Shown here: positions 1-35,971 of the stretch, piece after piece | How positions within the stretch are numbered: the stretch's first letter is position 1 | Layout of the letters: every line of letters starts with the position of its first letter | Source: Candidatus Binatota bacterium | Lineage (GTDB): Bacteria; Desulfobacterota; Binatia; Bin18 | DNA: 35,971 bases | Direction: 5' to 3' | NCBI GenBank assembly: GCA_011523265.1 | Contig: WTHD01000126.1 | Location: forward strand, 1-35,971 | Notes under the pieces: model-generated | Database searches by the model: none | The model's input: the letters and a program-made list of their open reading frames with translations, nothing else | Told to the model about the DNA's origin: nothing | Made by a program: the position numbers and the translations under genes

Positions 1-493
1 GGTAAAAGCGATACGCCGCCGCCGTGTCCTGTTGGCCGACAATACAGTGGCCCAGTCCGCCCGCGCCGGTCTTGAACCGGCCGTGCATGCGGCGTCCGGG
101 ATAGAAAGGCTGGCTGAACTGCACCTGCGGCCCGTGGAAAATTTCAACCGGATTGCCGTTGGGGTCGGCGAGTTTCAGCACCTCCAGCACGCGGCGCTCG
201 GCAGCCTCGTCCGGCGATCCCACACGGTAGGCAATATCCGCCTCGGACAACTGCTGCTGCATCTGTCCGAACTCTTCGGGCCCGGCAACCCGAAAGCCGA
301 GATAGAGCAGATCGTCGCTCGGGTCGTTGTGCAGGACAATTCGGTGATGCCAATAGTCCATGCGCGCGTAGCAGCGGTCGCCTTCGCCTTCATCCGCAAT
401 TTCCCAGCCGATGATATTGGCCGCAAAATGCTTCCAGGTGTCGATATCCTTGACGCCAACACCCATATATCCCAGCTCTGTGACGTGAATCAT
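1..493 (-). CDS. Extradiol ring-cleavage dioxygenase (BphC-like, VOC fold), 3' end cut by window edge
   Basis: The protein starts at ATG 493 with an AGGAGG ribosome site at 498-503, and 164 codons are visible before the window ends. The first ~120 residues form one vicinal-oxygen-chelate module with the family-typical ADPNGNPVEIF strand. The second module begins with GLGHCIVG, whose His matches the first Fe(II) ligand of 2,3-dihydroxybiphenyl 1,2-dioxygenases. The family cleaves catechol-type rings next to the hydroxyls in the cytoplasm. The remaining His and Glu ligands would lie beyond the window. It is transcribed divergently from the MetE-like gene and the hydroquinone dioxygenase genes, which fits an aromatic catabolism region. 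The substrate cannot be told from the sequence. The plus-strand ORF across it is a shadow. Confidence 0.85.
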   Translation of the reverse strand, partial: MIHVTELGYMGVGVKDIDTWKHFAANIIGWEIADEGEGDRCYARMDYWHHRIVLHNDPSDDLLYLGFRVAGPEEFGQMQQQLSEADIAYRVGSPDEAAERRVLEVLKLADPNGNPVEIFHGPQVQFSQPFYPGRRMHGRFKTGAGGLGHCIVGQQDTAAAYRFY

Positions 494-691
494 ATTTCCT
501 CCTGTGTAGTTGTTTTTCCCTCTCGCTGTGCCCGCTCCTATCCGTGACCAATCATACCCTTGCTGTCAAGACAGATACAGGGATGGGCGGCACGCGGCTT
601 CCGTTCCGGGAAGGAGTACGCTACCGTGGCCCTCGCGTCTCGTGCCGGTCAGGTATCAAGCGGGAAGGATAGATCGCCGACGGGAGTTGCC

Positions 692-1690
692 ATGATCCGA
701 ACAACGGTCGTAGGAAGTTGGCCTCTGCCTGAACACTACCGGAACCGCTTGTTGCAGTATCACCGGGGACAGTTGCCTGACATGCTCGTCAAACCGACAC
801 TGAGCGGCGCGGCAGAAGTGGCCATCCGCGAGCAGCAGGCGACCGGCGTGACCCAGTTCATGGGTGGCGAGTTTTTCGCTGAGGTCTTCATTCAGCACCT
901 TCCCCGCCAACTGACCGGCATCCGCCTGGTGAAACCGCAAGCCGACGAATTACGGACGTATAGGGACGTTGCCCGCTACGAACTGACCGGCGATATTGAG
1001 GCTCCTCGCGGTCTGGGCTATGTCGAGGCCTTCCGCCGGGAATCCCACATTGAACCGAGCCTGGATAAAGTCGCCGTCCCCGGTCCTTTAGAAGTGCTCG
1101 GGCACCTGAAATGGACGGATGCGGTCCGGGCCCAGGTGCCACGGGCAATCGAGATCGTGAATCGGGAACTACGCGGGCTCGCGGCGGCCAAGGTCCGCGA
1201 GATCCAGTTGGATATTCCGACGATCGCCATTCGCTCCGTCCTGGGCCGTCTGGCTCCCGAAGAGGCGGCCGATTTGATCGCCCAGAGCTTTGAAGGGGTT
1301 GATACGCTCAAAACCATCCACTGTTGCCTGGGCGACCTGGGCTCGCAGTCGGCCGTCACCACCCATAATCTTCACGCGTTGCTGCCCTATATTGAGCGAC
1401 TGGCCGGCGTGATCGACAAGGTCCACCTGGAATGCTCCCACCCCGGACAGTGGGCCGACCGGGTCTGTCTGCGCGATATTCCTACGGGCATGCAGGTCAT
1501 TGCCGGCATTGTTGATGTCAAAGCGTCGGTCGAAACCAACGCTCAGATTGAGGAGCGCATTCGTGAGGTCCTCAAATATGTTGAAGCAGACCGGCTGTGG
1601 ATCGCGCCGTCCTGCGGCTTGGGCCGCCGCACGACGGAGATTGCCCTGGGCAAAGTCTCGCGCATGGTTGAGGTGGCAAAACGCTGCTGA
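692..1690 (+). CDS. MetE C-terminal-domain (cobalamin-independent methionine synthase family) methyltransferase
   Basis: 332 residues from ATG 692, preceded by GGGAG at 681-685; the frame is open further upstream but that extension has no family similarity. It is a single UROD/MetE-like barrel: VGSWPLP near the N-terminus resembles the TIGSFP opening of MetE, and GIVDVKASVET near residue 272 resembles GVIDVHSPRVES. All four zinc ligands of MetE can be placed: H210 and C212 (IHCCLGD), E247 (HLECSH) and C308 (APSCGLG). The protein therefore probably activates a thiol by zinc coordination and methylates it. It lacks the N-terminal half of full MetE, as in archaeal and other core-only enzymes. 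It lies 51 nt before the hydroquinone dioxygenase genes, so a role in demethylation or thiol transfer during catabolism is possible but unproven. Confidence 0.75.
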   Translation: MIRTTVVGSWPLPEHYRNRLLQYHRGQLPDMLVKPTLSGAAEVAIREQQATGVTQFMGGEFFAEVFIQHLPRQLTGIRLVKPQADELRTYRDVARYELTGDIEAPRGLGYVEAFRRESHIEPSLDKVAVPGPLEVLGHLKWTDAVRAQVPRAIEIVNRELRGLAAAKVREIQLDIPTIAIRSVLGRLAPEEAADLIAQSFEGVDTLKTIHCCLGDLGSQSAVTTHNLHALLPYIERLAGVIDKVHLECSHPGQWADRVCLRDIPTGMQVIAGIVDVKASVETNAQIEERIREVLKYVEADRLWIAPSCGLGRRTTEIALGKVSRMVEVAKRC

Positions 1691-1741
1691 CACAGGCTAT
1701 GTTCGCAGCCGAACAGGTCGGCAGTATCAGGAGGGAGCAGT

Positions 1742-2242
1742 ATGTCGGAATACACGACCGTGTTTGGTTCCCTGGAACGGTATGAGAAAGGCCGGGTCGA
1801 GATCATTAACGACCAGGCCCGGCATTATGCCTTTTCCAATATCTTTGAGGTGGCCTCTCAGGCCCAGCCGTACGAAAAGATCGCCGTGGCGAAAAACCTG
1901 GAGTACGTGGTCGAAGTCCTGCGCGCGGAAGGCCGCTCATACTGGTTTACCGCTACGCACGATGAATTCGCGGTGGTCATGGACGGACACCTGGAACTCC
2001 ATCTGGTCAAACTCGACGACCCGGCCTCCGTGGTGTCGCCGGACACGCACGGGTCCGTGCGCCTGCCCGGACCACCCGCCGGCAAACCGATGGGCTGGAT
2101 GAAACTCCGGCGCGGGCATCAGGCCCTGCTGCCGGCCGGTACGGCCTATCAGTTTCTTGCCGAACAGCCGTGCGTCATACTGCTGCAAACGCTGAAAGGC
2201 CCGCTCACGGTCGAAAAATGGGCGGATATTTGTACGGGCTAG
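1742..2242 (+). CDS. pnpC: Hydroquinone 1,2-dioxygenase, small subunit (PnpC/HapC-like)
   Basis: 166 residues, ATG 1742 behind a strong AGGAGGGAG site. The size matches the ~18 kDa small subunit of two-component hydroquinone dioxygenases (PnpC, HapC). A cupin-like pattern is visible: a central segment WFTATHDEFAVVMDGHLELH and a later RGHQALLPAGTAYQF strand. In the known enzyme the small subunit is a structural cupin partner and iron sits in the large subunit. The large-subunit gene follows 52 nt downstream, which is the main reason for the call. Together they open hydroquinone to 4-hydroxymuconic semialdehyde in the cytoplasm. The semialdehyde dehydrogenase and maleylacetate reductase usually found next to them are not in the window. 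Confidence 0.78.
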   Translation: MSEYTTVFGSLERYEKGRVEIINDQARHYAFSNIFEVASQAQPYEKIAVAKNLEYVVEVLRAEGRSYWFTATHDEFAVVMDGHLELHLVKLDDPASVVSPDTHGSVRLPGPPAGKPMGWMKLRRGHQALLPAGTAYQFLAEQPCVILLQTLKGPLTVEKWADICTG

Positions 2243-2250
2243 AATACCTA

Positions 2251-2277
2251 CCCTCACCCTATCCCAGAGGGAGAGGG
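2251..2277. repeat. GC-rich palindrome between the two dioxygenase subunit genes
   Basis: CCCTCACCCT (2251-2260) pairs with AGGGAGAGGG (2268-2277) with one mismatch and a 7-nt loop. It lies between pnpC and pnpD, just before the AAGGAGG ribosome site of pnpD. The same CCCTCtCCC/GGGAGAGGG sequence forms a hairpin at 23704-23726, so it looks like a dispersed element. In the mRNA it could stabilise the transcript or adjust subunit ratio; this is inference. Confidence 0.6.
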
Positions 2278-2294
2278 GAAGGAGGAGACAGACG

Positions 2295-3284
2295 ATGAGT
2301 AGCGTCAAAGCCTCGGCGCCCGACACGAAGACCGGGTATAAGCGTTTTGAGTTGGGCCGGTTCTCTTTCTCACGCGACGAATATTTCGTCACCGTTCGCT
2401 GGCCGGCCAGGGAGGCGCAACTCTCCCACACTCTCCCGGTCGATGCCTTTCTCAGGGCCCTGGTGCGCGATGTGGCCTGGGGGTTCTTTTACGGCTGGGT
2501 CAATTTTGATGCCGTGCTCGGCACCCGGAATCGGTACGGCCAGGTGGAGTTATACGCCGGACGCTATAACGACAGCTACCATGACTCCGGCCTCGATTGT
2601 GTTGAGACCTTTGACACGCCGGAGATTCTGGCCACCTTCAAGGCCATGTTGAGCGACTGGACGAATGCCGGCTTTGACCCGTTTGCCGCGCCCGCGGAGA
2701 CTGGCACCGCGGTCTTCGGTAAAAAGAACGGGAGCAATACCGCAGCCATTGAACGCAACCGGGAGACCTGCCGGCGCATGCCGGGTCTACCCGGCGATGC
2801 CTCACTCCGCTCGGACGCCAACGGCTATCCGGTCAACCGCGCCTTTGCCGATGTCGAACAGGACGAGCCCGAGATTCATGCCGAGCCGGGCTTTGAGAAC
2901 GAGGTCCACGCCTTTAACCTGTTCAAATACCTGTCCCGCTCCGACGTGACCTGGAATCCTTCCGTGGTGTCCGTGTGCCGCAACAGCCTGTTCTGCCCGA
3001 CCACCGAGGAACACATCCTGCCGGTCATTCACGGCAACGACCGGGTCGAGTGGTTTATCCAGGTCAGCGATCAAATCACCTGGCAGGTCAGCGACAAGGA
3101 AACCGGCCAGCCTCGGGCCAGGGTGGTCATGAAGCCCGGCGATGTGGCGGCCATGCCGGCCAATATTCGACACCAGGGCTTTTCGCCCAAGCGCGCCATG
3201 CTGCTGGTCTGGGAAAACGCAACGTCGGGCCTGCCCGAGAAATACGACAGCGGCGAGCTCCCACCCTATCCGATCGAGCTGTAA
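2295..3284 (+). CDS. pnpD: Hydroquinone 1,2-dioxygenase, large catalytic subunit (PnpD/HapD-like)
   Basis: 329 residues, ATG 2295, with AAGGAGG about nine bases upstream. This is the iron subunit of the two-subunit hydroquinone dioxygenase. The published PnpCD structure, as I recall it, binds Fe(II) through His256, Asn258, Glu262 and His303. Here VIHGNDRVEW gives H246, N248 and E252, and ANIRHQGF gives H293, so the spacings (2, 4 and 41) are identical. The C-terminal half is thus a cupin-type catalytic domain; the N-terminal half (about 1-200) contains YAGRYNDSYHDSG and other segments of the large-subunit family. The product of ring opening is 4-hydroxymuconic semialdehyde. The flavin monooxygenase at 3787 may supply the hydroquinone. 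The gene appears intact. Confidence 0.85.
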   Translation: MSSVKASAPDTKTGYKRFELGRFSFSRDEYFVTVRWPAREAQLSHTLPVDAFLRALVRDVAWGFFYGWVNFDAVLGTRNRYGQVELYAGRYNDSYHDSGLDCVETFDTPEILATFKAMLSDWTNAGFDPFAAPAETGTAVFGKKNGSNTAAIERNRETCRRMPGLPGDASLRSDANGYPVNRAFADVEQDEPEIHAEPGFENEVHAFNLFKYLSRSDVTWNPSVVSVCRNSLFCPTTEEHILPVIHGNDRVEWFIQVSDQITWQVSDKETGQPRARVVMKPGDVAAMPANIRHQGFSPKRAMLLVWENATSGLPEKYDSGELPPYPIEL

Positions 3285-3300
3285 TCAGAAGGAGAACCGC

Positions 3301-3603
3301 ATGAAATTCGGGGTGTTGTATATTCCTGACTATTACGAAGAGCGCCACAAATCGTCCAGCCATTATTACGGTGAAATGCTGGAGCAGATCGACCTGTGTG
3401 AAGAAATCGGTCTGGACAAAGGCGACGGACTGATGTTCGGCACTCCCGAGCGTTGTATTCGGCGTATCAAGAACATCAAGGCAGGCCTGGGGATTACCCG
3501 TATGCTGTTCGAGGTCAACTTCGGCGGCATGGCGCACGACAAGGTGCTGCGCTCGCTGGAACGTTTTGGCAAGTACGTGCTGCCGCACGTGCGCGACATA
3601 TAA
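3301..3603 (+). pseudogene. Luciferase-like (LLM) oxidoreductase with large in-frame internal deletion
   Basis: A 100-residue ORF from ATG 3301 with AGAAGGAG just upstream. Residues 1-39 (MKFGVLYIPDY...EEIGLD) match the start of luciferase-like flavin monooxygenases. Residues from about 43 (FGTPERCIRRIKN) to the end (FGKYVLPHV) match their last ~60 residues. The 230-250 residues between, with the flavin and substrate sites, are missing, while the reading frame is kept. The intact relative at 30178-31281 (367 aa) has the same two ends: MRFGFLSE at the start and IGKYVIPKFK at the end. The product should not be catalytic. Deletion in the genome or an assembly collapse would look alike. It is the last gene after pnpCD, so the intact version was probably part of that operon. 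Confidence 0.75.
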
Positions 3604-3605
3604 GG

Positions 3606-3657
3606 GTCGGTTGAGTCGGTTGAGTCGATTGGGTCTAGTGGGTCAGGGGAGTCTGTT
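3606..3657. repeat. Degenerate short tandem repeats
   Basis: Copies of GTCGGTTGA and drifted forms (GTCGATTGG, GTCTAGTGG, GTCTGTTGA) follow each other with a period near nine. The array begins right after the stop of the truncated luciferase-like gene and runs into the REP-like palindrome. It has no coding value. Confidence 0.6.
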
Positions 3658-3663
3658 GAGCGA

Positions 3664-3737
3664 GTAGGTCGGATTAGCGCAGCGTAATCCGACACGGCCG
3701 GCGGCGTCGGATTACGCCTATGGCTAATCCGACCTAC
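3664..3737. repeat. REP/BIME-like double palindrome
   Basis: The ends GTAGGTCGGATTAG (3664-3677) and CTAATCCGACCTAC (3724-3737) are perfect 14-bp inverted repeats. Inside them are two hairpins: GTCGGATTA/TAATCCGAC at 3668-3693 and again at 3706-3733. Such head-to-head pairs of hairpins are typical of bacterial interspersed mosaic (REP) elements. A single half copy occurs at 9192-9218. Minus-strand ORFs reading YAALIRPT come from this element and are not genes. Confidence 0.85.
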
Positions 3738-3786
3738 GGGACTATCGTGAAACGCGCTCGTCTAATCTCGCGGGGGGAGGCAGCTT

Positions 3787-5049
3787 GTGAAAATCGCCAT
3801 TATCGGTGGTGGTATCGGGGGCATGACGCTGGCCCTGTCGCTCCACGACGCCGGCCTGACCGATGTCGATATCTATGAATCCGCCCATACGATCAGCGAG
3901 CTGGGCGTCGGCATTAACGTGCTGCCGCACGCGGTTCGCGAGCTGACCGAACTCGGCCTGCTGGACGGCCTTGCCGCGGTCGGCATCCCCACCGGCGAGT
4001 TGGTCTTCTACTCCAAACATGGCCAACGCATCTGGGGTGAACCTCGGGGGCGCGCCGCAGGCTATCACTGGCCCCAGTTCTCCATTCATCGCGGCGAGTT
4101 GCTGAAAGTGCTCCACCAGGCCGTAGCAGACCGGCTCGGCCAGGCGCGTGTCCACACCGGCCACCATTTAGTCCGCTTCGGGCAGGCAGCGGGAAGGGCC
4201 TGGGGCGAGTTCGTCGATAGAGCACGGGATACGGCGGCGCGTCGTGTCGAGGCCGACCTGCTCGTCGCCTGTGACGGCGTCCATTCGGTCGTCCGTCAGC
4301 AACTCTACCCCGACGAGGGTCCGCCCAAATGGAACGGGATTACGATGTGGCGCGGGGTCACCGAGGGCAAGCCGTTTCTGTCGGGCCGCACGATGCTGAT
4401 GGCCGGTTATTTTCAGCGGCGGGTGGTTATCTATCCGATTTCAAAACGCCACGAGAAGCGGGGCCAGGCGCTCATCAACTGGGTGGCGGAATTCAAGGTC
4501 GCCGACGATCAACCCATGCCCCCGCAAGACTGGGAACACACGGCGCGTCTTGAAGAAGCGCTCGCCCCGTTTGCTTCGTTTCGCTTTGACTTTCTCGATG
4601 TACCGGAACTCATGCGGCAGACTGAGACTATTTACCAATATCCGATGGTCGATCGTGACCCGCTGCCGAGCTGGGACTTCGGGCGGGTAACGTTGCTGGG
4701 CGACGCGGCCCATCCCATGTATCCGGTCGGCTCAAACGGAGCCTCCCAGGCCATTATTGATGCGCGCGTCCTGGCCCGGGAACTCGCGCTCCAGCCATCG
4801 ATTGAGTCCGGCGTGGCCGCCTATGATGCCGCGCGCCGTCCGGCTACGGCCGCAGTCGTGCAAGCGAACAGAAAAGTCGGGCCGGAACAGTGCATGGAGC
4901 TTGTCGAGCAACGCGCGCCGAACGGCTTTACCGATCTTGACGCCGTCATCAGCCAACGCGAACTGGAAGAAATCTCCCGTTCGTATAAGCGCACGGCCGG
5001 TTTCGACCCCGACATATTGAACAACCGACCGTCGTTGTCAGTCGGTTAG
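3787..5049 (+). CDS. FAD-dependent aromatic hydroxylase (PhzS / salicylate hydroxylase-like)
   Basis: 420 residues from GTG 3787, with GGGGGGAGG at 3772-3780. It is a class A flavoprotein monooxygenase. The Rossmann GGGIGG is at residues 7-12, the DG motif (ACDGVHSVVR) at D163-G164, and the GD motif LLGDAAHPMYPVGSNGA at D306. The last of these closely matches PhzS-type enzymes. No signal peptide or membrane segment is seen. The family uses NAD(P)H and O2 to hydroxylate aromatic rings, in some members with loss of a carboxylate. Following a hydroquinone dioxygenase locus, it could make the hydroquinone substrate, but the REP element and the broken gene between them mean co-transcription is uncertain. 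The exact substrate is unknown. Confidence 0.82.
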   Translation: MKIAIIGGGIGGMTLALSLHDAGLTDVDIYESAHTISELGVGINVLPHAVRELTELGLLDGLAAVGIPTGELVFYSKHGQRIWGEPRGRAAGYHWPQFSIHRGELLKVLHQAVADRLGQARVHTGHHLVRFGQAAGRAWGEFVDRARDTAARRVEADLLVACDGVHSVVRQQLYPDEGPPKWNGITMWRGVTEGKPFLSGRTMLMAGYFQRRVVIYPISKRHEKRGQALINWVAEFKVADDQPMPPQDWEHTARLEEALAPFASFRFDFLDVPELMRQTETIYQYPMVDRDPLPSWDFGRVTLLGDAAHPMYPVGSNGASQAIIDARVLARELALQPSIESGVAAYDAARRPATAAVVQANRKVGPEQCMELVEQRAPNGFTDLDAVISQRELEEISRSYKRTAGFDPDILNNRPSLSVG

Positions 5050-5120
5050 CACTATACCTGTTTTTTCAAGAGACCGTTCTCACGCTGTGCGATCTGACGA
5101 GACGAAAATCACATCTCTGG

Positions 5121-5480
5121 CTACATTCCAAATAACCGTTGCAGCTTGCTCGCGACCTGGGACTGTAATTCCGATGACAGCTCACCGAGCTCGCGCTGAA
5201 TCAGACCGGTTGTTACCGTCATAAGGCGGTGAAGTCTCAGCGTGGAAGAGACTTGTAACCCCGTTCCGGCAAAATCGGGATGATCCGAATCGACCACGAG
5301 ATCACTGTCTAATAACGGGGAGGGAATACGGCTGGTAATAAAAGCCAGGACAAGGTGGCGGTGTGGTCCGACCTCTTCGGTCAGGCAGGCCGCTGGTCGC
5401 ACCTTTCTTGTGGACAGGTCGTCAAAAGGAAAGGGAACGAGAACGATCTTACCCCTGGTCACGAAAAGGCTTCCCGTCAC
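5121..5480 (-). CDS. MazF/PemK-type mRNA interferase toxin
   Basis: Up to 119 residues. The N-terminus RGKIVLVPFPFDDLSTRKVRPA is the hallmark of the PemK/MazF fold, with the conserved Arg-Pro before the second strand. The mid part ITSRIPSPL and the end IQRELGELS also match the family, which cleaves mRNA at short sequences. The start is either GTG 5480 or GTG 5462; both overlap the end of the antitoxin gene, which indicates translational coupling. It converges on the flavin monooxygenase gene. Confidence 0.85.
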   Translation of the reverse strand: MTGSLFVTRGKIVLVPFPFDDLSTRKVRPAACLTEEVGPHRHLVLAFITSRIPSPLLDSDLVVDSDHPDFAGTGLQVSSTLRLHRLMTVTTGLIQRELGELSSELQSQVASKLQRLFGM

Positions 5481-5715
5481 GCAGCGTATAGCGGTCTTCC
5501 GAGGGGTCTTTCAGAAAATCAAAGACGGGATTCTGCTCCGCCGCCCGCAGCCACTCCTTCTCATCCATATCGGCAACGTCAGCCTCTTCCGGGAAGACAA
5601 TAATCACCCTCACTCGACTCGGACCGGAGAGCGGAAGCGGGGCGTCCAGATGCAACTGATGCTGCTCGTCAATGGTTCCCATCACTTCCAGCATTTTCGA
5701 GCCATCTTCCTTCAT
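5449..5715 (-). CDS. Cognate antitoxin of the MazF/PemK toxin
   Basis: 88 residues from ATG 5715 with AAGGAG at 5721-5726; ATG 5694 is a weaker alternative. It precedes the toxin and overlaps it by up to 32 nt. The N-terminal half (MLEVMGTIDEQHQLHLDAPLPLSG) resembles the short β-strand antitoxin proteins found with MazF-like toxins. The C-terminal half is acidic and probably unstructured (DMDEKEWLRAAEQNPVFDFL), as expected for the part that blocks the toxin. I see no clear helix-turn-helix or operator. The call rests mainly on position. Confidence 0.7.
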   Translation of the reverse strand: MKEDGSKMLEVMGTIDEQHQLHLDAPLPLSGPSRVRVIIVFPEEADVADMDEKEWLRAAEQNPVFDFLKDPSEDRYTLRDGKPFRDQG

Positions 5716-5787
5716 ATGTACTCCTTGTGGAGAAGAAAAACACTCCTACCGTACCAGAGATATGAGGCAAGAAAAGCGGTCTCCCCC

Positions 5788-6921
5788 TCACCCGCACGCA
5801 GAAAAACGCTCCAGGTGGTGGTCCGCGTCGCCAAAGGTCTGGGCGATCATGGTCAGGCGGCGAAACGTGTGACTGACTTTCAATTCCTCGGTCATGCCCA
5901 TCCCCCCGTGCAACTGAACAGCCTCCTGGCTGATGTGACGGCAGGCGTCGGCAATATGGATTTTTGCCGCGGATATGGTCCGGCGGCGTTCGTCGGCATC
6001 CGCGCTGTCGGCCTTCACGCAGGCCAGACAGGCCATGGATTTGGCCTGCTCAACGATGATCGTCATCTCGACCATGCGGTGTTGCAGGGCCTGAAACGAG
6101 CCGATCGGTACCCCGAACTGCTTGCGGGTCTTGAGGTACTCAAGCGTGGTGTCATTCGCAAACTGCATGGCCCCAACCGCTTCGGCACAGACCAGGGCGG
6201 TGGCGTAGTCCACCACGGCTTCGATCAGCGGCAGGGCCTGTCCTTCCGGGCCGATCAGCGCATCGGCGGGAACAACCGTCCCGGCGAAACGCACATCCGC
6301 GGCGCGTAAATTATCAATCGTCCGATAGGGCGTGAGCGTCACACCCGGCGCGCTCGGGTCTACCACGAGCAGGCTAATGCCGTCCGCGGCGGTAGTGGGC
6401 CCTGCAGTGCGTGCCGACACAATGAGTTTATCGGCGCAGGGCGCGTGCAGAACGACGCATTTCTCGCCCTCCAGCCGATAGCCGTTAGCGGTCTTCTCCG
6501 CCCGGCAGGCGACATGCGCCAGATTATAGCGCGCCTCGCGTTCGGTTTGAGCGAACGCCAGCTTGCACCGACCCGCGACGAGAGCCGGCAGAATCTCCTG
6601 CCGCTGGGTCTGACTGCCGCCCCTGGCAATGAATTGTCCACCTAGACCGACGCTGGCCAGGTAGGGCTCGACAATAAGCCCGTCGCCAATCGCTTCCATG
6701 ACCGGCATCAGGTCTACCGCGTTTCCTCCAAAGCCCCCAACCTCGCTCGCAAAAGGCAGACCCAGCAGGCCCATTTCGGCAAACGTGGTCCAGACCCGCT
6801 CGCTATAGCCCTGATCGGACTCGATGATCGCCTGGCGAGCGGCAAAGGTATATTCTTTGGTCAGAAATTGGCGGACGCTCTGCGTCAGCAGTTGTTGTTC
6901 TTCGCTGTAGTCGAAGTTCAC
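5788..6921 (-). CDS. Acyl-CoA dehydrogenase, probable non-catalytic subunit of an α2β2 enzyme
   Basis: 377 residues from GTG 6921 with CAGGAGA at 6929-6935. The frame is open up to 7068, but that part overlaps the neighbouring gene and is not family-like. The acyl-CoA dehydrogenase fold is seen from FDYSEEQQLLTQSVRQFL to VQLHGGMGMTEELKVSHTFR. The usual TEPxxGSD loop is replaced by FAQTEREARYN, and I find neither the YxGxxEIQ Glu nor the internal ER catalytic base. This is common for one partner of heterotetrameric dehydrogenases such as the actinobacterial FadE28-FadE29 pairs. It lies 28 nt after its partner in one operon. The substrate is probably a branched or ring-containing acyl-CoA, by analogy only. 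Confidence 0.85.
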   Translation of the reverse strand: MNFDYSEEQQLLTQSVRQFLTKEYTFAARQAIIESDQGYSERVWTTFAEMGLLGLPFASEVGGFGGNAVDLMPVMEAIGDGLIVEPYLASVGLGGQFIARGGSQTQRQEILPALVAGRCKLAFAQTEREARYNLAHVACRAEKTANGYRLEGEKCVVLHAPCADKLIVSARTAGPTTAADGISLLVVDPSAPGVTLTPYRTIDNLRAADVRFAGTVVPADALIGPEGQALPLIEAVVDYATALVCAEAVGAMQFANDTTLEYLKTRKQFGVPIGSFQALQHRMVEMTIIVEQAKSMACLACVKADSADADERRRTISAAKIHIADACRHISQEAVQLHGGMGMTEELKVSHTFRRLTMIAQTFGDADHHLERFSACG

Positions 6922-6949
6922 GCTGAGGTCTCCTGTTTGCAAATCCGGT

Positions 6950-8128
6950 TTACAGCCCGAGGGACGCCTTGGCGATAATATTGCGCTGGATCTCATTGGA
7001 GCCCGCATAGATCGAAGTCTTGCGGTAGTTGCAGTAGCGTGGGGCGATACTGGCCGTTTGCCGGTCAAAGTCCGTGGCGTATAGCGACTGGAACGGCTGG
7101 GCGAGCGGCCCGACCGCTTCCAGCATGAGTTCCGTGAGCGCCTGTTGGATTTCCGTGCCGCGAATCTTGAGCAGGGAGACTTCCGCGCCGGGGGCTCGTC
7201 CGCCGCGCATCTGATCCAGAAAGCGCAGATTGGTGATCTCCAAAGCCATCAGCTCAACTTCCACCCGCGACAGCCGGTCGCGGAAGCGCGGGTCGTCGAT
7301 GAGCGGTTTGCCGTTTTTCGACTGCTGGGCCGCCAGTTCTTTCAAGCGCAGCACCTCTCGCTTTGATGCACCGGTGTTGCCCGTGCCGAGGCGCTCATAA
7401 CCCAGAAGATATTTGGCGACCGTCCAGCCGTCATTTTCTTCATGGATGAGGTTTTCCGCCGGTACCCGCACATCGTCAAAGAACACCTCGTTCACTTCAT
7501 GGCCGCCATCCATGAGCATCAGCGGTCGGACGCTGATACCCGGCGTGTTCATATCCATGAGCAAAAAGGAAATGCCCTGTTGTCTTTTTGGAAAATCGGC
7601 GCTGGTGCGAACCAGGCAGAATATCCAGTCTGCGTGCTGGGCCCAGGTGGTCCAAATCTTCTGGCCGTTGACGACATAGCTGTCTCCCTCCCGGACCGCA
7701 CTCGTCTTGAGCGAGGCCAGGTCCGAACCCGAGCCCGGCTCGGAATAGCCCTGGCACCAGAATACGTCGCCGTTATACATGCCGGGCAGAAAGCGCTGTT
7801 TCTGCTCTTGGGTACCAAATTTATGCAGGACGGGCGCACACATGGACACGCCAAAGGGAATACGCGGCGGGCAGCCGGCATAGCCGCACTCTTCTTCAAA
7901 AATATGCCGCTGCACGATGGTCCAGTTTGTCCCGCCCCACTCTTCCGGCCAGTCGGGTGCCCCCCAGCCTCGCCCGGCCGTGATTTTCTGCCAGCGCAGC
8001 AGGTCTTCTTTGGTCAGCTCTTCATAGTTGACGACTTTGTTGCGCAGTTCGTCCGGCAGGTTGTCTTTGAGCCAGGCGCGGACTTCATCACGAAAGGTCA
8101 TTTCTTCAGGAGAATAGTTGAGATCCAT
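6950..8128 (-). CDS. Acyl-CoA dehydrogenase, probable catalytic subunit of an α2β2 enzyme
   Basis: 392 residues from ATG 8128, with ACTCCT (AGGAGT on the coding strand) at 8135-8140. All hallmarks are present: the N-terminal helical domain with RGWGAPDWPEEWGG, the flavin/substrate loop QGYSEPGSGSDLASL (residues 126-140), the KIWTTWAQHADW segment, and the C-terminal YAGSNEIQRNIIA. In the last motif Ala replaces the Glu that is the base in MCAD-type enzymes. The base is probably E245 in LLGYERLGTG, as in isovaleryl-CoA and FadE-type dehydrogenases. It oxidises acyl-CoA to the 2-enoyl-CoA using FAD and an electron-transfer flavoprotein. First gene of a two-gene operon. Confidence 0.9.
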   Translation of the reverse strand: MDLNYSPEEMTFRDEVRAWLKDNLPDELRNKVVNYEELTKEDLLRWQKITAGRGWGAPDWPEEWGGTNWTIVQRHIFEEECGYAGCPPRIPFGVSMCAPVLHKFGTQEQKQRFLPGMYNGDVFWCQGYSEPGSGSDLASLKTSAVREGDSYVVNGQKIWTTWAQHADWIFCLVRTSADFPKRQQGISFLLMDMNTPGISVRPLMLMDGGHEVNEVFFDDVRVPAENLIHEENDGWTVAKYLLGYERLGTGNTGASKREVLRLKELAAQQSKNGKPLIDDPRFRDRLSRVEVELMALEITNLRFLDQMRGGRAPGAEVSLLKIRGTEIQQALTELMLEAVGPLAQPFQSLYATDFDRQTASIAPRYCNYRKTSIYAGSNEIQRNIIAKASLGL

Positions 8129-8200
8129 ACGGCAACTCCTCTGCGTCGGTCTGCCCTATGTATCAGGCTGCTGCGGAAATCCTAGTCCGGGCCTGGTCTC

Positions 8201-8237
8201 CCCTTCACCCTGAGCGTAGCGCAGCGAAGTCGAAGGG
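8201..8237. repeat. Dispersed palindromic element (CCCTTC...GAAGGG)
   Basis: A 37-bp element bounded by CCCTTC and GAAGGG, with CCTGAGCGtAGC inside. A related copy lies at 23651-23686, sharing CCCTTC, CCTGAGCGcAG and a GAAAGG end. It sits in the intergenic space between the acyl-CoA dehydrogenase operon and nudC. It looks like a non-coding dispersed repeat. Confidence 0.5.
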
Positions 8238-8320
8238 TCTGGGGGATACAGTCGGGGGCAGGTTTGCTATGCTTTGCCAACACCGTACCGCTGACCATAC
8301 CAAGATTGGAGGATTTGGGT

Positions 8321-9187
8321 ATGCCTGCCCGCAACGCACCACACTCCCACGGACAGCCGATCTTTGGCATGCGGAAGACGTTTATTTCCGAGGTCGCACC
8401 GCCCCACGACCTGTCCGGCCCGGCCTGGTGGTTCGGCTTTCACCGCAACCGGCTCCTGCTTCAGAAGCATGACGAGACGTTTCAAGTCCCCCGCCTGGAA
8501 CGCTTTGAAGAGTTAGGGGTTTCTGCGGGAAATCGGCATTATCTTGGACGCTACAACGGGCAGGCGTGTTATGCCGTTGATGTGCTGGACGCATCGGTGC
8601 CCGACCACCTGGACTTCAAAGACCTGCGTCAGGCGCACGGCGGACTGGACGAGGATTTGTTCGTGCTGGGTGGTCGCGCCGTCCAGATCGTCGAGTGGGA
8701 CCGCACCCATCAGTACTGCGGGCGGTGTGGGACCCGCAATGAAGCCAAATCGGATGAGCGGGCCAAGCGCTGCCCCAAGTGCCAGCTCCTGAGCTTCCCC
8801 CGCTTGTCACCCGCCATTATTGTCATGGTGGAGCGCGACGGGAAAATCCTGCTCGCCCGCTCGCCCCATTTCCCGACCAAGATGTACAGTGTGCTGGCCG
8901 GCTTTGTGGAACCCGGCGAGACCATAGAGGAATGCGTAGCCAGAGAAATCAAGGAAGAGGTCGGTATCACGGTCGGTAACATTCGATATTTTGCCAGTCA
9001 GCCGTGGCCGTTTCCGAATTCGCTCATGCTCGGTTTTACCGCCGAGTATGCAGCGGGCGAGATTGAAGTGGACGGCGTGGAAATCGCCGAGGCGGCCTGG
9101 TTCAGCCCGGATGCCATGCCCGCCATCCCCGGCCGCATCAGCATCTCCCGTCGGTTGATCGATTATTTTCTGGACAAGCACGGGTAG
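8321..9187 (+). CDS. nudC: NADH pyrophosphatase / NAD-cap decapping enzyme
   Basis: 288 residues from ATG 8321, chosen over the upstream in-frame ATG because GGAGG lies at 8309-8313. The N-terminal domain runs to about residue 125. A four-cysteine zinc ribbon follows (C133, C136, C151, C154). Then comes a complete Nudix box at 194-216 with the REIKEEVG core, and SQPWPFP at 226-232, the fingerprint that separates NudC from other Nudix hydrolases. The enzyme splits NADH to NMNH and AMP and can remove NAD caps from RNA. Single-gene unit with convergent neighbours. Confidence 0.95.
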   Translation: MPARNAPHSHGQPIFGMRKTFISEVAPPHDLSGPAWWFGFHRNRLLLQKHDETFQVPRLERFEELGVSAGNRHYLGRYNGQACYAVDVLDASVPDHLDFKDLRQAHGGLDEDLFVLGGRAVQIVEWDRTHQYCGRCGTRNEAKSDERAKRCPKCQLLSFPRLSPAIIVMVERDGKILLARSPHFPTKMYSVLAGFVEPGETIEECVAREIKEEVGITVGNIRYFASQPWPFPNSLMLGFTAEYAAGEIEVDGVEIAEAAWFSPDAMPAIPGRISISRRLIDYFLDKHG

Positions 9188-9191
9188 TTCC

Positions 9192-9218
9192 GTAGGTCGG
9201 ATTAGCGCAGCGTAATCC
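9192..9218. repeat. REP-like half element
   Basis: GTAGGTCGGATTAGCGCAGC and the following GTAATCC repeat the left hairpin of the element at 3664-3737, with GGATTA/TAATCC as the stem. It lies in the 38-bp gap between the convergent nudC and methyltransferase stops, a typical REP site, and may act as a transcript end barrier. Confidence 0.8.
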
Positions 9219-9225
9219 AACACCC

Positions 9226-9837
9226 CTACTGCTGTTGCTTGACCGCAACAACGATCAACAGCTTTTCCTCGTCCGTATACTGTGTCACCGTCAGTCCATA
9301 CGACCCGAGGAACGTGTGCGCTTCGTCCGGTGAGGGGAGCGCCGTAATCGGAAACGGCTCCGAGCGGACGAGCCCTTCAACAAACTCCCGGCCTTCCGGG
9401 TGACTGATCACGACCCGCCCCCCTGGTCGCAGCATGCGCATGATATTGCGTAGCGCTCCAGGCTTGTCCGCGATATTGCCATACATGCCGTTCATGAAGA
9501 CCACATCGACACAGGCGTCGGGCAGGTCCAGGTCCCGGATGTCACATTGGTGGCGTTCGACTTCGGGGTAACGGTTCGCGACCTGCTCCAGCATTTTGCC
9601 TGACAGGTCGCAGGCGTAGATGTGGCCGGGCCGATACTTCCGAATGTCGGGCATGAGTGCCCCCGTCCCCGTCCCGACATCCAGCACGTTTTCTCCCGCC
9701 TGAATATCGGACGCGGCAACGATGCGTTCCATGCGGGCGCAGACATCCTGGGGCAATTCGACCAGAAAACGGTCGTACACATTATCGAACGCCTGGCGCT
9801 GTTTTGCGTTGAACTGGGCAATCTGTTCGTCGTTCAT
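9226..9837 (-). CDS. Class I SAM-dependent methyltransferase (UbiE-like)
   Basis: 203 residues from ATG 9837 with AAGGA five bases upstream; the frame is open to GTG 9867 but that start has no ribosome site. Motif I LDVGTGTG is at 52-59, an acidic strand YACDLS follows, and HQCDIRDLDLPDACVDVVF is the post-motif segment. MLRPGGRVVISHPEG is motif III. It is a soluble methyltransferase; the substrate cannot be inferred. It lies 91 nt downstream of the esterase gene on the same strand. Confidence 0.85.
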   Translation of the reverse strand: MNDEQIAQFNAKQRQAFDNVYDRFLVELPQDVCARMERIVAASDIQAGENVLDVGTGTGALMPDIRKYRPGHIYACDLSGKMLEQVANRYPEVERHQCDIRDLDLPDACVDVVFMNGMYGNIADKPGALRNIMRMLRPGGRVVISHPEGREFVEGLVRSEPFPITALPSPDEAHTFLGSYGLTVTQYTDEEKLLIVVAVKQQQ

Positions 9838-9928
9838 GCGTTTCCTTATCCTTCTGACTCCAGTCACCAGAGGCCAAGGCCAATCTCAACCAGGGCAGAC
9901 GCAAGGTCCACCCCTCATTCCGGCTTTC

Positions 9929-10825
9929 CTAGGCTGCGGCCCATTTTTCGCGCAGGAACTCTCCTACCCGTTCAATGCCCCTTTTGCCCTCATCCAGCAT
10001 GGGATGAAAGGCGTGCCAGACATGGATCATATTGTCCCAGATTTCGAGGCTGCACTCGACACAAGCAGCTTTCGCCTTTTCGTCGAATATCAGGGCGTCA
10101 TCCAGCAGAATCTCATCCCGACCGACATGGATCAGCACCGGCGGTAGACCGCTGAGATCGGCCAGATTGGGCGACGCGTACGGATGCGTGAGATCGCTGT
10201 CACCAACATAGAGTCCCGCCATACGTTTGAGACCGTGGACGGTCACCATGGGATCGGCCGCAGCTCTGGTCTGGTACGACTCGTTCGAGCAGGTCATATC
10301 CGACCACGGGCTGATCGCCACCGCGGCCGCGGGCATGGGGACGCTGTTGTCCCGCGCCGCAACCAAGGTCGCCAGGGTCAAGCCGCCCCCGGCCGAGTCC
10401 CCGCCAATGGCAAGATTTTTCGGCGAGAACCCTTGATCGATCAGCCATCTGAGAGACGCGACACCATCGTCAACCGCAGCCGGAAAGGGCTCTTCCGGTG
10501 CCAGACGATAATCCACGAGCAAAACCGCGGCTTGGGCGCAGCGGGAGATTTCTCCGGCCAGCGACCGGTGCGTATTGATCGAACCGACGACATAGCCCCC
10601 GCCGTGCAGATAGAGGAGGGCCCGCTCGGCCTGACTGCCCGGCGCACGGACCCATTCCGCGGCGCGGTTCGCCACGCTCACCGCTTCTGTCTCAATATCG
10701 TCCGCGGCCTGGAAGGCCAGCTTTTCCATGCTTTTACGCATGGCCTCAATCGGTGGTTCAACATCCGCCGGAAGCTGTCTTTCGCGCAAGATCTGCTTCA
10801 GTTTGTCAATGCTCATGCCTGCCAT
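9929..10825 (-). CDS. α/β-hydrolase, hormone-sensitive-lipase family esterase
   Basis: 298 residues from ATG 10825 with AAGGAGGGA just upstream; the longer frame to 10888 has no ribosome site. The oxyanion-hole motif HGGG is at 74-77 and the nucleophile S144 is in GGDSAGGG. VDYRLAPEEPFPAAVDD is typical of this family. The acid and base are in HVGRDEILLDD and IHVWHAF near the C-terminus. Members hydrolyse short-chain esters or lactones in the cytoplasm. The gene is divergent from the ParA-like gene. Confidence 0.9.
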   Translation of the reverse strand: MAGMSIDKLKQILRERQLPADVEPPIEAMRKSMEKLAFQAADDIETEAVSVANRAAEWVRAPGSQAERALLYLHGGGYVVGSINTHRSLAGEISRCAQAAVLLVDYRLAPEEPFPAAVDDGVASLRWLIDQGFSPKNLAIGGDSAGGGLTLATLVAARDNSVPMPAAAVAISPWSDMTCSNESYQTRAAADPMVTVHGLKRMAGLYVGDSDLTHPYASPNLADLSGLPPVLIHVGRDEILLDDALIFDEKAKAACVECSLEIWDNMIHVWHAFHPMLDEGKRGIERVGEFLREKWAAA

Positions 10826-10929
10826 TGGCTTCCCTCCTTCGCGTGATAGTGTAGACACCCTATGCTTCATCGCTCCCGTTGTCACCATTGCCCGCTTGAT
10901 GTACCGCAGGGAAAGGATTCGGCCGGGGT

Positions 10930-11859
10930 TTGAGCAAGATGCAGGTGTTGGCGCTCTACCATATGAAGGGAGGGGTGGGAAAAACGGCCGCGGCGGTCAA
11001 TCTTTCCTATCTGGCCGCGCGGTCTGGAGCCCGGACCCTGCTCTGCGACCTCGACCCTCAGGCTTCAGCCACCTATTACTTTCGCGTCCAACCCAAGCTC
11101 AAGGCCAAGAAGAAGGTTTTTGCGCCTGGCGGAAAGCCGCTTGAAAAGAGCATCAAGGCGACCGATTTTACGCGCCTGGACCTGCTCCCCGGCGCCTTGT
11201 CTCACCGTCACCTGACAGAGGTATTTCAGCAAGCCAAACATCCGGCGCGCTGCCTGCACCGCAGCTTGACCGCGCTCCGGGACGAATACCAGTATGTGAT
11301 CCTCGACTGTCCGTCCGGGGTAAGCCTGATTGCGCAAAACGTTTTCTATGCCGCAGACTACATCCTGATTCCCATTGTCCCCTCACCGCTGTCGGTCCAT
11401 GCGTATCAACAGCTTCGGACGTTTTACACCAAACACGATGACAACCCCGATAAACTCCGCACGTTTTTCTCCATGGTGGAACGGCAAAAAAAACTGCATC
11501 GGTCCGTCATGCAGGAGCTGACCGCTTCTCACCCCGAAGCCCTTCCACAGGCCATCCCATATCTCGTCGATGTCGAAAACATGGGCATCCACCGGGAACC
11601 GGTCCTCGTCTCGCTTCCGCACTCCCGGGCATCCCAGGCGTATGAACAGTTGTGGACAGCAGTGGAAACGCTGCTCAATCAGGCTCAGCCAGGCTCTCCG
11701 CCCGCTCTTGCTGATCCTGCTGGTCTTGCGGCTCGGCAACCTCAGCCCGGTCAGGACCGCTCAAAGGCGGAATCATCGGGGCAATCACTGCGATCAACGC
11801 CCGAAACTCATCCACAACCTGCTGCTGCAACACCTGCCGCTCTGAAGTCAGCGAAGTAA
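10930..11859 (+). CDS. ParA/MinD-family ATPase (orphan)
   Basis: 309 residues from TTG 10930; ATG 10939 is an equal choice since no clear ribosome site is seen. The deviant Walker A KGGVGKT with its signature lysine is at residues 13-19. LLCDLDPQASAT is the switch I region and VILDCPSG is Walker B. This family dimerises on ATP and positions plasmids, chromosomes or large cytoplasmic cargos over the nucleoid. No parB or parS-like repeats are seen nearby, so a chromosome or plasmid role is unlikely from context. The last ~55 residues are Pro/Ala/Gln-rich and overlap the opposite-strand CHAD gene by 185 nt. A link to that gene's polyphosphate-binding product is inference. Confidence 0.85.
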   Translation: MSKMQVLALYHMKGGVGKTAAAVNLSYLAARSGARTLLCDLDPQASATYYFRVQPKLKAKKKVFAPGGKPLEKSIKATDFTRLDLLPGALSHRHLTEVFQQAKHPARCLHRSLTALRDEYQYVILDCPSGVSLIAQNVFYAADYILIPIVPSPLSVHAYQQLRTFYTKHDDNPDKLRTFFSMVERQKKLHRSVMQELTASHPEALPQAIPYLVDVENMGIHREPVLVSLPHSRASQAYEQLWTAVETLLNQAQPGSPPALADPAGLAARQPQPGQDRSKAESSGQSLRSTPETHPQPAAATPAALKSAK

Positions 11860-13282
11860 GCAGGACTCCCAGAGCAGAGTGCGTACCGTTTTCGTGAAAG
11901 GCAAAACCCCCGCCGGTCGTACTGAACTCTTGGATCAGGACGTTCTGGACGCTGATATCCTGTATCCGGCCTAAGGTTCGCTGGACACGCTTGAGCTGCT
12001 TGAGTACGTCTCGGACAGGAAGTTCAGGCAGGGCGGTAATAAAAAAATCCAGCAGATAGCGAAATTTTTTACATTCGATTCTCAGCCTGTGGAGCTGCTC
12101 GCTGTCGGCGTGTTGCAGGCTGTTGGGCTCCATTGAGGCGAGGGCCCGGCATTTTTCGACCACCTGCTCAAAGACGAATTCTTTGACGGCCGGGGTATGG
12201 GAGCTGTCGTCCTCAGGCCGGTTCACAAACGCTTCCCACTCTCGGATCACGGCCCGATAGCGCTTGGTCTCAAAGGTCTTCACCAGAGTTCGATAGCGTT
12301 CCCGCCGTTCCTGCTGGAGAAAAGCGGAGAAAGGCTGAAGGGCGGATCGGCTGTCAGCCGGAAGCCGCTGACGGTACGCGTCCTGCACCAGGAGAAAAGC
12401 GTCCAAATCCCGCGCGCTCCCGGTTGACCGGCCAAGCTGAGCCAGATCTTTCCGAAACCGCTGGGTTACCTTGGGAGGAAAAACCTCACGAGTCTGTCCG
12501 AGCAGGGAGCGCGCCCGTCTGACGGCAACCCGAAAGTCGTGCAAGTAGAGTGGATCATCCCCCTGACGCAGGCCCCGCTCGTTGTAGCGCACCATGGCCA
12601 GGAGGAGGCCCAAGAGGCGGCGAACTGCCCACTCAACCGGAACCCCCGGCTGTATCGGCAGCGGGCGTTTGACCGAATATTTACCCGGAGAGCGGCCGGT
12701 TATCGTCAATACCTCCTGGTTGACACTCCCGGTCGCCGGTATGAGGTCCTGCTCCTTGCACCACAGGACTAATCGGTGCGCCTCTTTCTGATAGCCTCTG
12801 AGCGGATGGACCCAGATACGCGGCCGGAGGGAGCGCTGTTGATTTTTCTTGGCGAGAGCGTGCTCTTCAATAATCAGGCGCACCGTTGTCTTCTGGCGAT
12901 GGTCAAGTATTCGTATCGGGGTGATACTTGTGTGCAGGCTGAAGAACGAGGTGAGCGGAAGGTCGTCAATCAGCGCCACCAGGCGCTCTCGCAAACGGCT
13001 GTGCGGCAAATCCGTTGCCGCAGCGGGAAGACTGGGACACGGCAACTCTTCAAGCGGGAAGACCGCATCATACGACCGGAGGGCAAGCGTCTTCGCGTTC
13101 ACACACAGGGCCAGACGGTACAAGCTGAGTTGCCAGTCAGCCGTGTCGTAGTGGACACGCCGCTCGGTTGTGAGCGGCTCTTTGTAGATGGAGAACGTCT
13201 CTGCCAGCGCCTCAAGGAGTTTTTTTCGGCTCCAGCGCCCTCGGGGTAAAAGTTGAATATCGGTGGTGGGTTGTCTTGGCAT
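11675..13282 (-). CDS. Degenerate CYTH plus CHAD domain protein (putative polyphosphate-binding)
   Basis: 535 residues from ATG 13282. Residues about 10-205 resemble a CYTH/triphosphate-tunnel domain, including RRVHYDTADWQLSLYRLAL, but I cannot find the ExExK catalytic motif, so it is likely inactive. Residues about 215-500 are a CHAD domain: an α-helical bundle with conserved basic and His residues, LHDFRVAVRRARSLL (H248) and LHRLRIECKKFRYLL (H398). CHAD proteins are known to bind polyphosphate, and some localise to polyphosphate granules. The last 30 residues are Glu/Gln-rich and probably unstructured. It follows the DNA polymerase gene by 128 nt on the same strand, and its end overlaps the ParA-like gene. 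Confidence 0.85.
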   Translation of the reverse strand: MPRQPTTDIQLLPRGRWSRKKLLEALAETFSIYKEPLTTERRVHYDTADWQLSLYRLALCVNAKTLALRSYDAVFPLEELPCPSLPAAATDLPHSRLRERLVALIDDLPLTSFFSLHTSITPIRILDHRQKTTVRLIIEEHALAKKNQQRSLRPRIWVHPLRGYQKEAHRLVLWCKEQDLIPATGSVNQEVLTITGRSPGKYSVKRPLPIQPGVPVEWAVRRLLGLLLAMVRYNERGLRQGDDPLYLHDFRVAVRRARSLLGQTREVFPPKVTQRFRKDLAQLGRSTGSARDLDAFLLVQDAYRQRLPADSRSALQPFSAFLQQERRERYRTLVKTFETKRYRAVIREWEAFVNRPEDDSSHTPAVKEFVFEQVVEKCRALASMEPNSLQHADSEQLHRLRIECKKFRYLLDFFITALPELPVRDVLKQLKRVQRTLGRIQDISVQNVLIQEFSTTGGGFAFHENGTHSALGVLLTSLTSERQVLQQQVVDEFRALIAVIAPMIPPLSGPDRAEVAEPQDQQDQQERAESLAEPD

Positions 13283-13387
13283 GCGCTCAACGAGAGCGCT
13301 CCGAGATTTTTATCTGATCCCCTGCCCTCGCGCCTGTACTTGTAGCGCAGCAACCAGCGCTCCGACAATACCGTTCCTTCTTGTGAA

Positions 13388-13405
13388 GGCAGCCCTCGGG
13401 CTGCC
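13388..13405 (-). terminator. GC-rich hairpin just downstream of the polymerase stop
   Basis: GGCAGCC and GGCTGCC form a perfect 7-bp stem with a 4-nt loop, five bases after the TAG of the polymerase gene. There is no clear U-run after it on the coding strand, so it may be a weak terminator or processing stem rather than a full intrinsic terminator. Confidence 0.4.
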
Positions 13406-13410
13406 TGCGG

Positions 13411-15249
13411 CTAATCACCGAGAGGCGTGCCGGCCCAGTTCTTGCCGACCAGCGCTTCGACCATAATCGGAACCCGGTCCGCCACGATCTCTCGCATGGC
13501 TTCAACCATATGGCTGGTCAGCCAGGCCTGGGTGGCCCGTGCATCGGCCAGAGGCGCTTCGACCAGAATCTCGTCGTGGACGCAGGCAACGGGCATCGCC
13601 CGTGGCGCTTGGTCGCGGTGTTCAAACAGGCGCGCCAGAGCCAGCTTGAGGCCGTCGCCACCCGTCCCTTGCACCGGAATATTGAGGAGCACGTTAAAGT
13701 GCCGCACTCCCAGGAAACGGCGACCGGTGAGGGTGCGGGTTGCGAGGCCGCTCTCCTGATGCCTCACCTGCTCGGCCTGTTGTTTGGCCTGCTGATGCCA
13801 GCGAGCGATGCCCTGATAGGTCAGAAAGAACGCGCGGTGGTATTGGGCCGCCTCCCGGTCGGACATGCGGACACCGTACTTTGCCTCTGCATCCTGTTTC
13901 AGGCCGTTCACCCCCATACCGTACAGCAGGCCGAAATTAACGCTCTTGGCGAGTTGACGGTGGTGCGATTCGACTTGATTGAGCGGGATGTGCAGGATGC
14001 GCGAGGCGGTCAGGGCATGCAGGTCGGTTTCCTCTCGAAACGCTTGCAGCATGGTCGGGTCGTTGGCCAGGACCGCGGCAATTCGCAGTTCGACCTGTGA
14101 GTAGTCAGCCTTGATCAGAGCCCTTTCCGGGGCGGCGCAAAAGCAGGCGCGAAAGGCGCGCGCCTTTGGGATCTGTTGGATGTTTGGGCCGCCGCAACTC
14201 ATGCGACCGGTGGCTGTCCCGTTCTGAAAATACACCGGATACACCCGGCCCGAGTTCGCATCGAAAAACGAGTTGATCACACTCCGGCCATAGGTACTGA
14301 CCCGTTTGGCGACTTCTTTAGAGCTGACCAGAAACTCGGCAATGGGATGATCGATCTTCCTGAGCGTGGCAGAGCGGACATTGGGCAGCTCGATACCGAG
14401 CGTCTGGAACAGGGCCTTGATTTGCGGCGATGACGCCCAGTTGATGGACATGCCGACATCCCGGGCGTAGGCGTGGAGTTGATGGGTGAGCGCTTCGAGT
14501 TGGGCTTCATCTTCCAGCGTCCGCCCCAGCCAGCCTTGAGCGTCAAAGGCGATACCGGCGAGTTCCAGCCAGGCCAGCGCCTTGACGCAGCGAAATTCAA
14601 TCTCCGCCGCCCGTTCCAGGCCAGCCTCGGCCAGGGCCGGATGCAAGCGGTCGTACAGCGGCCACAGCACCCCCGCATCACGAGCGGCATATTCACACTG
14701 GGCGGGACTCAGTTCTCCCGACCAGTCGGCGGTTTGCAGGTGTTTCGGCAGGGCTCGACCCAATTCCTGCTCAACCACCTCTTCGAGACTATGGCGGACG
14801 CGCAGCCCGGCTTTGAGCACTTGGCTGGCTAACATGGTGTCAAAGACGGTATCGGGCCAGGGACAGCCAGCGGAGACAAGAAATTTCAGATCAAACTTGG
14901 CGTTGTGGAACAGCCAGCGGCGCGGTGTACTGAACAGGGGGAAGAGCGCTTCAACGGGGATGCGACGCACATCAAAAAGATAGGCGTGGTCCGGTGTCGC
15001 AATCTGGACGAGCCGGAGCGAGTCTGTCCGAAAGTCGAGCCCGGTTGTCTCGGTATCGCAGGATAAGACGGGCGCGGCATGCAGGGCGGGCAGCACGCGC
15101 TCAGGCTGAGCCGGTTCCGTCACCAGGGTATACTCAGGCGTTTCACACACGGGCAGGGCCTCGGACGGAGCCGCCTGACCTGCTTGAGAGCCTATCTCTT
15201 CCGGGAAGAGAACGCCTTGTTCGTATGGCTGCGTCATGCTTCGTCTCAC
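13411..15249 (-). CDS. Compact family-A DNA polymerase with 3'-5' exonuclease (no 5' nuclease)
   Basis: 612 residues from GTG 15249; ATG 15237 is the alternative. The GTG is preferred because it overlaps the TGA of the preceding small ORF (GTGA), a sign of coupling. Residues about 55-215 are a DnaQ/RNase D-like exonuclease: Exo I DTETTGLD, Exo II FHNAKFDLKFL, Exo III YAARDAGVLWPLY. The polymerase core follows with motif A DYSQVELRIAA, motif B RQLAKSVNFGLLYGMG and motif C VHDEILVE, all with their catalytic residues. The 5'-nuclease domain of cellular Pol I is absent, so this is not the housekeeping Pol I. It resembles phage-type and stand-alone exonuclease/polymerase proteins and may serve in repair or derive from a mobile element. 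Confidence 0.92.
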   Translation of the reverse strand: MRRSMTQPYEQGVLFPEEIGSQAGQAAPSEALPVCETPEYTLVTEPAQPERVLPALHAAPVLSCDTETTGLDFRTDSLRLVQIATPDHAYLFDVRRIPVEALFPLFSTPRRWLFHNAKFDLKFLVSAGCPWPDTVFDTMLASQVLKAGLRVRHSLEEVVEQELGRALPKHLQTADWSGELSPAQCEYAARDAGVLWPLYDRLHPALAEAGLERAAEIEFRCVKALAWLELAGIAFDAQGWLGRTLEDEAQLEALTHQLHAYARDVGMSINWASSPQIKALFQTLGIELPNVRSATLRKIDHPIAEFLVSSKEVAKRVSTYGRSVINSFFDANSGRVYPVYFQNGTATGRMSCGGPNIQQIPKARAFRACFCAAPERALIKADYSQVELRIAAVLANDPTMLQAFREETDLHALTASRILHIPLNQVESHHRQLAKSVNFGLLYGMGVNGLKQDAEAKYGVRMSDREAAQYHRAFFLTYQGIARWHQQAKQQAEQVRHQESGLATRTLTGRRFLGVRHFNVLLNIPVQGTGGDGLKLALARLFEHRDQAPRAMPVACVHDEILVEAPLADARATQAWLTSHMVEAMREIVADRVPIMVEALVGKNWAGTPLGD

Positions 15250-15389
15250 CGAAAGAGAGGACGGTACTCTTCCTGCGTATTCGCCGAATACATACCCGTG
15301 ACCGCGATGATCTCGCCGTCCTGCGCTCGTCCGTGCCCACTGGTCAGCACCAACAGCAGTAGAGCGACGTATAGTGGGTTCAATCGCAT
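15246..15389 (-). CDS. Small putative secreted peptide, coupled to the polymerase gene
   Basis: A 47-residue ORF from ATG 15389 (the frame is open to 15452). The start MRLNPLYVALLLLVLTSG looks like a signal peptide, with a possible cut after GRAQ; about 25 residues would remain. Its TGA overlaps the GTG of the polymerase as GTGA. The ribosome site is poor (GAAGG one base before ATG), and I do not recognise the family. The signal-peptide look and the 4-nt overlap support a real gene, but it could also be chance. Confidence 0.35.
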   Translation of the reverse strand: MRLNPLYVALLLLVLTSGHGRAQDGEIIAVTGMYSANTQEEYRPLFR

Positions 15390-15484
15390 ACCTTCATCTC
15401 GGGGCGTTGGGTGTTGAAAAGACATTGTTCGTGCGGCAGACAGCTTCGCCAACCAGTTCGCCAGGTGCGTCTCTCTGGCCGGCG

Positions 15485-16636
15485 TCAGAATATATCACCC
15501 CGCTCTAGGCTGTGGCAAAACTCAGCAGCGGGCAGGATAAGGATGCCGTCGTCAGTCAGACGGCTCTTGGGCTCCAGGCAAACGACGATCCGCTCTCTAA
15601 CCCGAGGCTGGTCTTGGACTAGGTGACGTAGACCGCGCAGATGGTCGTCCGTAATTCTTCTGCTCGCCTTTGCCTCGATAGCGACGTACATATCGTTAAT
15701 AATGAAATCCACCTCAATACCACTGGCCAAGCGCCAATAGCTCAGCGTCGTAAAGGCCTCAGTATAGGCATTATGGGCGCTCAACTCGTGGAAAACCCAA
15801 TTCTCAAAAGCCTTTCCATACAGCTCTGACCCTGGTTGTACGATGCCACGTCTCGCTAGGTGATTCACCACACCGACATCGGAAAAGTAAAATTTGGGCG
15901 CACCGATGAGGCGGCGTTTCGGTCGCTTTTTATACGCTGGCAGCCAGCGCCCCAGCAGCGTGTCTTCAAGAATTTGGAAATAGCCTCTAATCGTGTGGCT
16001 AGAGACACCACAGTCACGGGCTATGGTCGAGAAATTGACGAGCTCGGTATCCGACAACGCAGCGATATTCAAAAACTCGGAAAAGACGGGCAGATTCCGC
16101 ACCAGTCCCTCGGCCGCCACTTCTTCTTTCAGATAGTCAGCAACATAGCTGTTCAAGAGGCGCTGCGGACGGTCCGACTCATACATCCGAGGTAGATATC
16201 CGTGGTTCAGCAACCGGTCGAGGACGCAAGCCGGACCAATTTCTCGCGCGGTGAGACCAAAGAGTTCATAGCGGATAGCCCGGCCGCCGAGCAGGTTGGC
16301 CTGCCCCCGTTTCACCTTGCGGGCGCTTGACCCGCATAGGGCAAAATGAAACACCCGATTTTCGTGCAGCCAATGCACTTCATCAAGGAGTTGGGGGACT
16401 TTTTGTACTTCATCGATGACGACGTGACACCCGGCAGGCGCGCGCTCCGCTAATTCCGCGCGTAAAAACTCGGGATTCTGCACATAGCGACGATACTCCT
16501 CAGCCTTCAACAGATCGATCCAGACGGCACCCGGATAGGTGTGCCTCAACAGAGTTGTCTTTCCCGTCTGACGCGGCCCCCACAGGAAAAAAGTCTCCGT
16601 ACCGGGCGCTGGAAGATTAAGTGATCGCGTGAACAT
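15485..16636 (-). CDS. AAA_14/DUF4143 family ATPase
   Basis: 383 residues from ATG 16636; a TTG three codons upstream is possible. The N-terminal AAA domain has Walker A GPRQTGKTTL and Walker B HVVIDEVQKVP, with LCGSSARKVKR as sensor 1 and LFGLTAREIG after it. The C-terminal DUF4143 part has FYFSDVGVVNHLARRG, GKAFENWVFHEL and EVDFIINDMYVAIEAKAS, the last resembling a PD-(D/E)xK nuclease core (E-VDF ... EAK). The cellular role of these proteins is not established; many sit on mobile or accessory segments. Transcription appears controlled by a palindrome that covers the promoter at 16637-16671. Confidence 0.88.
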   Translation of the reverse strand: MFTRSLNLPAPGTETFFLWGPRQTGKTTLLRHTYPGAVWIDLLKAEEYRRYVQNPEFLRAELAERAPAGCHVVIDEVQKVPQLLDEVHWLHENRVFHFALCGSSARKVKRGQANLLGGRAIRYELFGLTAREIGPACVLDRLLNHGYLPRMYESDRPQRLLNSYVADYLKEEVAAEGLVRNLPVFSEFLNIAALSDTELVNFSTIARDCGVSSHTIRGYFQILEDTLLGRWLPAYKKRPKRRLIGAPKFYFSDVGVVNHLARRGIVQPGSELYGKAFENWVFHELSAHNAYTEAFTTLSYWRLASGIEVDFIINDMYVAIEAKASRRITDDHLRGLRHLVQDQPRVRERIVVCLEPKSRLTDDGILILPAAEFCHSLERGDIF

Positions 16637-16668
16637 ACACTTCAAATTATCATGATGATTTGAAGTGT
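16637..16668. promoter_or_regulatory. 32-bp near-perfect palindrome, candidate operator
   Basis: ACACTTCAAA (16637-16646) and TTTGAAGTGT (16659-16668) are perfect inverted repeats around a central ATCATGAT. Over 32 bp only one pair (16648/16657) fails to match. It is AT-rich inside a GC-rich region and covers the predicted promoter of the DUF4143 gene right up to its ATG. A dimeric repressor site is the simplest reading. Confidence 0.75.
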
Positions 16669-16671
16669 CAA
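16644..16671 (-). promoter_or_regulatory. σ70-type promoter of the DUF4143 ATPase gene, probably leaderless
   Basis: On the minus strand, TTGACA (16671-16666) is a perfect -35 box. After 16 bases TAATTT (16649-16644) can serve as -10. Transcription would start at about 16637-16636, at or next to the ATG, so the mRNA would have almost no leader. A GATAAT two bases earlier is closer to consensus but the spacer would be only 14. Confidence 0.55.
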
Positions 16672-16767
16672 TTCATTTTAACATCCCGGTAATAATTCCG
16701 TCAGAAATTATGTTAGAGTAGGGTCTGGAAACTGGAGACCAAAAAAGAAAAGCAGAAGTATACCAGA

Positions 16768-17547
16768 ATGAACGATTCCAATCTTATTACCCCTGAGCGC
16801 TTTGACGCCGTGCTGTTCGATCTGGACGGCGTACTGACGGCCACGGCAAAAATTCATGCTGCCTGTTGGAAAGAGATGTTTGACCGCTTTCTGCACCAGT
16901 ACGCGACAGGCCACAGCCTGTCCTTTCAGCCTTTTGACCTTCGAACGGATTACAATCTGTATGTCGACGGGAAAGCTCTGGATGACGGCGTGCGAAGCTT
17001 TCTCGAATCACGCCATATCGAGCTACCGGAAGGAAGTCCGACCGCGCCTCCCGATTGGGAGACGGTTCACGGTCTGGGCAACCAGAAAGACACCCTGGTG
17101 AATCAGGTCATTTCCTCGGACGGCGTGGAGGCCTTCCCTGGCAGTACGGCCTTTGCCACCCATGTCCGGCAACTGGGGCTGAAAACCGCGGTCGTCACGC
17201 CCAGCGCAAATTGCGAACTCGTGCTCAGATCGGCCGGGATTACACATCTTTTTGACCTCCGGGTTGACAGAGAGGTCGCCGCCCAGGAGCAGCTAGCCGG
17301 CAAGCCTGCCCCGGATATGTTTCTGGCGGCGGCGGACAAGCTGAACGTCCTGCCGGCCCGGGCCGTGGTGATTGAGGACGCCATTTCAGGCGTGCAGTCG
17401 GGCCGCGCCGGAAATTTCGGTCTGGTGGTTGGTGTTGATCGTCGCGGTCACGGCGACTTGCTCAAAGCCAACGGAGCCGACATTGTCGTGAAAGACGTGG
17501 GCGACCTGCTCAGTCCTGCGGCACGCAACTCATCCCCGTACTCCTGA
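16768..17547 (+). CDS. HAD-superfamily hydrolase, β-phosphoglucomutase-like
   Basis: 259 residues from ATG 16768; the ribosome site is weak (AGAAG). HAD motif I FDLDGVLT gives nucleophile D18 and acid/base D20. Motif II is VVTPSAN, motif III is the Lys of AGKPAPDMF, and motif IV is VIEDAISGVQSG. A helical cap lies between residues about 30 and 110. TATAKIHAACWKEMF after motif I is typical of the β-phosphoglucomutase branch, which isomerises sugar phosphates; simple phosphatase activity is the alternative. No glycoside phosphorylase partner is present. Its 3' end overlaps the convergent metallophosphoesterase gene by 38 nt. Confidence 0.85.
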   Translation: MNDSNLITPERFDAVLFDLDGVLTATAKIHAACWKEMFDRFLHQYATGHSLSFQPFDLRTDYNLYVDGKALDDGVRSFLESRHIELPEGSPTAPPDWETVHGLGNQKDTLVNQVISSDGVEAFPGSTAFATHVRQLGLKTAVVTPSANCELVLRSAGITHLFDLRVDREVAAQEQLAGKPAPDMFLAAADKLNVLPARAVVIEDAISGVQSGRAGNFGLVVGVDRRGHGDLLKANGADIVVKDVGDLLSPAARNSSPYS

Positions 17548-18760
17548 AGCGGCACGGTCGGGGCAGTCCTGCGGTATCGCGTGGCGTAATCGTCCAGCCC
17601 TCCTTCCTCCGCTCCAGCGTCACATAGCCAAAGCCCGTCAGCGTTTCCGCCTGTGAGACCGTTCGGTCGGCTATGTCGAGTCCAACCAGTTCGGTGGCAA
17701 GTGGAGGGTCGAGCAGCGCTCCGCCATTCCCGACCACAAACTGATGCGGCTCTCCTTGCGCAAAGGCCAGGAACTCGGTCGTGTGGAGATGGCCCGACAG
17801 GACCAGTTCAATGCCGTCGGGCCATCCCTGCCGGACCGCGGCCTGGAGGGTCGGGTTGGCTCGGAAGAGCATATCTCTGCCCTGCGCCTGTCCCCGCGTG
17901 CCAAAGGCCCAGAACGGCTTGTGAGACAACAGCCAGACCGGGCGGTTTTCAGCCAATGCCGCCAACTGCGTGGCGAAGTGGGCGACGGTCTCGGGCGCGG
18001 CCCTCAGGTCGTGTGCCGTCGTGGTATCCAGAACGAACAGTGTGCGCTCTCCGATTGGCACAATATAGGGCTCAGTCTGGTCGGTACATTCCTGGGGTAA
18101 GGGCCGGGGATCAAGCAAACGAAACCAGGCATTACCCGTTCGCTGACACTCTTCGTGATTGCCCCGGACAAATATCCACGGCGCCGCACTGAGTAAGGGC
18201 TCAGCCGGCGCGAAGAAGTCGGCCTGAGCGGCCGCCCAGGTATCTCCCCACGGATTGCCGGCACAAGCAGTGTTGCCGGTCGGACAGGGCGAATCCCGAT
18301 AAAAGTAATCACCCACGTGCAGCACCAGGTCGGGCTGCCAGGCCGCGGCACTCCGGGCAATGCGGGCAAATGGCCAGGCATGCGGATCGTTACACGCCTG
18401 GACCAGGGTGTTTTTCATCCGGCAGCCGGTGTCGCCCAGAACGACAATCTTTTCTGGCGCACGTGCCAGAAGGGGCAGTTGGCGTCCATCCATTGTGACG
18501 CTGACAGCATCGGGCGGCAACGCAGCCTCGCAGATCAGGACCGGAAAGTCCGGTCGGGCCGGATACGCGCGTACGTGCAACGGGAAGGGCTCGGCATTCA
18601 TCTGTAGCGCCGGACAGGCCGTCGCAGTTGACACCACGCGCACAATCGCCTGGCCGCCCGGCCCAAGGACGGTCCATGCCAGGGGAAGCGCCGCTAGTGA
18701 GGAAACATACGAGAGATGCAGCACACCGGAGATCAGCAGAATACGCCGTAAGCAAGACAT
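17510..18760 (-). CDS. Secreted calcineurin-like metallophosphoesterase
   Basis: 416 residues from ATG 18760. The N-terminus (RRILLISGVLHLSYVSSLAAL) looks like a signal peptide, so the enzyme is probably periplasmic or lipid-exposed. The metal-binding motifs occur in order: VLGDTGCR, HVGDYFY, VRGNHEE, LSHKPFW and SGHLHTTEF. These are the complete set for a two-metal phosphoesterase. Six or more cysteines (CRMKN, CNDPH, CPTGNTAC, CQRTGN) suggest disulfides, which fits export. It begins 25 nt after the M28 peptidase stop and is likely in the same operon. The substrate is unknown. Confidence 0.87.
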   Translation of the reverse strand: MSCLRRILLISGVLHLSYVSSLAALPLAWTVLGPGGQAIVRVVSTATACPALQMNAEPFPLHVRAYPARPDFPVLICEAALPPDAVSVTMDGRQLPLLARAPEKIVVLGDTGCRMKNTLVQACNDPHAWPFARIARSAAAWQPDLVLHVGDYFYRDSPCPTGNTACAGNPWGDTWAAAQADFFAPAEPLLSAAPWIFVRGNHEECQRTGNAWFRLLDPRPLPQECTDQTEPYIVPIGERTLFVLDTTTAHDLRAAPETVAHFATQLAALAENRPVWLLSHKPFWAFGTRGQAQGRDMLFRANPTLQAAVRQGWPDGIELVLSGHLHTTEFLAFAQGEPHQFVVGNGGALLDPPLATELVGLDIADRTVSQAETLTGFGYVTLERRKEGWTITPRDTAGLPRPCRFRSTGMSCVPQD

Positions 18761-18785
18761 CGTGCAGGAAGTTTCCGTTCCGGGC

Positions 18786-21755
18786 TCATTCCCGTGACGC
18801 AGGTGTGATTGTCAGTTCAACCCGCTGCCCGTTACGCATGACCGTCATCCCGACCGGCTCGTCAACTTTGAGACCCCCAAGGACAAAGGTGTAGTCATAG
18901 ATATTCTCAATCGCCTTACCCGCCAGCTCACGCACCACATCTCCGGCCTGCACCCCGGCCCGGTCGGCCGGACCGCCGGTCGCCACCCCAGAGAGCTTGA
19001 CCCCGGTGATATTGCCCTGGGCATAGTCGGGAATCGTGCCCAGATAGGCCCGCAGGCGACCACGGCTGCCGAGGTGGCGGGGCTTTTCGATTCGGATATA
19101 GTCCGGAGCCGTTGGGCGACTCGCCAATGAGCGTGTCAGGCCGGTCATCAGCCGGGTAATTTGTGTGAGCCCGGCATAGTTGAGCTTTTCGACGGTATCG
19201 CGCGGCGAGTGGTATTCCGCATGCCCGCCGGTAAACGCGTTCAGAACGGGAACGCCCTTGAGATAGAACGAGGTCGCATCGGTGGGCAGATAGCTGTCGT
19301 TTTGGAGCGTGATGGGTAGACCGATAGGCGCGTTGTGCTGTTCAATTTCCTCGGGCCAGACCGAACTTGAACCCACGCCTTGCAGCACCAGGGCGGTATC
19401 AAGTCGGCCGACCATGTCCAGATTGAGATAGGCGACAATGGCAGGGGCGAGCGTCGGCTGCCCTGTCCGGCCGAATGTCCGGACGAAGTGGCTCGACCCC
19501 AGAAGACCCAACTCTTCGCCCGACCACAAAGCAAATACAACATCGCGTTTCAGAGCCACCTCGCCTTCGGCTTGTTGCGCGGCGAGCGTCCTGGCAATAC
19601 CCAGGACGGCCGCTACGCCGGAGGCATTGTCGTCGGCTCCAAAATGGATACGACCCTTTTCATCCTCGCGGGCCAGCGACCCATTCCCCAGGCCCGTACC
19701 CAGATGGTCGATATGCGCCCCAACCACAACGATACCAGCGTCGGCCACGCGCTCAGTCGCGCGTAACCGAGCCAGGACGTTGCGGCCCTGGCGTTTCTCC
19801 TGCCGAATATCGATCGTCGCTCCGAGCGTCAGGCCATCGAGGCTGAAGCCGGGTATGAGCCGTCCGGTATCTAATGTCTCCTGAAGCTCTTTCAGCGACC
19901 GGTCCGCCTGCTGGAACCACTCCTCGGCCAGCGCGTCAGTCACGGACACCGCCCCGATGCTGCTACCTGCCAGTGAGGCGTCAAAGACGAGGGGAACCAA
20001 TTGCTCCTTAACCGTGGTCTTCGGCCCGCTCGCAATGATCAGGCCCCGCGCGCCCCGGTCGCGGGCGACCATAGCTTTATAGCGCAGGCTGGCGTAGCGG
20101 TTGAGATGTTGGCGATAGGAGGCGTCTATGTCTTCAGGCAGATAGCGCAAGACCAAAACCCATTGGCCTTCCACATCCAGATGGGCATAGGAGTCATATT
20201 CCGGGTGGTCGTCGACAGCCGGGGCGACAATGCCATAGCCGGCAAAGACTACGCCGGCAGGTGCAAAATCGCCCACCTGCGAGAAGGTCAACGGACGCCA
20301 GTCCGTATCAATGGCATACGCCCGTGCCTGCTCTGATGCCTGTTTCAACACATTCTTCGGACCGAGGGAGACGCCGGCGGTGAACTCAAAAGACTGAAAA
20401 AACGTCCCATTGTCGCCAGCGGGTTCGAGCCCGCCTTTTTCCAGCATCGCGGCTGCGTACTCCGTTGCCAGCCTTTCGCCGTCCGTTCCCGTGAGCCGTC
20501 CGGCCATGCGCTCGGAGGCGAGTTCGGCAACAACCTGGCGGAGCTTACACGTTCGTACCTCGTGCGTTCGGAGGGCTGCCGCGTCGGTGGAGCCGAGCCC
20601 CAACAAGCAGCGGGCCTCGGCATCGTCCCAGTCGGCAAAAAAGACCTGCGCCTTTTTATTCGCGGTCCGGCTGCTGGTCCACGACAGGTGCCTTCCATCC
20701 GGAGTGAACACCGGCAGGCCGTCAAAGCCCTTGGTATGGGTGACCCGCACGGGTTCGGAGCGCCCGTCCGTGTCCACGATATACAGCTCAAAATTCCCGA
20801 AACCGTGGCGGTTGGTCGTAAAGATCAGATAGTCGCCGGACGGATGAAAATACGGCGCCCAGGACATGGCTTCCAGCTTCGTCACCTGCTTTTGATCTGT
20901 CCCATCAATGCGCATGGTCCAGACCTCGGCTTGTGCACCATCGGGGGAAAACCGACGCCAGACCAGACGTTTGTCGTCCGGACTGAAAAACGGCCCGCCA
21001 TCATAGCCAGGGGTAGTCGTCAGCCGACGCACGTCTGACCCATCCGCCCGCATGATGTAGATGTCCATCTGTGATGACGGGTCTAGCTGAAAACGTTCTT
21101 GCTCCTCGGCTGGCAGGGTTGCCGCATAAGCGTGGCGATTCGAGGCAAAGGCGATGAACTCGCCGTTCGGAGACCAGGAGCCCTCGGCGTCGTAGCCCTT
21201 TGCCTCGGTCAGCTTCCGCAGCTCGCCTCCGTCGAGCGTTGCCTCAAAAAGGTCGTACTGCTCATCAAAGTCCCACTCGTAACGCCGCTGGGTGCCCGCC
21301 CGCCGTTCTTCCAACTCTGCCCGCTGTTTCTTTTCGGCCTCCGGGTCTTCGTGCGTTGAGGCAAACAGGACTTTTTCCTGTGAGGGATGGAACCAGGCAC
21401 ATGTCGTCTTACCGATTCCGGGCGAGACCCGGCGGGTCTGTCCGGTGAGACGATTCATGACATAAATCTGAAAAAAAGGGTTGTCGGGCTCACGTTCACT
21501 CTGAAAGATGAGTTGCGAGCCATCCGGGCTGAAATAGCCCTCGCCGGCGCGCCTGCCGGCAAAGGTCAACTGTCGGGTATTGCGCACGAATTGGGCTTCG
21601 TGCCAAGTCTCTGGAACATGCGCGGTAGCCATATTGGAAGTCGCAGGTGGGTTCTGGGAATGGTTGTCTTGCCGGGTCGGGTCGGCGGGTACCGGGCCGG
21701 CGGAAAAGGCAAGACCCACAACAAAGGCCGCGCAGACAATGACATGAGGATTCAT
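18786..21755 (-). CDS. Secreted PD40 propeller-PA-M28 aminopeptidase-PDZ protein
   Basis: 989 residues from ATG 21755, without a clear ribosome site. Residues 1-25 are a signal peptide. About 60-400 hold TolB-like PD40 propeller blades (repeats of FSPDGSQLIFQS, WSPNGEFIAFAS, FSPDDKRLVWRR, FTPDGRHLSWTS). About 480-620 is a PA-like insert (VVFAGYGIVAP, ARGLIIA). The M28 zinc peptidase follows: H681 with D683 (GAHIDHLG), D709 (GADDNASG), E747 catalytic and E748 (SGEELG), D781 (NLDMVG) and H850 (EYHSPRD). A PDZ domain ends the protein (about 910-985, ADRAGVQAGDVVRELAG). All ligands are present, so it is probably an active exported aminopeptidase. Confidence 0.92.
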   Translation of the reverse strand: MNPHVIVCAAFVVGLAFSAGPVPADPTRQDNHSQNPPATSNMATAHVPETWHEAQFVRNTRQLTFAGRRAGEGYFSPDGSQLIFQSEREPDNPFFQIYVMNRLTGQTRRVSPGIGKTTCAWFHPSQEKVLFASTHEDPEAEKKQRAELEERRAGTQRRYEWDFDEQYDLFEATLDGGELRKLTEAKGYDAEGSWSPNGEFIAFASNRHAYAATLPAEEQERFQLDPSSQMDIYIMRADGSDVRRLTTTPGYDGGPFFSPDDKRLVWRRFSPDGAQAEVWTMRIDGTDQKQVTKLEAMSWAPYFHPSGDYLIFTTNRHGFGNFELYIVDTDGRSEPVRVTHTKGFDGLPVFTPDGRHLSWTSSRTANKKAQVFFADWDDAEARCLLGLGSTDAAALRTHEVRTCKLRQVVAELASERMAGRLTGTDGERLATEYAAAMLEKGGLEPAGDNGTFFQSFEFTAGVSLGPKNVLKQASEQARAYAIDTDWRPLTFSQVGDFAPAGVVFAGYGIVAPAVDDHPEYDSYAHLDVEGQWVLVLRYLPEDIDASYRQHLNRYASLRYKAMVARDRGARGLIIASGPKTTVKEQLVPLVFDASLAGSSIGAVSVTDALAEEWFQQADRSLKELQETLDTGRLIPGFSLDGLTLGATIDIRQEKRQGRNVLARLRATERVADAGIVVVGAHIDHLGTGLGNGSLAREDEKGRIHFGADDNASGVAAVLGIARTLAAQQAEGEVALKRDVVFALWSGEELGLLGSSHFVRTFGRTGQPTLAPAIVAYLNLDMVGRLDTALVLQGVGSSSVWPEEIEQHNAPIGLPITLQNDSYLPTDATSFYLKGVPVLNAFTGGHAEYHSPRDTVEKLNYAGLTQITRLMTGLTRSLASRPTAPDYIRIEKPRHLGSRGRLRAYLGTIPDYAQGNITGVKLSGVATGGPADRAGVQAGDVVRELAGKAIENIYDYTFVLGGLKVDEPVGMTVMRNGQRVELTITPASRE

Positions 21756-21860
21756 GGGTTGGCATGATACGTGAGGAAAGACCAGCAGGCCACGGGTATT
21801 GTGTCCTTCTTCCCGGAGCGGTTCACGAGCACTCCGGGAACGCGCGACACGCTCGGAGGG

Positions 21861-22379
21861 TTAGACGTTGCTGAATGCGGCATGGTATTTCACCACGCTG
21901 CGCTGGCCGCCATGAATGCACCGCTCAAAGGCTCCAGGCTCCAGTTCCATTGCCATAAACGCCTCGTCAGGAACGTTGTATTCGCAGCGGAGTCCAAACC
22001 GGGAGGCCGGTAAAAACCCGAAGCGTGGATAATACGCCGGATGACCGAGAACGACGACCGCGCTGCATGCCAGCGCTTGGCAGCGTTCAAGGCCGGCCCG
22101 AACAAGAGCCGAACCGATACCCTGGCGTTGATATGCCGGTACCACTGCCATTGGGGCCAGCCCCATCAACCTGAGCCTGGAGTCTGCCGACACACGGACC
22201 GGCGAGAACATGATGTGACCGACAACTGCCGCGTCTACCTCGGCAACGAGCGAAATAAGCGGTTGTACGCATTCACGCAGGGTTTCAACAAGCTCGGCCT
22301 CGGCACGCGTTTCAAAGGCCGCCGTATTGATTCGGTAGACTGCCGCCCGGTCGCTCTCTTTTTCGGCTCGAATGAGCAT
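21861..22379 (-). CDS. GNAT-family N-acetyltransferase (YhbS-like)
   Basis: 172 residues from ATG 22379. The GNAT fold shows in order IRAEKESDRAAVYRINTAAF, the β4 strand LMGLAPMAVVP and the acetyl-CoA loop YQRQGIGSALVRAGLE. VVLGHPAYYPRFGFLPAS is typical of the YhbS branch. It transfers acetyl from acetyl-CoA to an amine; the acceptor is unknown. It lies 105 nt upstream of the M28 peptidase gene and may share its transcript. Confidence 0.88.
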   Translation of the reverse strand: MLIRAEKESDRAAVYRINTAAFETRAEAELVETLRECVQPLISLVAEVDAAVVGHIMFSPVRVSADSRLRLMGLAPMAVVPAYQRQGIGSALVRAGLERCQALACSAVVVLGHPAYYPRFGFLPASRFGLRCEYNVPDEAFMAMELEPGAFERCIHGGQRSVVKYHAAFSNV

Positions 22380-22461
22380 GGATCACCGTACCCCAGCGTG
22401 TGCGCGACGTTCCATCCATGAAACATTGACCGGACACAGGCCGAAGCGATACAAACGCAGT

Positions 22462-22701
22462 ATGGAAAAACAGGTCGTCATCTATTCCACCCCCGCCTCA
22501 GGCCCGTGCACAATGGCGAAGGAGTTTCTTTCGCAGGCAGGAATAGCATTCACCGCCTATGATGTCAGTACTGACGCGGCGGCCCAGGAGCGTCTCCGTC
22601 AACTCCCAGGTCGGGTCTCTCTGCCGGTGATTACCGTTGACGACGCCGTCGTTATTGGTTTTCAGAAGGCCAAGCTCCGGGAGTTATTGGGAATTACCTG
22701 A
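22462..22701 (+). CDS. Glutaredoxin/NrdH-like protein with SxxC active site
   Basis: 79 residues from ATG 22462; the frame is open to 22372 but the extension overlaps the divergent GNAT start and is not family-like. VVIYSTPASGPCTMAKEFL is the thioredoxin-fold active-site segment. The usual C-x-x-C is S13-G-P-C16 here, so only the second Cys remains. The cis-Pro loop SLPVITVDD and the C-terminal helix are present. Loss of the N-terminal Cys is unexpected for a reductase. It may act through glutathione or bind partners instead. The Ser codon is TCA, one base from TGA. Confidence 0.72.
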   Translation: MEKQVVIYSTPASGPCTMAKEFLSQAGIAFTAYDVSTDAAAQERLRQLPGRVSLPVITVDDAVVIGFQKAKLRELLGIT

Positions 22702-22730
22702 ATACGGAGAGGGAAAAAGGAGATCCAAAG

Positions 22731-22949
22731 ATGCCAGATACCGAAGAGTATGAGGGCTTTTATATTGAGCCGCGCTCGAAACAACTCGATGGCGGCGATT
22801 GGAAACCGGTGGCCCGGGTCTTTCGGCTGATCGATGGGGTGGTCGATGAGTTTTACCCGCTCCGGGGAACCGAGCAGACCTTTGCCAGCCGGGAAGAAGC
22901 CGATGGCTATGCCCTTCAGACCGGTAAAGAATGGATAGACCGCAATTAG
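22731..22949 (+). CDS. Small conserved-looking hypothetical protein
   Basis: 72 residues from ATG 22731 with AAAAAGGAG eleven bases upstream. It is a soluble α/β-looking protein: strands at YEGFYIEP and WKPVARVFRL, then the helix SREEADGYALQTGKEWID. No signal peptide or metal motif is seen. I do not recognise the family with certainty. It lies 29 nt after the glutaredoxin-like gene on the same strand. Confidence 0.65.
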   Translation: MPDTEEYEGFYIEPRSKQLDGGDWKPVARVFRLIDGVVDEFYPLRGTEQTFASREEADGYALQTGKEWIDRN

Positions 22950-22988
22950 CGCTCGCATTTCCATTTCACACCGTGCTAAGAGCACCAT

Positions 22989-23246
22989 ATGAGCGCTGAA
23001 TTGATTGGCATTCTGAGTGTGGGCGTGGCCCTGGCCGCGCTCCTGATCGCAAATATCAGAAGTTTGCGCGAAGAGATGCGCACTCTGCGCGAAGAGATGC
23101 GCGAGGAGATACGAACCCTGCGCGAAGAGATGCGGCGTATGGAGAGTCGTCTGGAGGCGCTGGAGCAGCGTATGGCGCGGCTGGAAGGTGTCCTGGACGG
23201 CCTGCGCGAGGCATTATTCGGCAGGTCGCGGGAGGCAGCCGGGTGA
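22989..23246 (+). CDS. Single-pass membrane coiled-coil protein
   Basis: 85 residues from ATG 22989. Residues about 4-23 (ELIGILSVGVALAALLIAN) are one hydrophobic segment. Residues 24-78 are a charged coiled coil built from LREEMRTLREEMREEIRTLR heptads and LEQRMARLEG. At DNA level CTGCGCGAAGAGATGCG recurs at about 23082 and 23119, with a variant near 23067, so the coil grew by internal duplication. Small anchored coils of this kind are common in bacteria and their roles are mostly unknown. Confidence 0.7.
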   Translation: MSAELIGILSVGVALAALLIANIRSLREEMRTLREEMREEIRTLREEMRRMESRLEALEQRMARLEGVLDGLREALFGRSREAAG

Positions 23247-23275
23247 GTCAGGGCATATTGCATCAATACAGGTGT

Positions 23276-23303
23276 TATTAACCCCTAATCTATTAACCCC
23301 TAA
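23276..23303. repeat. Two direct repeats of TATTAACCCCTAA
   Basis: 13-bp exact copies at 23276-23288 and 23291-23303, 15 bp apart, lie right before the AAGGAGG of the next gene (23307-23313). They may be a regulator site or a short tandem repeat. Confidence 0.6.
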
Positions 23304-23317
23304 CCGAAGGAGGCAGT

Positions 23318-23620
23318 ATGGCGTACGTATTTGCACACATCAAACTCCGGGCGGGCAAGGTCCAGAAATTCACGGAAATGCTCAACTCGCTGGCGCCGCA
23401 GTTGGAAAAACACGGCAACTGGAAGCTCCAGGGGAGTTATTTCAACGTCATCGGTCGTCTGAACACCGTTGTTGACGTGTGGGAGGTCCCGGATGCCAAC
23501 TCGGTCCAGACGACCCTGGAAATCGCGTCTCAGGACCCCGAGTTCCAGAAATGGGTACCGGTGATTGAAGAGTGTATTGAGGATGAAACCTTGCAGGTAA
23601 TGACCAAGTTGCCGGTGTAG
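23318..23620 (+). CDS. NIPSNAP-like α/β-barrel (dimeric ferredoxin-like) protein
   Basis: 100 residues from ATG 23318 with AAGGAGG at 23307-23313. The pattern fits small ferredoxin-fold proteins of the NIPSNAP/ABM type: YVFAHIKLRAGKVQKFTEML, then GRLNTVVDVWEVPDANSV and the helix QDPEFQKWVPVIEECIEDET. These proteins are often named from a helper role near oxidoreductases but have no single known function. The gene converges on fumC. Confidence 0.65.
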   Translation: MAYVFAHIKLRAGKVQKFTEMLNSLAPQLEKHGNWKLQGSYFNVIGRLNTVVDVWEVPDANSVQTTLEIASQDPEFQKWVPVIEECIEDETLQVMTKLPV

Positions 23621-23650
23621 GCTTTGGAAGGGGTGCTGAATACCCCTTAT

Positions 23651-23686
23651 CCCTTCGGCACGCCTGTCCTGAGCGCAGGTGAAAGG
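23651..23686. repeat. Dispersed palindromic element, second copy
   Basis: CCCTTC...CCTGAGCGCAGGTGAAAGG resembles the element at 8201-8237. It lies in the convergent gap between the NIPSNAP-like gene and fumC, immediately before the hairpin at 23704. Confidence 0.45.
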
Positions 23687-23703
23687 CCCAGGGCAGGCTC
23701 TGT

Positions 23704-23726
23704 CCCTCTCCCCTGGTGGGAGAGGG
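23704..23726. terminator. 9-bp stem hairpin between convergent genes
   Basis: CCCTCTCCC (23704-23712) and GGGAGAGGG (23718-23726) form a perfect stem with loop CTGGT. It lies between the stops of the NIPSNAP-like gene (23620) and fumC (23754). No T-tract follows on either strand. It could act as a bidirectional roadblock, and its stem sequence matches the palindrome at 2251-2277. Confidence 0.5.
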
Positions 23727-23753
23727 AGTCTGTACGATAGGGTGGACGAGAGA

Positions 23754-25151
23754 CTAAGTCTTCGGGCCGGTCATTTCCCCTGGCCGTACCCACTCTTCAT
23801 ATTGTTCGGCGGTGACGTGGCCAAGCGCCAGGGCAGCTTCCCGCAGATTCGTCCCGTCTGCGTGTGCCTTCTTGGCAATCTCGGCTGCCTTCTCATACCC
23901 GATATGCGGGTTGAGTGCCGTCACAATCATCAAAGAGCTCCCCAGGTACTCCTCAATCGTTGGCAGATTGGGCTCGATACCGACCGCACAATGGTCGTTG
24001 AAGGCGCCACACGCGTCAGCGATGAGCTGAATGGACTCGAGAAGATTGTGGACCATCACCGGTTTAAAGACATTCAGCTGGAAGTTGCCCTGCGAACCGC
24101 CGAAGGCCACGGCCGCGTCGTTGCCGAACACCTGCACGGCGACCATCGTCAGGGCCTCTGACTGAGTCGGGTTGACCTTGCCCGGCATGATGGAAGAACC
24201 CGGTTCGTTCGCCGGAATCAGTATCTCTCCAATCCCTGCCCGCGGTCCACACGCCAGCCAGCGCACATCATTCGCGATCTTCATCAACGCCCCAGCCAGG
24301 GTCCGTAGCGAGGCACTGGCGGTAACCATGGCGTCATGGGCCGACAGGGAAGCGAATTTATTCGGCGCCGAGATGAACGTTCGCCCGGTCTCGACCGTCA
24401 TCTTGGCCGCCGCCAAGTCACCAAACTGGGGGTGGGCGTTGAGGCCGGTGCCGACCGCCGTTCCGCCGATCGCCAGTTCGCACAGTCCGGGAATGGTCCG
24501 ACGCACGTCGGCAAGCGCGGCGTCGAGTTGGGCCGCCCAGCCGCCAATCTCCTGCCCCAGGGTGATCGGTGTTGCGTCCTGCAAATGCGTGCGGCCGACC
24601 TTCACCACATCGCTAAATTTCTCAGACTTGGCGTGCAGGGTGGCGGCTAACTGACTGACGGCCGGAATCAGCACGTCTTCGAGCTGCTCGACGGCGGCGA
24701 TGTGCATTGCGGTCGGAAAGGTATCGTTCGAGCTCTGGCCGCGGTTCACATCGTCGTTGGGATGAATCGGTTTCTTTGAGCCCATCTCACCACCGGCCAG
24801 CTCGATGGCCCGATTCGAGATCACCTCGTTGGTATTCATATTGGTCTGGGTGCCCGAGCCGGTCTGGAAGACAACCAGCGGAAAGTGATCGTCAAGGGCA
24901 CCGGAGATCACCTCGTCGGCCGCTCGAACGATCAGGTCTACCTTCTCCTGGGGTAGCTGTCCCAACTCGCCGTTGGCCAGGGCCGCGCTCTTCTTGAGGA
25001 CGCCCATCGCCCGGATGATAGCCCGCGTGAAATGGAAACGCTCAACGCCGATCGGGAAGTTTGTACGCGAGCGCTGGGTCTGCGCGCCCCAGTATCGGTC
25101 GGCCGCGACTTCGACCGCTCCCATGCTATCCGTCTCGGTTCTCGTTTTCAT
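23754..25151 (-). CDS. fumC: Fumarate hydratase, class II
   Basis: 465 residues from ATG 25151, with GGTGAGGT directly before it. It is an oxygen-stable class II fumarase. The N-terminal substrate loop is [36 protein letters not shown] is the conserved central segment, and [13 protein letters not shown] at about 317-327 is the family signature with its catalytic Ser loop. The length is usual. It interconverts fumarate and malate as a tetramer in the cytoplasm. It is the last gene of the run mdh-frdABCD-fumC, 57 nt after frdD. Confidence 0.96.
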
Positions 25152-25207
25152 ACCTCACCCTTTGCATTGAGGCCCGATCCCTGTGCAGTAGAGATCGAGC
25201 ATATGTT

Positions 25208-25555
25208 TCAGATCGCCAGCAGGACAAAGACGGTCGCCACCGTACCGACGATGGCCGCGCCATAGCAGATAACCGCAATCGGCATCTGATACCCTCTCCA
25301 ACCCGTATCATACAGGGTATGCCGGATGCGGTGAAAACAGTGGAAGAAAGGCAAAGAGAGCAGGACGAACAGGTAGAGCTTGGTGAGCGGATGGGAGACC
25401 AAAGCGTGCATCTGATGTCCAAACGCCTCTGCCGACACCCAGCCAAGAGGAACCGCTATCCCAGTCAGCACGACATGAATCGGCACCAGGAAGGCGGCAA
25501 CCATCCCACCAGCCCCGAAAAGAACCCACCAAAAAGCTTCGCCCGACTTGGCCAT
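25208..25555 (-). CDS. frdD: Fumarate reductase/succinate dehydrogenase membrane subunit D
   Basis: 115 residues from ATG 25555 with GAGGAG upstream. Three membrane helices are visible, at about 8-35, 57-80 and 92-115. FWWVLFGAGGM at the start and FHRIRHTLYD after helix II match E. coli FrdD (FWGLFGAGGM, LHRMHHAMHD) closely. With FrdC it anchors the catalytic subunits and forms the quinone site. This type D anchor carries no heme. It starts 4 nt after frdC. Confidence 0.9.
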   Translation of the reverse strand: MAKSGEAFWWVLFGAGGMVAAFLVPIHVVLTGIAVPLGWVSAEAFGHQMHALVSHPLTKLYLFVLLSLPFFHCFHRIRHTLYDTGWRGYQMPIAVICYGAAIVGTVATVFVLLAI

Positions 25556-25559
25556 GTCT

Positions 25560-25949
25560 TCAACTCCTCAGGACAATCCACATGATCACAACAGAGGTAA
25601 CCAGCCAGGCGGCGTAGTGGGAACCAGCGATGAAGACTGGCGGGACACTTTCTTCTCCCCTCCGCACGACGATGATCTTTGGGGTCAGGTTGAAAAACGT
25701 GATGGTGTGGTAGAGCGCCGCAATGAGCACCAGCAGATGGAAGACAAGCCACCCTGGCGACGCCAGCCGATCGAGAAAGGCAGTGTACGCTTCAGCTCCC
25801 TGAGCAAGCTGGGCAAGCTGGATGAGGTAGACGACTAAAAAGGCGGCAATCAACACGCTGGTCAGCTCGCGCAGCATGAAGAGCACATAATTACGCTTGC
25901 TCAGCCACCACGTCGTAGCGGATATCGGGCGTCGATACGGTTCACTCAT
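25560..25949 (-). CDS. frdC: Fumarate reductase/succinate dehydrogenase membrane subunit C
   Basis: 129 residues from ATG 25949, which overlaps the frdB stop by 4 nt (ATGA). [28 protein letters not shown] matches the start of E. coli FrdC. E28 in MLRELT corresponds to the E. coli Glu29 that helps quinone protonation. Three membrane helices are seen, with [20 protein letters not shown] as the second. It belongs to the heme-free FrdABCD complex. Confidence 0.9.
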
Positions 25950-26692
25950 TGCGATCCTCTCGGCAGCAGCACAGACTTGAACCAATCAATGGCTCCTGAG
26001 GCCTTGGCCTGCTGGATCGCAGCGGCTGGGTCTACGTGCTTGGGACAGACCACAGAACACTCACTCACAAAGGTACACTCCCACACCCCTTCATGCTTTG
26101 AGATGACCTCTCGCCTGGCGTCCTGGCCCTGATCACGGGAGTCGAGGTTGTAGCGCTGGGCCAGGGCAATCGCCGCTGGGCCGATGAAGTCTGGCTCCAG
26201 ACCGTAGACCGGGCAGGCCGCGTAGCACAGCATGCAGTTGATACACATGCTGAACTGCTTATAGCTGGCCAGTTCGGCCGGGCTCTGCAAATACTCCCCC
26301 TCCGAAACTGGCTTCTCTTCCTCGCGGATGATCCACGGCTGGACATCTTTGAGCTTGTGCATGAAGTCATCCATGTTGATGATCAGGTCGCGCTCGACCG
26401 GAAAATTCGCCAGCGGTTCGACCCGAATCGGCTGGGGATAATAGTCTCTGAGAAAGGCCGCGCAGCTGAGCTTGGGCTCGTCATTAACCATCATGCCACA
26501 GCTGCCGCACACACCCATATGGCAGGACCAGCGGTAGGACAAACTGCCATCCACCTCATCTTTGACATAGTTCAGCGCATCCAGGACAACCCAGTCCTCG
26601 CGGTAGGGCACGGTGTAGCTTTGGAAGGTCGGTTCTTGCTCGACCTCCGGCCGGTAGCGGAAGACCTCGAGTGTGATGCTGGGCTCAGCCAT
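25946..26692 (-). CDS. frdB: Fumarate reductase/succinate dehydrogenase iron-sulfur subunit
   Basis: 248 residues from ATG 26692, two bases after frdA. The [2Fe-2S] ligands C57, C62, C65 and C77 fall at the same numbers as in E. coli FrdB. The second set, [11 protein letters not shown] (C150, C153, C156, C160), and the third, C206, C212 and C216 ([12 protein letters not shown]), bind the [4Fe-4S] and [3Fe-4S] clusters. It passes electrons between the FAD of FrdA and the quinone in the membrane subunits. Confidence 0.95.
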
Positions 26693-26694
26693 GA

Positions 26695-28452
26695 TTAATC
26701 TCCATACTTACGTTCAGCCGGGGGCCAACGGGTAATGACCACATCCCGGTACTCAATACGTGGCGGACCGTCGTCGGTTCGGTAGGCCATAGAGTGGGCC
26801 AGGAAGTTTTCGTCGTCGCGCTGGGGGTGGTCGATGCGCTGGTGAGAGCCGCGCGACTCTTTCCGCGCGACCGCGGAATAGGCCACGGCCTCGGCCACAT
26901 CCAGCATACATTCCAACTCCAGCGCTGCAGTGAGGTCGGTATTAAAGGTCAAACTGCGATCATCAAGGGTAATATTGGCAAATCGCTCCTTGAGTTCGGA
27001 TACCTTATCACAGGTCTCTTGCAGCGAGTCCTGGGTCCGATAAATGCCAGCCCCAGCCTCCATGGTCTTCGTCATCTCGGTGCGCAGGCTGGCGATGCGC
27101 TCGGTGCCACCCGTCTTGTTGATGAACTGCTGCTGGATACGCGTTTGTTCGTCTTTGGCCTTGGCTTCGAGGGCCTGAGTGTCACACCCTGGCTGTTCCT
27201 GGGCAAACGCGGCAGCCGCCCGGCCAGCCCGGGCGCCAAACACCAACAGTTCGGTGAGTGAGTTCGAGCCGAGTCGGTTGGCCCCGTTGAGGCTGACACA
27301 CGCACACTCGCCAGCCGCGAACAGACCCGACAGCGGGGTCGCGGCCTCAATATCGGTATGGATCCCACCCATCATATAGTGCACCACCGGCCGGACCGGA
27401 ATAGGCTCGTAGACCGGATCGATACCCGCATAGTTCGTGGCCAGCTCGCGCACAAAGGGAATCTTCTTGTCGATCTTTTGCTCGCCGAGGTGACGGATAT
27501 CGAGGTGGACCACGTCACCGTAGGGGCCCGGCAGGGTGTTGCCCTTGTCGTGCTCTTTGACAAAGCACTGCGACAGCTTGTCGCGCGGGCCGAGCTCCAT
27601 GGTCCGTTTCTGCGGGTGGCCGGGATCGTTGACATCCAGTGGCTTACCAAGATCGTAGTCCTGTAAGTAGCGGTAGCCATTCTTATTGACGAGAATCCCC
27701 CCCTCGCCACGGGCGGCTTCGGTGATCAGGATCCCTGTCCCTGGCAGGCCGGTAGGATGGTACTGAACGAACTCCATGTCCTTCAGTGGCACCCCAGCTC
27801 GGTAGGCCAAGGCCATGCCGTCTCCAGTCTTGATAGACCCGTTGGTTGTAAAGGGAAAGATCCGGCCAGCCCCCCCTGTACACATGATAACTGCCTTGGC
27901 GAGAACTGGCTGCACCATGCCGCTGCGCAGCTCAACGGCCGTCACTCCCTGACAGCGGCCGTTTTCTACGAGTAATGTAGTAGCAAAACACTCGTCATAG
28001 CGTGTGATCGAGGTGTACTTCAGGGACGTTTGAAACAGGGCGTGCAGCATGTGGAAACCGGTCTTGTCGGCGGCAAACCAGGTCCGCTCGATCCGCATCC
28101 CGCCAAACGGGCGTACGGCGACACGGCCGTCGGGCTCGCGGCTCCAGGGGCAGCCCCAGTGCTCCAATTGGATGAGCTCGGCGGGGGCTTCGTTGACAAA
28201 AAGCTCGACGGCATCCTGGTCCGCCATCCAGTCGGAACCGGTAATCGTGTCGTTAATATGGTCTTCCAGGCTGTCATTCTCTTTAATGACGGCGGCTGTT
28301 CCACCCTCAGCTGCAACCGTATGGCTCCGCATCGGGTAGACTTTGGAGACGAGCGCGATGTCAAGCTGAGGATTTATTTCGGCGGCGGCAATGGCAGCGC
28401 GGAGTCCCGCTCCTCCGCCCCCTATAATGAGTATGTCATGTACTGGTGCCAT
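26695..28452 (-). CDS. frdA: Fumarate reductase/succinate dehydrogenase flavoprotein subunit
   Basis: 585 residues from ATG 28452 with AAGGGA just before it. The frame is open up to 28497, but that stretch lies inside the inverted repeat and is not family-like. The FAD site [12 protein letters not shown] opens the protein. The His that holds FAD covalently is H44 in SHTVAAEGG, the same number as in E. coli Frd[33 protein letters not shown] and [10 protein letters not shown] provide the dicarboxylate and catalytic Arg/His residues. The complex either oxidises succinate or reduces fumarate; sequence alone does not settle the direction. mdh upstream and fumC downstream fit a dicarboxylate branch of the TCA cycle. 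Confidence 0.95.
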
Positions 28453-28469
28453 ACTTTCCCTTACGCTTG

Positions 28470-28524
28470 GAAAGATATCGTTGATCTCTTTTCGCATAGG
28501 GATCGGTCATCAACGATATCTTTC
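28470..28524. promoter_or_regulatory. 16-bp perfect inverted repeat before frdA
   Basis: GAAAGATATCGTTGAT (28470-28485) and ATCAACGATATCTTTC (28509-28524) are exact inverted copies with 23 bases between. The repeat lies in the 136-nt gap between mdh and frdA and ends just before the frdA ribosome site. As RNA it would be a strong stem; as DNA it could be an operator. It may set relative expression of mdh and the frd genes. There is no U-run to suggest a terminator. Confidence 0.75.
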
Positions 28525-28588
28525 TTGTCCTGAGCTTCATGGAGATGGGAGCACTTCCACTTCGTCCAGATGATCTATTCTACTGGCC

Positions 28589-29536
28589 CTATGCGCTTTG
28601 CGCCAACACATTGTCCATCGCGGCAATCAGTTCCTGTACATGACTGACCGACACCTGCATCTCCTGCTTCTCCTTGTCGCTCAACGCAATGTCCACGACC
28701 CGCTCGACACCCCCGGCGCCGATGCTCACCGGCACGCCAAAATACACGCCCTCAATCCCGTACTCTCCTTCGAGATAGGCCGCACAGGGCAGGATCTGCT
28801 TCTTGTCGTACAGGTACGCTTCAGTCATCTGAATCGCCGCAGAGGCTGGAGAATAGAATGCTGAGCCGGTCTTAAGCAGGGCCACGATTTCCCCTCCGGC
28901 TTGACGCACCCGACTCTCAATCTCCTCGAGCCGCTCGGCCGGGATCAGCCGCTCGATCGGGATACCGGCTACCTGGCAGTAGCTGCGCACCGGCACCATA
29001 TCGTCGCCATGCCCGCCTAAGACCATAGCCGTGACATTCTGGACGGACACATTCAGCTCTTGGGCAATGAAGGTCCGATAGCGGGACGAATCGAGCACCC
29101 CGGCTTGGCCAACGACCCGATGCTTGGGAAACCCAGTGACCCGCTTGGCCAAGGTCACCATTGCATCAAGCGGGTTAGTAATAACGATGAGAAGACTGTT
29201 GGGAGCATATTTTGCAATGTTCTCCGAGACTTCTCGCATGATTTTGCAGTTGATTCCCAGCAAATCATCTCGGCTCATACCCGGTTTGCGCGCCAGCCCG
29301 GCGGTGACAATACAGACATCAGCATCTTGAATCTCGGTATAACTCGTGGTCCCAACGAGGTTGACGTCGTAGCCCTCGATCGGCCCGGCTTCAAGCAGGT
29401 CCAGGGCCTTGCCCTGTGGCAGTCCGTCAATCACGTCGTACAGAACGACATCTCCGAGTCCTTTGAGGGCGCACAGATGAGCAAGGGTGCCGCCGATATT
29501 GCCCGCACCGATCAGTGCGATTTTCTTACGTGCCAT
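28589..29536 (-). CDS. mdh: Malate dehydrogenase, LDH-like type
   Basis: 315 residues from ATG 29536. The NAD site is [15 protein letters not shown], with the adenine-ribose Asp in [23 protein letters not shown] is the mobile loop with the substrate Arg residues; its Arg-Lys-Pro indicates malate rather than lactate. [10 protein letters not shown] and the catalytic His segment [11 protein letters not shown] follow. It reversibly oxidises malate to oxaloacetate in the cytoplasm. It is the first gene of the mdh-frdABCD-fumC run; the promoter should lie in 29537-29666, but I see no convincing boxes. Confidence 0.95.
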
Positions 29537-29666
29537 ACCTGATGCTCCAAATGGTCATGTGGTGACAGGCTACGGAGGAAAACGAGGCCACGTTGCGTAC
29601 CACAAAAACGCTTTCCTGTCGTCTAGAGAAGGGAAGGATGCCAAAATTTACCAAACCTGTCTAGCC

Positions 29667-30054
29667 CGATAGAGACGAAGCCCCTACAAACACGCTGACC
29701 GACGGCCGGGGAGCCGATGTGGTGATTGAGGCGGCCGGAGCGTATTCGGCCTTTGCCGAGGGAGTGAAACTCGCCGCCCCAAACGGGCGCTATGTGATTG
29801 TCGGCCTCTGGTCAGGACATGGAGAGATTCCCATTGACCCGCGGTATATCAATAACCGCAACCTCAGCATCATTGGCTCGGCCCTAACCCAGCCGCAGCA
29901 CTACTACGAGGCCGTCCGGGTCGCCCAGGCGCATCACGCCGACTTTCCCATGGCCGAGGCCATCACTCACCGTTTCGCGATCGAAGAGAGCCAGCAAGCC
30001 CTCGAAGCAGTGGAGCGGCAGGAGACGATCAAGGCGCTGATTGTGCCGGCCTAG
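29667..30054 (+). pseudogene. C-terminal remnant of a zinc-type (MDR) alcohol dehydrogenase
   Basis: The coding similarity begins at about TLTDGRGADVVIEAAGA (near 29694) and runs to the normal end QETIKALIVPA. An in-frame TAG lies at 29664, and no ribosome site precedes GTG 29719. The segment has the last half of the Rossmann domain (VIEAAGAYSAFAEGV, GRYVIVGLWSG) and the C-terminal helices. The catalytic zinc domain and NAD-binding GxGxxG, some 220 residues, are absent. It cannot be an active dehydrogenase. The deletion point abuts the leader of mdh. Confidence 0.75.
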
Positions 30055-30177
30055 TCGTACCGACGCCACCGTCCGCTCATCCGTCAGGTCCAGCGGTCAC
30101 CGTGCTCGAATGATTTCCGGCAAGGTTGACACGCTGCCACCGCCGGGGCTAATGGCTTCCAAAAGGAGGGCTCGCCC

Positions 30178-31281
30178 ATGCGATTTGGCTTTCTGTCGGA
30201 ATGTGAGACACCGGAAGGGACCACCCATCACCGACGCTATTGGGAGGTCATGGACGAGGTCATCCTGGCCGAAGAGATGGGGTTTGATTTCTTCGGCACC
30301 TCAGAGCAGCACTTTCTGGTCGGCCTGGCCACGGTCTCGGCTCCCGAGGTTTTCTATCCGGCCATTGCCATGCGCACCAGCCGCATTCGGCTGCGCCACA
30401 TGGTTGTCATTCTGCCTTTTCCGTTCAACCATCCGATTCGGGTGGCCGAGCGCTTGGCCACGCTGGATATTGTCTCAAACGGACGGGCGGAATTTGGGAC
30501 GGGACGAGCCAATACCCTAGTCCAGCTTGAGGGCTTTGCCTGTCCGCTCGACGAAACGCGCGCCCGCTGGGAAGAAGCGCTCGAAATCGTGCTGAAAGCC
30601 TTCAAGGACGACCCCTTTTCGCACCAGGGCAAGTATTTCCAGATTCCGCCCCGTTCGCTCACGCCCAAGCCCGTGCAAGACCCCCACCCTCCCGTCTATA
30701 TGGTTGCCCAATCCCCGGATTCACACGAAATTGCGGCCAGCAAGGGCATTGGTGCCCTGTCGTGGGATATGTATATGGGCTGGGACTATTTTGAGAAAAG
30801 CGCCCGCCTGTATAAAGAGCAGATTCAGCAGGCGGAGCCGGTGGGAGCGTTCGTGACCAACTGCCTGAGCGCGGTCACGCTCAATTGCGCCTGCGCCGAG
30901 ACCACGGCTCAGGCGGTCGAGGAGACCCGCGAGTCGATTCTCAATTTTGCCACGCCGGTCATCGAATCCTTTTATCCCGACCTCGGCCGTCAGGCCGAAT
31001 CCTACGCCTATATGCTGGAGCTGGAAAAAATCCGGGACCGCTCCCGAGACCTTGACTGGCTCCGCAACGAGACGTCCGTTCTCGTCGGCGACCCGGACGT
31101 GTTCATCGAGCGCATTCGACGCTACCAGGAAGTTGGCGCGGACGAGGTGATCATGCGCCTGGACGGGACACATGAACAGATCATGCGCTCGATCAAACTC
31201 ATCGGCAAATACGTTATTCCCAAATTCAAAACCCCGCGCAGCGTCATCGGTGCCAGCCCGCTGCCGGGGCGAGTGCCGTAG
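30178..31281 (+). CDS. Luciferase-like (LLM) flavin-dependent oxidoreductase
   Basis: 367 residues from ATG 30178 with AAGGAGG at 30162-30168. The TIM-barrel starts MRFGFLSE and has the family segments EEMGFDFFGTSEQHF (residues 34-48), IRLRHMVVILPFPFNHPIRVAER and GRAEFGTGRAN. The end is VGDPDVFIERIRRYQEVGADEVIMRL followed by IGKYVIPKF. The family uses FMNH2 or F420 and O2 to oxidise or hydroxylate small organics, often sulfonates, alkanes or other xenobiotics. A truncated relative sits at 3301-3603. The substrate is unknown. It follows a broken alcohol dehydrogenase gene. Confidence 0.9.
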   Translation: MRFGFLSECETPEGTTHHRRYWEVMDEVILAEEMGFDFFGTSEQHFLVGLATVSAPEVFYPAIAMRTSRIRLRHMVVILPFPFNHPIRVAERLATLDIVSNGRAEFGTGRANTLVQLEGFACPLDETRARWEEALEIVLKAFKDDPFSHQGKYFQIPPRSLTPKPVQDPHPPVYMVAQSPDSHEIAASKGIGALSWDMYMGWDYFEKSARLYKEQIQQAEPVGAFVTNCLSAVTLNCACAETTAQAVEETRESILNFATPVIESFYPDLGRQAESYAYMLELEKIRDRSRDLDWLRNETSVLVGDPDVFIERIRRYQEVGADEVIMRLDGTHEQIMRSIKLIGKYVIPKFKTPRSVIGASPLPGRVP

Positions 31282-31304
31282 TCCCAGGAGCAGGAGCGCT
31301 TACG

Positions 31305-31847
31305 TCAGCCAGCCGCAGCCCCTGTTTTGAGCGTTCGGTAGCCCACGCCGAGCAGGTAGAGGTGTAAGACACAGACGCCGGCTCCGACGAGCGCAAAGAT
31401 CACCGCCTCAACAAGTAGAAACGGGGAGAGCGGCGGCCAGCGCCATACCCCGAATCCCGCGCCGTGAACCAAGTGATGGGCGTTGGCAATCACCGCCCAC
31501 ACAAAGGCTCCATGCAACAGAAAAATAACCGTATGCAACACATATTCGTGCGTCGGCAATCCTCCCAGGGGTGCCCGCGACGCTCGCTCGATTGACACAT
31601 CCCACAGGGTAAAGATCACGGCGAGGGCCTGGATGCCGAGAAAGACGGCAAAGCCGACGCTCCCCATCTCAATAAAGACCAGCATCACCACCGTAGCGGT
31701 GAGAACCAGGGCGAGCAGGGTGTGGACACCATGCTCGCGAAAACTGGAGGCGTGGGCGTAGAGGCGGTAGCAATAGATGTGATTATAGACAAAATCTATA
31801 GCGCCAACCCCGCCCCAGCCGAGCAATAACCACAGCGGTGCTTCCAT
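31305..31847 (-). CDS. Histidine-rich integral membrane protein, function unknown
   Basis: 180 residues from ATG 31847 with GAGGAATAG upstream. Five hydrophobic segments lie at about 4-22, 42-58, 62-82, 100-121 and 142-166. Histidines cluster at membrane edges: NHIYCYRLYAH, FREHGVH, HEYVLH, HGAF and HHLVH. Such patterns can bind heme, copper or iron, but I do not recognise a known family. It follows the SDR gene by 75 nt and may be the last gene of the sulfite-dehydrogenase operon. Confidence 0.7.
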   Translation of the reverse strand: MEAPLWLLLGWGGVGAIDFVYNHIYCYRLYAHASSFREHGVHTLLALVLTATVVMLVFIEMGSVGFAVFLGIQALAVIFTLWDVSIERASRAPLGGLPTHEYVLHTVIFLLHGAFVWAVIANAHHLVHGAGFGVWRWPPLSPFLLVEAVIFALVGAGVCVLHLYLLGVGYRTLKTGAAAG

Positions 31848-31922
31848 GACTATTCCTCCCTTTCGCCATATCCGGAGTCCCGGTTCAAACCACCGATTGT
31901 TTCACCTGGCTACGTACCCCTA

Positions 31923-32681
31923 CTACTGGGCGACATAGCCACCATCGACCGACATGGCGTGGCCGGTCACAAACGAGGCCGCGTCCGAACTCAACCAGAC
32001 TACGGATTCGGCGATTTCCTCCGGTTTGCCCGTTCGACCGACCGGCTCGGCCGCAACCAGGGCTTCGCCTAGTTGCGGCTGCTCAGCGGTGATGCGCTCC
32101 ACCATCGGCGTCTGGATCAGCCCAGGGCAGACGGCGTTCACCCGAATGCCGGACTTGGCGTATTCCAGGGCCGCGGTTTTGGTCAACCCAACCACCCCGT
32201 GCTTACTCGCCACATAGGCCGACATGCCGGCCACCCCGATCAAACCGGCCCCCGAGGCTGTATTCACAATCGCCCCGCCGCCCTGCTTGAGCATATGTGG
32301 CAGCTCGTATTTCATGCACAGCCACACACCGGTCAGGTTGATGTCGATCACCTTGTCAAACACGTCTTCGGGATATTCATCCGTCGAGGCGAGCCGCCCT
32401 TCGATACCCGCGTTATTATAGGCGCAGTCAATGCGGCCATAGGTGTCCACCACCGTGTTCACCATCGCCTCGACATCCGCCGCGTTTGAAACATCGACCC
32501 TAATGAAAAACGCCTCCCCACCGGCCTCTTTGACCATGCGCACCGTCTCCTCGCCGCCCTCAACCACGATATCGGCGACCGCGACTTTGGCCCCTTCACG
32601 CGCAAACGCCAGAGCCGATGCCCGGCCAATCCCCGAACCCGCGCCCGTGATGAGCGCAACTTTTCCATCCAACTGTCCCAT
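31923..32681 (-). CDS. Short-chain dehydrogenase/reductase (classical SDR)
   Basis: 252 residues from ATG 32681 with AGGAGG at 32689-32694. The frame is open to 32804, but the extension lacks family likeness. TGAGSGIG is at 12-19, the acidic D37 after β2 (VAVADIV) indicates NAD preference, and NNAG is at 89-92. The active-site triad is S143, Y156 and K160. VCPGLIQTPM is the usual post-catalytic loop and VDGGYVAQ the end. It oxidises an alcohol or reduces a ketone; the substrate is unknown. It lies 34 nt after the cytochrome gene, so it is probably co-transcribed with the sulfite dehydrogenase. Confidence 0.93.
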   Translation of the reverse strand: MGQLDGKVALITGAGSGIGRASALAFAREGAKVAVADIVVEGGEETVRMVKEAGGEAFFIRVDVSNAADVEAMVNTVVDTYGRIDCAYNNAGIEGRLASTDEYPEDVFDKVIDINLTGVWLCMKYELPHMLKQGGGAIVNTASGAGLIGVAGMSAYVASKHGVVGLTKTAALEYAKSGIRVNAVCPGLIQTPMVERITAEQPQLGEALVAAEPVGRTGKPEEIAESVVWLSSDAASFVTGHAMSVDGGYVAQ

Positions 32682-32715
32682 GCCGTTACCTCCTGTCCTT
32701 CTTTCTTCGTCTACC

Positions 32716-33057
32716 TCACTTCTCCGGTCCGTAGTGTTCGACCAGATAGTCAATAATAGCCGTTTGTTCTTGCGGTGTAATCCAGCCCGCGCCGAACTGC
32801 TCAACCATGTCCTCCATCACCCACTCCCAGGTTGCGCGATTGAGCCGCTGCGCCTGGATGAGCTGAAAGCTGTGGCAGGCCGAGCAGTATTCCCGGGTCA
32901 GCACCTCCGGGCCGGGGTTTGCCTCATCGATTACCGGCTTCTGGACTGCCGGCACTACTCCCGTTGGTTGATTGTTTTCCCCTCCAGCGGCCCATCCACA
33001 CACCAGAGCAAGCGCGCTACCGATGATCACAAGGCTCGCCGCACTCCTGGGTCGCAT
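32716..33057 (-). CDS. Small exported cytochrome c (SorB-like, partner of Mo subunit)
   Basis: 113 residues from ATG 33057. The N-terminus SAASLVIIGSALALVCGWAAGG is a Sec signal peptide. One heme c site YCSACH is at C58, C61 and H62; M83 or M86 in the WVMEDMVEQ helix could be the sixth ligand. EQTAIIDYLVEHYG is the usual final helix. It starts two bases after the Mo subunit gene ends, as in sorAB operons, and would take electrons from it in the periplasm. Confidence 0.85.
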   Translation of the reverse strand: MRPRSAASLVIIGSALALVCGWAAGGENNQPTGVVPAVQKPVIDEANPGPEVLTREYCSACHSFQLIQAQRLNRATWEWVMEDMVEQFGAGWITPQEQTAIIDYLVEHYGPEK

Positions 33058-33059
33058 GC

Positions 33060-34295
33060 TCAGGTCGTGCTCAGAACCGGCAGCCGGTGGATGACGTTCC
33101 CAAGATAGCCCTTGGGGTTCCAGGGTTGACGAACGGGCTGGGCGTTCCCTTTCTCATCAAAGGCGCGTGCCCAGATTTCGTAATACCCTTTCCTGGGCAA
33201 CGCGACCTCGCATTCCCAGTGTGCCCAGGCATCAGCATTGGCGGGTTGGGTGAGCCTGGCCTTTTCCCAGTGAATGCCAAAGTCCACCGACACCAAGACT
33301 TCCTTGACCGTCTCTTCACCGGCCCAGGCATGGCCCCGCACGCTGATCGACTGCCCGGCCGGGAATTGGGCGTTGGCCTGAGGTGCGGTGATCAAAGATT
33401 TGATACGCCAGGCCGTGGCAATGACCATATCTTCCTTCGGCGGCCTGGAGCCGGGCTCAACCGGATAGGCCGGCACGCGGTAGGAGTAGCCCGTCATCTT
33501 TTGTGAGTCGTGTACCTGGTCGCGCACCACAATGCGGTTCAGCCACTTTTGAGAGCAACTCCCAATCCAGCCCGGCACAACGAGCCGAACGGGATAGCCG
33601 TTGAGCGCCGGCAGCGCGGCCCCGTTCATCTGATAGGCAATCAGCGTATGCTCGTCCATAGCCTTCTCTATGGGGATGCCCCGCGAGAACGGTTGCGCCG
33701 CCCCCAAGGGCTGGTCCTCGCCGTAATGAGCCGTATACACCGCACTTGACTTGAGGCCCGCCTTTTTCAGGACATCCCGTAGCCGGGCTCCGGTCCATTG
33801 GCTGCACGCCACCGCCCCGCGCGTCCACTGATTTCCACGGACCTGAGGCTCAAACAGCGCTCGACCATTCCCACCACACTCAATCACAAGCTGCTGCGTG
33901 ACCGAGGGCAACTGCTGCAATTCGTCCAGACTCAGCGCAAGCGGCGTGGCCACTTCTCCCTCAACGATGAGCTTCCATCCCTGCGGGTCTCCGCTCTTCG
34001 CTCGGGCTGGAACCGATCCATTATTCCGGACGAAATGCCGAGCCGAAGGAGTCATATGATCGTCGAGCAGATGGGGCGCAAACTCACCATTAATGGGTTG
34101 ACTCGTAAGGACCGTCATACCGGGTTTTGTCCCCAGCAGGGCGTCGTCGTCGGCCCAGGCCACGGGCAACAATCCACGTCCCACGAGCCCCTTGAGCGCG
34201 GCATCCATCCCCGCTCCGCAGGCCGTCAGAAACGCGAGCCACGCTCCACCATGCCCCATATGTGTCAGGAACTGACGTCGCGAGAATGCCTTCAT
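33060..34295 (-). CDS. Sulfite oxidase-family molybdenum subunit (SorA/SoxC-like), Tat-exported
   Basis: 411 residues from ATG 34295 with GGGAGG upstream. SRRQFLTHMGHGGAWLAFL is a twin-arginine signal with hydrophobic tail. Residues about 90-290 form the molybdopterin-binding SUOX fold. C140 in VIECGGNGR is the Mo-ligating cysteine, and YPVRLVVPGWIGSCSQKWL is the conserved second segment. SVRGHAWAGEETVKEVLVS opens the Mo-cofactor dimerisation domain. With the cytochrome it should oxidise sulfite to sulfate; oxidation of another sulfur compound cannot be excluded. Confidence 0.88.
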   Translation of the reverse strand: MKAFSRRQFLTHMGHGGAWLAFLTACGAGMDAALKGLVGRGLLPVAWADDDALLGTKPGMTVLTSQPINGEFAPHLLDDHMTPSARHFVRNNGSVPARAKSGDPQGWKLIVEGEVATPLALSLDELQQLPSVTQQLVIECGGNGRALFEPQVRGNQWTRGAVACSQWTGARLRDVLKKAGLKSSAVYTAHYGEDQPLGAAQPFSRGIPIEKAMDEHTLIAYQMNGAALPALNGYPVRLVVPGWIGSCSQKWLNRIVVRDQVHDSQKMTGYSYRVPAYPVEPGSRPPKEDMVIATAWRIKSLITAPQANAQFPAGQSISVRGHAWAGEETVKEVLVSVDFGIHWEKARLTQPANADAWAHWECEVALPRKGYYEIWARAFDEKGNAQPVRQPWNPKGYLGNVIHRLPVLSTT

Positions 34296-34466
34296 ACCCA
34301 CCTCCCGAAAAACCCGCTGTTCATCCGTCAATTCAGAGCAAAATACCCCAGGTCTCAAGCCTGAGCAAATCGCAAGGCGATACGGGATAGGCCATCCTCT
34401 GGCGAAATGTTAGGTTGGCCCGAAGCTTTTCACTGCTGACCGTTTGTACCATAAGGAGGTTTGTCC

Positions 34467-35093
34467 ATGAGTCGTCCAGCCGTACCGGAAGCCTGGGTAC
34501 GCATCCCCACGGAGGAAGAATTCCGGGCAAAGAGGCCCCCAGGAGTAAAAGGCGTATACGAATTCGACTCTATCCCGGCCATGGGTCGTTTAATTGCCGC
34601 TCACGCCAGTATCGGCCGGGCGTTCGGGAATCTGTTCATGCAGATTATGTTTGCGCCCGGACATCTGAGCCGGGCGGAGCGGGAAATGGTTGCCGGCGTT
34701 GCCGCGGCGGCCCAGGATTGCCACTATTGAACGCAGTCTCACGCAGAGTTTCTGCGTGTCGAAGACGGCGACCCGGCGCTGGTGGAAGCCATCAAAACCC
34801 GAAGCTGGAACACGCTGACCGGGCTGTCCGAACGGGCGCGGGCCTTGTGTACGCTGGCGGAGAAGCTCAGCGCCACACCCACGCGCATGACCGCCGACGA
34901 CTGGCAGCCGCTCCGCGACCTCGGCTTCGACGACACCGCCTGCCTCGAAGTCGCGCACATCGTCGGCATCTTTAATCATTTAACGCGTCTGGCCGATGGG
35001 CCCGGTCTTCAGTTGGACGCCGGCACGCAAAAAGCTTCTGAGACCGGGGAGGTCTTAGGCACGCCCGAACAGGCGGCCGGGCAGGCGGCTTGA
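34467..35093 (+). CDS. AhpD/carboxymuconolactone decarboxylase-like peroxidase with in-frame TGA (probable selenoprotein)
   Basis: 208 residues if the TGA at 34728-34730 is read as selenocysteine (U88). The start is ATG 34467, seven bases after AAGGAGG at 34453-34459. Before the TGA: residues 1-87, with LSRAEREMVAGVAAAAQDCHY. After it the same frame continues without stop to 35093: TQSHAEFLR, then helices through LEVAHIVGIFNHLTRLADG. Together this is a full-length peroxidase-related AhpD-like protein. The active site C-x-x-C-x-x-x-H is here C85-H-Y-U88-T-Q-S-H92, so only the second, catalytic Cys codon is changed to TGA. A SECIS-like hairpin follows at 34740-34758. Function by family: reduction of hydroperoxides through a thiol/selenol. 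The alternative is a pseudogene with a nonsense mutation or a sequencing error. Confidence 0.85.
34728..34758 (+). promoter_or_regulatory. In-frame UGA with bacterial SECIS-like hairpin
   Basis: After UGA 34728-34730, CACGCAG (34740-34746) pairs with CTGCGTG (34752-34758) in a perfect 7-bp stem. The loop is AGTTT. Known bacterial SECIS elements have a short apical loop with a G in the first two places, followed by U, 16-37 nt after the UGA; here the loop starts 16 nt after it and has G-U at positions 2-3. SelB would bind this loop to deliver Sec-tRNA. Confidence 0.78.
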
Positions 35094-35145
35094 GAAGTGC
35101 CATCAAACGATAACTCTCGAGCGGCACCACCGCTCAACAGCAACT

Positions 35146-35971
35146 TCAACTCGGAGGTGCGGCTGGCCGGTAGTGTGTGTCGGTTTCCGCTGCCGTTTCG
35201 GCACTGCCACCGGATGCCCCTCCACCCACGCTTGCGACTTTTTCGCTTCGCTCCCCGTTTGCCGTCTTTCCTGCGGTCACATAAACAATCCGGAAATTGT
35301 GCGGTGCGATGGTTGAGTTGATCTCGATAGCGTGATCGTCGATTATACCCCAGTCACTGTACCGCTCATCATCGCAATACACCTGGACAGCCTTCGGGTC
35401 TGGGAGTTGCGTCACCTGCCAACGTGTCGCTTCCCCACGGCGGGCGGCAGTGGCGGCGTAGGTTGAGACATGCAACGTCCCGTCGGTGACCTCATTCCGC
35501 GCCTCACAAATGCCCAGATTCGGAAAGTCGACCCTTGCTACTGTGGGTAGCTCAAACTGGGCGTCATGCTTTCCTTTATACACATTCGTCCATGCCCCAG
35601 GCCCGCCGATCTCGCTCAAGATCAGTAAGCCGTTCAGCTGACCACGTGGGTGGGGTTCATCCAACCCAAACGTCCAGGCAAAGCGATCCTCGTCGTCGGC
35701 AAAGAAATCTGGCCCGTATTCTTTTTCCGCCACGGCTTTGAGACGCTTCTCTGTGGTCACGTCTCCAACCTCGCGCGCCAGCATTAACGTCATGGTCAGC
35801 CAGCGTGGATCGTCAAATGCCTGCACCAGAGCCTTTTTGGTGTCGTTCCAGCCAAGGTCCCGTACCCCGGCCTCATACAGCGCTAAGCCAAACTCCGGGG
35901 CCTGAGGATATAAATAGAATAACGGGGCGAGCATCGACAAACCGCTTAAACCCGTCGGCGGTGCGTAAGCG
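35146..35971 (-). CDS. Linalool dehydratase/isomerase-like protein, C-terminal part (5' end cut by window edge)
   Basis: 275 codons are visible and the frame is open to the window edge, so the true start is outside; the Met at 35940 is internal (PPTGLSGLSMLAPLFYLYP reads through). The segment looks like an (α/α) barrel. DDEDRFAWTFGLDEPHPRGQ, GGPGAWTNVYKG and DFPNLGICEARNEVTDGTL resemble the linalool dehydratase/isomerase domain family, as I remember it. The last ~30 residues are Gly/Ser/Ala-rich and probably unstructured. Linalool dehydratase acts on monoterpene alcohols, but many relatives have unknown roles. It converges on the selenoprotein gene with a 52-nt gap. Confidence 0.5.
   Translation of the reverse strand, partial: AYAPPTGLSGLSMLAPLFYLYPQAPEFGLALYEAGVRDLGWNDTKKALVQAFDDPRWLTMTLMLAREVGDVTTEKRLKAVAEKEYGPDFFADDEDRFAWTFGLDEPHPRGQLNGLLILSEIGGPGAWTNVYKGKHDAQFELPTVARVDFPNLGICEARNEVTDGTLHVSTYAATAARRGEATRWQVTQLPDPKAVQVYCDDERYSDWGIIDDHAIEINSTIAPHNFRIVYVTAGKTANGERSEKVASVGGGASGGSAETAAETDTHYRPAAPPS

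What the first reader, a model, noticed from the sequence alone, without database searches (positions are those of the whole stretch)
34467..35093. AhpD-like selenoprotein hidden by an in-frame TGA at the catalytic cysteine
The ORF seems to stop at TGA 34728, but the same frame runs on to 35093 and completes an AhpD/CMD peroxidase domain. The TGA falls exactly on the second Cys of CxxCxxxH, giving C-H-Y-U-T-Q-S-H. Other AhpD-like selenoproteins are known with U in the redox pair, usually as UxxC; CxxU in this subfamily would be unusual. Automated annotation would split it into two false genes.
Basis: partly seen in the sequence, partly recalled or inferred. Interest (0 to 1): 0.92.

Follow-up and report, generated by a model that had tools for sequence, protein, structure and literature searches.

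The report
Selenocysteine version of AhpD-like peroxidase
An uncultured Binatia bacterium makes a peroxide-handling AhpD-like enzyme by reading one stop codon as selenocysteine at the catalytic site; this is real, but it belongs to a selenoprotein family described since 2005.

Summary
ORF 34467-35093 has an in-frame TGA at 34728-34730 (residue 88 of 208). The joined frame gives one AhpD/CMD protein, CHYUTQSH, and passes the NCBIfam TIGR01926 cut-off. Read-through as selenocysteine (Sec) is strongly supported. The genome has selA, selB, an Ndh-SelD fusion, and the 3' part of tRNA-Sec cut off at a contig end beside selA; 10 relatives have the whole gene. Twelve orthologues in relatives and 52 homologues from several phyla all have TGA there; Cys homologues and solved structures have Cys. 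A bacterial SECIS-like hairpin (34740-34758) starts 9 nt after the TGA, is nearly frozen at synonymous sites and shows compensatory changes. Codons after the TGA are under strong purifying selection (pN/pS 0.09). The protein probably works as an AhpD-type peroxidase or peroxidase-reductase, with U88 attacking, C85 resolving, and E73/Y87/H92 as proton relay. It is a well-supported new member of a known kind. The same genome holds at least six more CMD/AhpD genes with an in-frame TGA.

The parts
34454..34460 (+). Shine-Dalgarno AAGGAGG, 6 nt before the ATG
   Evidence: sequence; AAGGAGG kept in all six genus members
34467..35093 (+). AhpD-like (TIGR01926 / CMD) selenoprotein gene, 208 residues with Sec at 88
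34683..34685 (+). Glu73 codon, proposed proton-relay acid (15 residues before U88, as Glu118/Cys133 in M. tuberculosis AhpD)
   Evidence: invariant; relay residues from PMC3141380
34719..34721 (+). Cys85 codon, proposed resolving residue of CxxU
   Evidence: invariant in 13 orthologues
34728..34730 (+). in-frame TGA = Sec88, aligned with catalytic Cys of Cys homologues
   Evidence: TGA in all 12 orthologues of relatives and 52/52 scanned homologues; Cys in 2oyo, 6k40 and CxxC proteins of relatives
34740..34758 (+). bacterial SECIS-like hairpin CACGCAG-AGTTT-CTGCGTG, 9 nt after the TGA, inside the codons for HAEFLR
   Evidence: fold z = -2.6 for TGA+45 nt; codon homogeneity 88-98% against mostly 40-60% elsewhere; covariation score reached by 0/500 shuffles
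34740..34742 (+). His92 codon, proposed proton-relay histidine (CxxUxxxH)
   Evidence: invariant; spacing equals His137 in M. tuberculosis AhpD
35091..35093 (+). true terminal TGA stop
   Evidence: the frame beyond it closes within about 8 codons in L022 and L023; TAA or TAG ends several orthologues

Best explanation
Bases 34467-35093 encode one AhpD-like (TIGR01926/CMD fold) selenoprotein of a Candidatus Binatia (Binatota) bacterium. The ribosome decodes UGA 34728 as Sec, using SelB, tRNA-Sec and the hairpin at 34740-34758 (inferred from strong comparative evidence). The protein is an all-helical, probably oligomeric AhpD-type thiol/selenol peroxidase or peroxidase-reductase. U88 attacks the peroxide or disulfide substrate and forms a selenenylsulfide with C85, and cellular thiols or dithiols re-reduce it. 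E73, Y87 and H92 act as the proton relay (inferred from M. tuberculosis AhpD and D. radiodurans DR1765). The substrate and electron donor are not shown.
For: selA, selB and selD are over cut-off in the window's own genome (selD is an Ndh-SelD fusion). The 3' part of tRNA-Sec, with CTTCAAA, lies at the very start of contig C370 beside selA; complete tRNA-Sec (TCA) genes occur in 10 relatives. TGA is present in all 12 orthologues of relatives and all 52 readable named-genome homologues from Binatia, Chloroflexi, SAR324, Acidobacteria, Actinobacteria and others. Cys sits at the same column in 2oyo and 6k40 and in CxxC homologues. The hairpin has almost no synonymous change (pS 0.044 against 0.34) and shows compensatory changes. 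pN/pS after the TGA is 0.086. TGA is a normal terminator here, ending 9 of 22 window genes, so there is no genome-wide recoding. The AlphaFold model (pLDDT 82) matches AhpD-family structures 3c1l, 2pfx, 6k40 and 2oyo. The family is documented with CxxU.
Against: The own MAG lacks a full tRNA-Sec because the contig ends inside it. Sec incorporation and enzyme activity have no experimental proof here. No operon partner reveals the electron donor: gene order is conserved only within the genus. The named-genome scan was seeded partly on HAEFLR, which favours Sec forms. A few homologues (L099, L123, L125) have a weak hairpin.
Confidence: 0.95

Rival explanations
1. Ordinary nonsense mutation or sequencing error: a decaying CxxC AhpD pseudogene.
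For: A single TGA in an otherwise intact frame in a draft MAG.
Against: The same TGA is in 12 orthologues of relatives and 52 homologues from independent assemblies, with pN/pS 0.086 downstream and a conserved hairpin.
Confidence: 0.01
2. TGA is read as another residue (Trp, Gly or Cys) by genome-wide recoding or unspecific read-through.
For: The frame is open under such a code.
Against: TGA ends 9 of 22 clear window genes. SelA, SelB, SelD and tRNA-Sec are present. The TGA sits at the catalytic Cys position and is followed by a SECIS-like hairpin.
Confidence: 0.02
3. The selenoprotein is real, but its main reaction is not direct peroxide reduction. It may be a thiol-disulfide adaptor that reduces a peroxiredoxin, or a reductive dehalogenase like the CMD-fold debrominase Bmp8.
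For: The AhpD fold includes adaptor enzymes (PMC3141380), and the structure search also returns the Bmp8 debrominase (6ohi/6ohj).
Against: Sequence similarity is higher to AhpD-type peroxidase-related proteins (2oyo, 6k40), and Bmp8 ranks lower at 21% identity. DR1765 loss raises H2O2 sensitivity (PMC8945050).
Confidence: 0.25

Closest known systems
AhpD-like selenoprotein family (COG2128 / TIGR01926, CxxU; Sargasso Sea study 2005; 'AhpD-like 1' of GOS 2008)
   Same: Same fold family and NCBIfam model, CxxU motif, SECIS-like hairpin just after the UGA, Cys homologues at the same position.
   Different: Host is Binatia; no held paper mentions both Binatia and selenoproteins. Otherwise nothing departs from the family.
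NCBIfam NF041238 AhpD_rel_CFYUT (hypothetical protein 1 of the Sargasso Sea study)
   Same: Related AhpD domain with C-x-Y-U-T motif.
   Different: 357-position model; our protein scores 63.9 bits against a cut-off of 175, so it is not a member.
D. radiodurans DR1765 (6k40) and D. geothermalis 2oyo
   Same: Same fold; CxxC aligned with C85/U88; 31-33% identity in the structural match.
   Different: They use Cys, not Sec.
M. tuberculosis AhpD
   Same: Relay residues Glu, Cys, Cys and His have the same spacing (E73, C85, U88, H92).
   Different: The residue before the second Cys is His132 there and Tyr87 here (as Tyr50 in PA0269). It uses Cys and overall similarity is low.

Membership tests
TIGR01926 peroxidase-related / AhpD-like | score above the curated cut-off across the TGA | tested here: met
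   117.7 bits against 81.8
TIGR01926 peroxidase-related / AhpD-like | all-helical AhpD fold | tested here: met
   AF2 pLDDT 82; PDB matches 3c1l, 2pfx, 6k40, 2oyo at E about 1e-7
TIGR01926 peroxidase-related / AhpD-like | CxxC/U...H active site with upstream Glu relay | tested here: met
   E73, C85, Y87, residue 88 and H92 invariant in 13 orthologues
TIGR01926 peroxidase-related / AhpD-like | peroxidase or peroxidase-reductase activity | not testable with these tools
   needs purified protein
bacterial selenoprotein | in-frame UGA conserved at a redox Cys position, with Cys homologues | tested here: met
bacterial selenoprotein | SECIS-like hairpin immediately downstream | tested here: met
bacterial selenoprotein | selA, selB, selD in the same genome | tested here: met
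bacterial selenoprotein | tRNA-Sec in the same genome | tested here: inconclusive
   only the 3' part, cut by a contig end; complete in all five other genus members that carry the gene
bacterial selenoprotein | Sec shown in the protein | not testable with these tools
   needs 75Se labelling or mass spectrometry
NF041238 AhpD_rel_CFYUT | score above 175 bits | tested here: not met
   63.9 bits

The most novel reading that the evidence does not exclude
The D-C-x-Y-U-T-Q-S-H-A-E-F-L-R subfamily may use only Sec, with no Cys orthologue, across several bacterial phyla. In Binatia it would be part of an unusually large set of at least seven AhpD/CMD-superfamily selenoproteins per genome, suggesting a selenium-based peroxide (or organohalide) detoxification speciality.
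Probability: 0.3. Interest if true: 0.45.

Novelty: new member of a known kind. Interest (0 to 1): 0.3.

Why it matters
It corrects a gene that automatic annotation would split in two, and it adds well-supported selenoprotein use to Binatia, for which no held paper pairs the class with selenoproteins. Its hairpin shows compensatory evolution inside a coding region: an Ala to Gly or Val change paired with a synonymous Leu codon change. That makes it a good test case for bacterial SECIS detection. It does not change what is known about AhpD-like selenoproteins.

Tried and rejected
Pseudogene or sequencing error: rejected because the TGA is kept in many independent assemblies. Genome-wide TGA recoding: rejected because TGA ends 9 of 22 window genes. 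Rfam on the window gave nothing over gathering score, and the Rfam tRNA-Sec model found only other tRNAs, mostly tRNA-Ser, in the own genome; the truncated tRNA-Sec was found only with a pattern. A second read-through at 35091 was rejected because the frame closes quickly in L022 and L023. The search for a conserved operon partner beyond the genus found only the gene itself and a few scattered families. Papers pairing selenoproteins with Binatia or Tectomicrobia: none held. A search for literature on the Bmp8 debrominase found nothing relevant.

Full report
Observation. ORF calling splits the gene. The joined 208-residue protein matches CMD (PF02627) and TIGR01926 over cut-off, with the matched stretch spanning the TGA. 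The start has a strong Shine-Dalgarno, kept in six genus members.

Is it coding after the TGA? Between six genus members the post-TGA part has pN/pS 0.086 and the pre-TGA part 0.20; all six are 624 nt, with no indels. All 12 further orthologues found in related genomes (63-93% identical) carry an internal TGA at this codon. The named-genome scan returned 53 loci from Binatia, Chloroflexi/Dehalococcoidia, SAR324, Acidobacteria, Actinobacteria and proteobacterial MAGs; its closest hits (90-93%) are titled Candidatus Binatia, which names the host group of the window. In 52 the motif could be read, and all 52 have TGA there; the 53rd (L126) could not be read in one frame. That scan used two seeds, one of which (Q[SH]HAEFLR) overlaps the hairpin, so it favours Sec forms. 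The unseeded searches of 58 relatives and 247 genomes of the phylum also gave no close Cys form.

Sec machinery. selB (389 bits), selA (596 bits) and selD (310 bits) are all over their cut-offs in the source genome. selD is an Ndh-SelD fusion with Cys in place of Sec, a type known from the GOS study. The Rfam tRNA-Sec model found no true hit, but a pattern search found the 3' part of tRNA-Sec at the very start of contig C370, next to selA. It matches the same part of the complete tRNA-Sec of G001; the contig ends inside the gene. ARAGORN calls tRNA-Sec (TCA) in ten relatives.

SECIS. The hairpin CACGCAG-AGTTT-CTGCGTG starts 9 nt after the TGA. In 52 aligned genes the codons for H-A-E-F-L-R are 88-98% the same codon, whereas most other conserved residues share a codon in about 40-60% of sequences. 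In A3 (28 distinct sequences, subfamily and paralogues) 88% of cells pair. Column pair 17-27 changes C-G to G-C in five sequences and to U-A in one. The covariation score exceeds all 500 shuffles and every slid control (the shuffles do not remove relatedness, and the covariation rests on one pair). Several of these changes alter the protein (Ala to Gly or Val) while the partner change is a silent Leu change, which argues that RNA pairing is selected.

Mechanism. U88 aligns with the second Cys of the CxxC in 2oyo and 6k40 (DR1765) and in CxxC homologues. E73, C85, Y87, U88 and H92 are invariant in 13 orthologues, with the spacing of the M. tuberculosis AhpD relay Glu118, Cys130, His132, Cys133, His137 (PMC3141380). 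Tyr replaces His132, as in PA0269. From my own knowledge, Cys133 of M. tuberculosis AhpD is the residue that reacts with peroxide, which would explain why Sec replaces the second and not the first residue. The AlphaFold model (pLDDT 82) has the AhpD helical fold. Loss of DR1765 increases H2O2 sensitivity, and variants of its CxxC complement much less well (PMC8945050). Shown here: decoding signals and conservation. Inferred: Sec insertion, peroxidase chemistry, donor.

Comparison with the literature. AhpD-like selenoproteins with CxxU were reported in 2005 (27 sequences, COG2128; PMC1088965), again in 2008 (299 plus 70 sequences; PMC2398784), and are listed under TIGR01926 in a 2026 review (PMC13188914).

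Surroundings. The gene stands alone, divergent from a molybdopterin oxidoreductase gene and a small cytochrome; this order is kept only within the genus. The source genome has five more CMD genes with an internal TGA (C473, C316, C409, C391, C332) and one gene with the CFYUT motif (C153).

Noticed in passing
L151, L154, L155, L156, L157 (own genome contigs C473, C316, C409, C391, C332): Five further CMD-domain genes with one internal TGA; it reads as C-x-L-U or C-x-F-U, and four of them (C316 was not folded) have a hairpin shortly downstream.
   Followed up: partly
L144 (own genome C153:8359-8817): Gene with CFYUTTWH and an internal TGA, resembling the NF041238 'AhpD_rel_CFYUT' selenoprotein type.
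   Followed up: partly
L016 1390-3657 (own genome C468): Ndh-SelD fusion with a Cys form of SelD.
   Followed up: no
L072 1497-1592 and 2496-2576 (G006): Two tRNA-Sec kb apart in one genome; the second is shorter (81 nt).
   Followed up: no
L061 / G020:C190 6027-6617 and 9383-9709: Two AhpD-type genes with internal TGA 3 kb apart on one contig.
   Followed up: no
L099, L123, L125: Homologues with TGA but a weak or altered hairpin; they may use a different SECIS shape.
   Followed up: no
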